From contig CAJTGF010000011.1 in the NCBI GenBank assembly GCA_910575585.1, positions 1-64,000 of the forward strand: a DNA stretch of 64,000 nt, written 5' to 3'. The position numbers and the translations under genes were made by a program. The stretch is from Clostridiaceae bacterium. Lineage in GTDB: Bacteria > Bacillota > Clostridia > Lachnospirales > Lachnospiraceae. Under the pieces are notes generated by a model. It saw nothing but the letters and a program-made list of their open reading frames with translations. It was not told the DNA's origin and did no database searches. Below, one piece after another: positions 1 through 64,000 of this stretch (its first letter is position 1; every line of letters begins with the position of its first letter).

Positions 1-94
1 GGTCTCTGTGTCAACCCCTTTTCTTAAATTTATTGATAAATTTGAGTTAGACCGTAGGATGAGATTTTTTCAATCAGCTTAACTTAATGACATT

Positions 95-291
95 GGATGA
101 GACCAGGAAAGCAGGAGGGATGATACCCGACTGATTTCCGTTTTGGGCTCAGCGGAATGTTTGGCATATCTGAACCCGGACGGGACATCTCTCCTTCTCT
201 GACTGGCTTCACGACTAAATCGGCCCCTTTGCTCACTCAACAATACAGCAACATAACGAATTTAAAGTTCCGGTTTATCCGGGTTAGGGGG
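95..291 (+). repeat. Half copy (A) of the 300 bp palindromic repeat family
   Basis: From GATGAGACC to the tail ending CCGGGTTAG this stretch matches, nearly base for base, the reverse complement of 3672-3865 and, less closely, 4189-4346. It holds only the 3' half of the element. The sequence before position 95 does not resemble the 5' half seen in the other two copies, so the long stem arm here has no partner. The last 30 bases (AATTTAAAGTTCCGG and following) are shared with copy B but not copy C. A and B therefore form an inverted pair around tag, mupG and the VWA gene. Positions 1-94 hold nothing I recognise. Confidence 0.8.
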
Positions 292-353
292 ATTGTAAAC
301 GCGATAGGAAATTCTTTACGTTTTCCATAAGCGTCTGGCCTTGTGGGACTTCT

Positions 354-452
354 GGTGGATCAAGTGCCTCTTCCCTATGCCGCCCAACGCCTCAAAGCCA
401 TCCGCAGTCACCACTGGTCCGCCCTTTTCACACATCCGGCACTTGATCCGCC
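354..452. repeat. Inverted repeat, 14 bp arms, upstream gap region
   Basis: GGTGGATCAAGTGC at 354-367 pairs with GCACTTGATCCGCC at 439-452 with one G:T mismatch, across a loop of about 70 bases. It lies between repeat A and the end of tag, in a stretch with no gene. Just after it, ATCTACTA-type short direct repeats occur at about 462-483. It has no T-run, so it is not an obvious terminator. It may be another small palindromic repeat or a remnant. Confidence 0.5.
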
Positions 453-520
453 AACCTTCCAATCTACTAATCTACTAATCTACCACTCCATAATCTACCA
501 TTATTTACGCCAAACAGCCT

Positions 521-1078
521 TTACTTTGCCTCTAAAAAACACCCGTCCTCATGGGAATCAATGACCCCCACAGCCTGCAGATACGCATAGATGATCGTGC
601 TTCCGACAAATCTCATGCCTCTCTTTTTCAGATCCGCCGACACCCGGTCCGACAGATCGGAGGTCGCCCTCCCCTTCTCATGGATCACCTTCCCCTCGGT
701 CCAGCGCCACAGATAATCGGAAAAACTTCCATACTCACTCTGGATCCTGCGAAACACCCCGGCGTTGGTGACGGCTGCCTGTATTTTCCTTCGGTTGCGG
801 ATAATATGGGGATTTTCCTGCAGCTGCTTCATCCGCTCCTCGTCATACCCGCAGACCTTCTCCACATCAAATCCGTCAAAAGCCTGCCGAAAATGTTCCC
901 GCTTATTCAGCACGCACTCCCATGAAAGGCCAGCCTGAAACGATTCCAGAATCAGCATCTCAAACAGCTTTTGGTCCTCATACACAGGAACGCCCCACTC
1001 CCTGTCATGGTAGTGGATATACTTTATATTCTTCGGGTTTGCCCATCTGCACCTTATTTTACCGTCGGCCCATTCCAT
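521..1078 (-). CDS. tag: DNA-3-methyladenine glycosylase I
   Basis: A base-excision repair enzyme that removes 3-methyladenine from alkylated DNA. The 185-residue product has the usual Tag length. The zinc-ligand pattern is visible: C10 and the IHYHDREWG histidines near the N-terminus, H176 and C180 near the C-terminus. The helix LILESFQAGLSW carries the conserved glutamate of the base pocket. The frame stays open further upstream, but I start at the ATG at 1078 because GGAGAGGAGACAGAGC stands directly before it and the protein then begins in family register (MEWADGKIRCRW). It follows mupG on the same strand 159 bases downstream and may be co-transcribed; no functional link is obvious. Confidence 0.93.
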   Translation of the reverse strand: MEWADGKIRCRWANPKNIKYIHYHDREWGVPVYEDQKLFEMLILESFQAGLSWECVLNKREHFRQAFDGFDVEKVCGYDEERMKQLQENPHIIRNRRKIQAAVTNAGVFRRIQSEYGSFSDYLWRWTEGKVIHEKGRATSDLSDRVSADLKKRGMRFVGSTIIYAYLQAVGVIDSHEDGCFLEAK

Positions 1079-1237
1079 GCTCTGTCTCCTCTCCGCTTTT
1101 GTCAGCCGGCTTTTCCGTCGCAAAAACCTTACTTTAAAAATTCCGCCGCTCAATGGGCCAGATCCATTGAGGGATGCCAAATGCGCCCGCCTGACTTTCA
1201 TGCGTGGTAGTATATCCCCAGCCGGACGCATGAAAAT

Positions 1238-2401
1238 TTACTCCATAAACGTAAAACCATCCCCGGCCTTTATCTCATCCAGGATAAAAATCTCATCCTT
1301 TCGTATCCTCCCAATAAGGTTTCTCTGCCCGTCAACCGGCATATCCTTTAACACCACCTGGATCTCTCCCAGGTAATGGGCCAGATTATCATTTACGATC
1401 ACCACGTCGCCCTTGGTATAATGGGTCTTATGACATTTCCTCTCCGGTATGGATCTGCCCCGGTAAAGGATCCTGGGCAGCCGGGACCGCAGCATATAAT
1501 GCATACAGTCTCCCATATCCGAATGGGACGGAAAATCAAACAAGATCTCCCGCTCCAGATCCGTAACGCCCTCCTCCAGCTCCACATAAAACGGGATCCT
1601 CCTAACATCCCCATGAGCCACATAGTCCTTTAAAAAGCCCAGATTTTCATTGACCGGTATCGTTACAAATGCCTTGTCCATGACCCGGCGGATAGCCTTA
1701 AACTCCTCCTCGCCGGCAAACGCGTTGCCGATCAGGATCTCGTCCACATCGCCCATAGCCAGGCAGTGGGTCAGCTGGACCTCAATAGGCAGCTGTCTGT
1801 GTTCCTCGATGGTCGGAAGCCCGTCGCTTACAGGCCATGGCCCATGGGTCCCTTCTTTTGCGCTGGAAATAAAGATAGCTGTCTTTATGCCCTTTTCACG
1901 CCAATATCCATTGAGGCGGCGGATAGCCTCCATAGACGGCGCCGTATATTTCTGGGGATAAAAATTATGGCAGGTGGACAGATTCTCCACATTGGCCCCA
2001 TTGGCGATGGCGCCCTCAATAACCTCAATAAACGCGGTGGACATCTCGATGCCGATGTTGTCCTTATTATTGATCAGCACGGCATCACGCTGATCGTGGA
2101 AGCTGAAATCCATGCGGATAATGTCAATGCCCATGTCCTTAAACGCGGACAGATCCCGCTCCGTTGCCCCCATCCTCTCAAAAAACTCACTGTTGCAGTC
2201 GCCGGACACCTTCATATTATACTTGTGGGCGATCTTCGTAAACTCTTTAAAGTATCCCACCACCTCTTCCCTGGTCCCTTTGACAGAAAACATACTGGTA
2301 AATACCTTAGTAAAGCCATAAGCGGATGCCATAGCCAGATAAGCCTCCACATCCTTTAAAGTCTCCTGCTCCGGATAAAGCGATACTCCAAGCTGAATCA
2401 T
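1238..2401 (-). CDS. mupG: MupG-family 6-phospho-N-acetylmuramidase-like TIM-barrel protein (DUF871)
   Basis: Members of this family (MupG of Staphylococcus, formerly DUF871 or outer-surface protein) split MurNAc-6-phosphate-GlcNAc during recovery of cell-wall sugars in the cytoplasm. The 387-residue protein opens with the family's IQLGVSLYPEQE strand and carries the acidic barrel motifs GDCNSEFFERMG and IIRMDFSFHDQRDAV, plus CHNFYP and the C-terminal cyclophilin-like lobe. The start at 2401 is set by AGGAGG seven bases upstream; an earlier in-frame start lacks a ribosome site. No murQ or PTS gene is beside it here, so its substrate supply must be encoded elsewhere. The family call is firm, the exact substrate inferred. 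Confidence 0.85.
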   Translation of the reverse strand: MIQLGVSLYPEQETLKDVEAYLAMASAYGFTKVFTSMFSVKGTREEVVGYFKEFTKIAHKYNMKVSGDCNSEFFERMGATERDLSAFKDMGIDIIRMDFSFHDQRDAVLINNKDNIGIEMSTAFIEVIEGAIANGANVENLSTCHNFYPQKYTAPSMEAIRRLNGYWREKGIKTAIFISSAKEGTHGPWPVSDGLPTIEEHRQLPIEVQLTHCLAMGDVDEILIGNAFAGEEEFKAIRRVMDKAFVTIPVNENLGFLKDYVAHGDVRRIPFYVELEEGVTDLEREILFDFPSHSDMGDCMHYMLRSRLPRILYRGRSIPERKCHKTHYTKGDVVIVNDNLAHYLGEIQVVLKDMPVDGQRNLIGRIRKDEIFILDEIKAGDGFTFME

Positions 2402-2477
2402 TTTTCTTCCTCCTATTCCATGCATGTATTTTTAACAGCCCTTCATGGCCTTCTTTTTGGGCGCAAAAAACCGGATC

Positions 2478-3656
2478 TCACAAACTCTGGCCTTCCCTGT
2501 CGATTACAGAAAGGTCCTGCCCCTTCAGGGCCCGCTCCAAAAGAGCCGGCAGTTTTTGAGGATCGCAGGCAAAACAGGGAATGCCCATCCCCGCGATCTT
2601 TCCTGCCATCTGCCCGTCATAGTAAGGTTTTCCGCCATCCGCAATAGCCAGCAAAGACACGATGGTCACCCCGGATTCCTTAAGCTGGGAAAGCCTTCGC
2701 AAAAGCGCCGCCCGGTTGCCGCCCTCAAAAAGATCGCTTACCAAAAACAGGATGGTCCTTTTTGGGTTCTCCACAAACTGGCTGCAGTATGCCACAGACT
2801 TATTAATATCCGTGCCGCCGCCCAGCTGGAACCCGAACAAAAGATCCACCGGGTCGTCACACTTTTCCGTCAGATCCACCACCTCCGTGTCAAAAGCCAC
2901 AATCCGGGTCTTTACCGACGCCATGCTGGCCAGGATACAGCTTATGACAGAAGAATAGATCACCGACTCCCCCATGGACCCGCTTTGGTCCACATCCAGG
3001 ATGATGGTGTACTTGTTGGCCGCCGTGGTGGAAGTCCGGTCAAAGAAATAGTAATGTTCCGGGATGATCTTCTTAAGCTCGGGCCTGTAATTCTTTATCC
3101 CTCTGCGGATGGTGGTCTGAAAATCCAGAGCCGACGCCGAGGGAATGGGGGAATGCTGCCGCCGGTTCACCGCAGCCGTCACGGCCCGCCGGATATCGCT
3201 TTCCAAAAGCTTATTGATCTCCTCCACGATCTTCTTCATAAACTCCCGGACGCTGTCTTTGCTCCTTTTGGGAATCTGGTCCTTTAATAAAAGGATGGTG
3301 GCCGCCAGATTCCTGTCCGGCTCCAGATCCTCCAAAAGCTCCGGCTCAAAAATAAGCTGTTTCAAGCCGCACCGCTCCATGGCGTCGGACTGGATGATCT
3401 TCACCAGGTCCTTGTCAAACAAAGTCCGCACATCCCCCAGCCATCTGGTGACCCGGGGAACCGACGGCCCATGCCCGGCGCCTCCGGCCCCGAAACGGCC
3501 AAACTCCCCGTTGTTGTAGATGGCGGCCAAAGCCTGGTCCATCATCCACTGCTCCGGCGACAGCTCCACAGGCCCGCCGCTCATGTTGTCAAATCCCCCC
3601 TGGCTCTCCTGGCCCAGTATCAGACGCCACCGAGCCATGCGATCCCTTAATTCCAT
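2478..3656 (-). CDS. VWA-domain (CoxE/YehP-like) protein of the MoxR cluster
   Basis: A 392-residue protein with a helical N-terminal half and a von Willebrand A domain from about residue 215. The metal-ion-dependent adhesion site is complete: DQSGS (D223, S225, S227), T282 in GGGTD and D308 in VSDLFEGG. There is no signal peptide, so it should be cytosolic. Such proteins act as partners or adaptors of MoxR ATPases, and one is encoded on the same strand at 6768-7856. It is last in the cluster but separated from the DUF5682 gene by 805 bases filled with palindromic repeats. Its ribosome site AAGGGGGAC is next to the end of repeat copy B. Resembles E. coli YehP by family. Confidence 0.88.
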   Translation of the reverse strand: MELRDRMARWRLILGQESQGGFDNMSGGPVELSPEQWMMDQALAAIYNNGEFGRFGAGGAGHGPSVPRVTRWLGDVRTLFDKDLVKIIQSDAMERCGLKQLIFEPELLEDLEPDRNLAATILLLKDQIPKRSKDSVREFMKKIVEEINKLLESDIRRAVTAAVNRRQHSPIPSASALDFQTTIRRGIKNYRPELKKIIPEHYYFFDRTSTTAANKYTIILDVDQSGSMGESVIYSSVISCILASMASVKTRIVAFDTEVVDLTEKCDDPVDLLFGFQLGGGTDINKSVAYCSQFVENPKRTILFLVSDLFEGGNRAALLRRLSQLKESGVTIVSLLAIADGGKPYYDGQMAGKIAGMGIPCFACDPQKLPALLERALKGQDLSVIDREGQSL

Positions 3657-3663
3657 GGACTTG

Positions 3664-3990
3664 TCCCCCTTTTCTAACCCGGATAAACCGGAACTTTAAA
3701 TTCGTCATATTGCTGGATTGTTGAGTGAGCAAAGGCGGGGATTGTCGTGAGGCCAGTCAGAGGAGAGCTGTCCCGTCCGGGTTCAGATATGCCGAACATT
3801 CCGATGAGCCCAAAGCGGAAATCAGTCGGGTATCAGCCCTCCTGCTTTCCTGGTCTCATCTTCATGGCATAGATTCACCCTGCCGGGACAGCTCTCCTCT
3901 GCCTGGCAAAACCAGAATTCGCTGGCTAAGGTTTGCTCACTTAAGGTGGTTTCGGTAGGGGACGCTGCCTCAACTTTGCAGTGAAAAATA
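3664..3990 (-). repeat. Full copy (B) of the palindromic repeat family
   Basis: A long imperfect palindrome in reverse orientation to copies A and C. An outer stem pairs TTGAGTGAGCAAA (3721-3733) with TTTGCTCACTTAA. The main stem is a perfect 18 bp match between 3758-3775 (CAGAGGAGAGCTGTCCCG) and 3884-3901. Further in, TATGCC pairs with GGCATA and GATGAG with CTCATC, and a terminal stem pairs GGAAA with TTTCC. The flanks (GCGTCCCCTA and TTTTCACT near the 5' end) are shared with copy C. It lies between the DUF5682 and VWA genes and encodes no plausible protein. A structured RNA or a mobile palindromic element are both possible. Confidence 0.8.
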
Positions 3991-4059
3991 TAGAAGCAGG
4001 ATTCGTTCCCATAGATATTATGCACAACCTATCACCGCCGCCAAAGCAGTTATCTTTTC

Positions 4060-4346
4060 ACTACAGAGTCGAAACAGCGTCCCCTATCAAAAACACCTTA
4101 AGCGAGCAAATCCCGGCCAGCCAATATCTGCTTTTGCCCGGGAGGGAAGGCAGGCTGTGTGCCGGCAGGGTGAATCTATGCCATGGAGATGAGACCAGGG
4201 AAACAGGAGGGCCTAACCCCTCCTGTTTCACGTTTTGGGCTCATCGGAATGTCTGGCATATCTGAACCCGGACGGCACACAGCCTGCCTTCCCTCCCGGG
4301 CTCCGCGACTATCCCCGCCTTTGCTCGCTCAACAATACAGCAATTC
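4060..4346 (+). repeat. Full copy (C) of the palindromic repeat family
   Basis: This copy faces copy B, so 3664-4346 is also a large imperfect inverted repeat around about 4020. Its main stem is a perfect 29 bp match, 4136-4164 with 4273-4301, and has a quite different sequence from the 18 bp stem of copy B at the same place. The outer stem reads GCGAGC/GCTCGC here against GTGAGC/GCTCAC in B, a compensatory change. The terminal stem GAAACAGGAGG/CCTCCTGTTTC is perfect here and only partial in A and B. The remaining gap 4347-4461 before the DUF5682 stop has one ATGTAC-type 20-mer (4395-4414) and nothing else I recognise. Confidence 0.8.
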
Positions 4347-4461
4347 CATTATTTTGCCATTTCGCGTAAGAAATCGTTCTTAAGGGCCTAAAATATGTAC
4401 CCCCAGAGTCTCTTTGGGCCTGATTTTGAGAGATAATTTTTTTCCGGATTCCCAGTGTACA

Positions 4462-6768
4462 TTAAATATCCCCAAAATCAAAGTCCTCCAGTCCGCCTAA
4501 AAACTCCATGGCATCCTCTGTCAGGCTTTCATTAAGCATCTCGCTGACCTGCATAGGGTTCACCTGCCAGATCTCCCCCAAATTTTCCGCGATCTGGTCC
4601 TTTTCTCCAGGCGCGAAGTCCGCAAAGGCCCGCCGCAGAAACAAAAGCGCCCGCTTAAACTCCTCATCGTCCAGGGTGTCCAGATACGCGCTTAGCTTCT
4701 CCCAAAGCGTCAGCCTTGCAATGAGCGCATAGTGGTTCCTGGAAGAAAGCCCTGAAAACCACCCGGCCCCCAGCTGGGCAGGGATGCCCTTTGACAAACG
4801 CCGCTCCACCTCGCGCCCCAGCTCCTGGCTGTCCATGGCGCCCATCTCCAAAAGAATGGAAGCCGCCGCTCCCGAAAGCCGGGTGTTCAAATCATCCCTG
4901 GACGAGATCTGGGACAGGACCGCCACAAACCGCTCCCTGTCCAGAAAATCATGAACCATCACTGCCTGATGCAGCTTGCCAATGGCAGAGACAAGACCGG
5001 CTGCCGCCTGGTCGTCACAGGCACACTCCTGAGGAAGGATAAGGCAGGCCCTTAAAAACAACTGAGACACAATGGGGATCAGCGGCTGCCGGTCCAGTCT
5101 GCGGATATCCCCGTATTGCAGCACAACAGACAGCTGCTCTATGGTATCCCCGATCTCCCCAAGGGCCGCCGCGTCCACCGCCATAGCCTGCAGAGCCGCC
5201 AAAGCCCCGTGAACGGCCAGGGGCATGCCGCAGTAAAATGCCTCTGCCACCACCTTTGCCACCATGCCGATGCCCTGGCTCTCCTCAACCTTTCCTTTCA
5301 GTTCAAAGGCCGCCGCCTGCTCCAGGGTATCCCCTTTCAGCACGGTCTCCACCAGCCGGATCTCCGTCTCCGGCGTCCACTGCAGGACCCACCGCTCCGC
5401 CCAGGTGGCATTGTCCTGCCTCACAAGCTCCAAAGTCCCGAACCGGATATTAAGCACCCGCAGCCGATGGAGGAAAAAAGACCGCTCCAGATCCATAAAC
5501 GCCGCCTTTTTCGTTTTCACCCTCAGATTCTCCCTTAAATCCAGATTAAGAGACGACGCGGTGACAGACTTATATTTTTCCAGCCGCAATTCTCTTAATT
5601 TCTCATAAAAATCCGACTGGATGGAGGTCTGGCTCACTCCCTGGGGCAGGCTTCCGATCTTGGTGCCGATCTCCACGGACGCCACAGCCAGGGAAACCTT
5701 AGAAAACCTTCCGTGGCCCATACAGGTCACCGCCCCGTCCCGCAGATCCCGCAGAGCCGGGATCCTGCCGCCCCGAAGTCCGGCCAGAGCCTGGGAAAGC
5801 CTTAGGGCCTCCATCACCTCCGCCGCGGACACCATCCCTCCGCTGGTCCGCTCATACTCCCCCAGACCGCTTAGATACCTGCGGGCCGCGTAATCCGCCT
5901 CCCCCTTTAAGAACCCCTGCCACAGGTATTCATAGTAGGCAGGCGCATGGTTCCCCGCCCCGTATCCGGACCGCTGTGACAGCCGGTAATAAGAGTAAGG
6001 CATCAGCGTCTTCATGGATTCCAGCCTTGGAAGCCGGAGAAATTCTTTATCGGTCATGGCCGGATCCCCGCACAAGATCCCCTCCGCATGGAACGCCCCG
6101 GTGATCACCGCCATCTTTTCCTCTGAAATCCCCTCTGTCCTGGCCTTTTCGATCATCCGACGCATGTAAGCTTCCCGCGCCAGGTTCTCGCTGTTTTCCT
6201 CCCCGGGGCCCAGACATAATTCCAGCTGCCTTAACCCGCTGCCAAACTCTTTAGCGCCCTTCTGGTACCCTGCCATGTCCCTGCACTGCTCTATGGTCCT
6301 TTCCCAAAACGTCTCGTGATCCCCGTCCCCGCACTGCCTGTCCAAAGCCTGATACACGTCAAAAGAGCACTCCGGAGTCTTTTTATGTCCGTCTCTGCCC
6401 TGGCTGCCAGTTTCTTCATCCCCGGCCGCCTCCCTGGCAGACAGAAGCCCCAAAAACACATCCGACGGCAGATCGCAGAACCGGCATTTGCGCCCGTGTT
6501 CTTTTGCCCACAAAAGAGCCTGGTACTCCGGCGAGTACTCCGCAAAAGGATACAAAATGGTCCTGACAGGCAGCTGCCTTGTATAGGCCATCACCGCCAC
6601 AGGCGGCCTCACATCCGCCTGTGCCAGATCTTCCATAAGCTCCGTAAAATCCGACGGTCCCTCGATCAGCACCAATTCCGGCTGTATTTTGTCCAGAAAC
6701 TCCCTGACATAGTAAGCCCCGGCCGGAGAAAGATGCCGGATCCCAAACACAAAAGGCCCTCTGTCCAT
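4462..6768 (-). CDS. DUF5682 family protein of the MoxR/VWA cluster
   Basis: A 768-residue cytosolic protein without signal or membrane segments. I place it in DUF5682 from its opening GIRHLSPAGAYYV and LIEGPSDF. Function is not established. GIRH (residues 9-12), IEGP (35-38), an arginine-rich helix near 202-208 and GAFHAEG (224-230) are spaced like the Gx2H motifs of the TIKI/TraB/ChaN-type hydrolase fold, so a metal-dependent hydrolase-like core is my inference. The rest is helical. Its ATG shares one base with the stop of the MoxR gene (TGATG), so the two are translationally coupled. Probably the counterpart of the yehM product in the E. coli yeh cluster. Confidence 0.8.
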   Translation of the reverse strand: MDRGPFVFGIRHLSPAGAYYVREFLDKIQPELVLIEGPSDFTELMEDLAQADVRPPVAVMAYTRQLPVRTILYPFAEYSPEYQALLWAKEHGRKCRFCDLPSDVFLGLLSAREAAGDEETGSQGRDGHKKTPECSFDVYQALDRQCGDGDHETFWERTIEQCRDMAGYQKGAKEFGSGLRQLELCLGPGEENSENLAREAYMRRMIEKARTEGISEEKMAVITGAFHAEGILCGDPAMTDKEFLRLPRLESMKTLMPYSYYRLSQRSGYGAGNHAPAYYEYLWQGFLKGEADYAARRYLSGLGEYERTSGGMVSAAEVMEALRLSQALAGLRGGRIPALRDLRDGAVTCMGHGRFSKVSLAVASVEIGTKIGSLPQGVSQTSIQSDFYEKLRELRLEKYKSVTASSLNLDLRENLRVKTKKAAFMDLERSFFLHRLRVLNIRFGTLELVRQDNATWAERWVLQWTPETEIRLVETVLKGDTLEQAAAFELKGKVEESQGIGMVAKVVAEAFYCGMPLAVHGALAALQAMAVDAAALGEIGDTIEQLSVVLQYGDIRRLDRQPLIPIVSQLFLRACLILPQECACDDQAAAGLVSAIGKLHQAVMVHDFLDRERFVAVLSQISSRDDLNTRLSGAAASILLEMGAMDSQELGREVERRLSKGIPAQLGAGWFSGLSSRNHYALIARLTLWEKLSAYLDTLDDEEFKRALLFLRRAFADFAPGEKDQIAENLGEIWQVNPMQVSEMLNESLTEDAMEFLGGLEDFDFGDI

Positions 6769-7856
6769 CAGCGGTTCAGCTCCTTACACTCTTCATACAG
6801 GGGAAGCCACTTACTTCCCCGTTTCCTCATAATATTTTCCAGGTACTCCAGCCACACCTTCTGATCCTTGGAATCCTCCTTTACCACAGCCCCCTGAAGC
6901 CCTGCCGCCAGATCCCGTTCCGTGACAGTCCCGTCGCCAAAGCTTCCTGCCAGGGCCATGCTGTTGGCCAGAAGGGAAATGGCCTCCGCCGTAGACAGCA
7001 CCCCGGACGTGCTTTTTAGCTTCTGCTTCCCGTCCAGCGTAGCCCCTCTGCGCAGTTCCCGGAAAATGGTACACACCTTCTCCACCACCTCTTCATTTGG
7101 CAGCTTGGCGTTCAGATCCAGGTTTTCCGACAGCTGGGTGATCCTGGACCTTACGATCTCCATCTCCGCCTCCAGACTCTCCGGAGCTGGCAGCACCACA
7201 ATGTTAAACCGCCGCTTTAGGGCCGCCGACATCTCATTGACGCCTTTGTCCCTGGTGTTGGCCGTGGCAATAACGGAAAACCCCTTCCTGGCAGGCACCT
7301 CGATGCCCAGCTCCGGCACGGAGATCCTTTTTTCCGACAAAATGGAGATCAGGGCGTCCTGAACCTCCGAGGCGCACCGGGATATCTCCTCCACCCTGGC
7401 GATCGTCCCCTGTTCCATGGCCCGGTACACCGGGCTTGGGATCATGGCCTCCCTGGAAGGCCCCGACGCGATAAGCATGGCGTAATTCCAGGAATACTTG
7501 ATCTGCTCCTCCGTAGTCCCCGCGGTCCCCTGGATCACCCTGGTGGAATCGCCGTTGATGGCTGCCGCCAGATGTTCCGACAGCCAGGATTTGGCCGTCC
7601 CCGGCTCCCCGATCAAAAGAAGCGCCCGGTCCGTTACCAGGGTGGCGATGGCGATCTCCACCAGCCGCCGGTCACCGATATATTTGGCGCTGATATCCAT
7701 ATTTCCGCACCTGCCTCCGCAGATGTAGGTCAGCACAGACTTAGGGGACATGCGCCACCCCTGGGGAACGGCCCCGGTTTCCTGTTCCATCAGCGCATCC
7801 AGTTCCTTCTGAAACAGCTGCTCCGCAGGCAGCCTCTGCACATTGGCATCACTCAT
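6768..7856 (-). CDS. MoxR-family AAA+ ATPase (YehL-like)
   Basis: A 362-residue AAA+ ATPase expected to power remodelling of a partner in the cytoplasm. Walker A is GEPGTAKS (83-90); the Walker B position reads TIARVEEISR (151-160), with glutamate instead of the usual aspartate, as I recall for the YehL branch. Sensor 1 is in IATANTRD (N200) and the arginine pair RRF is at 215-217. PSPVYRAMEQG fits the MoxR pattern. AGGGAGG stands nine bases before the ATG. It sits between the helical-repeat gene (47 bases upstream) and the coupled DUF5682 gene, so it is the likely engine of the cluster. Confidence 0.92.
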   Translation of the reverse strand: MSDANVQRLPAEQLFQKELDALMEQETGAVPQGWRMSPKSVLTYICGGRCGNMDISAKYIGDRRLVEIAIATLVTDRALLLIGEPGTAKSWLSEHLAAAINGDSTRVIQGTAGTTEEQIKYSWNYAMLIASGPSREAMIPSPVYRAMEQGTIARVEEISRCASEVQDALISILSEKRISVPELGIEVPARKGFSVIATANTRDKGVNEMSAALKRRFNIVVLPAPESLEAEMEIVRSRITQLSENLDLNAKLPNEEVVEKVCTIFRELRRGATLDGKQKLKSTSGVLSTAEAISLLANSMALAGSFGDGTVTERDLAAGLQGAVVKEDSKDQKVWLEYLENIMRKRGSKWLPLYEECKELNR

Positions 7857-7903
7857 TAATCCTTACCTCCCTTTTCCTTTTAATGTACACTCGGAGTCTC
7901 TTC

Positions 7904-9802
7904 TCACCGGTATGCCTGCTTCAGCTCATCTACCGGAATCCCGCTTTTCAATTCATCCACCCACCGCTCCAAGATCCCGACGCCGGTGATTGCCTTCTTG
8001 CCAAGCCCCTGCACCAGTTCCTCCAGCTCCTTTGCCATCTCCTCATTGCTAAGGGGCAGCTCCTCCAAGACCTGCCGTACCTTGTAGACCATCTGACTTT
8101 GGTCCCTTTTGCCCACATGGGTCAAAAGCCCCCTGTAATCGCTCCACCCGCACCGCTTCAGTATCCGGATATCCCCGGCCTCCGTCCCCCGGTATCTGGC
8201 GTTCCAGTAATAATACTTGCCATAAGCTTCCTTCACCGCCTCCACATCCGTCCGCAGCAATCCCTCCAGCATCACGTCATATCCGTTTTGGCGGCCTCCG
8301 TAATAGTAATAGGGCTTCTTCCACTTCATGTCAAACCGATTTTTATAGTTGAGCAAACACCCATACCACCGAAGATCCAGCCCATGCTCCAGGGTCTTTA
8401 CCGGCTCCTGCTGCCCGGCCATTTGGCAGAAAGGCTCTCTATAGACCACATATTTTCCCAGACGCTCCTCGTACCTGACATGGGATAACACCTGCAAGAT
8501 CCCGGCTGGGTCCCGCTTTTTTGGAGGCTTCTTCCCTGCGCCCTCATCCTCTTCCATGGTTACATACCCGCAAAACCGTTCAAACAGCTGCTTCGGCTCA
8601 TCGTCCAAAAGATCTGCCCAGAACACGCTGTCCAAAAAAACATCCCCAAAGGCGTCATACAGCTCCTGTGCCGTCCGGCGCAGATTGGGATGGCACTCCC
8701 ATTTCAGAGAAGCGTTCAGCACCTTTGCGGTCTCCTGCGGCGCCACCCCGTAAAGCCGCCGGTACAAGGTACACAGCTTGGGAGAATGTTTTCTCTCAGC
8801 CCCGTTCAGCAGCATAAACAGCTGCCCCTTGTCCTCATTTTTTAGATTCTTCCACGGAGTCTTCGACAAATCATAAGTATCCAGCCATCTCTCAATATGG
8901 TCCGCGATCAGGTCCGAGGCCCATGGGGCCGGAGCGTTGACCAGATGCGTCACCCCTTTTTCCAGGTTTTTATCAAGCATCTTTTTCCAGTATTCACAGG
9001 CCGCCTCCCCCTCCATGCAGGCCAGGGAAAAATAGGCGGCTTCCTTTGCGTTTCCCTTCTCCGATCTCACCAGATCAAGAAGCGTCTTCTCATTTCCCAT
9101 ATCATGCCTAAGGGCTTTAATGGCAGCTTCCCTCACCGGCTTTCCCGCGGTTTTCAGGATCTCCAGATAAAACCCGTTTTCCTCAGCCCCCGCGATCTCT
9201 TCCACGATCCGAACCCGCCTGGCCATGTCCTGCCCGCCCTCCGGCTCAAAGCCCTGCTTTAACAGGGGGATCACCTGGCTGCCCTCCATTTTCAGCCACC
9301 TCATGACCATGTCCGCCAGCTCGCCGTAGCTGTCCCCCAGCGCCTTTACCATCAAATTCCTGATCCGGTAATCCGAAAACAGCTGCCCATCCTCCTCATG
9401 GGCGTTCCGAAGCAGGGCGTACCGCCCGCCGCCTGTCCCCTCAAAGGCATCCAAAACAGGAGCCAATTTGCTGTAGGGAATATTGGTACACACGGTCCCG
9501 GCGCCTGCCAGATCCTCCACCGGCTCCCACTGCCCCTCCTTTAAAAGACTTCCCTGGGTACACAAAACCGCGTCCACCAACGCCAGAACATCCAAAAGCA
9601 GAAATCCCCGCTCCTCCTGGCTGCTTTCCATCAGCCTGCATCCCATCTCATAGATCCTGCCAAACACCGGCGATGCCTTGGCAAGAGGCGCTATCTGCTC
9701 CACAGCCCTTTTAAGCCTGAAATCCTCCCCCAAAAGCCCCACGCCTGCCACAGCCGCCGACTCCAGCCTGTCCCTAAGCTCATAGATCACACCAAAATTC
9801 AC
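7904..9802 (-). CDS. Helical-repeat protein of unknown function in the MoxR/VWA cluster
   Basis: I do not recognise a named family with certainty. The 632-residue product is rich in leucine and alanine helices with HEAT-like units in the middle (for example around the stretches GNEKTLLDLVRSEKG and KEAAYFSLACMEGEA), and a tyrosine-rich segment near the C-terminus (KKPYYYYGG). There is no signal peptide or membrane helix. The start is GTG at 9802, supported by AGGAGG eight bases upstream. It begins 21 bases after the SWIM gene stop and is followed by the MoxR gene, so it is most likely a scaffold or target-binding part of the same system. Confidence 0.8.
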   Translation of the reverse strand: MNFGVIYELRDRLESAAVAGVGLLGEDFRLKRAVEQIAPLAKASPVFGRIYEMGCRLMESSQEERGFLLLDVLALVDAVLCTQGSLLKEGQWEPVEDLAGAGTVCTNIPYSKLAPVLDAFEGTGGGRYALLRNAHEEDGQLFSDYRIRNLMVKALGDSYGELADMVMRWLKMEGSQVIPLLKQGFEPEGGQDMARRVRIVEEIAGAEENGFYLEILKTAGKPVREAAIKALRHDMGNEKTLLDLVRSEKGNAKEAAYFSLACMEGEAACEYWKKMLDKNLEKGVTHLVNAPAPWASDLIADHIERWLDTYDLSKTPWKNLKNEDKGQLFMLLNGAERKHSPKLCTLYRRLYGVAPQETAKVLNASLKWECHPNLRRTAQELYDAFGDVFLDSVFWADLLDDEPKQLFERFCGYVTMEEDEGAGKKPPKKRDPAGILQVLSHVRYEERLGKYVVYREPFCQMAGQQEPVKTLEHGLDLRWYGCLLNYKNRFDMKWKKPYYYYGGRQNGYDVMLEGLLRTDVEAVKEAYGKYYYWNARYRGTEAGDIRILKRCGWSDYRGLLTHVGKRDQSQMVYKVRQVLEELPLSNEEMAKELEELVQGLGKKAITGVGILERWVDELKSGIPVDELKQAYR

Positions 9803-9823
9803 CAGATCAACCTCCTGTTCACC

Positions 9824-11278
9824 TTAATAAAGCAGCCGCAAGATCCCTGTCTCTTTCACGATACTCAATGGATACAGACACATGCTCCGGTCCCCGGCGT
9901 CATAGTACATCAACCCAAACACCACTCCATGCTCCAAAAACGTCCGGTCCGGGATCACAGGCACCATGGACGTGGTATCCCTCCAGTTTGGCAGGCTTTT
10001 AAGCCTGATCCGGTCTCCCGCCTGATCCACAAGGGCAAATACTTTTTTGTTCCCCAAATCCACCATGCCTATCTGGGCAAACGACACAAGCACCGGGCTG
10101 AATCCTTCTGACAACACATTCTTAATCTGATCCTTCACCTCTTTGACAACAGTTTTCAGATCCCGGCTCGCCGTTCCCATCAAAGCTTTGTACGCCTCTT
10201 TGCCCGCCTCCTCAAAGGAGGCGCCGTTCCATCTCACCCTCCGGTTTTCCTTGCCCGGATAACAGGTCAGCACAGGCACGCGGACGATCCCAAAGCAGGA
10301 ATCCTCCTGTTTCACATGCTTTAGGGCCTTTATGGGGCGGTAATTGCAGGTGTGGCAGAGCTCCCCGTCATCAAGATCCGCCCAGTAGGCCAGGTCAATA
10401 AATTCCTTTCTGGCCTCGTCATAGACAACCGCAAACGCCAGCTGCAAAAGCCGGACATTTTCCTTTTTCAGTCCCAGGTCATTTAGCTCCTCCAGCTTCC
10501 AGATGCCGCCCAATTCCTCATAAAGCTGGTCGTCATCCGCCTCTGGGCTGTCCTTTTCCAGCTTCTCATACAAATACGCCTCCGCCTTTTTCTCCAAAGC
10601 CCGCAGTTTCTTTAAGATCTCCACCGCGGCGTGGTAATGGCCTGTATCTTTGTCCTTTTGATAGGCTTCCATCTCCAGAATAAGCCTGTTTAAATAGATC
10701 AGCGGTCCCGGCAGATAATAATCTCCCAGCTGTTTGGCCAGATCTCTGTAGGTTTTCAGCGACACGCTGCCCATAGCCGCCAGGCCCCCGTTTAAAAGCC
10801 CTGCCGTCAGCTGCCTTAAAAGCTGAAGCCCTTCCAGCTGCTTCTTGATCTTCCTGGTCTTGGCGGCCTTTGACGCCTTCCGGCTTTTCTCTGTGGCCGG
10901 CTTGGCCTGGCTGCCTGCCTGTTTTTTCGCCTCCCTGGCCTCCTTTTTCTGCCGCTTATCCAGGATGTCCTGAGGGATCTCCCCCACCGAAAATTCCTTT
11001 TGGGCCGCCATCTCAAAAAGAAGGGCCAGGCTGTGCTTGCAGGGAAACTGGCGGCTTGGGCAGGTGCAGCGAAAAACAGGCTGCGCCTCATCTATGTAAT
11101 CTGCTGACACCACATAATTCTTCTTTCCGCTGCCCTTGCACTCCCCCATATAGAAAGTATCGTCCCCGGAACGCATGCGGGTCACAAAACCGCCCAAAGA
11201 AGAGAGCTTCCTGGCATTGGTGACCGCGCTGGCGTTGGGGGCCAGCGCTGAAATCTCCTGTTCCTTAACTGTTCTCAT
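9824..11278 (-). CDS. SWIM zinc-finger protein (YehQ-like)
   Basis: A 484-residue protein with a SWIM-type zinc motif near the N-terminus: C71, C73, C80 and H82 in FRCTCPSRQFPCKH. SWIM domains bind zinc and usually contact DNA or protein. A lysine/alanine-rich, probably flexible stretch follows (about 105-145), then a mostly helical and later beta-rich body of unknown role. The ATG at 11278 has AGGAGCAAGGT before it. It is the first gene of the five-gene minus-strand cluster, and E. coli has a SWIM gene, yehQ, with its MoxR and VWA genes. Zinc-dependent recognition of a nucleic acid or protein target is inference. Confidence 0.85.
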   Translation of the reverse strand: MRTVKEQEISALAPNASAVTNARKLSSLGGFVTRMRSGDDTFYMGECKGSGKKNYVVSADYIDEAQPVFRCTCPSRQFPCKHSLALLFEMAAQKEFSVGEIPQDILDKRQKKEAREAKKQAGSQAKPATEKSRKASKAAKTRKIKKQLEGLQLLRQLTAGLLNGGLAAMGSVSLKTYRDLAKQLGDYYLPGPLIYLNRLILEMEAYQKDKDTGHYHAAVEILKKLRALEKKAEAYLYEKLEKDSPEADDDQLYEELGGIWKLEELNDLGLKKENVRLLQLAFAVVYDEARKEFIDLAYWADLDDGELCHTCNYRPIKALKHVKQEDSCFGIVRVPVLTCYPGKENRRVRWNGASFEEAGKEAYKALMGTASRDLKTVVKEVKDQIKNVLSEGFSPVLVSFAQIGMVDLGNKKVFALVDQAGDRIRLKSLPNWRDTTSMVPVIPDRTFLEHGVVFGLMYYDAGDRSMCLYPLSIVKETGILRLLY

Positions 11279-11514
11279 ACCTTGCTCCTGTCTGCCGCCA
11301 TAGGCGGCTGTTGGCCATTTTGCCTAATCTTTTCCTATAATCATACCACTAACCCGGCTAAATGACTACTTACAAGTTTCTTATTTCACCTGCTTCCAAT
11401 CATCAAAAACTTCGATCTCATCAACCTGCTTTGTACAGCTTTTTCGCCGATCCTTGTAACAGCTGCCAAGAGGGATATCAATCTATAAATCCTCAGATCA
11501 AATACCTCCGCATA

Positions 11515-11548
11515 AAAGAAGAAGGCTCCCCCCGAAGCCTTCTTCTCT
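11515..11548 (-). terminator. Rho-independent terminator of the alpha-galactosidase operon
   Basis: On the minus strand AGAAGAAGGCTT pairs with AGCCTTCTTCT across a short G-rich loop and is followed by TTTTATG. It stands 30-60 bases beyond the GH36 stop codon. The rest of the gap 11279-11577 holds only the leader of the SWIM gene, with a weak TATGATTATAG candidate -10 near 11335, and nothing else I can name. Confidence 0.85.
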
Positions 11549-11577
11549 ATTCCGTTCTATATAGCAACCTTTTTCGT

Positions 11578-13791
11578 TTACTCTTCCTCTCCCTTTTCTA
11601 CAGCCTCAAACCGATATGCCACAGCTTCATAATCCCCTGTAGTCACCGGCACGGCCAATCCTGCCTTCATCAGCACGATACCGGAAAATGTCTCCCCACT
11701 CTCCTTTTCCCGGTAAAGCCGGTCAGGCAGAAGCCCCCTGAACCGTAGAAAATACACCGGCGGATTCACCTCGCTTCGGAGCACCACGCCTGATACCAGC
11801 ACATCCTTTTTGTCCTTTGACACAAACTCCCAGAACACGGAATTGCTCCTGTCCCCGGGGGCGGAAAGCCGGTAATAATCCCCGGTCTGCACCAGCGCCT
11901 CCGCGGCCTTAAACTGGGCGATCTGTTCCGTGGCCGCTTTCTTCTCCTCCTCGTCCATATGCCCCAGATCCAGCTCATACCCGAAGGTGCCTGACCCTGC
12001 CACAGTCCCCCTTGTCCGAAGGGACGTGGTGCGTCCTGTCTGGTGGTTGGGACACACGCTGACATGAGCCCCAAAGGTGCTGATGGGGTAGAAAAACGAA
12101 GTTCCGTAGTGGATCTCCAGCCTGTCCGCAGCATCCGTGTTGTCGCTGCACCAGATCTGCGGAGAATAATACAGCATTCCGGCGTCAAAACGCCCCCCGC
12201 CGCCTGCGCAGGTCTCAAACAGCAGATTGGGATATCTGGTGATGAGCCGCTCCATCATATCATACACGCCAAGCATGTGGCGGTGGAAGACCTCCCCCTG
12301 TCTTCCGGCCTCCATGCCCTGGGAAAATACGTTTCCGAGAGCCCGGTTCACGTCCCACTTAATGTAATCCGCCTGGCAGCTGTCAATGACCTTAAAGATC
12401 TGCTCCATAATATAATCCCGGACTTCCTTTTTCGTCACATCCAGATTCAGCTGGGACCGGCTCCTTACCGGAAGACGCCCCGGAACTCTCAAACACCAGT
12501 CCGGATGCCTGCGGTAAAGATCGCTGTCCTCGGACACCATCTCCGGCTCCAGCCAAATGCCGAACTTCAGACCCAGCTTCCGGATCTTGCCCACCAGCTT
12601 AGGCAGACCTCCGTGGATCTTCTCCTCGTTCACATACCAGTCCCCAAGCCCTGTGTAGTCGCTGTCCCGCTTTCCGAACCATCCGTCGTCCAAAACGAAC
12701 ATCTCGATGCCCACTTCCTTGGCCGCCTTGGCGATATCGTAAAGCTTCTGCTCGTCAAACGCAAAATACGTAGCCTCCCAGTTGTTGACCAAAATGGGCC
12801 TGGGCTTTTTCACATAGCTGCTGCGGATCAGATGCTCCCGAAATCCGTCATGGAAATGATGGGAAAGGGTCTCCAGACCCGTTCCGGAAAAGGACATGGC
12901 CGCCTCCGGCGACACAAAGGTCTCTCCGGGCTTTAACGTCCACGCGAACTGGTAAGGGTGGATCCCCATAACCACCCTGGTCTGCTCCACCTGGTCAAGC
13001 TCCGCCTGGCAGATAAAATTGCCGCTGTAAACAAAGGTGATGCCAAAGCACTCCCCATAATCCTCCGTGGCGGCGCGGTCGCAGAACACTACCGCCGGAT
13101 TGTGGTGATGGCTGGAGATCCCCCGCTTGCTCTCCACGGACTGGATTCCGTGTCTAAGGGGCTGACGCTCCGTCAGCCGCTCCATGGAATGTCTTCCGTA
13201 AAAATGGATCATATCCATGGGACGTCTGGGAAAATCTAACTCCGCGGACATTACCCGGCGCAGGGTGACGGAAGCATTCCCCCGGTTTATCACCTCCACC
13301 GCCCTGGTGATGATGTCACAGTCCCAGATAACACCATAAAGCAATTTCACGCAGACGCCGCTTAACTGATCCTTTAACGTGATCTCCAGCGTCTCCGCCT
13401 CGTCTTCCCCTGCAAACATGGCAGGCATCCCTGCCAGAGCATATTTCCCCTTTCTGATCTCATGGGAATCATATTTCAGCTGTAAAATATGGCTTCCGTC
13501 CTCATGTTCCGCCTCGATGCCCTGGATACGGTAATCCCCATTTCCCTCCGCCGTGTACTCCTGCGGGAGCACGTCAAGGGAAAAGGTCCGGTCCCTGTCA
13601 GCCTCATAGGGATTGCCGGAAAATCCCCGGTCCAGGTTTACAATGCCATGAGCCACCCAGGTATCCCCCAGTTCAACCCCATAATACAGGTGCAGCAAGG
13701 TGCCGAACTGGCCTACCTGCATCTGATACATACTGGATCTGGTATGCAATGTAAATACCTTTGTATCTTCTTGAAAAGAAATATACCTCAT
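11578..13791 (-). CDS. Alpha-galactosidase, glycoside hydrolase family 36
   Basis: Hydrolyses terminal alpha-1,6-galactose from melibiose, raffinose or stachyose in the cytoplasm. The GH36 signatures are clear: nucleophile D480 in KWDVNR and acid/base D550 in CSDNTD, with the N-terminal beta-sandwich (LLHLYYG) and LDDGWFG at the barrel. With the start at 13791 the protein is 737 residues and these two aspartates fall two residues from the positions I recall for the Geobacillus enzymes (478 and 548), which supports that start over the earlier in-frame codons. GGAGG lies 14 bases upstream, a little far. Last gene of the sugar operon 11.6-17.8 kb, whose transporter should bring in the substrate. 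Confidence 0.95.
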   Translation of the reverse strand: MRYISFQEDTKVFTLHTRSSMYQMQVGQFGTLLHLYYGVELGDTWVAHGIVNLDRGFSGNPYEADRDRTFSLDVLPQEYTAEGNGDYRIQGIEAEHEDGSHILQLKYDSHEIRKGKYALAGMPAMFAGEDEAETLEITLKDQLSGVCVKLLYGVIWDCDIITRAVEVINRGNASVTLRRVMSAELDFPRRPMDMIHFYGRHSMERLTERQPLRHGIQSVESKRGISSHHHNPAVVFCDRAATEDYGECFGITFVYSGNFICQAELDQVEQTRVVMGIHPYQFAWTLKPGETFVSPEAAMSFSGTGLETLSHHFHDGFREHLIRSSYVKKPRPILVNNWEATYFAFDEQKLYDIAKAAKEVGIEMFVLDDGWFGKRDSDYTGLGDWYVNEEKIHGGLPKLVGKIRKLGLKFGIWLEPEMVSEDSDLYRRHPDWCLRVPGRLPVRSRSQLNLDVTKKEVRDYIMEQIFKVIDSCQADYIKWDVNRALGNVFSQGMEAGRQGEVFHRHMLGVYDMMERLITRYPNLLFETCAGGGGRFDAGMLYYSPQIWCSDNTDAADRLEIHYGTSFFYPISTFGAHVSVCPNHQTGRTTSLRTRGTVAGSGTFGYELDLGHMDEEEKKAATEQIAQFKAAEALVQTGDYYRLSAPGDRSNSVFWEFVSKDKKDVLVSGVVLRSEVNPPVYFLRFRGLLPDRLYREKESGETFSGIVLMKAGLAVPVTTGDYEAVAYRFEAVEKGEEE

Positions 13792-13911
13792 AAGTTGCTT
13801 TGTGTCCTCCATAGAATGTTGTTTGATGTTGTCGTAAAACATTACGCAAATGCCCGGAACCAGGGAAACCAGTGATGCAGACTCCAAGGATGCCGGGCAT
13901 TGCTTAATGAC

Positions 13912-14592
13912 TTAAAAAACGTATTGGTCAGATTCACTCCTTACGCCTGCCGTCTCTGCCTTACTTTCACCGTCTGAAAAATATGGGCGGAACAATCTCC
14001 ATAAAAACCAAGAATTGGCATAAGCCGTCAGGGAAAAACCGCACATGAGCCATACCAGCAGATAGACCGGAAACAGCTGCGCGTCCACCAGGGTAAAATA
14101 CATGGGAAGGCAGGTGAGCATTGCCATGCATATGGCATACGCAGGCTTTTTGGCCGCAAAACACAGGGCGTAAGGGATCAGCCGCCGGGTCTTGTTCTCA
14201 AATGACGCTATGGTGGGAAAAATGTACAGCGCCGTGATAATGAGCAGCAGCACCATCCCCCAGATTACATAGGTAAACACCCCGGCCATGGGCATCGGCA
14301 TGGTGGCAACAGCCCTGCTCTCAAGCCAGATGCATCCCCCGGCCATAATAAGCCCCAGCCACACCGTTGTAGCCTGAAAAAAATTCCCCCGAAAACTTTT
14401 CCAGTAACATTTCCATATGCTGATATCCCTGTCCTTGTGAAGCTTTAACGCGCAGTAATACAGCGCCGTGGTAGAAGCCCCCGCCGTGATCACCGGGACG
14501 CTGCTGATGATCCACAACAGATTCAGACCAATAAACCCTCCCGCAGATAGGAAAAAACTGTGAAGAAAACTGTCCTCGTTGAATAAATTCAT
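13912..14592 (-). CDS. YesL-family (DUF624) membrane protein
   Basis: A 226-residue integral membrane protein with about five hydrophobic helices (around 15-35, 75-90, 103-125, 145-165, 170-190). The N-terminal stretch LLWIISSVPVITAGAST and the following ALYYCALKLHKDRD are typical of YesL/DUF624. Members usually lie in carbohydrate ABC operons of Firmicutes, as here between the MalG-type permease and the alpha-galactosidase. The biochemical role is not known; an accessory or regulatory part of sugar uptake is the usual guess. Confidence 0.88.
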   Translation of the reverse strand: MNLFNEDSFLHSFFLSAGGFIGLNLLWIISSVPVITAGASTTALYYCALKLHKDRDISIWKCYWKSFRGNFFQATTVWLGLIMAGGCIWLESRAVATMPMPMAGVFTYVIWGMVLLLIITALYIFPTIASFENKTRRLIPYALCFAAKKPAYAICMAMLTCLPMYFTLVDAQLFPVYLLVWLMCGFSLTAYANSWFLWRLFRPYFSDGESKAETAGVRSESDQYVF

Positions 14593-14675
14593 GCTGCTCC
14601 CTCCTTCCAGCCCCGCCGGCCGGCAAACCGCAACCCTGACGATCTCACTCTCTCATGATCTCTCTGACCATCTTC

Positions 14676-15500
14676 CTACAGCTTTCCGCCGGAAGTGGCG
14701 ATACCTTCGATAAACTGCTTCTGGAACACCAGATACAGCACGATCATGGGAATACATGCCAGCAGGGAAGCCGCCATCAGCTGAGGATAATTATTGCTGT
14801 ACTGTCCCTGCATCTTGGCAAGAGCCGCAGACAGTGGCATCACGTCCCTGTTACAGATCAGCGGCCACATCAGGTCCTTGTAAGCGAACACTGCCGTAAA
14901 GATACCAAGGGCCACCATGGAAGACCTGGTCAAAGGCGCCATGATAAACAGGAAGGTCTGACCGATATTACATCCGTCCAGGCGCGCAGCCTCCTCTAAA
15001 TCCCTGGGCAGGCCCATATAAGCCTGACGGAGCAAAAACGTACCGAAAGCCGTCACAAGGCCCGGGAAGATCAAAGCAAAGATGGTATTCAGCATTCCCA
15101 TCTTGCTGACCATCAGGTACTGAGGAATGATGAAGATCTGCCCCGGCACCATCATCTGGAACAAGATCAGGGAGAACATGAAATCCCTGCCCCGAAACTG
15201 CAGTCTGGCAAAGGCATACCCGGCAAGGGTGGCTGTCAGGACCGCTGCAATAACACGGCCTGCGATCAAAAGCAGCGTGTTGATGTACAGATTTACAAAA
15301 TCCAGGTTGTTGATAACGGTGGTAAAGTTCTCAGTCCTCCACACGCTGGGGAAAATCACGAAAGGAGATACGCTGGTGGCCTCTCCCATACTCTTAAACG
15401 CCGTCAGGATCATCCACAAAAACGGCACTAACATGGTAATGGATACCAGAATCAGGATGGCGTGAATCAACGCCTGCATCATTTTTGCTCTTTGTTCCAT
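14676..15500 (-). CDS. Sugar ABC transporter permease, MalG type
   Basis: One of two membrane subunits of the CUT1-type alpha-galactoside importer. The 274-residue protein has six predicted membrane helices and the cytoplasmic EAA loop EEAARLDGCNIGQTF that docks on the ATPase. I start at the ATG at 15500 because AGGAGGCGGAT precedes it; a longer reading frame starts without a site. It follows the MalF-type gene by 16 bases. No ATPase gene is in the operon, as is common in Firmicutes where one shared MsmK-type ATPase serves several importers. Confidence 0.93.
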   Translation of the reverse strand: MEQRAKMMQALIHAILILVSITMLVPFLWMILTAFKSMGEATSVSPFVIFPSVWRTENFTTVINNLDFVNLYINTLLLIAGRVIAAVLTATLAGYAFARLQFRGRDFMFSLILFQMMVPGQIFIIPQYLMVSKMGMLNTIFALIFPGLVTAFGTFLLRQAYMGLPRDLEEAARLDGCNIGQTFLFIMAPLTRSSMVALGIFTAVFAYKDLMWPLICNRDVMPLSAALAKMQGQYSNNYPQLMAASLLACIPMIVLYLVFQKQFIEGIATSGGKL

Positions 15501-15516
15501 ATCCGCCTCTCCTCTC

Positions 15517-16410
15517 CTAATTGTAGTAAACCCATTTCTTCTGGGCAATCATCTGGAATACGGTTACGACCATGATAATGGCGATCAGCAGCACCACGAT
15601 GGTGGAGCCATATCCTTTATTGTTCTCAACAAAGGAATTCTGATAGAACAGGTAAACAATGGACTGGGTCTTGTAAAGAGCCGGATTGTTCTTATCCATT
15701 ACCATGAAGATCAAGTCGAACACCTGAAGTCCGCCGATAACCCTTGTGATGGTCACAAAGAAGATGGTGGGGGACAGCAGCGGAACGGTAATGTTGAAGA
15801 ACTGGTTGATCCCCGTGGCGCCGTCAATGCTGGCAGCCTCATAGTAATCCCTGGGGATCTCCTGAAGGCCAGCCAAAAACAGTACCATGTTGTAACCGAT
15901 AATGGACCAGATACCGATGACCGCAATGGCGAACACCGCAATGGCAGGATCGGAGATCCAGTTGATGCTGGTTCCGAAAATATGGTTCAAAAGACCGAAC
16001 TCGGAGTTAAACAGCCATCTCCAGACCATGGCGATGGCAGCCGGAGCCGCAACCATGGGCAGGAAGAAGATGGTACGGTATGCGGAAACGCCCATCATCT
16101 TGCGATTCAGCAGCACCGCCAGAACCAGAGCGATGGCGATGGAGAACGGAACCTCCACAATGGCATACTTGAAGGTATTTAAAACCGCCTGCCACACCTC
16201 CGCGTCGCCGAACATCTTAACATAGTTCTCTATTCCGATGAAGATATTGCCCCTTCCAAAATCCCCGGTCTTGAAGAAGCTCTGGTAGATGGTCTGGAAA
16301 ATCGGGATAATATTCAGCACGATAAGTCCCAGCATGGTAGGGAAGATAAACGCCCATCCCCATACAAATTCGTTGCGTTCCCTGGTAGTTCCCTTTTTGA
16401 TAGTACCCAC
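15517..16410 (-). CDS. Sugar ABC transporter permease, MalF type
   Basis: Partner of the MalG-type permease. A 297-residue protein with six membrane helices, the first at about 17-38 (FIFPTMLGLIVLNIIPIF), and the EAA loop YEAASIDGATGINQFF. The start codon is GTG at 16410 with AAAGGGGTGAAGTT before it. It is encoded between the binding protein and the MalG-type gene in the expected CUT1 order. The substrate is inferred from the GH36 enzyme at the end of the operon. Confidence 0.93.
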   Translation of the reverse strand: MGTIKKGTTRERNEFVWGWAFIFPTMLGLIVLNIIPIFQTIYQSFFKTGDFGRGNIFIGIENYVKMFGDAEVWQAVLNTFKYAIVEVPFSIAIALVLAVLLNRKMMGVSAYRTIFFLPMVAAPAAIAMVWRWLFNSEFGLLNHIFGTSINWISDPAIAVFAIAVIGIWSIIGYNMVLFLAGLQEIPRDYYEAASIDGATGINQFFNITVPLLSPTIFFVTITRVIGGLQVFDLIFMVMDKNNPALYKTQSIVYLFYQNSFVENNKGYGSTIVVLLIAIIMVVTVFQMIAQKKWVYYN

Positions 16411-16522
16411 AACTTCACCCCTTTTCTCTTATTGAGCGCCTCCAAAAGACCCGGTTTCCAACTGTCATCCTGCAAACTTAGGATCCCCGGAAGCGCTTTT
16501 CTTTCCTATATGCTTATATCCC

Positions 16523-17800
16523 TTATTCCTCTGCGATCTTCTCGTTCATAATAGCCGTGATGTTGGCGCAGGCGGTAGCCATGTCCTCCTCGCCGTTCCA
16601 GGGCTTCTTAAGCTCCTCAACCATGGGGTTCCACCATGCCAGAGTGCTCTTGGTAGCCGGACGGAACACCACATCATCCATAGCTTCCAGGTACGGAGTC
16701 AGGTTGAATTTGTCTGTATTGTTTACCCATGCGTCAGATACGCCTTCATAAGCCGCCATGGTCACACCCAGCTCTGCCTGCTTCTGCTGCATATCCTTGG
16801 TTGCGAACCACTCAATGAGCTTGTAAGCGCCTTCGGGATTCTTGGTCCCTGCAGATGCCGCCCAGCCAAGTCCGTTGTACAGGGAGATGCTCCTGCCTGT
16901 AGTCGCGTCTTTGGGAAGCCTTGCCACATCGGCGTTGGCTGCAATGTACTCATTGTCCTTAAATCCTGCTACCATCCAGGAACCTTGGCTGATCATGGCA
17001 ACCTTGCCGGAACCGAACAGCACGTCGGTACCTGTCTCGGACATGGTAGACGCAGGAGGCATAACCGTATGTACCATCTTGTCAACAAATTCCATAGCCG
17101 CAATGGTCTTTGGATCGTCAAATCCAGACTTGCCCTCGTCGTTGATCACACAGCCGCCCATGGTGTAAACAATATTCATCCAGGTATCCTGCTCGTTGGA
17201 GGGATTAGCCGCAAATCCATACACGCTTCCGTCCTCCTTGGTCAGCTTCTGGGCAATCTCATAGAACTCATCCCAGGTCCAGCTTCCGTCGGGATAAGGG
17301 ATCCCGGCCTCGTCAAAGAGGGTCTTATTGTACCAGATGGCAATGGTGTCCATATCCTTAGGAAGCGCGTAGGTCTTGCCCTCCCACTGGTACATGGACT
17401 TTAGATCCTCCGGAAACTTATCAAGCTCTAAAACCTCGCTGGCCGCCACTTTGTCCGTGATGTCCAGAAGAATGCCGTTGGACATGTACTTGACCGCCTC
17501 ATTGGAATGCATCCAGAACACGTCTGGCATGTCGCCGCCGCTGGCGCCTGCCTCCAAAAGGGTCCAGTAGCTGTTCCACTCAATTACCTGAAGCTGAGTC
17601 TTGATGCCTGTGGACTCCGTAAACGCATTGAGAATCTCCTGAAGGCCAGCCTGCTGGCCGCCGTCCCAGATGGCCACAGTCAAAGGAGCGCTTGAGTCCC
17701 CTCCGCCGGAACCGCCGCTGCCGCCTCCGCAGCCGGCAAGACTTCCAGCCGCCACTGCCGCAGTCAGTCCCAATGCCAAAAATCTGTTGTGTCTTTTCAT
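16523..17800 (-). CDS. Sugar-binding lipoprotein of the alpha-galactoside ABC importer
   Basis: Captures the sugar outside the membrane and delivers it to the permeases. The 425-residue protein starts with a lipoprotein signal peptide ending in SLAGC (lipid anchor C24), followed by a Gly/Ser linker, then a family 1 solute-binding fold (LTVAIWDGG, ALPKDMDTIAIWYNK, GLGWAASAGTKNPEGAYKLIEWFA). GGGAGGTAATGCAAG precedes the ATG. It is first in the operon and should be the most strongly expressed gene. A TATAAT is visible on the minus strand at 17914-17919 with no good -35, as expected for an activator-dependent promoter. Confidence 0.94.
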   Translation of the reverse strand: MKRHNRFLALGLTAAVAAGSLAGCGGGSGGSGGGDSSAPLTVAIWDGGQQAGLQEILNAFTESTGIKTQLQVIEWNSYWTLLEAGASGGDMPDVFWMHSNEAVKYMSNGILLDITDKVAASEVLELDKFPEDLKSMYQWEGKTYALPKDMDTIAIWYNKTLFDEAGIPYPDGSWTWDEFYEIAQKLTKEDGSVYGFAANPSNEQDTWMNIVYTMGGCVINDEGKSGFDDPKTIAAMEFVDKMVHTVMPPASTMSETGTDVLFGSGKVAMISQGSWMVAGFKDNEYIAANADVARLPKDATTGRSISLYNGLGWAASAGTKNPEGAYKLIEWFATKDMQQKQAELGVTMAAYEGVSDAWVNNTDKFNLTPYLEAMDDVVFRPATKSTLAWWNPMVEELKKPWNGEEDMATACANITAIMNEKIAEE

Positions 17801-17913
17801 CTTGCATTACCTCCCGTTTTCGTCATATTGACTTGTTTTTTTGGTACATATGCACTTTTTTATGCGCCTTATCCATCAACCCTTGCCGGGTTAATGTCAA
17901 AATTGCTAGTTAG

Positions 17914-18007
17914 ATTATAAAAAAAACTGGTCATTTTGTATATGGCAAGGTAAATACATTTTTTCCCTATTGGTTATGGTAAAATAAATCATTATATGGT
18001 AAAATAA
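17914..18007 (-). promoter_or_regulatory. Candidate AraC operator and activator-dependent promoter
   Basis: On the minus strand TATAAT (17914-17919) lacks a matching -35. Upstream of it, the + strand carries TATGGTAAAATAA twice as a perfect direct repeat, at 17975-17987 and 17995-18007, spaced 20 bp start to start, and a weaker third version TATGGCAAGGTAAAT at 17941-17955. Direct half-sites about two helical turns apart are typical for AraC regulators, and an araC-type gene starts 51 bases away in the other direction. The assignment is inference from spacing and position. Confidence 0.55.
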
Positions 18008-18057
18008 TAATAATAGAAATAACGGCTTCACCAGTACACCTACAAGGAGATGACATC

Positions 18058-18957
18058 ATGAGAACGATCACTTACACAGATTCGGCACAATTTCAATGTC
18101 TTGAACATCTGCGGGAAGCTTTTATGGACCTTTACCTGGTGCATTGCGGCATCGAACACTGTCAGCCAGGCCAGTTTCTCGGCCCGTCTTTCCGAGATGA
18201 GTACATCATCCATTTCGTATTGGAGGGAAAAGGCAGCTACACCGTGGGAGGCATCACCTATTTCCTGACCAGCAACCAGATGTTCCTTATCTATCCCGGC
18301 GATGAGATCCGCTATGGCGCAGACCCGGACGAGCCATGGACCTATGCCTGGATCGGTTTTAACGGCATCCGCTCTGAGTCCACCCTTCGAAACTGCGGCT
18401 TTTCCAGACAGTGCTATGTACTTCCCTTTAAGAAACCGGACCTTCTGACAGAACATATCACCAACATTCTAACCGCAGCCCAGCTTTCCTTTTCCAACGA
18501 TTTAAAGAGAAACGGCCATCTTCTGATGCTGTTTTCCTGTCTGGTGGAAAACTACAACGCTATTTCCGAGCAGACAGCCGGAAGCGGCAGCATCCGCTAC
18601 GACTACGGGAGCAGCGTCTATGTAGAGCACGCCATCGACTACATAAAGTGGAATCACAACCGGGGCATCAACGTGACAGACATCGCCGACTACATCGGTA
18701 TCAGCCGCACGTATTTAAACCATGTGTTCCAGAAAGAACTGGGAGTCTCATCCCAAAAGTTCTTAATGGATTTCCGCCTTCACAAGGCGGCCAATCTTTT
18801 GATCTCCTCAGACCTTCCGGTGACGGAGGTATCCAGCCAGGTTGGATACGACGACTCTTTAGCCTTTTCCAAGGCGTTCAAGAAAAAATTCGGCTTAAGC
18901 CCTAAAAATTACCGGATCCATAAGGAGACCTTGGTACAATTTTCCGAGAAACAGTAA
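18058..18957 (+). CDS. AraC-family transcriptional regulator 1
   Basis: A 299-residue regulator with an N-terminal cupin-like sensor (YIIHFVLEGKGSYTVGGITY, about 47-70) and two C-terminal helix-turn-helix motifs (INVTDIADYIGISRTYLNHVFQKELG, and VTEVSSQVGYDDSLAFSKAFKKKFGLSPKNYR at the end). AAGGAGATGACATC precedes the ATG. It is divergent from the alpha-galactoside operon and is the natural candidate for its sugar-responsive activator. The second AraC gene follows 24 bases later on the same strand. Confidence 0.93.
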   Translation: MRTITYTDSAQFQCLEHLREAFMDLYLVHCGIEHCQPGQFLGPSFRDEYIIHFVLEGKGSYTVGGITYFLTSNQMFLIYPGDEIRYGADPDEPWTYAWIGFNGIRSESTLRNCGFSRQCYVLPFKKPDLLTEHITNILTAAQLSFSNDLKRNGHLLMLFSCLVENYNAISEQTAGSGSIRYDYGSSVYVEHAIDYIKWNHNRGINVTDIADYIGISRTYLNHVFQKELGVSSQKFLMDFRLHKAANLLISSDLPVTEVSSQVGYDDSLAFSKAFKKKFGLSPKNYRIHKETLVQFSEKQ

Positions 18958-18981
18958 GCGTAAAGATGCAGGTGACTGACT

Positions 18982-19869
18982 ATGGAACATTCTTTTGTGT
19001 TACAGCTTCCCAACCGGCAGATACAGGATTTCTATCTGTGCTTCTGCGGCTACGCCAAATGTGAGCCGCTCCACAGCCCGGGACCGGGAGTCCGGCCAAA
19101 CTACGTGATTCACTATATCCTGGAGGGAGCCGGCCAATACAAGGTAGACGGCCAGAGATTCCATCTGGAAGCCGGCCAGGGCTTTATCCTGGAACCCAAT
19201 GTGCTGACCTTCTATCAGGCCGACCAAACGCGGCCCTGGTCCTATGTGTGGGTGGGCTTTTCCGGCCCGAGAGCGCCGGAATATCTTTCCTACCTGGGAT
19301 TTAACCACAATCATCTGATCTTTAAAAGCTCTGAATCGGAGCGCATTCGGGATCTGGTGTTTCAGATGCTTGGCTCCGGCAAGAACAGCCCCAAAAACGA
19401 GTTTTACCTCCATGGATTGTTTTTCGAATTTTTCTCCTGTCTCATTGACGAGGACATGCCCCAGCAGCAGGAAGACCTGGACCACAACCGGGAGACCACC
19501 AACCGCTACCTGCGGGAGGCCATCGCCTACATCCAGCAGCATTTTTCCGAGGGCCTGCGGGTATCGGACCTGGCCGACCATGTTGCCGTAAGCCGGGGAT
19601 ACCTTTACCAGATCTTCAACGAGACCCTGGGCATGTCCCCCAAGCAGTACCTGACCAATTTCTGCATGACCCGGGCCACGGAGCTTCTGACTCTGGACGA
19701 CCAGCCGGTGGAGGAAGTGGCCAAAAGCTGCGGTTACCCCAATCCGGTGGCCTTCTCCGCCCTGTTCCGAAAGCGCATGGGCATGTCCCCCACCCAGTAC
19801 CGGACCCAGGTGTCCGCCGGGTACCGGGAGCGGCTTAAAACGGAATTAAAAAGCCTAACTTTCGTTTGA
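18982..19869 (+). CDS. AraC-family transcriptional regulator 2
   Basis: A 295-residue paralogue of the preceding regulator with the same layout: sensor domain with YVIHYILEGAGQYKVDGQ (about 41-58) and tandem helix-turn-helix at the C-terminus (LRVSDLADHVAVSRGYLYQIF; GYPNPVAFSALFRKRMGMSPTQYR). AGGTGACTGACT stands before the ATG. The two are likely co-transcribed. Whether both act on the same operator or the second senses another sugar cannot be told. Its stop codon overlaps the -35 box of the tmRNA promoter. Confidence 0.92.
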   Translation: MEHSFVLQLPNRQIQDFYLCFCGYAKCEPLHSPGPGVRPNYVIHYILEGAGQYKVDGQRFHLEAGQGFILEPNVLTFYQADQTRPWSYVWVGFSGPRAPEYLSYLGFNHNHLIFKSSESERIRDLVFQMLGSGKNSPKNEFYLHGLFFEFFSCLIDEDMPQQQEDLDHNRETTNRYLREAIAYIQQHFSEGLRVSDLADHVAVSRGYLYQIFNETLGMSPKQYLTNFCMTRATELLTLDDQPVEEVAKSCGYPNPVAFSALFRKRMGMSPTQYRTQVSAGYRERLKTELKSLTFV

Positions 19870-19894
19870 CAATATCAAAAAAGTATGGTAGACT
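19866..19894 (+). promoter_or_regulatory. tmRNA promoter
   Basis: TTGACA (19866-19871), a 17-base spacer and TAGACT (19889-19894) lie just before ssrA. The -35 box overlaps the TGA stop of the second AraC gene. The mature tmRNA start at 19916 is about 15 bases beyond the expected transcription start, which fits 5' processing by RNase P. Confidence 0.7.
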
Positions 19895-19915
19895 ATATGA
19901 TACAAATCCAGTAAC

Positions 19916-20252
19916 GGGCCTGTACTGGTTTCGACAGGGATCATGCAGCTGGTGAAGCTATCCGCATGCGATGCGTTAAATGGCAAACTTAAATATAAAC
20001 GCTGAAGATAATTTAGCATACGCTGCTTAATTGCAGCCGTCAGCCTTAATGCACTCACACATTAAGAACCTGGCGTCGACTATGTGAGAAACGACACGCG
20101 CAAAGCTTTGAGCGCGCGGGCGTACCATGAAGCTACCAAACCCGTCCGAGTGTCAGCCCCCGGGCGGCAGAGGGAATGATCATTGACTGACTATGATAGT
20201 AGAAGAACAGGGAATTGATTTTTGGACACGGGTTCAAATCCCGTCAGGTCCA
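19916..20252 (+). ncRNA. ssrA: Transfer-messenger RNA (tmRNA)
   Basis: Rescues stalled ribosomes and tags the unfinished protein for degradation. The 5' end GGGCCTG pairs with CAGGTCC at the 3' end as the acceptor stem (one G:U), followed by the discriminator A at 20252; CCA is not encoded. ACTGGTTTCGACAGGG and GGTTCAAATCCC are the conserved tRNA-like parts. The tag frame runs from 19983 to the TAA at 20028-20030 and encodes ANLNINAEDNLAYAA, ending in the usual small hydrophobic degradation signal. smpB lies directly downstream on the opposite strand. Confidence 0.96.
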
Positions 20253-20289
20253 TGATATGCGGTAAGAATATCGTATGACAAAGACAAAA

Positions 20290-20328
20290 CAGACGCTTGC
20301 GGATCTTCCTCCGTAAGCGTCTGTTTTT
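20290..20328. terminator. Bidirectional terminator between ssrA and smpB
   Basis: A 14-bp stem (20290-20303 with 20310-20323, one G:T pair) is followed on the + strand by TTTTT and on the minus strand by TTTT after CAGACGCTTG. It can end both the tmRNA transcript and the converging secG-rnr-smpB transcript. Confidence 0.88.
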
Positions 20329-20330
20329 AT

Positions 20331-20798
20331 CTAATATCTTCCGCTCTCCTTCAGCGCTCTGTCCATCTCCCGCCGCTGGTCCTTCTTTGCCAAGTCCTCC
20401 CGCTTGTCATACAGCTTCTTGCCCTTTGCCAGACCGATCTCCACCTTTACCAGGCTGCCCTTAAAATATACCTGCAGCGGCACCAAAGTAAACCCTTTCT
20501 CCGCGATCTTCCCCCCCAGCTTCGCGATCTCCGACTTGTGCAGAAGGAGCTTGCGCGTCCGCAGAGGGTCCTTATTAAAGATATTTCCCTTCTCGTAAGG
20601 GTTGATGTGCATCCCGTAGAGGAACATCTCCCCTTTCTCAATGCGGATAAAAGATTCCTTGACGCTGCACCTGCCCATGCGGATAGATTTTACCTCCGTG
20701 CCGAACAGCTCGATCCCGGCCTCATACTTATCCTCTATAAAATAATCGTGGTATGCCTTCTTGTTGTTGGCCACCAGCTTTACCGCCTGTTTTCCCAT
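20331..20798 (-). CDS. smpB: SsrA-binding protein SmpB
   Basis: Binds the tRNA-like part of tmRNA and carries it into the stalled ribosome. The 155-residue protein has the full family pattern: [78 protein letters not shown] and the basic C-terminal tail. GGGGAGGTAAGCCGG stands before the ATG. It follows rnr by 24 bases on the same strand, the common rnr-smpB order, and ends next to ssrA. Confidence 0.97.
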
Positions 20799-20822
20799 CC
20801 GGCTTACCTCCCCTTTCTCATG

Positions 20823-22958
20823 TCATTCCTCTTCTGCCAGAAGAAAGTCAATATTCCTGGTCAGTTTGTCGCACCCTTTCACCAAAACGCTCACCTTCTG
20901 CCCCAGCTTGTAGCGAACCCCTGTGCGCTCGCCGGTCAGCTCCATCCGCTCCTCGTCAAAGACAAAATAGTCGCCTTTCAACTCGCCGATGTGGACCAGC
21001 CCTTCCACCGTGTTGGGCAGTTCCACATACAGCCCCCAGCCTGTGACACCGGAAATAACGCCCTCAAACACTTCCCCGATGTGGGCGGACATATACTGGC
21101 ACTTCTTTAACCGGTCCGTCTCCCGCTCCGCCTCGTCGGCCCGCCGCTCCATGGCGGAACACCGCTTCGCCACCTCCGGCAATATCCGTTCATAGTGGAT
21201 GATCCGCTTATCCGTCAGGCCCGTCCGCAGATTCTCCTTGATGATGCGGTGGATCTGCAGGTCCGGATACCTTCGGATAGGCGACGTAAAATGGGTATAG
21301 TAGTTGGCCGCCAACCCGTAGTGGCCGGTGCAGATCGTGCCGTATCTGGCCTGCCGCATGGACCTTAAGGTAAGGCGGCTGATCAGCGCTTCCTCGTCCG
21401 TCCCCTGGATGCTGTCCAGAAGTTTCTGGACCTCCTTTGGATGCACTTCCCCGTTCTGGGTCCGGATGGCGTAGCCGAAATTGTTGATAAACGTGCCGAG
21501 ACGCTTCATCTTCTCCGGGTCCGGATACTCATGGGTTCGGTACACAAAGGGAAGTTCCTGCCAGAAATAGTCCTCCGCAATGGTCTCATTGGCCATGAGC
21601 ATAAAATCCTCAATGATCCGGGTGGCCGCGTTCCGCTCATAAGGCTTTATATCAATAGGCCGCCCGTTATCATCCAGCACAATCTTGCTCTCCGGAAAAT
21701 CGAAGTCAATGGACCCCCTCTGCCGCCTTTTTGCCCGCAAAATGTCCGACAACTCTTTCATGGTCCGGAACATGGCCGCAAACTCCCCATATTCCTCCTT
21801 AAGCGCCTGATCCTGGCAGGTCACAATGGCGTTGACCTGCCCGTAGCTCATGCGCCGGTCTACCCGGATCACCGTCTCCGCCACCTGATGTCCCAGCATG
21901 TTGCCCTTGTCGTCAATCTCCATGATGCAGCTTAGAGCCAGCCGGTCCTCCCCTTGATTAAGGGAACAGATGCCGTTGGACAATTTGTGAGGGAGCATAG
22001 GGATGACCCGGTCCACCAGATACACGCTGGTTCCCCGCTTTAGGGCCTCCTCGTCCAGAGGCATCCCCTCCCTTACATAGTGGGTCACGTCCGCAATGTG
22101 GACGCCCAGGGTATAACGGCCATCCCTCTCCCTGGAGATGGTAATGGCATCGTCCAGATCTTTAGCGTCCTCCCCGTCTATGGTCACCGTAGGCAAAAGA
22201 CGCAGATCAAGACGTCCCTCCATCTCCCGCTCATCCACCTCCCCGGGCATCAGCTGCGCCCTGCGCATGACCTCCTGGGGAAATTCCTGGGGCAGGTCAT
22301 AGGCTTTTATGATGGACAAGATATCCGTGCCCGGGTCATTGACATGGCCGATGATCTCGGTAATGACCCCCTCCGGCTTTCGTCTCTCCCCTCCGAAATC
22401 CGTGATCCTTGCCACCACCTTATGGCCGGTTACCGCCCCCATGTCTTTGCCCTGAGGGATAAAGATATCCTGATTCAGCTTCTGGTTGTCCGGCAGCACA
22501 AACCCGTAACTTTTATTCTTCTGGTAATACCCGATAATCGTCTCATTGGCCCTCTCCAGGATCTTAAATACCGTCCCTTCCGGCCTTTTTCCCTTTGTCC
22601 CCGCTTCCTCCGTAATGACCTGGACCCGGTCCCCGTTCATGGCTCCGCCGGTCCGCTCCGCCGGAATGAAGATATCCTCCTGCTGGCCTTCCACGGTGAC
22701 GAATCCAAATCCTCTGGCATGGCCTGTGAATACGCCTACCCTGGCAAATTCCTGCGCCCTGCCGTACTTTCCCTTTTTTGAAATACCGATCTTCCCCTCC
22801 TCCAAAAGGATGTCCAGGACCTTTTTAAGCTCCTCCCTCCTGGTCTTGGGAATGTCCAGAAAAACGGCCAGTTCTTTCAGCTTCATGGGAACGTATGACT
22901 TCTCGTCAAACAGCCGGACCAGCAGTTCTTTCTGTTCGTTTAATAAATCTTGTGACAT
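20823..22958 (-). CDS. rnr: Ribonuclease R
   Basis: A processive 3'-to-5' exoribonuclease that can degrade structured RNA, including mRNAs released by the tmRNA pathway. The 711-residue protein has an N-terminal winged-helix segment, cold-shock domains, the RNB catalytic domain with the aspartate cluster in TIDGEDAKDLDDAITI, and a C-terminal S1 domain (HIGEVFEGVISGVTGWGLYVEL). The start at 22958 is chosen for AGGAGGTAAC upstream. It lies between secG and smpB, probably in one transcript. Confidence 0.96.
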   Translation of the reverse strand: MSQDLLNEQKELLVRLFDEKSYVPMKLKELAVFLDIPKTRREELKKVLDILLEEGKIGISKKGKYGRAQEFARVGVFTGHARGFGFVTVEGQQEDIFIPAERTGGAMNGDRVQVITEEAGTKGKRPEGTVFKILERANETIIGYYQKNKSYGFVLPDNQKLNQDIFIPQGKDMGAVTGHKVVARITDFGGERRKPEGVITEIIGHVNDPGTDILSIIKAYDLPQEFPQEVMRRAQLMPGEVDEREMEGRLDLRLLPTVTIDGEDAKDLDDAITISRERDGRYTLGVHIADVTHYVREGMPLDEEALKRGTSVYLVDRVIPMLPHKLSNGICSLNQGEDRLALSCIMEIDDKGNMLGHQVAETVIRVDRRMSYGQVNAIVTCQDQALKEEYGEFAAMFRTMKELSDILRAKRRQRGSIDFDFPESKIVLDDNGRPIDIKPYERNAATRIIEDFMLMANETIAEDYFWQELPFVYRTHEYPDPEKMKRLGTFINNFGYAIRTQNGEVHPKEVQKLLDSIQGTDEEALISRLTLRSMRQARYGTICTGHYGLAANYYTHFTSPIRRYPDLQIHRIIKENLRTGLTDKRIIHYERILPEVAKRCSAMERRADEAERETDRLKKCQYMSAHIGEVFEGVISGVTGWGLYVELPNTVEGLVHIGELKGDYFVFDEERMELTGERTGVRYKLGQKVSVLVKGCDKLTRNIDFLLAEEE

Positions 22959-23043
22959 GTTACCTCCTCTGTCCAGGGATATGGTTTTATCCCTAAATGA
23001 CAAAAACACCCTTGTTGCCAAGAGTGTCTGCTTTGCTGTATCG

Positions 23044-23274
23044 TTACCAGATCATGTTCAGCACCAGGGCCAGGAGCAGGACCGCCGCCGCCGCGAACTT
23101 GGTAAATTTCTCCAGAGTGCCTTCCATGGAACGTCCCTTATTCTTGCCCCAATAGCTGTCCGCCATACCGCTGATGGAACCCAGTCCTGAGGACTTGCCC
23201 TCCTGGAGCAGTACAATAACGGTAAGAGCGACACATATAAGAACAAACACAATGGTTAAGATCGTTTTCAGCAT
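23044..23274 (-). CDS. secG: Preprotein translocase subunit SecG
   Basis: Small membrane subunit of the SecYEG protein export channel. The 76-residue product has two membrane helices (about 3-22 and 57-75) linked by the loop LLQEGKSSGLGSISGMADSYWGKNKGRS, typical of Gram-positive SecG. It starts the secG-rnr-smpB group, a common order in Firmicutes. AGGAGGTGTAAACTGGC precedes the ATG. Confidence 0.95.
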   Translation of the reverse strand: MLKTILTIVFVLICVALTVIVLLQEGKSSGLGSISGMADSYWGKNKGRSMEGTLEKFTKFAAAAVLLLALVLNMIW

Positions 23275-23376
23275 GCCAGTTTACACCTCCTATAGTCAAA
23301 CATTAGTATCATAGCATACTTTCCATGGAAAGACAAGGGAATTTTCGTCCTTTTTATGAGTTTTCGCCGTTTCCCT

Positions 23377-23407
23377 GTAACAGTTCAGATAACCCTTGAA
23401 CGGTTAC
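23377..23407. repeat. Interspersed palindromic repeat, GATAACCC loop (copy 1)
   Basis: GTAAC-a-GTTCA and TTGAAC-g-GTTAC form an imperfect hairpin around the loop GATAACCC. The same loop and inner stem recur at 52455-52491 with a different outer stem that also pairs. It starts six bases beyond the eno stop codon. It has no T-run on the minus strand, so it is not a standard terminator. Confidence 0.6.
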
Positions 23408-23413
23408 GTTTCC

Positions 23414-24685
23414 CTACCCTCTTACGTCCTCCCATATGCGCAGGAGCTGATTATATTTGGCCACCCGGTCGCTGCGGCATGGCGCGCCTGTCTTGATCTG
23501 CCCTGCATTGACCGCCACCGCAATGTCGGCGATCATGGCATCCTCCGTCTCCCCGGAGCGGTGTGAGATCACCGTGGCATAGCCGGCTTCCTTTGCCATG
23601 CGGATCGCTTCAAAACTTTCAGTCAGCGTGCCGATCTGGTTCACTTTCACCAAAATCGCATTGCCTGCCCCCAGTTCGATCCCCTTTTTCAGCCTTCCGG
23701 TATTGGTCACAAACAGATCGTCCCCTACCAGCTGGAGCTTGTGGCCTAACGTCTTGGTCAGATGCTGCCACCCTTCCCAGTCCTCCTCCCACAACCCGTC
23801 CTCAATGGAAAGGATGGGGAACCCTTCCGCAAGCCTGCGGTAATACTCCACCATCTCCTGGGCATTGCGCTCCACCTTAATGCCGCTCATCTTGCTCTCC
23901 CCAGGGAACACATACATGCCGCTTGCCTCGTCATAAAGCTCGCTGGACGCCGCGTCAATGGCGATGCCCACCTGGCTCCCCGGCTGAAACCCGCTTAAGG
24001 ATATGGCGTCCACCAGATAGGACAGCACCTCTTCCGTATTTTTCAGATTAGGGGCAAATCCGCCTTCATCCCCCACAGACGTGGCATACCCGTTGGTCTT
24101 TAGGAGATTTTTGAGAGTCTGGTAGATCTCGGCGCACATCTGGAGTCCCTGGCCGAAATCCGCCGCCCCCACCGGCATAATCATAAACTCCTGCAGATCC
24201 ACGGTGTTGTCCGCATGAACGCCGCCGTTTAGAATGTTCATCATAGGCACAGGCATCTTCACCCCGTAGATGCCTCCAAGATACCGGTACAGCGGGATCT
24301 CCAGCGCATTGGCCGCCGCCCTGGCCACTGCCATGGAAACTCCCAGTATGGCATTGGCCCCCAGTTTTGATTTGTTGTCTGTATTGTCGGCCTCACAAAG
24401 GAGCCGGTCAATCTTTTTCTGATCCAGGGCATTTTCAAATGCCACGGCCTCCGAAAGGGCGGTGTTTATGTGTTCCACCGCTTTTGTCACGCCCTTGCCA
24501 TGATACCTAGGGCCGCCGTCCCGCAACTCCACAGCTTCAAACTTTCCGGTAGATGCCCCTGAGGGAACTGCCGCCCTCCCCACTGCGCCGCCGTCCAGCA
24601 TCACCTCCACTTCCACGGTGGGATTGCCCCTGGAATCCAGGATCTCCCGCCCTTTGACGCCTGCGATCTCATATTTCTCGAACAT
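23414..24685 (-). CDS. eno: Enolase
   Basis: Glycolytic enzyme interconverting 2-phosphoglycerate and phosphoenolpyruvate. The 423-residue protein carries the family signatures [45 protein letters not shown], the catalytic lysine region [10 protein letters not shown] and the [10 protein letters not shown] loop. It is near the usual 430 residues. AAGGAGGCCATTTTT precedes the ATG, and TATAAT is visible at 24754-24759 on the minus strand. It is a single gene, not in a glycolytic operon, and a palindromic repeat directly follows it. Confidence 0.97.
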
Positions 24686-24796
24686 AAAAATGGCCTCCTT
24701 AAAATGGGAATATGGTCTTATCTGTCATCATAAGGATAGCCATTTTTTATGGAATTATACGAAAGTTTCCTGGACCTCGCCCTGCCAAGTCATGCC

Positions 24797-25783
24797 TCAC
24801 TTACGATCAGCCCTTTTAAGCTTTTCCATGACCTTTTCGGCATCGTAATCCGGAGCCAGTCCTTTAGCCGCCTTACAGATTCCCCTGACTCTGCCAAAGT
24901 CCTCCTCCAGCTCCTTGGCTATCAGCTCAACACTTGTTCCCTTTCGCAGTTTTTTACAGATCTGCTTTACCAGCTGATACTCCTCCGCTTCCGCCCTCAC
25001 TGCCTCCGCTTCCGCCCTCACTGCCTCCGCTTCCGCCCTCACTGCCTCCGCTTCCGCCCTCACTGCCTCCACTTCCGCCATCCCTGCCTCCACCACCTCT
25101 CTCGCCTGCTTCAGTACATAGTTTCTCCAAGCTCTGTCATCTCTGACCCTTTTGAGATAAGCCTCATACCACAGACGCAGCGGATTATTGAGACTTAAAC
25201 GCCTTAATTCGCCTATTGCTTCCAAAATCCCCGGATTATTTGTCCGTATCATATCCAAATCCTCCTCTGTCTCTATATTGAAAAATGTTATCCATTCCTC
25301 AGCCCTCGTATTGCCTGACGTTTTCTTTTTCAGTTCCAGAACATGGATCTCCAAAACATCAGAAAATTCATTTCCTTTGTCATCTTTTAAGGTGTATACG
25401 CTGTGACATTCTGACCTGTCGGTGAGATCAAAATCCAGAATGCTGATGCCGACGCACTTTTTCAAGCTGCCATACTCTGCCCCTGACACAAGATCCTCGC
25501 TGTACAGCCTTGCCAGATAAAAAATCTGGCGCTTATCCCAGCGCTCAAAAAATTTGACCTGCAGTTCTATGTTTACCTTTGTGCTGCGGTTCATCTCCAG
25601 CACAACATCCAAAATCCCCAGCTTCTGCCACTGCCGCCTTTTCCTTAAAAAGGGATCCTTTCGATGTATGGAAGCAATCTCTTCCAATGGGATATCCAAG
25701 ATGTCACTTAAAAAATACCGAAGGATCTTCTTGTTTCGAAACAGTTCCTTCATCACGGTATCTGATTTCGGTGAAACAATCAT
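24797..25783 (-). CDS. Rpn-family PD-(D/E)XK nuclease (recombination-promoting nuclease/putative transposase)
   Basis: A 328-residue protein of the Rpn/PDDEXK transposase-like family, which in E. coli cleaves DNA and stimulates RecA-independent recombination and is now seen as a defence or mobile type. The N-terminal core shows SPKSDTVMKELF, LGILDVVLEMN (acidic metal residue) and VNIELQVKF (the E-x-Q-type core end), then YLARLYSEDL. The C-terminal part holds four to five in-frame copies of a heptad (AEAVRAE) forming a charged helix, then KQICKKLRKGTSVELIAKELE. AAAGGAACAGAAGAT precedes the ATG. It is a stand-alone gene with its own promoter. Confidence 0.87.
   Translation of the reverse strand: MIVSPKSDTVMKELFRNKKILRYFLSDILDIPLEEIASIHRKDPFLRKRRQWQKLGILDVVLEMNRSTKVNIELQVKFFERWDKRQIFYLARLYSEDLVSGAEYGSLKKCVGISILDFDLTDRSECHSVYTLKDDKGNEFSDVLEIHVLELKKKTSGNTRAEEWITFFNIETEEDLDMIRTNNPGILEAIGELRRLSLNNPLRLWYEAYLKRVRDDRAWRNYVLKQAREVVEAGMAEVEAVRAEAEAVRAEAEAVRAEAEAVRAEAEEYQLVKQICKKLRKGTSVELIAKELEEDFGRVRGICKAAKGLAPDYDAEKVMEKLKRADRK
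24983..25080 (-). repeat. 21-bp tandem repeat inside the Rpn-family gene
   Basis: The unit TCCGCTTCCGCCCTCACTGCC is repeated four times almost exactly, with a fifth diverged copy at the 25060-25080 end. Because 21 is divisible by three, copy-number changes keep frame and lengthen or shorten an E/A/R helix by seven residues per unit. Confidence 0.9.
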
Positions 25784-25803
25784 ATCTTCTGTTCCTTTCT
25801 CTT

Positions 25804-25833
25804 ATTATACTCCAGAATAGGGCTATTTCTCAA
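25804..25833 (-). promoter_or_regulatory. Promoter of the Rpn-family gene
   Basis: On the minus strand TTGAGA (25828-25833), an 18-base spacer and TATAAT (25804-25809) stand 20 bases before the ATG, leaving a very short leader. Good housekeeping-sigma match. Confidence 0.75.
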
Positions 25834-26109
25834 CTACATTTTCGCCGGGCAGCCATATTTTTTCAACGGTATGGAACATCCCAGCGGTTTTGGACACGCT
25901 TTCCCTTCAAACAACAGGACGCGCAATAATCCAAAGCGTATTCATATTTTTTGTGTGAATAAAAGCAGGATTTCGGAAGAAAGATAAGAACTTTCAAAGA
26001 AACAGCTTTCCGCTGCTGACAATGGCCTGATATGTCTTGCAGGCCACAAAGAAATCATTGCTTTGATAGTATTCTATCACACCATTATGGCAATTTCAAC
26101 TACATCCGC

Positions 26110-26139
26110 AAAAGAAAAGCAGCGGCCCATGGCCGCTGC
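26110..26139 (-). terminator. Terminator of the flavoprotein gene
   Basis: A perfect 9-bp stem, GCAGCGGCC (26119-26127) with GGCCGCTGC (26131-26139), is followed on the minus strand by TTTTCTTTTG. It is 55 bases beyond the stop codon. Confidence 0.82.
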
Positions 26140-26194
26140 CTTTCGTCTTTCAGGCACCCTCGTAAACGCGCCTGCATCTGTTTACATCTTAATT

Positions 26195-28327
26195 TTATTC
26201 CGCCGACGCGCTGTGTCCGGCGATCCGTCCGAAGGTAAATACATCCGCCTCCGCGTTACCGCCCAGGCGGTTGCCGGCGTGGATGCCTCCGGTCACTTCC
26301 CCGGCTGCCCACAACCCAGTGATCGCCTTGCCGTCCTTATTAAGAACGCTTGCGTCCGTATCAATGACGATACCGCCCATGGTATGGTGCAGGGAAGCCT
26401 TTCTTGGTGTAATGCAGATACCAAGAGAAGGATCGCTGTCCACTGCCTCCAGATCAATGCTCCCGGAGATTACCTCTTTGCCGAAGTCGTCATCCTTCTG
26501 CGCCTCCACATATCCGTTGTAAGTCTCGATCACTTCCCTCAGCTGTTCCTCCGTAAACGCCGGGGCATTGCCGCCGATGGCGTTTTTGGTGGCTTCTGCC
26601 GCCTCTGCCAGCGTAGCGCCGTACCAGATCTGATCCGTCTCCCACATGGTCTTTACATCCTTGCCAAAGCACATATCCTCCATGGCAGCGCCTTTGCACA
26701 CGCCGTTATCATCGCCATGGCCTGCATAGATGATGTAGAATACGCCGCCTTCCAGACCAAGGGAAGCCTGTGTCAGCACATCCCTCTCCGCATACTCGTT
26801 GACAAAGCGCTTGCCGTTCCCATCAATCCAGATCTGCTCCGACGCGTCGCCCCAAATACCGTCGGACAGCGTACCCTTAAGAGGTGAAGAGGAAGGCATC
26901 ATCTGAGCGATCTCCATTCCCGTCACGTCAGCGCCCACCGCCTGGGCCATAACGATGCCGTCGCCGGTGTTGGTCCCCACATTAGTGGTCAGCGTGTGGT
27001 CAGACAGATCGTCACCCCAGTACTTGTCATACTCTTTCACCATAGGCGCATTGGCGCAGTAGCCGCCGCTGGCCAGGATCACGCCCTTGGAAGCGTTGAC
27101 TGTGATCTTCGTCCCGTCCGCTTTCACGGCCGAGGCCCCAATAACCCTGCCGCTGTCATCTGTGGTCAGCGCTGTGGCGGCCGTCTCCGTATAGATCGTG
27201 ACTCCGGCCTCCTTGGCAGCCTTCTCAAGCGCGTCAATTAACGGCTTGTCGGCAGACACCGCATGGGTTCTGGGCCACATGGCGCCAAGCACCGTAAACA
27301 CCGTGTCCGACGCCTGGGCTCCCGTCTTGGCGTCAATGCCGATGCTCTCCATCCACTTAAACGTGTCCAGGGAATTTTCTGCCAGAGTCCGGGCCATGTC
27401 GATGTCAGAAGCAACCCAGTTCCCGTCATTTAACTGCCGCAAGCCTCCCACATAGATATGCCACATATGTAAGGTGTTGGAATCAAACCCAGGCATGTCA
27501 ACTCCAGGCTCTTTGCCCTCATTGGCGGCATAAAACGCCTCGATCTCGCTCTGGAGCGTAGTAAGTACTTCCTTCCACTCCGGGAACTGATCCAGCTTTA
27601 AAGCCTCATCCGACGGATCCAGCTTAAAATAACCGTCCATGGTATTTTTCTGAGCAGGAGTCAGGATCATGCCCGCCTGAGCCTCCGGATCCACCGTATT
27701 GTAGGCGCCGCCTGCCATCATGGTGTTGCCTCCAAGGAAAGAGCTCTTTTCCACCAAGATGACATTGGAGCCCTCCTGAGCTGCCGTGATCGCCGCGGAC
27801 AGGCCGGCTCCGCCTCCGCCCACTACCAAAACGTCCGTATCCCAGGTCTCGTCCTGGCCAGCCTGGGCATGGTACTCATTGGCATCCAAAGCCGCCATGT
27901 CAAGTCCTGCCGCCTGAGCCGCCTCACTGCAGGCCCGCATCAGTGCGTTGCTGGCAAAAGTAGCTCCCGTCACCGCGTCCAGCTTGGTGGTCTGGTGTTC
28001 CACCACCTGAGCCGGGATCCGCTCAAAGACAACCCCTGTCAGGCTTGGCGTCTCATGATTCTCCGTGACCTTCACATCCGTAATAACCCCGTTTTCCACA
28101 GTCAGATCCACGGACACGGTCCCCTGCATGCCTGCCGAGGAACCGGAAAACGTCCCGGACACCCCGCTCTCCTTTTCCTCACTCTCCTGGCTGGTCTCGG
28201 CCGCAGTGGTCCCCACGGCTCCCGTCGTCTCCGGCGCCGTGGTGGAATCCGCCGGCGCGGCGGAACATGCTCCCAAGCTGACAGCCATCACCGCCGCCAG
28301 TCCGCAGGAAAAAATCCTTTTTTTCAT
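26195..28327 (-). CDS. Exported FMN/FAD flavoprotein reductase (fumarate reductase/flavocytochrome c-like)
   Basis: A 710-residue lipoprotein with lipobox SLGAC (C21) after a signal peptide and a Thr/Ser-rich linker. An FMN-binding domain follows, with DAVTGAT (117-123), the motif where ApbE attaches FMN to the last Thr. From about residue 164 comes a fumarate reductase-type FAD domain (DVLVVGGGGAGLSAAI, GGNTMMAGGAYN, HTMGGI, GNRLGGNAEADVFTFGRIAG). Such outer-surface reductases pass electrons from the flavin chain to acceptors like fumarate, urocanate or cinnamates in anaerobic respiration; the acceptor here is unknown. The start at 28327 has AAAGGAGAAGAACGGTT before it. The MerR gene is 100 bases upstream on the same strand. 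Confidence 0.9.
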   Translation of the reverse strand: MKKRIFSCGLAAVMAVSLGACSAAPADSTTAPETTGAVGTTAAETSQESEEKESGVSGTFSGSSAGMQGTVSVDLTVENGVITDVKVTENHETPSLTGVVFERIPAQVVEHQTTKLDAVTGATFASNALMRACSEAAQAAGLDMAALDANEYHAQAGQDETWDTDVLVVGGGGAGLSAAITAAQEGSNVILVEKSSFLGGNTMMAGGAYNTVDPEAQAGMILTPAQKNTMDGYFKLDPSDEALKLDQFPEWKEVLTTLQSEIEAFYAANEGKEPGVDMPGFDSNTLHMWHIYVGGLRQLNDGNWVASDIDMARTLAENSLDTFKWMESIGIDAKTGAQASDTVFTVLGAMWPRTHAVSADKPLIDALEKAAKEAGVTIYTETAATALTTDDSGRVIGASAVKADGTKITVNASKGVILASGGYCANAPMVKEYDKYWGDDLSDHTLTTNVGTNTGDGIVMAQAVGADVTGMEIAQMMPSSSPLKGTLSDGIWGDASEQIWIDGNGKRFVNEYAERDVLTQASLGLEGGVFYIIYAGHGDDNGVCKGAAMEDMCFGKDVKTMWETDQIWYGATLAEAAEATKNAIGGNAPAFTEEQLREVIETYNGYVEAQKDDDFGKEVISGSIDLEAVDSDPSLGICITPRKASLHHTMGGIVIDTDASVLNKDGKAITGLWAAGEVTGGIHAGNRLGGNAEADVFTFGRIAGHSASAE

Positions 28328-28427
28328 AACCGTTCTTCTCCTTTCTCTCTCTGCCTTATGGCACAGACAGTTTAAACCTGTAAGCAGCTTACAGGTCAAT
28401 AGAAAAACGGTAATTTTTGTTAAATTA

Positions 28428-29225
28428 TTATCGAAAACAAATCCCCAGAGCAAAACAGTGGACTCTCTTCCCGTCTATGGTATAACCCAGGTACATTCGC
28501 CCCACCGCATCCCCGAACAGTTCCACCCCCTGTCTGTCTGCTTCCCGGAAAATAGGTTCCAGATCTTCACGGGTCAGACAAAAGGGGTCCTCCTTCTCCA
28601 GCCAGATGGTAAGCCGCTCCGCCCCGGCGATCTCAAACGCGGCGCCTTCCAAATCAATCCCGCATTTTCGGCGGTTCTCCTCCAAGATCCCCAGCCCTGA
28701 CTGGACCTGATACCGGACATCCCCAAACAGGCTTTTCTCCGGGATCTTCAAAGCCACATAGGAAAACGGCAGATGCTTTGCCAAGATCCTGGCCGTCTGC
28801 ACCGTCTTTTGGTCTGGCTCCTCATCGGTGCCAAAGGTCCACACCTCATAGTTTTTCTGAAGCCGGAACTTCTCAACCCTGGTCTGCCCCTCCCGAATAT
28901 CCGTAAAATACTGCCGCATCTGCTGCAGCCGCTCCAGCCGCATCTGTTCCAGAGCGATCTGCCTCTCCACTTCCATGATATGGCAGCTAAGCCAGGCATT
29001 GACGTCGCCCAGACGGCAGCCGGAATTGCTCTTTGCGGCCTGGCTGACGGTCATGTCAAAGCTGCGGAACATAAGGGCATTGTAGATGTCCAAAGCATCC
29101 TTTTTGTCATACTCCCGGTAGTTATTCTCCTCCAGCCGTTTCCCGGATATGATCCCGTTCCTGTCATAATAGCGCAGCTTGCTGGCCGGTATCCCCAGCC
29201 GGGCGGAAAATTCATGCACCTTCAT
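28428..29225 (-). CDS. MerR-family transcriptional regulator
   Basis: A 265-residue regulator with the MerR winged helix at the N-terminus (MKVHEFSARLGIPASKLRYYDRNGII cut at residue 26; key pattern KLRYYDRNG), a dimer helix at about 80-115, and a GyrI-like effector domain behind it (about 120-265). Members of this type often bind small aromatic or cationic compounds. Its ATG overlaps the stop of the LprI-like gene by four bases (ATGA), so they form one transcript. It may control the flavoprotein gene that follows, which is inference from neighbourhood. Confidence 0.88.
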   Translation of the reverse strand: MKVHEFSARLGIPASKLRYYDRNGIISGKRLEENNYREYDKKDALDIYNALMFRSFDMTVSQAAKSNSGCRLGDVNAWLSCHIMEVERQIALEQMRLERLQQMRQYFTDIREGQTRVEKFRLQKNYEVWTFGTDEEPDQKTVQTARILAKHLPFSYVALKIPEKSLFGDVRYQVQSGLGILEENRRKCGIDLEGAAFEIAGAERLTIWLEKEDPFCLTREDLEPIFREADRQGVELFGDAVGRMYLGYTIDGKRVHCFALGICFR

Positions 29226-30049
29226 GGCTCCAGCACCTGGCCATACCGCTCCGCCAGTTCATAAGCCCTCTTCCTGGTGGACTCCACAAGGGAGAACGTG
29301 TACTCAATGCTTTCGTTTGAACTGCCGGCGGACTTTTTGGCAGCCTCCATGGCAAGGACATCCCGCTCCTTTAGCCACTCCCGCTCCTCCTTTACCAGCG
29401 CCTCCGACTCCTCCTTCTCCAGCCTTTCCAGGATGGCGTTGTAGATATCATTAAGCTCGCTGTCCCAAAGCTTCAGTTCATTGGCTGCCGCCGACTTTAC
29501 CGAGGCGTTTACATTGGCTCCTGGCTGATTCTCCCGGTTTTTCTGGATCTGGCTGTCCAGATCCTGAAGCCGCTTCACATAATAAGGCACCGGATCCTGG
29601 CCAGGCTCCTCTACGGCAGACAGCTTTGCCGTCCCCCAGGTGTCCTCCTGTGACGGCTGAAGGCCGGCCGCAGGCGAAACTACCGCCGGCTCCGTCTCCA
29701 GAGCCGCCTCCTGAACTCCATCCTCCGGTTCTCCTTCCAGGATGATCAAGCCGGCAGCCATATCCGCGCCTCCCTCCTCATCCCCAAGCCCTGCCGTCCG
29801 TTCCCCCTGCCGCTCTGCGGCGCCGCCGCTTTTAGCGTCCTCTTCTTGTGTTTGTATCTCTGTCAGAAAAGAGGACTTGGCCGCCATAGACATCTCGTCG
29901 GACACAGACTGGGCTTTTGGGGCATCCGCAGTAACCTGTTCCTGATCCTTTGGGCTGTTCTTCTCTATAAAATTATGGGTTCCTGTTGTGATCATCATTC
30001 CAATGAGCAAAATGACTGCCAGTGAGATCATGACTCCTTTATTTTTCAT
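29222..30049 (-). CDS. Membrane-anchored protein with C-terminal LprI-like (DUF1311) domain
   Basis: A 275-residue protein with one N-terminal membrane helix (about 6-24, VMISLAVILLIGMMI) and a long acidic, low-complexity outer stretch (about 30-165). The C-terminal 85 residues match the LprI/DUF1311 pattern: ELKLWDSELNDIYNAILERL, then KEEREWLKERDVLAMEAAKK, GSSNESIEYTFSLVESTRKRAYEL, with the usual cysteines absent. LprI proteins inhibit lysozyme in mycobacteria; here only the fold is suggested. The start is the ATG at 30049 after AAAGGAATGATCCCA. It is coupled to the MerR gene. Confidence 0.72.
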   Translation of the reverse strand: MKNKGVMISLAVILLIGMMITTGTHNFIEKNSPKDQEQVTADAPKAQSVSDEMSMAAKSSFLTEIQTQEEDAKSGGAAERQGERTAGLGDEEGGADMAAGLIILEGEPEDGVQEAALETEPAVVSPAAGLQPSQEDTWGTAKLSAVEEPGQDPVPYYVKRLQDLDSQIQKNRENQPGANVNASVKSAAANELKLWDSELNDIYNAILERLEKEESEALVKEEREWLKERDVLAMEAAKKSAGSSNESIEYTFSLVESTRKRAYELAERYGQVLEP

Positions 30050-30187
30050 TGGGATCATTCCTTTATTCTGTGATAACCTTAACATATCACAATCCGGCTC
30101 CAAATGGAATAGGCATACAGAATTAGTAATATATTGTAAGATTTAATTAAAAATTTTACGCCTGGTAAACAAATACCACCTCAAAGC

Positions 30188-30214
30188 CAAAACCCGGCCC
30201 TAAAACGGGCCGGG
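30188..30214 (-). terminator. Terminator of the beta-CASP nuclease gene
   Basis: CCCGGCCC (30193-30200) and GGGCCGGG (30207-30214) form a perfect 8-bp stem with a six-base loop; TTTTGG follows on the minus strand. It stands 25 bases past the stop codon. Confidence 0.8.
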
Positions 30215-30238
30215 CTCACAGATCTCAAAATCACACCC

Positions 30239-31840
30239 CTATCTGTCCCACTTATCACACAATGCATGGACTTGATCCGCAAATCTGGCCAGATCCTTGT
30301 TGGCCCCTCCCTCGTTGCGGAGGATGACCCTGGAAAGCCGCTCCCCTGCAGCCACCAAACGGGCAAATACGGAATCAGACCGCTTTCTGGCCGCCGTAAC
30401 CTTGGCAACCGGGATCCCCTCGGTCTGCACCTCCCACTGGCCGCTTGCCAGATCAAACACCGAACCGCTAAAGGGCGCCGACGCCGTCAGTCCCAGCTCT
30501 TTTGTCAGCCGCTCCGCGAATATATCGCAGACCGCGTCATCCCCGTGGACCGCAAAGACCATCTTGGGCTTTTCCTTAAACGCCCCGATCCATTTCAACA
30601 GGCCGTGGACGTCCGCGTGGCTGCTAAGGCCCTGGATCATCTCGATATGGGCCCTGACGTCAATGGTCTCCCCAAAAAGCTTCACCGAGGTGGCGCCGTC
30701 GATCAGGCTCCGTCCCAAAGTGGCCTCCGCCTGGTACCCTGCAAACACGATAGAGCTTTCCGGATACCACAAGTTATGCTTTAAGTGATGGCGGATACGC
30801 CCTGCGTCGCACATGCCCGAAGCGGAGATGATAACCTTGGGATTGGAAGTAAAGTTGATGGCCTTGGACTCCTCGCTGGTCACCGACAGCTTCAGTCCCT
30901 TAAAATCAATGGGGTTGATCCCCTGCTTCACCAATTCCCTGGTCTCATCGTCAAAACACTGGAGCAGGTTCTTTTTAAAGATGTTGGTGGCCTCCACCGC
31001 AAGGGGACTGTCCACGTACACCTCAAACCCCTCGTGGCCGAAGATCCTATGCTCCTCCTTAATCTTCTTGATAAAATACAATAGCTCCTGGGTACGGCCC
31101 ACGGCAAAGGCCGGGATCACCACGTTGCCGCCCCGGTCCAACGTGGTCTGGATGATCCGGGCCAGCTCGTCGATATGTCCCATGACCGCGTCATGCTCCC
31201 GGTTCCCGTAGGTACACTCCATGACCACGTAGTCCGCTTCCTCGATGTAATCCGGATCCCGGGTGAGAGGCTTGTTGGTGTTGCCGATATCCCCAGAGAA
31301 CACGATCTTCTTCACCACGTCTTCCTCATGGCACCACACCTCAATGGACGCGGACCCCAGAAGATGACCGGCATCCGTAAAGCGGATGGTAATATCGTCA
31401 TTGAGCTTGATCTTCTCCCCGTAGTCAAACGTAGTCAGATGGCCCAAAGCCCCCTGAGCGTCCTCCATGGTGTACAGCGGCGTCACCTCCGGCTTTCCGG
31501 CGCGTCTGGCCTTCCGGTTCTTCCACTCCGCCTCCATCTCCTGGATGTGGGCCGAATCCCTTAACATGATCTGGCACAGATCCCCGGTGGCGCAGGTAGT
31601 CACGATCTCCCCCCGAAATCCCCTGGCGTACAAAAGGGGGATGCATCCCGCGTGATCAATGTGGGCGTGGGTCAAAAGAACATAGTCCAGATCCCCGCAG
31701 GCCACAGGCAGATCCGCGTTCTCAAACCGGTTGATCCCCTGCTCCATGCCGTAGTCCACCACCAGCTTCGTATTGCCGCACTCCACATAATGACAGCTTC
31801 CGGTTACCTCATGGTCCGCGCCGATGAACATTAATTTCAT
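30239..31840 (-). CDS. MBL-fold RNA metallo-hydrolase with beta-CASP domain
   Basis: A 533-residue zinc-dependent nuclease of the beta-CASP group (CPSF73/Ysh1-like), acting on RNA in the cytoplasm. Metal motifs: HAHIDHAG near residue 60, DAGHLLGSASIEV with the histidine ligand, FSGDIGN, and SSHADVHGL near the C-terminus. The beta-CASP part includes VVIPAFAVGRTQELLYFI and ISASGMCDAGRIRHHL. The C-terminal 60 residues form a helical extension outside the core. AAGGAGGTACGGC precedes the ATG. It is a single gene with its own terminator. Distinct from RNase J by its lack of that C-terminal domain. Confidence 0.9.
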   Translation of the reverse strand: MKLMFIGADHEVTGSCHYVECGNTKLVVDYGMEQGINRFENADLPVACGDLDYVLLTHAHIDHAGCIPLLYARGFRGEIVTTCATGDLCQIMLRDSAHIQEMEAEWKNRKARRAGKPEVTPLYTMEDAQGALGHLTTFDYGEKIKLNDDITIRFTDAGHLLGSASIEVWCHEEDVVKKIVFSGDIGNTNKPLTRDPDYIEEADYVVMECTYGNREHDAVMGHIDELARIIQTTLDRGGNVVIPAFAVGRTQELLYFIKKIKEEHRIFGHEGFEVYVDSPLAVEATNIFKKNLLQCFDDETRELVKQGINPIDFKGLKLSVTSEESKAINFTSNPKVIISASGMCDAGRIRHHLKHNLWYPESSIVFAGYQAEATLGRSLIDGATSVKLFGETIDVRAHIEMIQGLSSHADVHGLLKWIGAFKEKPKMVFAVHGDDAVCDIFAERLTKELGLTASAPFSGSVFDLASGQWEVQTEGIPVAKVTAARKRSDSVFARLVAAGERLSRVILRNEGGANKDLARFADQVHALCDKWDR

Positions 31841-31968
31841 GCCGTACCTCCTTTTTCATTTGTCTTAATATTAGAAAAATTTCCAGATTTTAATACAATT
31901 ATCTTACCATATTTCAGTCAATATTTCAATCGTCCAGAAAATATTTTCTAATTTCATCCGCCTGTTTT

Positions 31969-32709
31969 TCACTCAAACCGGACGATCTCCTTCTTCAGCC
32001 GCTTCATGATCTTCTTCTCCAGCCTGGAGATATACGACTGTGAGATCCCCAAAAGATCCGCCACCTCCTTCTGGGTCATCTCCTCCCCGTCCTCGCTGTG
32101 GAGCCCGTAGCGAAGTTCCACGATCTTGCGCTCCCTGGGGCTTAACCGGCTGATGGCCAGATTCAGAAGATCTTTCTCCGTCTCATACTCCAGATCACGG
32201 TAGATCACATCCTCCTCCGTCCCCAAAATATCCGACAAAAGCAGTTCATTTCCGTCCCAGTCCACATTTAACGGCTCGTCAATGGACACCTCCATCTTTG
32301 TCTTGTTGTTTCTCCTTAAATACATAAGAATCTCATTTTCAATACACCTGGACGCATACGTGGCCAGCTTAATATTCTTACCCGGGTTAAACGTATTGAT
32401 CGCCTTAATAAGCCCGATGGTGCCGATGGATATCAGATCCTCCACCCCCACGCTGGTATTGTCAAACTTCTTGGCAATGTACACCACCAGACGCAGATTA
32501 TGTTCGATCAGCGCCGATTTGGCCTCCCCTTCCTCCCCTGTCCCCAGCTTTCCGATGAGCCTGGCCTCCTCCTCGTTGTCCAGAGGGGCCGGCAGAATGT
32601 CCGCTCCGCCGATATAATGCACCTCGCCCTCCCGCTGGAACAACATGGTGCGAAAGCTGGGCACGGTTTTAAACTGAAAACGATTTGGTATGGATACTTT
32701 AATGACCAC
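31969..32709 (-). CDS. sigE: Sporulation sigma factor SigE (pro-sigma-E)
   Basis: Directs mother-cell transcription early in sporulation. Region 2 motifs [35 protein letters not shown] (cut; key [13 protein letters not shown]) and region 4 [12 protein letters not shown]...[22 protein letters not shown] are clear. I choose the GTG at 32709, with AAGGAGGAATTGCAA directly upstream, giving 246 residues; an ATG 45 bases earlier has only a weak site. The first roughly 30 residues before VHYIGG are the pro-sequence removed by SpoIIGA. The gene overlaps the end of spoIIGA by 11 bases. Confidence 0.95.
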
Positions 32710-33571
32710 TTGCAATTCCTCCTTTTTTGTCTTCCCTGACAGCAGTTTCCCCATAAAGAAGCACCTGATACGTCCCTTTTTTCGAAAGCCCGTAAGGCGC
32801 CTTCCCGATCCAGGGACCGTCGATCCTCACTGTGCCCCAAAGACATTCGATCTCCATCTTCTCGATCTTCACACCCTCCATCACGCCATGAGGGCTGCCG
32901 ATGGTGTGAAAAGGGATCACATCCCTCTCCCCTTTTGAATCCCGAAACAAGTCAAAAACCTGTTTCGTCACGATCTGTACCCCCTCGCCGCTTTTGGGCC
33001 TTGTAAGGCAGTTTCCCGTATCCAGATACCCGGTAACTCTTACCTTCACCGCCCCGTCTATAAGGGTCAAAGCGTACAGATTCCTTCTCTCTCTTCGCGC
33101 CTCCTCCCCGAACTGCCACAGCCCCTGGACAAAAAAAACGATCCCTGCCGCAAAAAATCCCCAGGCAAGCAGAGGCAGTCCATATCTGCCCTCTCCCAAA
33201 AACACCATTAAACCATAGGCGCCTGCCATGATATAGCCCAACACAAGCTCCATGGCTCCGCCTGCCATGACGGCCAGAATAAAAAGCGTCCCTGTCTCCT
33301 TAACAAACTCCCGCCATCCCGTCCATCCAAAAGCCCCCAGCACCATGGCGCAGGCCCCCAAAAGGGACAGGATGGCAAAAAGAGATCCTGGGATGCGCAG
33401 GCTTAAGGCTAAAACCTCCAGACAGCCCCAAATCCCTCCCAGAACCGCTCCAAGACCAAGACGCTTCCATGAGACCGATCTCCGCAAAACTTTTTTTAAA
33501 AGTGCGAGCAAAAGCAGATCCATGAAAAAATTCACAAAAAAAATACTATCTATGTACAGGTCAAGACCCAC
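32699..33571 (-). CDS. spoIIGA: Sigma-E processing peptidase SpoIIGA
   Basis: Membrane aspartic protease that cleaves pro-SigE after asymmetric septation. The 290-residue protein has five membrane helices in its first 150 residues (start [18 protein letters not shown]) and a cytoplasmic protease half with the catalytic Asp in GYLDTGN. The GTG at 33571 is the best start, with GGGAGGTGAGAAC somewhat far upstream. It is first in the spoIIGA-sigE operon. Confidence 0.94.
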
Positions 33572-33604
33572 GCACCTGTTCTCACCTCCCGCCTTACAAC
33601 ACCC

Positions 33605-33637
33605 ATTATAAAAAATTATGCCTGGGAAATTTGTCAG
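33605..33637 (-). promoter_or_regulatory. Candidate Spo0A-dependent spoIIG promoter
   Basis: On the minus strand CTGACA (33632-33637) and TATAAT (33605-33610) are 21 bases apart. The wide spacing recalls the B. subtilis spoIIG promoter, a sigma-A promoter with an unusually long spacer that needs Spo0A. TGTCAGA, an imperfect 0A-box, overlaps the -35 on the other strand, and TGTCATT lies further upstream. Start of transcription would be about 25 bases before the spoIIGA GTG. Confidence 0.5.
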
Positions 33638-33730
33638 AAACAGGGAAAACCCCAGAAAAATTTATCGTGAAAATCAGTCAGAAAATGACAAGAGAACTTT
33701 GCCCCGGTTCCGGGCTTATGATATGGACAC

Positions 33731-33785
33731 AAAAAGGACATCATAAAACACCCGGACATTCCCGGTGCTCTATGATATCCTTTTT
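33731..33785 (-). terminator. Terminator after ftsZ
   Basis: On the minus strand AAAAAGGATATCATA pairs with TATGATGTCCTTTTT, with an inner CACCGG/CCGGGTG stem, followed by T5. It lies 30 bases beyond the ftsZ stop and closes the dcw cluster. Positions 33638-33730 hold the upstream part of the spoIIG promoter. Confidence 0.85.
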
Positions 33786-33814
33786 ATCTGTTATCTGAAA
33801 ACTCTGCCGTGCTG

Positions 33815-35098
33815 CTATCTTCGGTTGTTATTATTTCTTAAAAAATCCGGTATGCTGATATCTTTTACATTCACATTGGGCCGGTAGCCAGTTCCCTGCT
33901 GGGGAGGCATGGGGTTTGGACCAGGCTGCTGTCCGCCTATGCCCATATTCCCGCCCTGAGGAGGCATAGGTCTTTGATTCCCTCCGGGAACCGCGCGAAG
34001 GGGAGGCTGACCCTGGGGAATCACGGGACGTCCCGTGTTCTGGCCCTGGTTCTGGACTGTGGCCGCTGCCTCTGCCTGCGCTTTCTGCCGGTTAAAGGAA
34101 TTAAATCCTGACATAGCGCCTGACACGCCTGTCCCCGCGGAAGGCACATGGCCGTCTAGACCGGTGGCGATGACGGTGATGACCGCCTCGTCCTGGGCGC
34201 TCTCATCGTACATGGCGCCGAAGATAATATTGGCCTCTTCCCCTGCCATATCCTGGACAAAGCTTGCCGCCTCGTTGGCCTCGATCAGACTGATATCCCC
34301 GGATATATTGATGATCACGTGGGAGGCTCCCTCGATGGTAGTCTCCAAAAGCGGACTGGACACAGCCTGCTTTACGGCCTCCAGCGCCTTCTCGTCCCCC
34401 TTGGCCCTGCCGATGCCGATATGGGCGATGCCCTTATCGATCATAACGGTCTGAACATCCGCGAAATCCAGGTTAATGAGACCAGGCACATTAATCAGGT
34501 CCGTGATCCCCTGGACGGCCTGCTGGAGCACCTCGTCGGCCTTCTTTAAAGCGTCCGGCATGGTGGTCCTGCGGTCCACGATCTCCAAAAGCTTGTCGTT
34601 AGGGATAACGATAAGGGTGTCCACGCTTTCCTTAAGGCGCTCGATCCCCTGGAGGGCGTTGGTCATACGGGTCCTGGCTTCGAACTTAAAGGGCTTTGTC
34701 ACCACGCCTACCGTAAGGATGCCCATATCCTTGGCAATGCGGGCCACAACAGGGGCCGCTCCCGTGCCGGTGCCGCCTCCCATGCCGCAGGTGACGAACA
34801 CCATGTCCGCCCCTTTCAGCGCCTGGGCCAGCTCCTCGGAGCTTTCCTCAGCCGCCTTCTCGCCGATATCCGGCCTGGCTCCGGCTCCCAGTCCTTTGGT
34901 AAGCTTCTCACCGATCTGCATGGCTGTGGGAGCTTTGCAGAAGCCAAGGGCCTGCTTGTCCGTGTTGACCCCGATAAACTCAACTCCCGCGATATTCTCG
35001 TCAATCATGCGGTTCACCGCGTTATTCCCTGCGCCGCCTACGCCCACTACTATGATCCGCGCCGTATTCTCGGCCTCATTTATCTTAATCTCTAACAA
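33815..35098 (-). CDS. ftsZ: Cell division protein FtsZ
   Basis: Tubulin-like GTPase that forms the Z ring. The 427-residue protein has [11 protein letters not shown] at the N-terminus, the tubulin signature [11 protein letters not shown], and [13 protein letters not shown]. After about residue 320 comes a linker rich in Gln, Pro and Gly ([18 protein letters not shown]), then the conserved C-terminal peptide [15 protein letters not shown] that binds membrane tethers. AAGGAGGAAATATCTTG precedes the ATG. It has its own promoter, 104-132 bases upstream, besides readthrough from ftsQ. Confidence 0.97.
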
Positions 35099-35201
35099 GA
35101 TATTTCCTCCTTCAACCTATCGATAATCTCTGCTTTTCCCTATGTAGACCAAATCCCTGCTGTCCCCCTTATACTGTCTATCGGAAACAAACCTACCTAA
35201 T

Positions 35202-35230
35202 ACTATATTTTATTTCCACTAAAATATCAA
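35202..35230 (-). promoter_or_regulatory. ftsZ promoter
   Basis: TTGATA (35225-35230), 17 bases, TATAGT (35202-35207) on the minus strand, in the AT-rich gap between ftsQ and ftsZ. It would give ftsZ a leader of about 97 bases and expression independent of the rest of the cluster. Confidence 0.7.
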
Positions 35231-35246
35231 CTGTTTTTTTAACTTT

Positions 35247-35975
35247 TTACGACTTCTTCTTAAAGGTGTAGGCCATCTGGTTATTGGCCGGGTCATAGGT
35301 GTCAAGATACAGAGTCCCTTTCAGTCCCTCAAGCTCCGGCATCATATTGGACAGCCGCAGGATCTTCCCGTCAATGTTGGACTTGTCCCCTAAAATCACC
35401 TCCAGATCATCCATATACAGAGTCGCGTCCCCCTTCTTGTCGTACTGGATCCGGTTCACCTTCAGGTCATGGGTGGATAACACCTGGGTCAGGATCAGGA
35501 TCTGCCCGAAAATAGCCTCATCCGCCACAGGAAGGGGCTTGTGCAGCACGATCTGCCCAAATTCCAGCCCCGCGATCCTGGGGATGCCCTCCACCTCCCT
35601 GTTGGCGCTCTCCACGATAATGCCGTCCTTATCAAAATACATGCAGCTGCTCATGTAAGTCACATAGCCTACCACGCTTTTTTCATGGACAATAATCTCC
35701 ACCTCAAAAGGTCCCCGAAACACCAGCTGATAGTCCTCCACAAAGGGGATCTGCTGGTGCTCTGTCAATTTATCCTTTCCATAGCAGTACAGCGTGTTCC
35801 AATCCGCCTTGGTCCGAAAGATCATATCCACCAGCTCCTGGCTGGCGTACCGTTTGTTGCCGCTTACTTTCACCTGACGGATGGTAAGCGACATGGCGGC
35901 GATCCCCAGGATCAACCCTGCGGCCGCCAGAGCCAAAATGACGGCTCTGGGTCTTTTCATCTTAAATTTCCTCAT
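35247..35975 (-). CDS. ftsQ: Cell division protein FtsQ/DivIB
   Basis: Bitopic divisome protein linking FtsL and the septal synthase. The 242-residue protein has a short basic N-terminus, one membrane helix (about 12-32, AVILALAAAGLILGIAAM) and a POTRA domain starting IRQVKVSGNKRYASQELVDMIF. The ATG at 35975 follows GGAGAGAATC and overlaps the murA stop by four bases (ATGA), so an upstream longer frame is rejected. The C-terminal beta domain has the FtsQ-type YLDTYDPANNQMAYTF end. Confidence 0.9.
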   Translation of the reverse strand: MRKFKMKRPRAVILALAAAGLILGIAAMSLTIRQVKVSGNKRYASQELVDMIFRTKADWNTLYCYGKDKLTEHQQIPFVEDYQLVFRGPFEVEIIVHEKSVVGYVTYMSSCMYFDKDGIIVESANREVEGIPRIAGLEFGQIVLHKPLPVADEAIFGQILILTQVLSTHDLKVNRIQYDKKGDATLYMDDLEVILGDKSNIDGKILRLSNMMPELEGLKGTLYLDTYDPANNQMAYTFKKKS

Positions 35976-37222
35976 GATTCTCTCCGTATCCTGCCCCCCA
36001 GATTTCGTAAATCCCCACAGATATCCTCGTACCCCCGAAATATATGGCAGCAATCCGTGATCATGGTCTTTCCCTCTGCCCGAAGCCCGGCAACAGCCAG
36101 GGCCGCTCCGCTGCGCAGATCGCAGGCCCTTACCTTTGCCCCTTTCAGGGAACCTTTCCCCACAATGCGGGCCTCGCTTCCTTCTATTATAATCTCTGCG
36201 CCCATTTTATGCAATTGTTTTGCGGTGGCAAATCTTCCCTCAAATACCGTTTCTTTCAAGTACCCCTCTCCCTCCCCCACCGCCATCACCGCCATGGCCA
36301 TGGATTGTAAGTCCGTAGGGAAGCCGGGGTAAGGGCCGGTGGTGACGGAAACCGCCTTAGGCCGCCGGTCCATGGCGATCCCAACCTCGTCCTCCCACAG
36401 GCGGATACGGGCTCCCATGGTCCTCATAGTGTCCAGGACCCGTCCCAGACACCGGGGGCTGCCCCGGCGCAAAACCGCCTCCCCGCCTGCGGCCATAACC
36501 GCCGAAAGGTAGGTGCCTGTGACGATCCGGTCCCCCGGCACCTCATAGGTAATATCCCGCAGCTCCTCCACCCCGCGGATCCACAGGCTGCTTGTGCCGA
36601 TCCCCTGGATCCTGGCTCCCATAGAGACTAACATCCGGCACAGAATGTCGATCTCCGGCTCCCTGGCGGCTCCGCGCAGCACCGTGTCCCCCTTGGCTTT
36701 TACTGCCGCCAGGATCACGTTCTCCGTGGCTCCCACGCTTGGATAAGAAAGGCGTATGTCAGCCCCCGAAAGCCTGGGGGCCCCGGCGCTTATTACCTCC
36801 CCCTCCTCCCGGATCTCTGCCCCCATTTTCCTAAGAGCCCCCAGGTGCAGGTCAATGGGCCGGCTGCCGATGGAGCATCCCCCGGGGTAATACGCCTTTC
36901 CTTCCCCGCACCGCCCCAAAAGGGCTCCCAGGACCACGATGGAGGACCGCATGGCCTTTCCCCTGTCCTTGGGGATCTGCGCCTTCGACACCTGGGAGGC
37001 GTCAATGGTCAGCCTGTGGTCCTTTAGACAGCAGACGCAGCCCATAGACTCCAATATCCCCATCATACAGAAAACATCCTGTATCATGGGGACATGGTCC
37101 AATACCGTGGCGCCTTTATGGAGGAGCGCCGCCGCCATCATGGGCAGCGCCGCGTTTTTTGACCCCTGAATCTCAATCTCACCTTTTAGCGGATAGTAAC
37201 CCTGGACTACAATCACAGACAA
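35972..37222 (-). CDS. murA: UDP-N-acetylglucosamine 1-carboxyvinyltransferase MurA
   Basis: First committed step of peptidoglycan precursor synthesis, adding enolpyruvate to UDP-GlcNAc. The 416-residue protein has the KN motif in IQGSKNAALPMMAA and the fosfomycin-target cysteine in GGCSIGSRPIDLHL. PSVGATENVILAA and TGPYPGFPTDLQSMAMA are typical. The start appears to be TTG at 37222 with AAGGAGGGAGCAGG before it, a GTG six bases later being the alternative. MurA inside the dcw cluster between ftsW and ftsQ is a clostridial habit; it may be a second MurA. Confidence 0.93.
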   Translation of the reverse strand: MSVIVVQGYYPLKGEIEIQGSKNAALPMMAAALLHKGATVLDHVPMIQDVFCMMGILESMGCVCCLKDHRLTIDASQVSKAQIPKDRGKAMRSSIVVLGALLGRCGEGKAYYPGGCSIGSRPIDLHLGALRKMGAEIREEGEVISAGAPRLSGADIRLSYPSVGATENVILAAVKAKGDTVLRGAAREPEIDILCRMLVSMGARIQGIGTSSLWIRGVEELRDITYEVPGDRIVTGTYLSAVMAAGGEAVLRRGSPRCLGRVLDTMRTMGARIRLWEDEVGIAMDRRPKAVSVTTGPYPGFPTDLQSMAMAVMAVGEGEGYLKETVFEGRFATAKQLHKMGAEIIIEGSEARIVGKGSLKGAKVRACDLRSGAALAVAGLRAEGKTMITDCCHIFRGYEDICGDLRNLGGRIRRES

Positions 37223-37320
37223 CCTGCTCCCTCCTTGGGCATCCTATATACCATCCTATGTAAGTTTGACCTGTCTGTTGTATGTCCCCGACGTTTTCCG
37301 TTTTTCCCATCCGCGTCCCG

Positions 37321-38463
37321 TCACCGCTCCAATTTGATCTGATTGGACACGCTTAACACCATACCCATCTCGATCATCAAAAACAGCACCGAGGTGCCGC
37401 CGTAGCTGATAAACGGAAGGGTGATCCCCGTATTGGGGATGGTGTTGGTTACCACGGCGATGTTTAGGATCACCTGGATGGCGATGTGAGCCATGACCCC
37501 CACCACCAGCATGGCGCCGAACAGATCCGGCGCGTTGCCTGCGATCAAAAGGAACCGGTAGATCATAAACACAAATAGGAAGATCACCAAGATGGCCCCA
37601 AATAATCCCAGCTCCTCGCAGATAATGGCAAAGATCATATCGTTTTGGGACTCCGGAACAAACCCCAGCTTCTGGATGCTCTCCCCCAGCCCCTTGCCGA
37701 AAAGCCCGCCGGAGCCAATGGCGTAAAGCCCCTGCAGCACCTGATACCCTCCCGTGGTGGGATATGCCTCCGGGTCCAGCCACACATTAATCCTGGTCAG
37801 CTGGTAGGGCTGTAAAATCTTAATGGCCGTAAGGGCGTGGCCGATAGGTCCCGCGAATATCAACACCACCGCGGCTCCCGCCACGCACAGTATGTATGGC
37901 ATATGCCTTTTGCTGGCCACAAACATCATTACAAAGCCGATGCCTGCGATAATGATGCCGGAACTTAGGTTATTGGCCGCCACAATGGCCGCAAGAGGCG
38001 CCGTGATCAAAACGGCCCTGGCCACCCCGGCCGTGCGGTCCACATCCTTTCCGATCCTGGTAATCAGCACCGCCATGGCCACGATGACCGTGATCTTCAC
38101 CAGCTCCGTGGGCTGAAACCTGGCGTTTCCCACTCCCAGCCACCGCTTCTTTCCGTTGACTTCATGTCCGAACAGGCTTACGGCGATCATCAGCCCCCAG
38201 GACACCACAATGGCCAGATTGCTGAACCTGGCGTACCAGTGATAGTCCATCCTGGAGATCATAATCATGAGAAAAAAACCTGCCAGGGCGATCCCCGCCT
38301 GCCTTGTCATAAAATATCCCGCATTGCCCTTATAATTGATCTGGGCCATGTAGGAAGAACTGCTGTAGATCATCACCAACCCGAAAATGGTGAGAAAAAC
38401 GATGGTAAACAGAAGGCTGTAATCATAAAAACGCCTTGCTTTCTTTTTCTTTTTTTTGGGCAA
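37321..38463 (-). CDS. ftsW: FtsW/SpoVE-type peptidoglycan glycosyltransferase
   Basis: SEDS polymerase that works with a class B PBP at the septum. The 380-residue protein has ten membrane helices, the lysine-rich N-terminus PKKKKKKARRFYDYSLLF, and SEDS motifs: KRWLGVGNARFQPTELVK, AIGSGGLFGKGLGESIQKLGFVPESQNDMIFAIICEELG (cut in two: GLFGKGLG and PESQNDMIF) and LPFISYGGTS. The start is TTG at 38463 with AAGGAGG five bases upstream. Division (FtsW) and sporulation (SpoVE) roles cannot be separated from sequence. Confidence 0.92.
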   Translation of the reverse strand: MPKKKKKKARRFYDYSLLFTIVFLTIFGLVMIYSSSSYMAQINYKGNAGYFMTRQAGIALAGFFLMIMISRMDYHWYARFSNLAIVVSWGLMIAVSLFGHEVNGKKRWLGVGNARFQPTELVKITVIVAMAVLITRIGKDVDRTAGVARAVLITAPLAAIVAANNLSSGIIIAGIGFVMMFVASKRHMPYILCVAGAAVVLIFAGPIGHALTAIKILQPYQLTRINVWLDPEAYPTTGGYQVLQGLYAIGSGGLFGKGLGESIQKLGFVPESQNDMIFAIICEELGLFGAILVIFLFVFMIYRFLLIAGNAPDLFGAMLVVGVMAHIAIQVILNIAVVTNTIPNTGITLPFISYGGTSVLFLMIEMGMVLSVSNQIKLER

Positions 38464-38509
38464 AACAGCCTCCTTCCTCCCTGATCCCCGCCAAAAAGGC
38501 CAAACGCTC

Positions 38510-39874
38510 TTACAGATTTCTCACGCACTCTTTAAAGATCCTGCCCCGCTCCTCATAGTCCTTAAACATCCCCCAGCTGGCGCAGGCCGGGGACAGCAAA
38601 ACATTGTCCCCCATGTTGGCGTAGGAGGCGCAGACGCTGACGGCCTCGGACATATCCTCTGCGTACATGATGTCCGTAAACCCGTGTTCCTTGGCGCACT
38701 CCGAGATCTTATCCCGGGTCTGGCCGATGAGCACCAGATACTTGACCTTTCCGTCAAACTCCTCCACCCACTCGTCATACCGGGCCGCCTTGTCATACCC
38801 TCCCGCGATCAGCAGAACGGGCCCTTTCATGGCCCGGATCGCCTGGATCGCCGCATCCGGGTTGGTGCCCTTGGAATCGTTATAATACCGCACTCCCGAC
38901 CGCTCCAACACAAATTCGATCCTGTGTTCCACCGCCTTAAAGGCTTTCACCGTCCGCCGGATCCGGTCAATGGACACGCCCATGGCGGAACCGATGGCAA
39001 TGGCGGCCATCACATTCTCATAATTATGCCGGCCCAGAAGATTTAATTCCTTTACATCCACAATTTCTGTCACCCGCCCGTTGTGGCCGAAGCAGATCAT
39101 GTCCCCGTCCAGGTAGTACCCCTCCGCCAGAAGGCAGCGGCTGCTGAAGAACACCACCCTGCAGCGGCGCCCCTCATTGTCCGGGGAGCCGAAAGCCCGC
39201 AGCACCGGGTCGTCGTAGTTTAAGACGCATACATCGCTGACGGTCTGGTTCATGGTGATGCTCTCCTTCACCGCAATATAATTTTCCATGGTATGGTGCC
39301 GGTTTAAATGATCCGGAGTGATATTTAAGATGGCGCTGACATCCGGCCGGAAATCCATGATGGTCTCCAGCTGGAAGCTGGAAACTTCCGCCACGGTGAC
39401 GCTGTCGCTTCTGGTGTCCAGCGCTACCTGGGTATAGGGGATGCCGATGTTGCCCACCACATAAACGTCCTCATATTTGGACTTCATGATCTCCCCCACC
39501 AGGGCCGTGGTGGTAGTCTTTCCGTTGGTGCCGGTAATGGCGGCCAGACGGCCTCTGGAACACTGATAAGCCAGCTGGATCTCCCCCCATATAGGGATGC
39601 CGGCTCCGTCAAGAACCGCCACAAAAGGGGCCTCCAGCGAGATCCCCGGACTGATGACACACAGCTCCACCCCCGCTAAGTCCTGAGGCCCCAGCTCACC
39701 CAACACAATGGTGATCGCTGCATCCTCATCAAATTGATTCCGTATCTTCTGGGCATCCAGGCCGGCGTTCCCGTCATAGAGGATCACCTCGCCGCCCTTA
39801 TCCAGAAGAAGCCTTGCGGACGAGATCCCGCTGATCCCCGTCCCTGCCACCAGCACTTTCTGACTCCGGCTCAT
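38510..39874 (-). CDS. murD: UDP-N-acetylmuramoylalanine-D-glutamate ligase MurD
   Basis: Adds D-glutamate to UDP-MurNAc-L-Ala, using ATP. The 454-residue protein has the N-terminal Rossmann start KVLVAGTGISGISSARLLL, the ATP loop ITGTNGKTTTTALVGEI, and the C-terminal YNDSKGTNPDAAIQAI motif. AGGAGGAAGGGAAT precedes the ATG. It sits between mraY (12 bases upstream) and ftsW. murC, murE, murF and murG are not in this cluster. Confidence 0.96.
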   Translation of the reverse strand: MSRSQKVLVAGTGISGISSARLLLDKGGEVILYDGNAGLDAQKIRNQFDEDAAITIVLGELGPQDLAGVELCVISPGISLEAPFVAVLDGAGIPIWGEIQLAYQCSRGRLAAITGTNGKTTTTALVGEIMKSKYEDVYVVGNIGIPYTQVALDTRSDSVTVAEVSSFQLETIMDFRPDVSAILNITPDHLNRHHTMENYIAVKESITMNQTVSDVCVLNYDDPVLRAFGSPDNEGRRCRVVFFSSRCLLAEGYYLDGDMICFGHNGRVTEIVDVKELNLLGRHNYENVMAAIAIGSAMGVSIDRIRRTVKAFKAVEHRIEFVLERSGVRYYNDSKGTNPDAAIQAIRAMKGPVLLIAGGYDKAARYDEWVEEFDGKVKYLVLIGQTRDKISECAKEHGFTDIMYAEDMSEAVSVCASYANMGDNVLLSPACASWGMFKDYEERGRIFKECVRNL

Positions 39875-39886
39875 ATTCCCTTCCTC

Positions 39887-40855
39887 CTACAATCCTAAGT
39901 ACGCGATCAAACAAAGCATGGCCGTGATGATGGAAAACACTGCCACCACCCGGGTCTCGGACCATCCGCACAGCTCAAAATGATGATGGATGGGCGCCAT
40001 TTTAAAGACCCTTTTTCCCCCTGTCTTCTTAAAATAAGTCACCTGGATCATAACGGACAGGACCTCCACCAGGTAGATCAGGCCGATAATGGGGATAAAC
40101 AGCGGAATCTGCATCATGCAGGCACTGGAAGCCACAAACCCTCCTAAGGCCAGAGACCCCGTATCCCCCATAAACACCTTGGCCGGATACACGTTAAATA
40201 AAAGAAAGCCCAAAAGACTTCCCACCACAGCGCCGGTTATGGGGCTGATGCCGCTTTTCTCCCCCAGGGCGATGATGGTAAGGAACGTGGCCACCAGTAT
40301 GGTGACGCTGGTACACAGACCGTCCAGGCCGTCGGTAAAGTTCACCCCGTTGTCCGTGCCCAGCATGACCACAAACACAAAGGGAACGTACAAGATCCCG
40401 AAATTCACAAAATATCCGCGGTCAAAGCCGCCGGTAAAGGGGATAAGCGCCCCCGTTCCCACCTCCCCGGAGTTGACCAGATAGTAGGTAAACACCCCGG
40501 TGATGACAATCTGCCCCAAAAGCTTCTGCATAGGCTTCAGTCCCTCGGACCGTTTCATGACGATCTTGATATAGTCGTCCAGAAAGCCGATGATGCCAAA
40601 GCCCACGGTGACAAACAGCACCGGGATCATCTTGGGGTAATCCCGAAGATAAAACATGGACGTAATGATGATGCTCCCCAGGATGATCAGTCCCCCCATA
40701 GTAGGCGTCCCTGCTTTTTTCAGATGGGTTTGGGGACCGTCATCCCGGACCTGCTGTCCAAATTTCAGCTTGTGGAGAAAGGGGATCACAATGGGACACA
40801 AAATCGCGCTGATCGCGAACGCGATGATAATCGCAAGTATGGTTTCATTAATCAT
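39887..40855 (-). CDS. mraY: Phospho-N-acetylmuramoyl-pentapeptide transferase MraY
   Basis: Makes lipid I by moving phospho-MurNAc-pentapeptide onto undecaprenyl phosphate at the membrane. The 322-residue protein has ten membrane helices and the family motifs KKAGTPTMGG, GFLDDYIK, NFTDGLDGL, KVFMGDTGSLALGG and MAPIHHHFELCGWSE. I use the ATG at 40855 after GAGGTGCGAT; an earlier in-frame start adds 13 residues without a site. It follows the SpoVD-like PBP by 129 bases. Confidence 0.96.
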   Translation of the reverse strand: MINETILAIIIAFAISAILCPIVIPFLHKLKFGQQVRDDGPQTHLKKAGTPTMGGLIILGSIIITSMFYLRDYPKMIPVLFVTVGFGIIGFLDDYIKIVMKRSEGLKPMQKLLGQIVITGVFTYYLVNSGEVGTGALIPFTGGFDRGYFVNFGILYVPFVFVVMLGTDNGVNFTDGLDGLCTSVTILVATFLTIIALGEKSGISPITGAVVGSLLGFLLFNVYPAKVFMGDTGSLALGGFVASSACMMQIPLFIPIIGLIYLVEVLSVMIQVTYFKKTGGKRVFKMAPIHHHFELCGWSETRVVAVFSIITAMLCLIAYLGL

Positions 40856-40984
40856 ATCGCACCTCAAATTCTTATGTATACCCATGCAGATCATCGTCCC
40901 TGTCCGGCCCCGGATCTGCCAGGATACCTTTCGAAATGTATAAAACGGAAGTCTTCCATAGTATACGTCTTTTTGCGGGAATAA

Positions 40985-42742
40985 TCAACCGGAGATTCCA
41001 AAGCCTGAGACAGTTTCTCCCGCTTCTGCCGGTATTCCCAGATATGGCAAAATATTTTGGAACAGATCCGCAATCACCGGGGCCGCGATCGTCCCTCCGT
41101 AGTAAACGCCTACAGGCTCGTCGATGGTCACCAGCGCGATGACCTGAGGATCCTCCGCCGGGGCGAACCCTATAAAGCTGGAAATGTATTTTTTCAGGCT
41201 TCTGGGCAGCTTCTCCGACGTGGCCGTCTTTCCGCCGATGCGGTAGCCCGCAACAGACGCCTTTTTCCCGCTGCCCTCGGACACCACATGTTCCAGAATA
41301 TACCGCATGGTGCTGCTGGTCTCCTGGGACACCACTCCCTGTCTCACCGGATAGGAAAAACTCTGGATCCGCTCCCCGTCTGCCGACGCGGCGCGGATGC
41401 CGAAATGGGGCGTTACCCGGTTGCCGCCATTTATGATGGAGGAGGCTGTGGTGATCAGCTGCAGAGGCGTGATCTGAAAGGACTGGCCAAAGGACACGGT
41501 GGCCAGTTCCACCAACCCCATGTTCTCCTTCTTGTGCATGATGGTGGACGCCTCCCCGGGAAGATCAATGCCTGTCTTTCCCAGAAGGCCGAACTGGGTA
41601 AAGTAGTGGTAATACTGGTCCACTCCCAGCCGCTGCCCCACATCAATAAACACCGGGTTGCAGGAGTTCATGGCGCCCTGGAGGAAATCCTCCGCCCCGT
41701 GGCCTCCCACCTTATGGCACCGTATTTTCCTGTCCTCCACCACCCGAAAGCCGGGACAGGAAAATCTGTCCTCAAGCCTTACCACCCCGGCTTCCAGCCC
41801 CGCCGCCGCCGTGATGATCTTAAAGGTGGAGCCGGGCTCGTAGGTGTCGTTGATGCTGGGATTCCTCCACATCTGGTTCAAAAGCTCCTGCCGGGACGCA
41901 GCCGCGCCTTCTTCCGGCTCCACATTCAGGGTAAAGGGATCGTTTAAGTCAAATTCCGGCACATTGACCATGGCCAGAATCTCCCCGTTTTGAGGGTTCA
42001 TGACGATCATGGAAACCCTTTTGGCCCCCTTTTCCTCCATCACCTTCAGGGCCGCCTGCTGGGCATAGGTCTGAATGTTCACATCCAGGCTGATGGTCAG
42101 ATCCGCCCCCGGCACCGGCTCCACCCGGTCCTCAAAGGCGTTGGCGATCTCCACACCAGCCGCGTCGGCCTGGGTCAGAATCAGGCCGTTGACGCCTTTA
42201 AGCCACTCCTCGTACACCACCTCCAGACCGATGATCCCCTGGTTGTCGCCTCCCGTAAACCCAAGGACCTTAGAGGCAAGGCTGCCGTAGGGATAGTAGC
42301 GCCGGTAGTCCTCATCCACCTTTACGCCGTCCAGATGACAGTTTCTTATTTCGTCTCCCAGCTCCTTATCCACGTTGACGGCCACGATCTCCCTGGCGCT
42401 GTATTTTTCCACCTTCTTCCTCACCTGATCCGCCGGTATGTCAAGGGCCTTTGATAAGGTTTCCACCACCTGGTCCCTGTCCGTGATCTGGTTATGTATC
42501 ACCGATATGGTACACACGGTCCGGTTGGTGGCGATCACTGTGCCGTTGCGGTCCAGGATCCTCCCTCTGGCCGCCTTGATGGTCCGCTCCCTCTGGTGAA
42601 GCTCCTGGGCCATCTGGCTGTAGTGCTGGGACCGGAAGATCATCAGATACACCAGCCGTCCCATAAGGCCGGCCATCAGAAGGCAGGAAGCCAGCCACAC
42701 CGCGGCCATTTTTCCTCTGTGATACGATTTGCTTTGAGTCAT
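40985..42742 (-). CDS. spoVD: Class B penicillin-binding protein, SpoVD/FtsI type
   Basis: Transpeptidase crosslinking peptidoglycan at the septum or spore cortex. The 585-residue protein has one N-terminal membrane helix (about 12-34), a dimerisation domain and the transpeptidase domain with SxxK at S305-K308 (GSTFK) and SxN at S360-N362 (SCN). The third motif reads KTA (K505-A507, GGKTATSEK) instead of the usual KTG. There is no PASTA domain. It is second of two PBPs after ftsL; I call this one SpoVD-like from order and length, not from proof. Confidence 0.88.
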   Translation of the reverse strand: MTQSKSYHRGKMAAVWLASCLLMAGLMGRLVYLMIFRSQHYSQMAQELHQRERTIKAARGRILDRNGTVIATNRTVCTISVIHNQITDRDQVVETLSKALDIPADQVRKKVEKYSAREIVAVNVDKELGDEIRNCHLDGVKVDEDYRRYYPYGSLASKVLGFTGGDNQGIIGLEVVYEEWLKGVNGLILTQADAAGVEIANAFEDRVEPVPGADLTISLDVNIQTYAQQAALKVMEEKGAKRVSMIVMNPQNGEILAMVNVPEFDLNDPFTLNVEPEEGAAASRQELLNQMWRNPSINDTYEPGSTFKIITAAAGLEAGVVRLEDRFSCPGFRVVEDRKIRCHKVGGHGAEDFLQGAMNSCNPVFIDVGQRLGVDQYYHYFTQFGLLGKTGIDLPGEASTIMHKKENMGLVELATVSFGQSFQITPLQLITTASSIINGGNRVTPHFGIRAASADGERIQSFSYPVRQGVVSQETSSTMRYILEHVVSEGSGKKASVAGYRIGGKTATSEKLPRSLKKYISSFIGFAPAEDPQVIALVTIDEPVGVYYGGTIAAPVIADLFQNILPYLGIPAEAGETVSGFGISG

Positions 42743-42800
42743 GGTCAGTCACCAGTCAGAAGCATTGGTATAATATATGAGGTTGTTCTCAAAATATGCC

Positions 42801-45035
42801 TTATTGCGCGGCCCCGCTTTCCTGTGGGTCAGGGGATGCGGCGCTGGTATCGTCCTCACGGCTGCCAGAGCTTTCCTCCGTCTCCTCTCCGGCCTCCGAA
42901 GAGGAGCTTTCCGCAGACGGCCGGGTCTGGGGGATGCTCTCTGTCTCCTCCTCCCCTGCCGGGATATAGGGCAGATCCGAAGGGATCACTGACCCGTCCT
43001 CTGCCGTCTCCACAGGAGGAGCGTTCTCGTCGGTCTCGTAGACCGGCGTTTCCGGCTGAGTCTCTTCCTCTTCCCCGCCGATCTGGTTAACGCCCTCATT
43101 TTCCAGTATCTCCTCCTGAGTAAGGCCGCCTTCCTCCTCCCCGGTGTCGGGAAATACATTTAAATAAGGAAGGATATCCCCCATAACCTGGGAAAACACC
43201 TTGCTGGCATAGGAACTGCTGTCCTGCTTCTCCACATTAGGTTCGTCGATGACCACGTACACCAGCACCTTGGGGTGGTCCGTGGGGGCAAAGCCGCAAA
43301 AGGACACCACATAGTCCTCCTTGTTGCGCCCCACTTTCTCGGCGGTACCCGTCTTTCCGCCTACGTCGTAGCCTTCCACCTGAGCCGCCTTTCCCGTTCC
43401 CTCGGCCACGGTGCGCCGCAGGGCCTCCCGCAGAAACCGGCTGGTAGCGTCGGATACCGTCTCCCGCACCAGGACGCCGTCGTTTTTGCTGATAACAGCG
43501 CCGTTTTCATTGATCACCTGCTTCACCACATGGGGCTCATAGTAGGAGCCGCCGTTGATCACCGACGCGAAGGCGGCGGCCATCTGCACCATGGTGCAGT
43601 TAAAGTTCTGTCCAAACCCGTTGGTAGCAAGGCTGGCAGGGTCCATATTTTCCACCTTGTACACCAAAGGGGCGGCGTCCGCCTCACCGGGAAGATCGAT
43701 CCCCGTCTTGGCGCCGATATTAAACAGATCCTGGTACTTTTTGAACGTGGTCTTTCCCTCCATGGCAGCCATCTGCATCATGGCGTCGTTGCAGGAGACG
43801 ATGATGGACTCCTCCACCGACAGATCTCCGTGACCGCCCCTTGAATAGGCGGTGCATTTAATATCATAGGGCTCTATATGTTCAAGCCCGTCGCAGTTAA
43901 AATGGGTGGTCGTCTGGAATACGTTTTCCTCCAGGCCCGTGGCCACGGTCAGGACCTTTGCCGGAGAGCCGGGCTCAAAGGTGTCGCTGACGCAGAAGTT
44001 CCTCCACATCCGGCTCAAAGCCTCCACCTTCTCCTGGTCGCTCATGGTGTCGATCTCTTCCTGACTGTAGCTTTTGCTTAAATCCCTGGGATTATTCAGA
44101 TCGTAGCTGGAATCGTCTGCCATGGCAAGGATCTCCCCGTTGTTGGGGTCCATCACCAGGATGCCGATATGCCTGCTGCCCGGATCTTCTTTCCACTGCT
44201 GGATCCGCTTCTCCACCAGCTGCTGGATATAAATGTCAATGGTAGACACCACGGTACTGCCGTTTTGGGCCGGTTTTATGACGGTCTCCATATTGGACTC
44301 GTCGTTGAGATATCCGTATTCCCTGCCGTTGACTCCGATCAGGGTGCTGTCGTAATACTGCTCAATGCCGCCGTTGCCCACGCTGCCGTCGCCGGAGGTA
44401 AAGCCGATGATGCCGCAGGCTAAGGAGTCGTAAGGGTATACCCGCTTGTACTCGTCCTCAAACCAGACACCCTTGATCCGGTCGCTGACCCCCGCCTCCG
44501 CGTTGGCTTTGTTGACCGATTCCTGCAAAGCCTCAAACTGCTCTTTCTTGTCGTAGGTCATCCTCCGCTCATACCGAAGATACATGGACTTCTTGTGGTC
44601 TAAAAGGGTCTCTAAAAGTTCTGTCCTGTCATAACCGAACACTTCCACCAGCGCGTTGACCGTGGGATTCAGATAGTACTGTTCCTGGCTGTAGATCTGG
44701 TCCGGATCAAGGATCAGGTTATACACCTTGTCGCTGGTGGCCAGATACGTGCCGTTGCGGTCCACGATATCGCCTCTGCGGTAGGGAATGGTGCGGCTGT
44801 CGTAAGTGGAACGCTGGGACAGCACGATCTTGGTGTACTCCTCATTGTTGTTCTTCACGATCCCGTACAGGACCAGGACCAATGCAAACAAAGCCAGCAA
44901 GATCACGAAAACCGTGAATGCCAGCTTTTTCTGCATGTGCGGCGCGAACACAGGTCCCCGGGGATGGACCTGCCTGCCCTTCCCCTCGGGGCTCTGGCGC
45001 TTATGTTTCTTTTTAGTAGGTCGGGATGTCTTCAT
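42801..45035 (-). CDS. Class B penicillin-binding protein with long acidic C-terminal tail
   Basis: A septal transpeptidase, probably the vegetative FtsI/PBP2B. Of 744 residues the first 33 are basic and cytoplasmic, a membrane helix spans about 37-60, then come the PBP dimer domain and the transpeptidase domain: SxxK as SPAK (S357-K360), SxN as SCN (S414-N416) and KTGT (561-564). After about residue 640 a tail rich in Glu, Ser, Pro and Thr (SSSSEAGEETEESSGS) extends outside the cell, unusual in length for this family. Its start overlaps the end of ftsL by 23 bases, implying coupled translation. Confidence 0.9.
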   Translation of the reverse strand: MKTSRPTKKKHKRQSPEGKGRQVHPRGPVFAPHMQKKLAFTVFVILLALFALVLVLYGIVKNNNEEYTKIVLSQRSTYDSRTIPYRRGDIVDRNGTYLATSDKVYNLILDPDQIYSQEQYYLNPTVNALVEVFGYDRTELLETLLDHKKSMYLRYERRMTYDKKEQFEALQESVNKANAEAGVSDRIKGVWFEDEYKRVYPYDSLACGIIGFTSGDGSVGNGGIEQYYDSTLIGVNGREYGYLNDESNMETVIKPAQNGSTVVSTIDIYIQQLVEKRIQQWKEDPGSRHIGILVMDPNNGEILAMADDSSYDLNNPRDLSKSYSQEEIDTMSDQEKVEALSRMWRNFCVSDTFEPGSPAKVLTVATGLEENVFQTTTHFNCDGLEHIEPYDIKCTAYSRGGHGDLSVEESIIVSCNDAMMQMAAMEGKTTFKKYQDLFNIGAKTGIDLPGEADAAPLVYKVENMDPASLATNGFGQNFNCTMVQMAAAFASVINGGSYYEPHVVKQVINENGAVISKNDGVLVRETVSDATSRFLREALRRTVAEGTGKAAQVEGYDVGGKTGTAEKVGRNKEDYVVSFCGFAPTDHPKVLVYVVIDEPNVEKQDSSSYASKVFSQVMGDILPYLNVFPDTGEEEGGLTQEEILENEGVNQIGGEEEETQPETPVYETDENAPPVETAEDGSVIPSDLPYIPAGEEETESIPQTRPSAESSSSEAGEETEESSGSREDDTSAASPDPQESGAAQ

Positions 45036-45564
45036 ACTGTCTTACAAACTCGCTTTCTGTCTGATGATACATGCGCACCTGATTCTTTCCCGCATAGACC
45101 ATGCCCAGCTCCTCCGTAGCCACCTTATAGATATGGTCCAGGTCCACGGATGTGTTGATCCTGGTCTGGAGGGTGTCGTTTTCTGCCCGAAGAGAATCCA
45201 GCTCTTTCTCCAGTTTCTCGATCCGGTCCATGCGCCTGGTCATGGTGGTCTGCGCCTGGAGATAGTTGATGCAGATAAACAGGGTGCAGCAGGAGGCTGC
45301 CACAAGCATCACCAGATACGGGAGATCGATCCTTAGGGCTTTTTGCTGGTTTTTTCTCACCTGCTGATTGGTCAGACGGCGCTTATGTCTCCTGACTCTG
45401 TCCTCCCTGTCCCTTGGCCCCGGCCTGCCAACAGGGGCCGCCTCCATCTTAGGCGCCGCGCTGCCGTGGACATAGGCTTGGGCCTGTCTGCCTCTTTGGC
45501 CTGCCTGCCTGCCGGTTTTGGACATTGCCCGTTTCCCATGGGAAGTTCTGTTTCCTGTTGCCAT
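45013..45564 (-). CDS. ftsL: FtsL-like septum protein
   Basis: Small bitopic divisome protein. The 183-residue product has a long basic N-terminus (about 1-78, with RRHKRRLTNQQVRKNQQK), one membrane helix (about 82-102, LPYLVMLVAASCCTLFICI) and an outside coiled coil (DRIEKLEKELDSLRAENDTLQ). Sequence similarity within FtsL is low; the assignment rests on this layout and on the position between rsmH and the first PBP. The ATG at 45564 has GGGAG eight bases upstream. Confidence 0.85.
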   Translation of the reverse strand: MATGNRTSHGKRAMSKTGRQAGQRGRQAQAYVHGSAAPKMEAAPVGRPGPRDREDRVRRHKRRLTNQQVRKNQQKALRIDLPYLVMLVAASCCTLFICINYLQAQTTMTRRMDRIEKLEKELDSLRAENDTLQTRINTSVDLDHIYKVATEELGMVYAGKNQVRMYHQTESEFVRQYEDIPTY

Positions 45565-45596
45565 ACTAACACTCCCTTCTGCTTCCATAAAAAATA

Positions 45597-46541
45597 TCAA
45601 ACCCTTAGACTACGCTCAAAAACTCTAAGCTTCGCGCTTTTGGCCCGGGTATTTCTCTCAAGTTCCTCTTGTCCCGGTAAAATAGGCTTTCGGGTCACCA
45701 CTGTGCCTTTGCTTTTTCTCCCGCAGACGCACACCGGAAAGTCCGGCGGGCACACGCAGGGGTTTTCCTTTTCCCGAAATCTGGTCTTCACAATCCGGTC
45801 CTCCAGGGAGTGGAAGGTGATGATGCAAAGCCTTCCTCCCGGATTCAGCAGATCGATCATGGCGTCAATGGAGTGTTCCAACACATCCAGCTCGTGGTTC
45901 ACTTCAATGCGGATGGCCTGAAACGTCCGCTTGGAGGGATGGCCTCCCACTGCCCGCATCTTCATGGGGATGGCTGCCTTGATGATCCGCGTCAGCTGAT
46001 CCGTGGTCAATACCGGCTTCTCCTGCCGGGCTTTTACGATATGCTTGGCAATGTTTTTGGCAAATCGCTCTTCCCCGTAATCCCGGATGACCCGATACAG
46101 CCGCTCCTCGCTGTAACCGTTAACCACGTCGGCTGCTGTCAGAGAGCCGCTTTTGTCCATCCTCATGTCAAGGGGGGCGTCCTCCCGGTAGGTAAATCCC
46201 CTTTCCGGGGCGTCCAGCTGGTAGGACGACACGCCCAGATCCAGACAGATGCCGTCCACCCCGGCAATGCCAAGTTCCTCCAGCACCTGCCTGATATCTT
46301 CATAGTTGCTCTTTACGATCGTAACTTTATCTCTGTATTCTTTTAAGCGGCCCCCGGCCGCCTTGATGGCGTCCTCGTCCTGGTCAATGCCAATAAGCCT
46401 TCCGCCTTCTCCCAGTTTCCCGCACACGCCAAACGCGTGGCCTCCTCCCCCTAAAGTCCCGTCCACATACACGCCATTTGGCCTGACCTTCAGGCTGTCG
46501 ACGGTTTCTCCAAGAAGTACTGACTGGTGCTCAAATATCAT
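45597..46541 (-). CDS. rsmH: 16S rRNA (cytosine-1402-N4)-methyltransferase RsmH
   Basis: Methylates C1402 in the decoding centre using S-adenosylmethionine. The 314-residue protein shows [15 protein letters not shown], the SAM loop [32 protein letters not shown] and the C-terminal [12 protein letters not shown] and [20 protein letters not shown]. The ATG overlaps the mraZ stop by four bases. Second gene of the dcw cluster, as in most bacteria. Confidence 0.97.
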
Positions 46542-46963
46542 ATTCCAAGTCCTTCCATGCTCTCCGCGATGTCATCCATGTCATCATACACATTGGCTGA
46601 CATCCAGGATTCTTTGCTCCAGATCTCAATCCGGTTTCCCACTCCCACCATCACCGCGTCTTTGCCGATCTTGGCAAATTCCCGCAATACGGCAGGCAGC
46701 AGGATCCTTCCCTGCTTGTCCACCTCGCACTGGCAGGCTCCGGCAAGGAAAAAACGGGTGATCTTACGGGCGTTGGCGTTGGTCAGCGGCAGATTTTTCA
46801 GCTTCTCCTCCAGGATCTTCCATTCGGTGTTTTCATACACGAAAAGGCAGCCGTCCAGACCCTTCGTAACCACGAATTCATCTCCAAGCTGCTCCCGGAA
46901 TTTGGAGGGAACGATCATGCGTCCCTTGGCATCCACTGTATGATTGTATTCACCCATGAACAT
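46538..46963 (-). CDS. mraZ: Transcriptional regulator MraZ
   Basis: DNA-binding repressor of its own dcw operon, ring-shaped, built from two AbrB-like SpoVT repeats. The 141-residue protein opens [23 protein letters not shown], and the second repeat has [20 protein letters not shown] start at the ATG at 46963 with CAGGTGATTGCTT upstream. Its operator is visible in the leader (46994-47040). Confidence 0.96.
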
Positions 46964-46993
46964 AAGCAATCACCTGCTGCTACTCTCTATCCG

Positions 46994-47040
46994 CCACTTT
47001 CTTACTACTTTACACCACTTTATACCACTTATCACCACTT
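46994..47040 (-). promoter_or_regulatory. MraZ operator: five 10-bp-spaced AAGTGG boxes
   Basis: On the minus strand, AAGTGG or a one-base variant (AAGTAG) occurs five times with 10-11 bp periodicity: at 47035-47040, 47025-47030, 47015-47020, 47005-47010 and 46994-46999. Repeats of this kind on one DNA face are the known MraZ-binding boxes. They lie just downstream of the mra promoter, where a bound MraZ ring would block transcription of the whole dcw cluster. Confidence 0.85.
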
Positions 47041-47048
47041 GTACTTTG

Positions 47049-47077
47049 ATTTTAGTACAAACCGGGGGAAATAGCAA
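47049..47077 (-). promoter_or_regulatory. Promoter of the mraZ/dcw cluster
   Basis: TTGCTA (47072-47077), 17 bases, TAAAAT (47049-47054) on the minus strand. Transcription would begin near 47042, at the edge of the MraZ boxes. Confidence 0.7.
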
Positions 47078-47098
47078 GGGCATTTTGAAAAAAAGGAC

Positions 47099-47137
47099 AA
47101 AAAAAGAACGGCTGTTTTGTGTTCCCAACAGCCGTTC
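47099..47137 (-). terminator. Terminator of the Spo0E-like gene
   Basis: GAACGGCTGTT (47106-47116) pairs perfectly with AACAGCCGTTC (47127-47137), and seven Ts follow on the minus strand. It separates the Spo0E-like transcript from the mra promoter. Confidence 0.9.
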
Positions 47138-47159
47138 ACCATTACTGCACTCTGTATGA

Positions 47160-47315
47160 TCAATATCCAGCATCCATGTACTGCGCAATGAGTCCGTCCA
47201 GCTCCACGCTGTTTTTGTAGATCTCCTCATAGGCATGTTTCTCGTCGATACTCGTATCCAGACAAAGTCTGGCAGTTTCAATCCTTTTCACTAATTCTTC
47301 TTTTGAATATTCCAT
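47160..47315 (-). CDS. Spo0E-like sporulation regulatory protein
   Basis: A 51-residue peptide of the Spo0E-like aspartyl-phosphate phosphatase type, which removes phosphate from Spo0A and delays sporulation. Two helices are predicted, and the second holds the signature NSVELDGLIAQYM, matching the S-x-x-LD-x-LI pattern of the active site. The ATG at 47315 follows GAGAGGAGAGGGCCAA; the frame is open further upstream but without a site. It has its own terminator and stands alone just before the dcw cluster. Confidence 0.82.
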   Translation of the reverse strand: MEYSKEELVKRIETARLCLDTSIDEKHAYEEIYKNSVELDGLIAQYMDAGY

Positions 47316-47647
47316 TTGGCCCTCTCCTCTCTTGTTGTGCCTGCTTTCTTTTTGTCCGTTATTACCTTGACCTCCCGGACATCCGATTGCCTTGGATGAC
47401 GTTATAACTTCGTCTACCATTATTAATTTTACCCCCAAACAGGCCAAAATGCAATTTCTTTTAATCGACATATTATGCCAAATTTCGACATTTCGCCCTA
47501 TTTAGGTCAAAAAATCGTCCCTCTTCAACCGTTGACGCTGCCCTCACGCCCCCGCCAATCTATTTTCCTCTTTTATTTCTCCCACTTCTATGCTATTCTA
47601 TTATGAGGATTTTATTATGATCATATATGAATAAGGAAGGTAATCAT

Positions 47648-48745
47648 ATGAAATTAGGTATTGTCGGCCTGCCCAATGTAGGCAAAAGTACATTATTTAA
47701 CTCTCTGACCAAGGCTGGCGCCGAATCCGCCAACTACCCCTTCTGCACCATTGACCCCAATATCGGCGTGGTCCCGGTGCCGGATCACCGGCTGAAACTG
47801 CTGGGGGATTTCTATCATTCTAAAAAAGTGACCCCCGCGGTTATCGAATTTGTGGACATCGCCGGCCTTGTAAAAGGGGCCTCCAAGGGGGAAGGACTTG
47901 GCAACCAGTTCCTGTCCAATATCCGGGAGGTGGATGCCATCGTTCATGTGGTCCGCTGTTTTGAGGACTCCAATGTGATCCATGTGGACGGCAGCGTGGA
48001 TCCTCTTAGGGATATTGAGACCATTGACCTGGAGCTTATTTTCTCCGACATGGAGATCTTGGATCGCCGCATTGCCAAAACCTCCAAAAGCGCCTTTAAC
48101 GACAAGTCCCTGGCAAAGGAGGTGGAGATCTTAAAGGCCCTGAAGGCTCACCTGGAGGAGGGGAAGCTGGCTAGGACTTACTCCTGCTCGGATGAGGGTG
48201 AGGAGGCTTTTGTGTCTTCCTTAAACCTTCTTACCTGGAAACCGGTGATTTTTGCCGCCAATGTGGGGGAGGAGGATCTGCCTGATGACGGGGCGTCAAA
48301 CACTCATGTCCAATCGGTCCGGCAGTTTGCCGCCCAAAACGGTTCCCAGGTCTTTGTCATCTGCGCCCAGATCGAGCAGGAGATCGCCGAGCTGGATGAT
48401 GAGGAGAAAGCCATGTTCCTGGAGGATCTGGGGCTCACGGAATCGGGCCTGGAAAAGCTGATTGCAGCCAGCTACAGCCTTCTGGGACTTTTAAGCTTCC
48501 TTACCTCCGGCGAGGACGAGACCCGGGCCTGGACCATCAAGGTGGGGACAAAGGCGCCTCAGGCGGCAGGAAAGATCCATTCCGATTTTGAGAGAGGGTT
48601 TATTCGGGCCGAGGTGGTCCATTACCAGGATCTTTTAGACTGCGGCGCTTACTCCGCGGCCAGGGACAAGGGGCTGATCCGGCTGGAGGGGAAAGACTAT
48701 GTGGTCCAGGACGGGGACGTGATCTTGTTCCGATTTAACGTCTGA
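47648..48745 (+). CDS. ychF: YchF/OLA1-family P-loop ATPase
   Basis: A translation-associated ATPase of the Obg family, binding ribosomes and active in stress response. The 365-residue protein has the P-loop GLPNVGKST, the [20 protein letters not shown] segment, a coiled-coil insert and the C-terminal TGS domain ([23 protein letters not shown]). The second ATG (47648) is used because AAGGAAGGTAATCAT precedes it. It begins a plus-strand pair with the DUF1836 gene, 23 bases apart. Confidence 0.96.
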
Positions 48746-48768
48746 CGAAACGGCCTGCAGGTGATAAT

Positions 48769-49443
48769 ATGAAATCAAACGAAGAACTGCTTAGGGAGAT
48801 CTTTGCCCGGCTGGACGGCCTTGACTACGTAAAGGCGGAGCAGATTCCCGACATTCCCCTGTACATGGACCAACTGACCACGTTCATGGACGAGCGGCTG
48901 GAAAAATCAAAGCGTTACCCGGAAGACAAGGTCCTGACCAAGACCATGATCAACAACTACGCCAAGAACAACCTGCTGCCGCCGCCGGACAAGAAAAAAT
49001 ACACCAAAGAACACACGCTTCTGCTTATTTTTATCTACTATTTTAAAAATATGCTGTCCTTTCACGACATCGAGACCCTGTTCGCCCCTATTACGGAGGA
49101 ACATTTCTCCCCGGGCCGCCAGCAGGCCGCGCCTTCTAAGGAGAGCGAACTGTCCGACTGGTCTTTGGAGGACATTTACCAGGAAATCTTCTCCCTGGAA
49201 AAGGAGCAGATGAAGCGATTGAAGGAGGACCTGATCAAAAAATTCCGCTCCTCCATGAAGACCTTCTCCCAGCCGCCCCAAAAGTCGGACAGCGCCGCGG
49301 ACGGCGGCAGCCAGGAGTACCTAAAGCTCTTTTCCTTTATCTGCGCTCTCGGATTTGACGTGTACCTAAAAAAGCAGATGATGGAATTTCTCATTGACTA
49401 CATCCGGGAAGAGTCTCCTCCTTCTAACAAAAAAAAGAAATAG
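48769..49443 (+). CDS. DUF1836 family protein
   Basis: A 224-residue protein of a Firmicutes family of unknown function. The signature KVLTKTMINNYAKNNLLPPPDKKKYT reads like a helix-turn-helix of the MerR/phage type (key part TKTMINNYAKNNLLPPP), so a DNA-binding role is plausible but unproven. A variable, charged middle and a helical C-terminus ending in KKKK follow. Ribosome site CAGGTGATAAT. Likely co-transcribed with ychF. The intergenic region after it (49444-49542) has GC-rich short stems and a T6 run that may end both converging genes. Confidence 0.85.
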   Translation: MKSNEELLREIFARLDGLDYVKAEQIPDIPLYMDQLTTFMDERLEKSKRYPEDKVLTKTMINNYAKNNLLPPPDKKKYTKEHTLLLIFIYYFKNMLSFHDIETLFAPITEEHFSPGRQQAAPSKESELSDWSLEDIYQEIFSLEKEQMKRLKEDLIKKFRSSMKTFSQPPQKSDSAADGGSQEYLKLFSFICALGFDVYLKKQMMEFLIDYIREESPPSNKKKK

Positions 49444-49542
49444 CAAAACGCTATCTCTCTTCTCTACTAATCTGCCGTGCCGACACCGGACGGGCCTCCT
49501 GTCAAAGGGGCCTCCGGCCCGGCGCTTCTTTTTTGCATGGAC

Positions 49543-51129
49543 CTACAGATTGGCAAACACGTCCACCTGTCTCTGCAGCTCTCCCACGATCTCCTGGTTT
49601 GTGTCCATCCGGGCTGTGATGCCTGCCATGTCCTCCACCAGTCCCCTGGTATTGTCCGCCGCGCCCGTGACCCCCTGGACCGCGCTGTCAATGGCGCTTG
49701 AGATGCTGGCAAGGGAATCCGCGATCCCGGTCATGGAATCCTGCAGTCTGTCCACCTGGCCGTTAAAGGCGTCCATGGACTTCTCCACATAGCCTGCGTC
49801 CTCCCGGTACTGCCGTCCCGATTCCACCAGCTGGTCAAACTGGCTTAAGATGGCCTCGCTAAGGTAGTCCACCAGCTCCTGGGCGCTGTTGGAAAGGTAC
49901 TGCACGGCTCCGGTTACTACGCCGCTGACCTCATGGATGTGGTTGGCCGTCTCGCCACAGGAATCGGCCAGACGGCGGATCTCCTGGGCCACCACGGCAA
50001 ACCCCTTCCCTGCCTCCCCGGCCCGCATGGCTTCCACCGAGGCATTAATGGCGATCAGATCCGTGGATGTGGAGATGGACAGGATATCCTTGGTCAGTGT
50101 GCCGATCTGGTCCACATTGCGGCTCTGCTCTATGGCCTTGTTGAGCATTGCCATGATCTCATTGGTCCTGTTGTGGACCATCTCCATGTTGTTTTTTGCC
50201 GCCTCCTCGATGATCTCCGCCCGCTCCCGCATCTGGGCGGAATAGGCGGTAATGGCCTCGCACTCCTTGGCCATGGCCCTTGCATCCCCCTGGGTCCCGT
50301 CGGCATTGGTGTTGATCACCGCCGTACTGCTGGATATCTCTTCAAGGGCAGCCGACAGCTCCTCCGCTAAGGCCGACAGATTGCGCACGCTGTCGTCAGA
50401 TGTCCTGACCCGGCTGCGGACCTCATCCACCACGCCGCTGGTCCGCTCCGCGCTGCCCCGCAGCATATCCATGGCCGCCCGGATGGGGGCAATGACGTAT
50501 TTGCGGATAATGCGGAATGCCACCACGATCAGGATCAGTCCTACCGCCAGGCTGGCGGTGCTGATGATGATGGAGCTTATGTACACGACGGCAAGATGCT
50601 CCCTGGCCTTGGCCGCCTGCTGGCTCACCGAATCATAAAGCTCGTTGACCGTACCTTCCACCAGCTCGCTGGACTTGGCCACATCCCCGTTGGCAAACGC
50701 ATACGCTTTCTGGGTCTTGCTGTCGGCGCTGGCGCACACCAGATATACAAGGGAGTGCTTAAACTCCTCATAGTATTCCAGAAGGGAACGGTAAAGGCCC
50801 ATATCTCCGGCGGACACAAAAGACTCATAATCTGCCAGCTTCTCGTCCAGAGCCAATTCCTCCTCCTTGATCTCCCGGACCAGCCGGATCATGGTGCTGT
50901 GATCCGCCGCCACGATATGGGACAGCGCCAGACAGTGCAGATCCATCATAGACTGTTTGATCTCGTCCAGCCTGGCCTCGCTGACCATATATTCGTCTGC
51001 GATGGTCCCTGCGTTGCGGTTCACGTTGTTGATGCTGAATACAGCCAGGATATTGGACAGCACCATGACCGCTCCCAGCAGAAGGACCGGCAGGATCAGA
51101 CGCTGCTGCAGCGTTAATTTTTCTTTCAT
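49543..51129 (-). CDS. Methyl-accepting chemotaxis protein
   Basis: A 528-residue transmembrane chemoreceptor. Membrane helix 1 is at about 10-32 and helix 2 at about 180-205, enclosing a four-helix-bundle sensor of roughly 150 residues. HAMP follows, then the signalling domain with the hairpin tip [25 protein letters not shown] (key part [17 protein letters not shown]). It starts 23 bases after the gene for a sugar-type binding lipoprotein, and the two share one promoter. This suggests that the binding protein presents its ligand to the receptor. Confidence 0.94.
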
Positions 51130-51152
51130 CTGATAACCCCCTAATTCAACTT

Positions 51153-52391
51153 TTACCTGGCTGTCACGCCTTCCACCATCTCATCCAGCTGTTTTTGCAG
51201 CGGTTCTCCTGATGGGTTGCCATTGGCCATATTGCCCGAAAATTCAGCCACAGGGTCCCAGAATTTGCCGCCTACCCGCTGCAGTTGTGAGTACTCCGAC
51301 TGTTCCAAAAGCGCTGCGATGGCAGGCGCGTTTTGCACTTCGGGGGAATTGGCGGCATTAATATTGGCCGGCCCCTGGCCCCGCAGCCGGAAGCGCAGCT
51401 CCTGGTTAGACTCACTGACGATCCACTGGGCCAGAAGATCCGCCCAGTAGCGGTCTGCGGAGTAGGCGTTGACCCCCACCAGCTTACAACCGGAAAAGGA
51501 TGCCATCTGCACCTGCTTTCCCCTGCAGGTGTAGGAAGGCAGCTTTGCCGCCCCCATGTCATCTCCCCAGGCTTCTTTCACGGCCACGGCGTTCCACACG
51601 CCGCTGACTCCGCCGATCACCGTCCCGTCCTGGACGCCTGCCATAAAATCCGTGTCCGTCAGGTTGGCAAATCCGGGGCTGGCGGCGATATCCAGCATGG
51701 ACTGAGCCACATCCACGCCGCGGATGGCCCCGTCGGAACCGTTCCAGGTGCAGTAATTGGTGATTCCGTCGTCATTAAGCCCCACCGTAAGGCCCGTGTT
51801 GCCGAAAAACGCGTACACATACCAGGCAGAGGACCAGTCCATGGACACCTTCTTGCCGGCCTTGGCCGCTGCCTCCACCATCTGCTCCATACTGGTAATA
51901 TCCTGCTCGGAAAAATACTTTTTATTATAATAGAGGAAATAACCATTATCCGCAGTCAGAGGATAGGCATAGAGCACGCCGTCTACAGACGCCGCTTCCA
52001 CCGCCGCGGTCAGGCTAGCGCTGCGGATGCTTTCTTCGTCCGCAATAGGCTCCAAGATCCCTGCCGCCGCCAGGGCAGCCACCTGATCGTCCGCAAAGGC
52101 GAACACGTCGGCGCCCTCTTCCGGCCCTCCGATCAGCGCGTCCTTGCAGGTGGACTCACTTTGGGGCTCATAGGTGATCCGAATGTCCGCCTCACCGGCA
52201 TACCGTGACTGAAACGACCGGAACATCTCTTTTAACAGCTCCTCGTCCTCCTCGCCTCCCCACACCGTCAGATCCACATTGGCTCTTTTCGCTGCCTGGC
52301 TGGTCTCCTCCGGCGCCGCCTGGCTCTTGCAGCCTCCTGCCAGAAGCCCGGCACAGAGCAAAACCGGAAAATAATGACATTTCTTTTTCAT
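51153..52391 (-). CDS. Orphan extracellular solute-binding lipoprotein linked to a chemoreceptor
   Basis: A 412-residue family 1 (sugar-type) binding lipoprotein with lipobox LLAGGC and the start [22 protein letters not shown]. Other typical parts are [24 protein letters not shown] and [20 protein letters not shown]. No permease or ATPase gene is next to it. The operon partner is a chemotaxis receptor, so its job may be ligand sensing more than uptake. Four or more cysteines in the mature part (for example in YTCRGKQ and FSGCKLV) are unusual for an extracellular binding protein. Confidence 0.85.
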
Positions 52392-52454
52392 AACTATTCC
52401 CCACGCCTTTCCTGTAAGCGGCCGCCCGGATATATTTTAGGCGGCTGCCCTGTT

Positions 52455-52491
52455 CAGGCAACAATTCAGATAACCCTTGAACTGTTACCTG
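52455..52491. repeat. Interspersed palindromic repeat, GATAACCC loop (copy 2)
   Basis: CAGG-c-AACA-a-TTCA pairs with TGAA-c-TGTT-a-CCTG around GATAACCC. The inner stem and loop match 23377-23407, while the outer stem differs and still pairs. It lies at the very 5' end of the binding-protein/chemoreceptor transcript. Confidence 0.6.
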
Positions 52492-52505
52492 TTCAATCCT
52501 GTCAC

Positions 52506-52534
52506 ATTATAACATTTTCCCAAATTATTGACAA
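52506..52534 (-). promoter_or_regulatory. Promoter of the binding-protein/chemoreceptor operon
   Basis: TTGTCA (52529-52534), 17 bases, TATAAT (52506-52511) on the minus strand, giving a leader of about 105 bases that begins with palindromic repeat copy 2. Confidence 0.8.
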
Positions 52535-52560
52535 CCGTTTTTTCGCCGAAGCAGACGGCA

Positions 52561-52611
52561 AAAGACAGACCTGGCGTCTCCTTTTTCAAGGGCGTCCCAG
52601 TCTGTCTTTTT
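52561..52611 (-). terminator. Terminator after yerC
   Basis: AGACAGAC-c-TGG (52563-52574) pairs with CCAGTCTGTCT (52597-52607) with one bulged base and an inner TCCTT/AAGG stem; TTTT follows on the minus strand and T5 on the plus strand. It stands 15 bases past the yerC stop. Confidence 0.7.
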
Positions 52612-52626
52612 CTATGTTTCGCTTCC

Positions 52627-52935
52627 CTATTCCCGCGCGTTCCCCTCCGTCTCACGGAGCCTGGCAAATACCATGTCATACCCGTCGTTGCCGTAGTTTA
52701 AAGAGCGGTTTACCCGGCTGATGGTGGCTGTGGAAGCCCCGGTCTTCTCCGCGATCTCCAGATACGTCTTTTTCTGCCTGAGCATCCTGGCCACCTCATA
52801 TCGCTGGGAGAGCGACAACAGTTCATTGACCGTACACACATCCTCGAAAAAGGAGTAGCACTCCTCAGGGCTTTCCAGCGTCAGGATAGCCTCAAACAGG
52901 TGATCCACTGCCTGCGTCTTAATCTTTTTGTTCAT
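52627..52935 (-). CDS. YerC/YecD family TrpR-like regulator
   Basis: A 102-residue DNA-binding protein of the TrpR-like YerC family found in Firmicutes. LTLESPEECYSFFEDVCTVNELLSLSQRYEVA (key part CTVNEL...QRYEVA) and the helix-turn-helix KKTYLEIAEKTGASTATISRVNRSLNYG are characteristic. The target is not known; it does not need to be a tryptophan operon. It begins 93 bases after the HAD phosphatase gene on the same strand. Confidence 0.93.
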   Translation of the reverse strand: MNKKIKTQAVDHLFEAILTLESPEECYSFFEDVCTVNELLSLSQRYEVARMLRQKKTYLEIAEKTGASTATISRVNRSLNYGNDGYDMVFARLRETEGNARE

Positions 52936-53028
52936 TTCCTTGTTCCCCTTCTTAGGCTTCCGCTTTGGAGCCTCCGATCTTCTATGGGATATTTTAACAC
53001 AGTAAATTTATAAAGTCCATACCTTCTG

Positions 53029-53850
53029 TCATAAAGACAACATAAATTTTTCCACAACAAGGGCCACGCCGTCGTCATTATTGGACTGGGTGATATAATC
53101 CGCCGCCTGCCGCACCGGCAGCACCCCATTTTCCATGGCCACGCCCAGACCGGCAAACCGGATCATGGACAGGTCATTGTACCCGTCTCCGCAGGCGATC
53201 ATCTCCTCCCGCCGGTATCCCGTAACTTCCAGAAACCGTTCCAAAGACTTTGCCTTGTCAATGCCTTTTGGAAGGACCTCCAGATAGTAGGGGTCCGAGC
53301 GGTAGACGCTGTAATTTTTTCCCAGAGCCGCCTTGACTTTCGGCTCCACGGTCACAAGATAGTCCCCGTCGTCGGTCAGGATAAACTTGGGTACCGGAAA
53401 GGTGACGTAATTTTTCATTGCCTCAATCTGCGGGATCTCCTTTACCTCCATGTGGCAGACCCTGGATTCCAGAGCAATGTACTGGTAAGAGGCATTGCTG
53501 GCAATGATATGGTCCCCCTCATAAGTCATGATGTCCACCCGATGTTCCGCCGCCAGATCTATGACCCTGCTGTTGACCTGGGCCGGAAGCTGGCTGCTAA
53601 AGACCACCTCTCCGGTGCTGCAGCTGACGATCATCCCCCCGTTAAAGGACAGGATGTATCCTCCGTACCGGGAAAGCTCCAGCTCTTTGGCTAAAGGCAT
53701 GACCCCCGGCGTTGGCCGCCCCGATGCCAGCACTACGATCTTGCCCATTTCCTGGGCTTTCATCAGGGCCTCCTTGGTCCTTGGCGTTATGACCTTGTCC
53801 CGGTTGGTCAGCGTCCCGTCCAGGTCCAGCACTATGATCTTGTATTCCAT
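53029..53850 (-). CDS. Cof-type HAD-IIB family phosphatase
   Basis: A 273-residue sugar-phosphate phosphatase of the haloacid dehalogenase superfamily. Motif 1 is VLDLDGTLTNRD with the nucleophile Asp, motif 2 is VLASGRPTPGV, and motif 4 is ACGDGYNDLSMIRFAGLGVAMENG. A type IIB cap lies between about 85 and 190. GGGAGGAAGAAAGAAC precedes the ATG. The substrate cannot be told; members act on phosphosugars, PLP or flavin precursors. Confidence 0.93.
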   Translation of the reverse strand: MEYKIIVLDLDGTLTNRDKVITPRTKEALMKAQEMGKIVVLASGRPTPGVMPLAKELELSRYGGYILSFNGGMIVSCSTGEVVFSSQLPAQVNSRVIDLAAEHRVDIMTYEGDHIIASNASYQYIALESRVCHMEVKEIPQIEAMKNYVTFPVPKFILTDDGDYLVTVEPKVKAALGKNYSVYRSDPYYLEVLPKGIDKAKSLERFLEVTGYRREEMIACGDGYNDLSMIRFAGLGVAMENGVLPVRQAADYITQSNNDDGVALVVEKFMLSL

Positions 53851-53963
53851 GTTCTTTCTTCCTCCCGTGAATCATTTTTGGCTTTGCTGTCTTCTTGGCA
53901 TGTCCATGCTTATCTGACACGCTCCCGCTTATGTCCATATGGTATCACAGGACGGCGGTAAAT

Positions 53964-54083
53964 TCAATGATCCTTCTTGGAAACGTAAAAAGCCCCGATA
54001 TCCACGGGGCCCTCCTCACGGATCATCTGCATGGTTTCCGCTTCGTTATATTCTGTAATACACAAATCCTTCACCTCCGCCAT
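53964..54083 (-). CDS. Candidate 39-residue small protein
   Basis: ATG at 54083 to TGA at 53964 encodes MAEVKDLCITEYNEAETMQM followed by IREEGPVDIGAFYVSKKDH. GAGGTG stands eight bases before the ATG. The composition looks protein-like, and the frame fills the otherwise empty gap 53851-54237 between the HAD gene and the oppA terminator. I do not recognise a family. It could also be the 3' remnant of a larger lost gene. The remaining gap has nothing else I can support. Confidence 0.35.
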   Translation of the reverse strand: MAEVKDLCITEYNEAETMQMIREEGPVDIGAFYVSKKDH

Positions 54084-54169
54084 TTCCGGCATCACCTCTG
54101 TCTACAGTCTGCTCAATCTCCATTCACTAATGGCTCTTCCAGACCTGATCGATGTGATTAAATAATATA

Positions 54170-54209
54170 AAAAAGAGCCCAAGGGGAAATCCCTGGACTC
54201 TTCTTTTTA
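54170..54209 (-). terminator. Terminator of the opp operon
   Basis: On the minus strand AAAGAAGAG-t-CCAGGG and CCCTTGG-g-CTCTTTTTT form a stem with a short loop and a T6 tail, 30 bases past the oppA stop. Confidence 0.85.
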
Positions 54210-54237
54210 CCGCGATCCAAAACAGATCTGCCGTCTC

Positions 54238-55986
54238 CTACTTGTGGGTATACCCAAAGAAGAAATACCCAAGCGGCGTATAGTACATACCGCTGATGGA
54301 GTCATCCAGCATATACTTCTGGGTGTAGAAGTAGATCGGCGCATGCACGCCGTCCGTACCCATGAGAAGATCCTCGGCGTCGTGGAAAGCCTTCATACGG
54401 TCTGCCTGAACGGAAGTAGCCTTTGCGGCGTCGATAAACGCGTCGTAATCCTTGTTGGAGTACTGGGCGTCATTGTTGCCGCCGTCTGTGTACCACATAT
54501 CCAGGAAGGAACAGGGATCATTGTAATCCGCGATCCAGCCGTTGCGGGCGATCTGATAATCTCCGTCCTTACGTGTCTGCAAAAATACGTTCCAGTCCTG
54601 ATTGTTCAGGGTCACGTTAACGCCCAGAACGGTCTGCCACATATTCTGCAGAGCCTCGCCGATGGCTTTGTGCCTGTCGTCGGTGTTGTACATGTACTCA
54701 ACCGTGGGGAAGCCTTCGCCGCCCGGATAGCCGGCCTCTGCTAAAAGAGCTCTTGCCTCCTCGCAGTTCTTCTCATAATCCTCTGCTGCTACGCTGTAGT
54801 ACTCGCCGCCTACGGTACGGAAATCCTCTCCGCCTGCTCCTTCGGCATCGTAAACACCGGAGGGAACAAAACCGGTAGCCGGAACCTCTCCGGTCTGGGT
54901 AACGTTCTCTACAATGTAGTTGCGGTCAATGGCCAGAGAGAACGCTTTGCGGATCTTGGGATCTTTAAACACTTCGTCCTCGGTGTTGAAGCACACATAG
55001 TAGGTACCGATGTAATCCGCGATATCCATCTCGCCGGAAGCCAGGTAATTGGCGATCTCATCCGTAGGAACCTCCTCGATGAACTGCAGCTCGCCGCTCT
55101 TGTAAGCAGCCAGCATGGCGTTGGCGTCGTCAAGCAGGGTAAAGCGGATGGTCTCCGGCCCCAGGTTCGCGAAATCATAGTACTCGGAATTCTTCTCTGC
55201 CAGAATGTAGGCATTGTGGGACCACTCTTTCATCTTGTAAGGCCCGTTGCCTACATAGGAGGCCGGGTCATAGGTCCACTCATCATTGCCCTCTACCATA
55301 TCCTTGCGCACCGGGAAAGTAGCCGGGAAGGCCATGATTTCCTCGAAATACGGGCAGTCATAGCTGAGCACGATCTCCAGAGTCTTGTCATCTACAGCCT
55401 TGATCCCCAGGGTATCCGGCTCCGCCTCACCAGAGGCAACATCCGCGTAGCCCTGTACCATATCGATCATATAGCAGTAGTCGGCCGCCGTCTCCGGGGT
55501 CGCCAGTCTCTTCCAGCTGTACTCAAAGTCGCCGGCGGTCACGTCCTTGCCGTCGGACCACTTGATGCCGTCCCGCATCTTCATGGTGTAGGTCACGGTT
55601 CCGTCGTCATTGACTACCTTCTCCCAGGACTCTGCCTGGCCGGGAGCCAGTGTGGCGTTGCCTTCCCCGTCGTCCACCCATTTGATCAGACCCTCAAACA
55701 TGTGGTTGATCATAATCGCCCCGTCAACCGCGCTGTTAAGCGCCGGGTCAATGGTCTGAGGCTCGGAAGCCAGACATACGGCGATATTAAATTCACCGGA
55801 TTCCTCCGCTGCGCCGGCCGCCGTGGTCTCATCCTCTGCGGCATCTCCCGCTGTGGTGGTCTCCGCCGCGCTGGAACCGGCTGCAGCCGTGGTAGGGTCC
55901 GCAGTGTTCCCGCCGCCGCAGGCTGCCAGAGAAGCCGCCATAGCAGAAACCAGAACCAAAGACAGTACTTTCTTTGTCTTTCTCAT
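54238..55986 (-). CDS. oppA: Oligopeptide-binding lipoprotein OppA
   Basis: Family 5 binding protein of the peptide ABC importer. The 582-residue protein has a signal peptide with lipobox SLAAC (C23), a Thr/Ala/Glu-rich linker and the family pattern LASEPQTIDPALNSAVDGAIMINHMFEGLIKW (key part EPQTIDPALN), DGIKWSDGKDVTAGDFEYSWKR and NGPYKMKEW. AAGGAGGTATGTATT precedes the ATG. It is last in the oppB-C-D-F-A order, 136 bases after oppF, so it may have its own promoter, though I see no clear one. Confidence 0.95.
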   Translation of the reverse strand: MRKTKKVLSLVLVSAMAASLAACGGGNTADPTTAAAGSSAAETTTAGDAAEDETTAAGAAEESGEFNIAVCLASEPQTIDPALNSAVDGAIMINHMFEGLIKWVDDGEGNATLAPGQAESWEKVVNDDGTVTYTMKMRDGIKWSDGKDVTAGDFEYSWKRLATPETAADYCYMIDMVQGYADVASGEAEPDTLGIKAVDDKTLEIVLSYDCPYFEEIMAFPATFPVRKDMVEGNDEWTYDPASYVGNGPYKMKEWSHNAYILAEKNSEYYDFANLGPETIRFTLLDDANAMLAAYKSGELQFIEEVPTDEIANYLASGEMDIADYIGTYYVCFNTEDEVFKDPKIRKAFSLAIDRNYIVENVTQTGEVPATGFVPSGVYDAEGAGGEDFRTVGGEYYSVAAEDYEKNCEEARALLAEAGYPGGEGFPTVEYMYNTDDRHKAIGEALQNMWQTVLGVNVTLNNQDWNVFLQTRKDGDYQIARNGWIADYNDPCSFLDMWYTDGGNNDAQYSNKDYDAFIDAAKATSVQADRMKAFHDAEDLLMGTDGVHAPIYFYTQKYMLDDSISGMYYTPLGYFFFGYTHK

Positions 55987-56122
55987 AATACATACCTCCT
56001 TTTTGTTGAGAGCAATCCTCCTTCTGGAGCCGCCCCTTGTATCATGTATCGAAACGCCTGTTAAAACGTAAGGCGGAGATACCTTATTTTTTCATGTCAG
56101 GAAAGTCTTTCCTCCAGGCCGC

Positions 56123-57133
56123 CTACGATTCCAAAAGATGGCAGGCTGCCCAGTGTCCTTTTTCATGCTCCTTAAACACCGGAACTTCCTGACTGCACCG
56201 GGGAGTGGCATAGGGACATCTGGTGTGGAACCGACATCCGCTGGGCGGATTCATGGGGCTGGGAATATCTCCCTCCAGCACGATCCGCTGCCTGGTCCGG
56301 CTAAGCTGGGGATCCGGCACGGGAACCGCGGACAACAGCGTCTTTGTGTAGGGGTGGATGGGATTGCGGTTCAGCTCATAGCTCTCCCCCAGCTCCACCA
56401 TAGAGCCAAGGTACATCACCCCGATCCTGCTGGAAATATGGCGCACAACCGAAAGGTCATGGGCGATAAACAGATAGGTCAGGCCCATCTCCTGCTGCAT
56501 ATCCTCCAGCATGTTCACCACCTGGGACTGGATAGACACATCCAGCGCCGAAATAGGCTCGTCGCACACGATAAATTCCGGCTTCACCGCCAAAGCCCTG
56601 GCGATGCCCACCCGCTGCTGCTGTCCCCCGGAAAACTCGTGGGGATACCGGTTGGCATGTTCCGTGTTAAGCCCTACCTTTCCTAAAAGCTCCTTGATCA
56701 TGTCGGCCCGTTCGCCTTTACCGGACGCCAATTTATGGATGTCAATGGCCTCCCCGATGATCTCCCCCACGGTCATGCGCGGGTCCAGGGAAGCAGAAGG
56801 GTCCTGAAATATGATCTGCATCTTCCGGCGGTAAGGCAGCATATTGGCCGCTAAAGTCCGCCCCACAGGCTTTCCGTCCTCACCCAGGGGATTGTCATAC
56901 AAAACGTTGCCGTCATACACGATCTTACCGCCTGTAGGCTCATAAAGCCGCAGAACGGTCCGTCCCAGGGTAGTCTTGCCGCAGCCCGACTCGCCTACCA
57001 GCCCTAAGGTCTCCCCTTTTCGGATAAAGAAGGAGACATCCTGCACAGCCTGGACTCCCGGCCCTTTTACGCCCTTGATGGGAAAATACTTTCTAAGCTT
57101 TGTCACCTCAAGGAGATTTTTCTCACTGCTCAT
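56123..57133 (-). CDS. oppF: Oligopeptide ABC transporter ATPase OppF
   Basis: Cytoplasmic ATPase of the peptide importer. The 336-residue protein has Walker A GESGCGKTT, signature FSGGQQQRVGIARAL, Walker B FIVCDEPISALD, and the C-terminal oligopeptide extension with cysteines (PPSGCRFHTRCPYATPRC), which may bind an iron-sulfur cluster. I use the second ATG (57133), spaced nine bases from GGAGGG; one six bases earlier is too close. It overlaps the end of oppD by 11 bases. Confidence 0.94.
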   Translation of the reverse strand: MSSEKNLLEVTKLRKYFPIKGVKGPGVQAVQDVSFFIRKGETLGLVGESGCGKTTLGRTVLRLYEPTGGKIVYDGNVLYDNPLGEDGKPVGRTLAANMLPYRRKMQIIFQDPSASLDPRMTVGEIIGEAIDIHKLASGKGERADMIKELLGKVGLNTEHANRYPHEFSGGQQQRVGIARALAVKPEFIVCDEPISALDVSIQSQVVNMLEDMQQEMGLTYLFIAHDLSVVRHISSRIGVMYLGSMVELGESYELNRNPIHPYTKTLLSAVPVPDPQLSRTRQRIVLEGDIPSPMNPPSGCRFHTRCPYATPRCSQEVPVFKEHEKGHWAACHLLES

Positions 57134-58163
57134 TGCCATGTCCCTCCCTGCCGTCCGAATTCTGATCCAAATACTCCCGAACCCTCAGCCAGCAGGCCGA
57201 GCGGTGGTTCTCCCCCACTTCCACATAAGGGGGCATCTTTTTCAGGCAGATCTTCATGCAGTGTTCGCACCTGGGGGCAAACGGACACCCCTCCGGCGGA
57301 TTCAGCATATCCACTGGTGTCCCTTCAATAGGGATCAGCCGCTCATAGCTGTCCGCGTCCACCCGGGGCATGGACCGCAAAAGCCCCAGGGTATAAGGGT
57401 GAGCCGCCTTGTAAAAAATGTCGTCCACCGGCCCCTGCTCCACGATCCTGCCTGCGTACATAACAGACACCTTGTCGCAGATATCTGCCACCACGCCTAA
57501 GTTATGGGTGATGAAAATGATTCCCATCTTGGTCTTCTTCTGCAAAGCCTTCATCAGCTCTAAGATCTGGGCCTGTATGGTCACATCCAAAGCCGTGGTG
57601 GGCTCGTCGGCGATCAAAAGCTGCGGATGGCAGATCAGTCCCATGGCGATCATGACCCTCTGCCTCATGCCGCCGGAAAACTCGTGGGGGTACTGTTTCA
57701 TCCGCTTCTCCACATTGTTGATGCCTACCATCTCCATCATCTCCATGGCCCGTTTCTCGGCATTTTCCTTGGAGATCTCCTTGTCATGAGCCCGCAGCGC
57801 CTCCACCAGCTGATTGCCGATGGTGTACACCGGGTTCAGACACGTCATAGGGTTCTGGAAGATCATGGCCACCTTGCTGCCTCGAAAAGAGGTCATCTCC
57901 TCCTTGGAAAACTTCAACACATCCTGGCCCTCAAAAGTAATGGACCCGCCTACTACCTTGCCGGGAGACTGCAAAAGTCCCATGATGGAATAGGCTTCCT
58001 GGCTCTTGCCGGAGCCGGACTCTCCCACCACGCCCATGACCTCGCCGTAATTAAGATCATAGGAAATGCCCCCTACGGCCTTGACCTCGCCTGCCGGCGT
58101 AAAGAAAGAGACACGAAGGTCTTTCACTTCCAGCAATTTGCGATTATCTTTCCCCTCTGCCAT
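57123..58163 (-). CDS. oppD: Oligopeptide ABC transporter ATPase OppD
   Basis: Second ATPase of the importer. The 346-residue protein has Walker A GESGSGKSQ, signature FSGGMRQRVMIAMGL, Walker B LLIADEPTTALD, and the C-terminal PPEGCPFAPRCEHCMKIC extension with four cysteines. The ATG at 58163 follows GGAGGAGACGGTT. It lies 16 bases after oppC. Two different ATPases with Cys-rich tails are the normal set for Opp/Dpp systems. Confidence 0.95.
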   Translation of the reverse strand: MAEGKDNRKLLEVKDLRVSFFTPAGEVKAVGGISYDLNYGEVMGVVGESGSGKSQEAYSIMGLLQSPGKVVGGSITFEGQDVLKFSKEEMTSFRGSKVAMIFQNPMTCLNPVYTIGNQLVEALRAHDKEISKENAEKRAMEMMEMVGINNVEKRMKQYPHEFSGGMRQRVMIAMGLICHPQLLIADEPTTALDVTIQAQILELMKALQKKTKMGIIFITHNLGVVADICDKVSVMYAGRIVEQGPVDDIFYKAAHPYTLGLLRSMPRVDADSYERLIPIEGTPVDMLNPPEGCPFAPRCEHCMKICLKKMPPYVEVGENHRSACWLRVREYLDQNSDGREGHGNEQ

Positions 58164-58179
58164 AACCGTCTCCTCCCTC

Positions 58180-59532
58180 CTATTTCTTAAGCTTCGGGTC
58201 CAAAGCGTCCCGAAGGCCGTCGCCAAACAAGTTAAATGCCAGGATCATCACGCTCAATATCATAGACGGAATGATCAGGCGGTAGGTGTAGGTATACATT
58301 CCGCTGAGGGCATCCGTGGCCATGGAGCCAAGGCTGGGAAGCGGCGCGGACACGCCCACCCCAAGGTAGGACAAAAACGACTCCAAAAAAATGGCCGACG
58401 GTATCTGCAGACAGGTGGTCACCACGATCTGGCCGATACAGTTGGGGATCAGGTGCCTGCGGATAATGCGCCCGCCGGAAGCGCCCAGGGCTCTTGCCGC
58501 CGTCACGTACTCCTGCTGCTTAAGCTGCAGTACCTGCCCGCGGATGATACGGCTCATGGTCACCCAGTAAAGCATGCCGAACGCGATAAACATAGAGATC
58601 AGGTTGGGGCCTAAAACCGCCACAAAGGATTTCACAGGCCCGGTCCCCGTATTGACATACTCGGTCAGGATCGGTTTCAGCGCCGTGGCGATCAGCAAAA
58701 CAACCAGCATCTCCGGCACAGAATAGATCACCTCCACGATCCGCTGCATCACCGCGTCCACTCTGCCGCCGCAGTACCCGGACACCGCCCCGTAGGTGGC
58801 CCCGATGCACAGCACAAGAATAGCCGCGCAGATGCCCACGCTCATGGACACCCTGGCCCCGTACATTACCCTGACCAAAATATCCCTGCCATACATATCC
58901 GTGCCGAACACGTGGGGGAACACATCCTCCCCCGCCGCCTTTTTCTCCAGCTCGGCAGTGGAATATCCAAAAAGTTTCTTCTTGATCCCCAGCTCCGCCA
59001 AAAGGGCGTCGGGATCCACCGCGTCCTCCTGTTTGGTATTCTGGGTATTGACCTTGGCCTGGGCTCTGATCTTGGCAATGTCCACATTGCTAAGCTTCTC
59101 CCCCTTGGCCTCGGCTTCGGCCTTGGCCTGCTCGATCAGATCGTCAACGCTCATGGTGTCGGTCTGGGTCCTGGCCGCGATCTCCGCCTCCAGCCGCTTC
59201 TGGTCCTCAAGGGCATAGTGGAAAGGATGAAGATTCTCCGCCCCCTTGTTAAACTCTTCATACCCATAAGGCACCAGATATGGCCCTACAAAAGCAAACA
59301 GCACCAGAAAAATAATAACGCCCAAAGCCACCATGGCCACCGTATTCTTCTTCAGCCTGCGCCACGCGTCCTTCCAATAGGAAACGCTCTGCCGCTCCTG
59401 GATAAAATCCTCTTTCTCCGCCTTGGAAGCGCTCTCAAAATCACCGGCGTCTAGATCATCCCAGCTTAGCATCCCCTCCACATCAGGCTGCAGCGACAAA
59501 GGAAACCTCTTCATCTTCTTATCCTCCGCCAT
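58180..59532 (-). CDS. oppC: Peptide ABC transporter permease OppC with long insert
   Basis: Membrane subunit of the peptide importer. At 450 residues it is about 140 longer than most OppC proteins. After a soluble N-terminus and membrane helix 1 (about 66-88) comes an insert of about 110 residues, rich in Ala, Glu and Lys (EQAKAEAEAKGEKLSNVDIA is part of it), before FGTDMYGRDILVRVMYGARVS, where the usual domain resumes. The EAA loop reads TAARALGASGGRIIRRHLIPN. The insert should face outside. I use the ATG at 59532 (GGAGG nine bases upstream); it lies 2 bases after the oppB stop. Confidence 0.92.
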   Translation of the reverse strand: MAEDKKMKRFPLSLQPDVEGMLSWDDLDAGDFESASKAEKEDFIQERQSVSYWKDAWRRLKKNTVAMVALGVIIFLVLFAFVGPYLVPYGYEEFNKGAENLHPFHYALEDQKRLEAEIAARTQTDTMSVDDLIEQAKAEAEAKGEKLSNVDIAKIRAQAKVNTQNTKQEDAVDPDALLAELGIKKKLFGYSTAELEKKAAGEDVFPHVFGTDMYGRDILVRVMYGARVSMSVGICAAILVLCIGATYGAVSGYCGGRVDAVMQRIVEVIYSVPEMLVVLLIATALKPILTEYVNTGTGPVKSFVAVLGPNLISMFIAFGMLYWVTMSRIIRGQVLQLKQQEYVTAARALGASGGRIIRRHLIPNCIGQIVVTTCLQIPSAIFLESFLSYLGVGVSAPLPSLGSMATDALSGMYTYTYRLIIPSMILSVMILAFNLFGDGLRDALDPKLKK

Positions 59533-59534
59533 GG

Positions 59535-60482
59535 TCACTCCCCTCCCTTCGTCAGATTGATCCTGGGGTCGGCGATCTTATATAAGATGTCAACAACCAT
59601 ATTCATCAAAATAATGAAGCTGGCCAGAAACACAGTGGTCCCCATGATAACGGGATAATCCCTGTTCTGGATGGACTGGACAAAATACCGCCCAAGTCCC
59701 GGAATGGAAAACACGCTCTCCACCACAAAGCCGCCGCACAGCGTAAACGCCACCTGGGGCCCTAAATAGGTAATAACCGGAATCAGGGCATTCCTCAACG
59801 CATGCTTAAAAATGATCCGGCTGTTTTTTAATCCCTTAGCCCTGGCTGTCTTGATAAACTCCTGGTTCAAAGAGTCAAGCATGGCGGACCTGGTCTGCCT
59901 GGCCGTGTAGCACATGGGATAAAATCCCAGGGCAAAACAAGGCAAAACATAAGTCCTCCACCCTGCCGAGGCATCGAAAATGGTGGGAAATATCTTTAAG
60001 GAAGCAATGCCGCCTGCAAAGGTCACTAAAAGGATGGACGCCACCACAAAGCTGGGCATGGAGATCCCCAGGGTACACACCACCCGAAGGACGCTGTCCG
60101 TAAGCTTTCCCCGCTTAAAAGCCGCAAGACAGCCCAAAGGCACGCCTACCAAAACGGCCCAGCACAGTGCTATGGCTCCTACTTTTGCGGAAACAGGAAA
60201 CATTTCTCCGATAATGCTCAAAACCGCCCGGTTTTTCTGCATCTTTAAAGATACGCCAAAATCGCCTTTCAAAAGATTCTGCAGATACTTAAGAAGCTGG
60301 ATGTGTACCGGCTTATCCATGCCGTACTTGGCATTTAAGGCTGCCAGCGTGGCCTCCGACGGCGCCTTCTCACTTAACCACGGGCTGCCCGGCACCGCGT
60401 TCATCAGAAGGAAGGTAAGGCACGTGACAAGAAAAATGGTCACCAGCGCCATCCCAAGCCTTTTTGCTACATACTTACCCAT
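59535..60482 (-). CDS. oppB: Peptide ABC transporter permease OppB
   Basis: First gene of the opp operon, a 315-residue permease with six membrane helices. The N-terminal YVAKRLGMALVTIFLVTCLTFLLMNAVPG is typical, as are YGMDKP and the EAA loop RAKGLKNSRIIFKHALRNALIP. The start at the ATG at 60482 follows AAGGGTGATCATA. It takes up peptides as carbon and nitrogen source together with OppC, D, F and A. Confidence 0.95.
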   Translation of the reverse strand: MGKYVAKRLGMALVTIFLVTCLTFLLMNAVPGSPWLSEKAPSEATLAALNAKYGMDKPVHIQLLKYLQNLLKGDFGVSLKMQKNRAVLSIIGEMFPVSAKVGAIALCWAVLVGVPLGCLAAFKRGKLTDSVLRVVCTLGISMPSFVVASILLVTFAGGIASLKIFPTIFDASAGWRTYVLPCFALGFYPMCYTARQTRSAMLDSLNQEFIKTARAKGLKNSRIIFKHALRNALIPVITYLGPQVAFTLCGGFVVESVFSIPGLGRYFVQSIQNRDYPVIMGTTVFLASFIILMNMVVDILYKIADPRINLTKGGE

Positions 60483-60592
60483 TATGATCACCCTTACTTT
60501 TGTTATGCTGCGTCATATGCGCAAATGATCCCGCGCCGGGTCTTTTATGCTCCCTTTACCGGTCATTTTGCCCTATAAACACGCTGTCATAT

Positions 60593-60621
60593 AGTTTAGT
60601 CATTTTTTTACCATAAGTCAA
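60593..60621 (-). promoter_or_regulatory. Promoter of the opp operon
   Basis: TTGACT (60616-60621), 17 bases, TAAACT (60593-60598) on the minus strand, about 110 bases before the oppB start. The rest of the gap 60483-60828 shows no other gene or structure I can support. Confidence 0.75.
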
Positions 60622-60828
60622 GTGTTTTTGACTATTTTCGTCATTCCGCCGCTAACATATGTCTTTTTAGGAGAAACATACCACAAATTGCCCCATAAAA
60701 CCGCCTCGGTGACCTTATTGTACCTCCCCCGCCCAATGCCCGCAACTGATTTTCCCGCCCAGAACAAGCACCATTTTCTTGGATTGTCAATATCATAACC
60801 TAATAGAAAATCTATGCAGGAGCATTTC

Positions 60829-61830
60829 ATGAAAAAAACAGTTGCCTTTATCGCCGCTGCCGCCCTCTTCTCCTCCTCGCTCTTGGGCTGCCAGTCTCCC
60901 GGCGTCTCTTCAAAACGAACCCCTGTAACCTTAAATGAGGTGGCCCATTCCATCTTCTACGCGCCCCAGTACGCAGCCATTGAACTGGGATACTTTGAGG
61001 ACGAGGGCCTTGACCTTACTCTGGTCAACGGCGCCGGCGCCGACAAGGTTATGACCGCCCTGGTAAGCGGCGACGCGGATATCGGCTTCATGGGTTCCGA
61101 GGCCAGCATCTACACCTACGCCGGAGGAGCCGAAGATTACGCGGTCAACTTCGCCCAGCTTACTCAGCGGGCCGGCAATTTCCTGGTGGCCAGAGAGCCT
61201 ATGGAAGCTTTTTCATGGGATATGGTGAAAGGAACTAAGATTTTGGGAGGAAGGGCGGGCGGCATGCCCCAGATGGTGTTCGAATATATCTTAAAGAAAA
61301 ACGGCATTGACCCAAAAACCGACTTATCCATTGACCAAAGCATCAGCTTCGGCCTGACCGCCGCCGCGTTTACAAGCAGCGACGCCCAGTTCACAGTGGA
61401 GTTTGAACCCTTTGCCACCGGCCTGGAGCTGGAGGGCAGCGGGTATGTGGTGGCCTCCCTGGGTACGGACTCCGGTTATGTCCCCTACACGGCCTACAGC
61501 GCCAAGAAAAGCTATATTGAGGCCAACCCAGAGGTTATTCAGAAATTTACCAATGCCATCCAAAAGGGCATGGACTATGTAAATTCCCACTCGGCCCAGG
61601 AGATCGCAAAAACCATCCAGCCCCAGTTCAAGGAGACGCCTCTGGAAAATATCACAAAGATCGTGGAGCGGTATAAGGCCCAGGATACGTGGAAAGAGGA
61701 TACGGTTTTTGAGAAAGACAGCTTTGACCTGCTGCAGAACATCCTGGAGGAGGCGGGGGAACTGCCTGCCAGAGTCCCCTATGAGGATCTGGTGACCGTG
61801 GAGTTCTCCAAAAAGGCAGCCGATTCGTAA
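60829..61830 (+). CDS. Orphan SsuA/NMT1-like ABC substrate-binding lipoprotein
   Basis: A 333-residue lipoprotein of the SsuA/TauA/ThiY-type binding family, with lipobox LLGC (SSSLLGCQS) and the typical start VTLNEVAHSIFYAPQYAAIELGYFEDEGLDLTLV (key part YAPQYAAIELGYF), then SGDADIGFMGSEA. The ATG at 60829 has CAGGAGCATTTC before it. No permease or ATPase gene follows; the next gene is a Sel1-repeat protein. Ligand (sulfonate, nitrile, pyrimidine precursor) unknown. It is divergent from opp and 346 bases away. Confidence 0.88.
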   Translation: MKKTVAFIAAAALFSSSLLGCQSPGVSSKRTPVTLNEVAHSIFYAPQYAAIELGYFEDEGLDLTLVNGAGADKVMTALVSGDADIGFMGSEASIYTYAGGAEDYAVNFAQLTQRAGNFLVAREPMEAFSWDMVKGTKILGGRAGGMPQMVFEYILKKNGIDPKTDLSIDQSISFGLTAAAFTSSDAQFTVEFEPFATGLELEGSGYVVASLGTDSGYVPYTAYSAKKSYIEANPEVIQKFTNAIQKGMDYVNSHSAQEIAKTIQPQFKETPLENITKIVERYKAQDTWKEDTVFEKDSFDLLQNILEEAGELPARVPYEDLVTVEFSKKAADS

Positions 61831-61955
61831 AGCTGCAAATTTATATGGCATTGCGGTTTTTATAATCCTTTCCCCCCGCTGTTTGGGTTATGCCGCCCAG
61901 ATGGCGGAGGGAACGTCATGTTGCTGTACTAGAGCGTGTTTCCCGGCCTTGGCTA

Positions 61956-61983
61956 TGGACACCACCATAAAGTGTGGTATAAT
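61956..61983 (+). promoter_or_regulatory. Promoter of the Sel1-repeat gene
   Basis: TGGACA (61956-61961), 16 bases, TATAAT (61978-61983), about 77 bases before the ATG at 62060. Good housekeeping-sigma match. Confidence 0.75.
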
Positions 61984-62059
61984 CATATTAAATAAGAAAC
62001 TTTACCTATTTTTAAAATCCAGAGGCGCTTCGCCACTGGACCGAAAGGAGATAAAAACT

Positions 62060-64000
62060 ATGTCTGAAGCACCAACCTTCCACTCCTTAGACGCCCCTTC
62101 CTGCCACCGTCACTCTGACGAAGCTTTATCCACCCACCGGACAGTTGACGATGATACTGCCAATTCTGCCAGCCGTTTTTCCAATCCCTTCACACAGCAG
62201 CTCCGCCAGCAGGCTTTAAGCGGAGACCCCGACGCCCAGGACCAGCTGGGCGACTGCTACAAATACGGCCTTGGCATGGAGCGAGACTATGAAAAGGCAG
62301 TGGAATGGTACAAAAAAGCCGCCGATCAGGGCAACGCCGCAGCGCAGCGCAGTCTGGGCTATTGCTACAACTACGGCCACGGCGTAGCGCAGGACTTGGA
62401 AAAAGCCGTTTACTGGTATGAAAAATCCGCCTGTGGCGGAGATGTGGACGCCATGCGGAACCTGGGAAACTGCTACTACTACGCCACAGGTGTTGAACAG
62501 GACTATGAAAAAGCATTTTTCTGGTATGAGAAGGCGGCAGACCTGGGCCACCCCCACGCGCAGAACAGCCTGGGCGTGTGCTATCACACGGGACGAGGCG
62601 TTGCCAAAGATTTAAAGAAGGCTGTGGAGTGGTATCAGAAAGCCGCAGACCAGCAGGACGAGATGGCCATGTACAATCTGGCCAACTGCTATGCCGCCGG
62701 GGAAGGCGTGGAACAAAACGACGAGACAGCATTTACCTGGTACCAGAAAGCGGCACAGTTCGATCACCTGGCGGCACAGCACAGCATGGGCATATGTCTG
62801 TATAACGGCGAGGGAACGCCTGTCTCCTACTCTGCCGCGTTCTACTGGTTTGAAAAAACGGCCAACAAAGGATACGCTCCGTCCCAGTACAGCTTAGCCT
62901 ACTGCTACGAGAGAGGTCACGGCACCGACCAACCGGATTACGCCCAAGCCGTAAAATGGTATAAAAGATCGGCTGACCAGGATTACGATATGGCCCAGTA
63001 CGCTTTGGGCATCTGCTATGAAGAAGGACGGGGTGTCAAACAAGATCACCAATTGGCTGTACACTGGTATGAAAAAGCCGCCAATCTGGGCCATCCCAAG
63101 GCCCAATACGCCATGGGCTATGCCTGTGAGAATGGCCAGGGGACACAAAAGGATCTGAACCTGGCGGCCTGGTGGTACGAAAAATCCGCCCTCCAGGATT
63201 ACGAAGAGGCCCAGTATAAGATGGGCGTTTTCCGCGAGCAAGGCTGGGGCCTGGAACAGGATTACAAGGAAGCCATCATCTGGTACGAGAAAGCCGCCAG
63301 CCAGGGACAGGTGGACTCCCAATACAATCTGGGGATCTTATGCCAAAAAGGCAGAGGCATCCAAAAAGACAATGAACAGGCCGTAAAATGGTTCCGAAAA
63401 GCCGCCGGGCAAGATTACGCCGAAGCCGCCTACTGTCTCGGCTGCTGTTATGAGAGCGGGCTGGGCGTGGAGGAGGATTACGAAGAAGCTGCCCGATGGT
63501 ACGAAAAAGCCGCCAATCTGGGCGACTCCGACGGCCAGTTTCGCTTTGCCCACTGCTTTGAAGCCGGCTGGGGCGTAGAACAGGACTATGAAAAAGCTGC
63601 CCAGTGGTACGAAAAAGCCGCCAAACAGGGCAATGTGGACGCCCAGTACAATTTGGCGGTCTTCTATAAAAACGGCACCTGCGTTTCCCAGGACTTCCTC
63701 ACGGCGGCGAAATGGTATGAAAAAGCTGCCCATAACGACGACGCTGACTCCCAGTATATGCTGGGCTTGTTTTTCCAGCAGGGGGCCGGCGTAAAACAGG
63801 ACCCGAAGGAGGCTGTGAAATGGTTTCAGAAAGCCGCTGACCAGGGACACGTCAAAGCTCAGTACAATCTGGCAGTCTGCTACAGCTCCGGCTCCGGAAC
63901 CGCCCTGGACGGCGCCCTGGCCTTAAAGTGGTATGAAGCGGCCGCCCGGCAGGGACATGCCGAAGCCCAGGATACCATGGGACGCCTGTATTTTCGGGGG
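62060..64000 (+). CDS. Long Sel1-repeat (TPR-like) protein, cut by the window end
   Basis: From the ATG at 62060 (AAGGAG and nine bases upstream) 647 codons are open to the window end without a stop. After about 52 unstructured residues the protein is an unbroken run of about 16 Sel1 units of 36 residues, with the pattern A-x-x-x-L-G-x-C-Y-x-x-G-x-G-V-x-x-D-Y-E-K-A-x-x-W-Y-x-K-A-A. No signal peptide or membrane helix is seen. Sel1 proteins act as protein-binding scaffolds. The run length is large for a clostridium. The C-terminal end and any effector domain are beyond the window. Confidence 0.93.
   Translation, partial: MSEAPTFHSLDAPSCHRHSDEALSTHRTVDDDTANSASRFSNPFTQQLRQQALSGDPDAQDQLGDCYKYGLGMERDYEKAVEWYKKAADQGNAAAQRSLGYCYNYGHGVAQDLEKAVYWYEKSACGGDVDAMRNLGNCYYYATGVEQDYEKAFFWYEKAADLGHPHAQNSLGVCYHTGRGVAKDLKKAVEWYQKAADQQDEMAMYNLANCYAAGEGVEQNDETAFTWYQKAAQFDHLAAQHSMGICLYNGEGTPVSYSAAFYWFEKTANKGYAPSQYSLAYCYERGHGTDQPDYAQAVKWYKRSADQDYDMAQYALGICYEEGRGVKQDHQLAVHWYEKAANLGHPKAQYAMGYACENGQGTQKDLNLAAWWYEKSALQDYEEAQYKMGVFREQGWGLEQDYKEAIIWYEKAASQGQVDSQYNLGILCQKGRGIQKDNEQAVKWFRKAAGQDYAEAAYCLGCCYESGLGVEEDYEEAARWYEKAANLGDSDGQFRFAHCFEAGWGVEQDYEKAAQWYEKAAKQGNVDAQYNLAVFYKNGTCVSQDFLTAAKWYEKAAHNDDADSQYMLGLFFQQGAGVKQDPKEAVKWFQKAADQGHVKAQYNLAVCYSSGSGTALDGALALKWYEAAARQGHAEAQDTMGRLYFRG

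Follow-up and report, generated by a model that had tools for sequence, protein, structure and literature searches.

MITEs of DDE transposons have terminal inverted repeats, a target duplication and a fold as a single hairpin. The PATEs of the IS200/IS605 family have a fixed tetranucleotide target. They are short, consist of the palindromic ends only and are often moved by the transposase in trans (PMC7290912). REPINs are inverted doublets of REPs associated with RAYTs, in which two inverted palindromes make up the mobile unit; they are extragenic, repeated and non-autonomous, with a predicted single-stranded DNA fold, and the transposase-like RAYT has been proposed as their partner (PMC3116915). 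The REPs themselves measure 20-40 bp (PMC3733652). In mitochondrial genes of Nematomorpha there are long inverted repeats, free of mismatches, that are thought to be actively maintained, and template switching is discussed in this connection (PMC6649704). RNA hairpins arise and are kept up through template switching, in which copying of the reverse complement corrects the stems by multi-base compensatory changes (PMC8794818). In sponge mitochondria, repetitive hairpin-forming elements with divergent sequences invade intergenic regions (PMC2800124). The element described below is named in no title found among open-licence PMC papers.

The window, i.e., the whole stretch of 64,000 nucleotides analysed here, holds an element of 718 bp (3674-4391) situated between two operon genes. 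It runs from end I to end II with CTAA at both ends, and these ends recur in other copies. End I (TCTAACCCGGATAAACCGGAACTTTAAATTCG; 3673-3704, plus strand; CTAA at 3674-3677) contains, by eye, a small CCGG-ATAAA-CCGG hairpin and is found at 46 places in the same genome with up to three mismatches. End II (CATTTCGCGTAAGAAATCGTTCTTAAGGGCCTAA; 4358-4391, plus strand; CTAA at 4388-4391) contains, likewise by eye, a small AAGAA-ATCG-TTCTT hairpin and is found at 42 places with the same tolerance. The outermost ends of the window element show no long inverted repeat. Inside lie two hairpins of about 230 nt that face each other, hairpin B (3719-3944, minus strand) and hairpin C (4098-4335, plus strand), each with an outer stem, a variable stem (class A1 in B and class B1 in C), internal loops and a tip. 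The tip is common to both and the stems are unlike. The covariance model described below matches B at 3759-3900 on the minus strand with 152.9 bits and C at 4148-4289 on the plus strand with 154.1 bits, both hairpins being in its training set. According to the spacer alignment, the hairpins are separated by a spacer (3945-4097) that is longer in other copies than in the window copy. No gene was recognised between the two hairpins, and the ORFs that touch the spacer encode 67 and 94 aa and extend into the hairpins. Three further loci (L112, L113 and L116) contain host-like ORFs, ORFs of the hairpins and one DDE-like ORF outside the element; a 377-aa ORF at L116 (2020-3153; G000:C70), about 500 bp from a hairpin copy, is one that we take to resemble a DDE transposase.

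The initial annotation regarded B and C as separate copies, and this has to be revised, for together they make up a single element whose ends recur. It was correct about the hairpins themselves: the repeat finder returns perfect stems of 18 bp in B (CAGAGGAGAGCTGTCCCG) and 29 bp in C (GCCCGGGAGGGAAGGCAGGCTGTGTGCCG) at this place, and the outer stem carries the paired change that was described (GTGAGC/GCTCAC versus GCGAGC/GCTCGC). The tip and the motif that it assigned to both hairpins are indeed common to them, but the motif TGGCATATCTGAACCCG lies on the right arm only. Because the left arm reads GGGTGAATCTATGCC instead, an internal loop breaks the stem of B and C. A further copy in the window, copy A (about 96-288, plus strand), is half of a class A2 hairpin, consisting of the tip and right arm together with end I; its left arm is missing, i.e., the hairpin is truncated on the left side. 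A second short repeat, resembling ACTTAATGACATTGG, abuts cut or intact hairpins in the window (about 78-95) and at L066, L073 and L011. Elsewhere in the window, positions 19916-20255 are a tmRNA gene, which is the sole match there at the Rfam gathering score.

The element at 3674-4391 is an insertion. It is missing from the orthologous place at all nine comparable loci with both flanks, in nine other Hungatella genomes, where 9-42 bp lie between the matched flanks. Since the flanks of these relatives are too diverged at the window locus to give the exact boundary, we used a nested copy for this purpose, in which one element lies inside the tip of another hairpin (L045, about 1480-2115). Its exact empty site, TTTTCTGCTTTAGGGGCTC, has a single TTAG, and TTAG is found on both ends once the element is inserted, a picture that would be identical for a 4-bp target duplication. 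Across the copies, TTAG comes directly after end I in 49 of 56 cases and CTAA directly after end II in 41 of 51, which is a fixed tetranucleotide in one direction. Such a fixed direction would speak more for an enzyme of the single-strand Y1 type than for a target that is symmetric. In Hungatella the element goes in at TTAG, perhaps through a Y1 transposase.

Copies are numerous. A 17-base motif is found at 167 places in the genome (85 + 82) with up to two mismatches, and a 28-base motif occurs in 20 public sequences, all of which are from Hungatella. Among 392 genomes of the order, a 16-base motif has matches in 30 (this genome included), mostly one or two matches with one mismatch, and it is nearly missing outside the genus. 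Stretches from 73 regions, chosen among the first 100 motif places listed, represent this genome. Of the 147 motif places that lie within the window or the fetched stretches, all except 6 belong to A classes (A1-A3) or B classes (B1-B6) of stem. The two kinds are combined within the element: 23 of the 25 facing pairs that are 300-1000 bp apart are A+B, with one A+A and one B+B. Every facing pair with both ends recognised (14/14) carries one end I and one end II. Because the class-A hairpin is on the side of end I in seven of these pairs and on the side of end II in six (the last has two A hairpins), the inner block is present in both directions between the ends. At shorter distances there are 26 motif pairs (up to 110 bp apart), six of which are hybrids of an A outer arm and a B outer arm. 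The hybrids (L036, L042, L048, L057, L068 and L074) are short and look as if the stretch between two tips had been deleted. The arms of three hybrids pair poorly (L036, -14.4; L068, -15.4; L042, -17.4 kcal/mol), and therefore the rule of paired arms has exceptions.

The stems diverge and yet mostly remain Watson-Crick paired, with a conserved tip. Arm pairing was computed for 15 stem clusters that comprise 132 distinct units. The own arms of the cluster representatives reach -20 kcal/mol or lower in 11 of 15 cases (median -48.8), and the four that fail are hybrid, cut or nested copies; when arms are swapped between clusters, this level is reached in 79 of 210 cases (median -16.1). In alignment A1, which consists of 27 diverse units picked among those with paired arms so that its pairing is inflated, two-sided changes are found in 35 of 52 pairs, including all 24 pairs of the long stem. 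Its covariation score is 0.495 versus 0.150 for shuffled alignments (none of 500 as high) and 0.081-0.106 for slid ones. By eye, internal loops and an A-G mismatch break the stem at identical places in these units. Alignment A2 mixes both strands of some units and is left out of the counts. Alignment A3 comprises 37 units from other genera, with pairing of 96.4% in helix 2, 98.5% in helix 3 and 90.0% in helix 4 and just 61.8% in helix 1. Two-sided changes occur there in 36 of 40 pairs and the score is 0.543 versus 0.193 for shuffled alignments (again 0/500) and 0.127-0.261 for slid ones, though further pair types do not rise above the shuffles (80/500 as high).

Changes within classes bear on whether pairing is kept up by correction or by selection. 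When the count is confined to clusters with at least five kept units (118 of 132 units) and four unpaired units are dropped, 3336 cells contain 65 two-sided Watson-Crick changes at 25 distinct class-and-pair positions and 5 two-sided changes of other kinds; on one side only there are 36 mismatches and 25 G-T. The one-sided changes thus number 61 versus 65 two-sided, and 38 of the 61 are transitions. In the unfiltered count of 4172 cells, the two-sided changes comprise 71 paired and 8 unpaired ones, and 158 changes are one-sided (48 G-U and 110 mismatches). If pairing were irrelevant, a G-T share of about 31% would be expected among one-sided changes; the observed share is 41% (25/61) with the filter and 30% (48/158) without it. 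Any preference for pairs in young copies is therefore weak at most, while the long arms of older lineages are nearly perfect. Since one-sided changes stand beside two-sided ones within classes, the correction of pairing is clearly not immediate. We infer that arm pairing may be restored by later correction, as template switching could do (PMC8794818), though selection may account for it too.

The hairpin extends beyond the genus. A covariance model built from alignment A1 matches 122 places in the genome itself (all 122 candidates), at least 72 in G005 and at least 64 in G022 (122 scored in each). With 122 candidates scored per genome it matches at least 9 of 26 genomes of the genus, and with 8 candidates scored per genome at least 18 of 397 genomes and at least 16 of 334 genera of the family, our own included. 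Many copies with covarying arms, which the initial annotation named as support for a structured element, are thus present. As for what it said would refute this (no further copies in related genomes, or arms that fail to pair), many copies exist and most arms pair, although those of cut and hybrid copies do not. Elsewhere the surroundings of the hairpin differ. The termini are inverted repeats resembling AGGYAATTGCGAAA, and adjacent direct repeats of 10-13 bp flank 4 of the 14 elements judged genuine (from 24 rows, the rest being duplicate or spurious end pairings); in random flanks, a direct repeat of at least 9 bp has a frequency of 0.00015. Because these copies have terminal repeats and duplications, one hairpin seems to be carried by at least two chassis. 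In G603, a facing pair with unlike arms is found in 2 of 8 loci. No phage or plasmid home was found: viral contigs contain no exact match to the tip pattern, and phage and plasmid collections no match to the hairpin.

We suggest, with a probability of roughly 0.55, that the window element belongs to a mobile palindromic element which is free of genes and present in high copy number, and which would act as folded DNA and be kept up by hairpin-templated copying. Facing hairpins with a common tip and differing stem classes are observed directly, and the hairpin family is present in 16 genera of the sampled family. The upkeep of the arms and the function of the tip we infer as follows. The part that matters would be the hairpin of single-stranded or extruded DNA, of which the tip and its loops would be recognised. 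The arms would need pairing only and could therefore drift in sequence, and their pairing could be restored by hairpin-templated copying, i.e., by template-switch correction of quasipalindromes or by conversion between the arms, with selection for folding acting alongside. In Hungatella, the double-hairpin form would move into TTAG as an IS200/IS605-like element with TnpA supplied in trans, and the unlike A and B stems would stop one half from pairing with the other. Elsewhere, the hairpin would travel in another chassis with terminal inverted repeats and target duplications of 10-13 bp. A wider version of this proposal is tentative and rather doubtful in our judgement: the hairpin could be a portable DNA module with a conserved tip that is recognised in folded form, carried by at least two unrelated transposon chassis in the Lachnospiraceae and with arms that are repeatedly co-rewritten by fold-back copying, which would make every copy a self-correcting palindrome of individual sequence.

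The strongest competitor, which we consider unlikely, is an ordinary PATE, i.e., an ends-only derivative of IS200/IS605 whose large hairpins are enlarged versions of the end hairpins bound by TnpA. The TTAG on both ends in one direction and the small hairpins seen by eye in ends I and II would fit such an element, as would the Y1 sequences between or beside the hairpins. The latter include an open Y1 TnpA frame of 149 aa between facing hairpins in G005, where the left hairpin is cut down to the tip and inner arm. As ends I and II are not recognisable in that copy, its TnpA may belong to an IS200 that has inserted into the spacer. Of the 11 Y1 matches in the genome under study, three are located at hairpins (C36 and C37 between them, C47 to one side), all partial, and matches to PF01797 reveal Y1 remnants in the spacers of two copies with stem classes A3/B3. 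However, these large hairpins are absent from the two IS200 copies of the genus that were inspected (L152 and L172), and a scan of 17 further Y1 loci of the genus found the tip motif in none of 16, L170 being the exception. The hairpin also occurs in elements with the 10-13 bp direct repeats. In addition, PF01797 is matched in 8 of 20 tip-bearing genomes and in none of the other 12, which include the single-contig G603 and G724. General dependence on a Y1 TnpA was rejected for this reason, and the family of hairpins, taken together, is not classed as IS200/IS605 (Y1). Within the genus, Y1 is matched in 5 of 9 tip-bearing genomes versus 5 of 17 others, and the Hungatella composite may still operate as an IS200/IS605 (Y1) derivative.

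Quite unlikely is a structured non-coding RNA, or a terminator or attenuator, that is present in many copies and whose covariation reflects selection on the RNA. The deep covariation and conserved internal loops would be expected of it, and the fold is strong on either strand: a 683-nt stretch of the locus has z -28.91 on the plus strand and z -36.47 on the minus strand, with none of 20 shuffles as good on each. The pairs themselves speak for DNA. Helices 2-3 of alignment A3 contain 3 G-U among 542 standard pairs, whereas a small control, ten tRNAs from the fetched sequence, has 14 of 214, and the column pair 35-125 of this alignment has 18 G-C, 17 A-T and no G-T. The terminal stem (helix 4) is different, since its 17 G-U in 288 are about as frequent as in the tRNAs, and this counts in favour of RNA. 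Helix 1, which is poorly aligned, has 34 of 366 when summed, and in alignment A1 the numbers are 6 of 451 for the first 17 stem pairs and 4 of 302 for helix 4. Gene direction is also unbiased. Taking ORFs of at least 110 aa as genes, 39 of 60 loci have an ORF on both sides, with 27 in tandem (14 in the same direction as the hairpin and 13 opposite), 8 flanked by convergent ORFs and 4 by divergent ORFs; because two pairs of loci overlap (L194/L217 and L199/L218), as many as two cases may be counted doubly. None of these loci is covered by an ORF longer than 600 nt. Furthermore, in two genomes of one genus the same intergenic hairpin has been inverted in place (L237 in G350 versus L238 in G685, about 1501-1648): the flanks are identical at 450/466 and 472/490 positions, and the hairpin itself at 137/146 when reversed versus 98/165 as it is.

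No Rfam family reaches its gathering score in 11 hairpin loci, nor in the window apart from the tmRNA, and identity with a known Rfam family was rejected. A relaxed search of 3600-4450 gave four matches to microRNA models, all below gathering score (best E 1.5e-08). On balance, the G-U, direction and inversion results point to DNA, with helix 4 leaving room for RNA, and we read the elements as mobile DNA palindromes rather than RNA. The initial annotation had offered an RNA and a non-autonomous mobile palindrome with hypervariable arms as both fitting. The palindrome is well supported by the nine empty loci out of nine, the 167 motif places, the recurring ends, the TTAG and the covarying arms; the RNA loses ground through the rare G-U of helices 2-3, the 14 versus 13 gene directions and the Rfam result, and keeps the terminal stem as a point in its support.

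It is very unlikely that the arms were captured from other DNA, or that the tip inserts into the centre of pre-existing palindromes. This idea draws on G502, in which seven copies have arms of 86-141 bp that are nearly perfect and largely unrelated in sequence (86/86, 97/97, 100/100, 115/115, 121/122, 125/127 and 139/141 paired); an eighth copy runs past the contig end. The seven arms share one 17-nt match at E 0.01 or better in a short-word search and, seemingly, by eye, a short inner motif. In each of the seven copies (L223, L241 and L252-L256) the arms have a G+C of 0.59-0.70, higher than in either flank, which would suit capture; GC-biased conversion could also bring this about. Against capture, none of the arms has a second place of high identity in G502 among 40 of 83 candidates scored. 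Matches beyond their own loci are 69-95% identical, with the three best at 72-86% over 43-116 nt, and many of them lie in inverted pairs like other hairpins. The arms within G603, G483 and G022, moreover, are seemingly homologous and diverged. Inverted chimeras as an assembly or metagenome artefact, as might be suspected from several draft genomes and many copies at contig ends, are extremely unlikely, since perfect arms occur inside single-contig assemblies (33/33 and 32/32 in G603 and 28/28 in G724).

If the preferred reading of a mobile DNA palindrome is right, these elements offer a natural collection, in high copy number, in which to study whether palindromes remain paired through selection or through template-switch correction. 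Because many unlike stems share one tip, sister strains could separate the two. A further consequence would be that a structured DNA tip can persist across genera and transposon types.

Compared with the known systems, the window element resembles REPINs in consisting of two inverted palindromes and in being extragenic, repeated and non-autonomous. It differs in that its hairpins, each about 230 nt long, combine a conserved tip with arms that change, and in that a Y1 match is missing from 12 of the 20 genomes with the tip. In place of a GTAG-type tag with palindromes of 20-40 bp, as in the REPIN/RAYT system, end I is flanked by GTAG in 1 of 56 cases and by TTAG in 49 of 56. With PATEs it shares its shortness, its palindromes and the tetranucleotide (TTAG) beside the ends, but the large hairpins are not in the L152 and L172 IS200 copies and they recur in another chassis. 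The copies in that chassis are similar to DDE MITEs in their terminal inverted repeats, in their folding as a single hairpin and, in 4 of 14, direct repeats of 10-13 bp; here, however, the conserved part is the centre, i.e., the tip, and the arms differ in each copy and are paired nevertheless. The palindromes of Nematomorpha are likewise long and perfect, but they lie inside coding sequence and a shared tip is not part of the account consulted. Template switching supplies a mechanism of correction, though it was studied in RNA genes and not in a mobile family. The sponge elements, by their description, also form hairpins and are divergent and intergenic, but they are mitochondrial. In Hungatella the element may work like a REPIN or a PATE, while it shows some and not all of their defining features. 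We file it as a non-autonomous mobile palindrome of a new sort.
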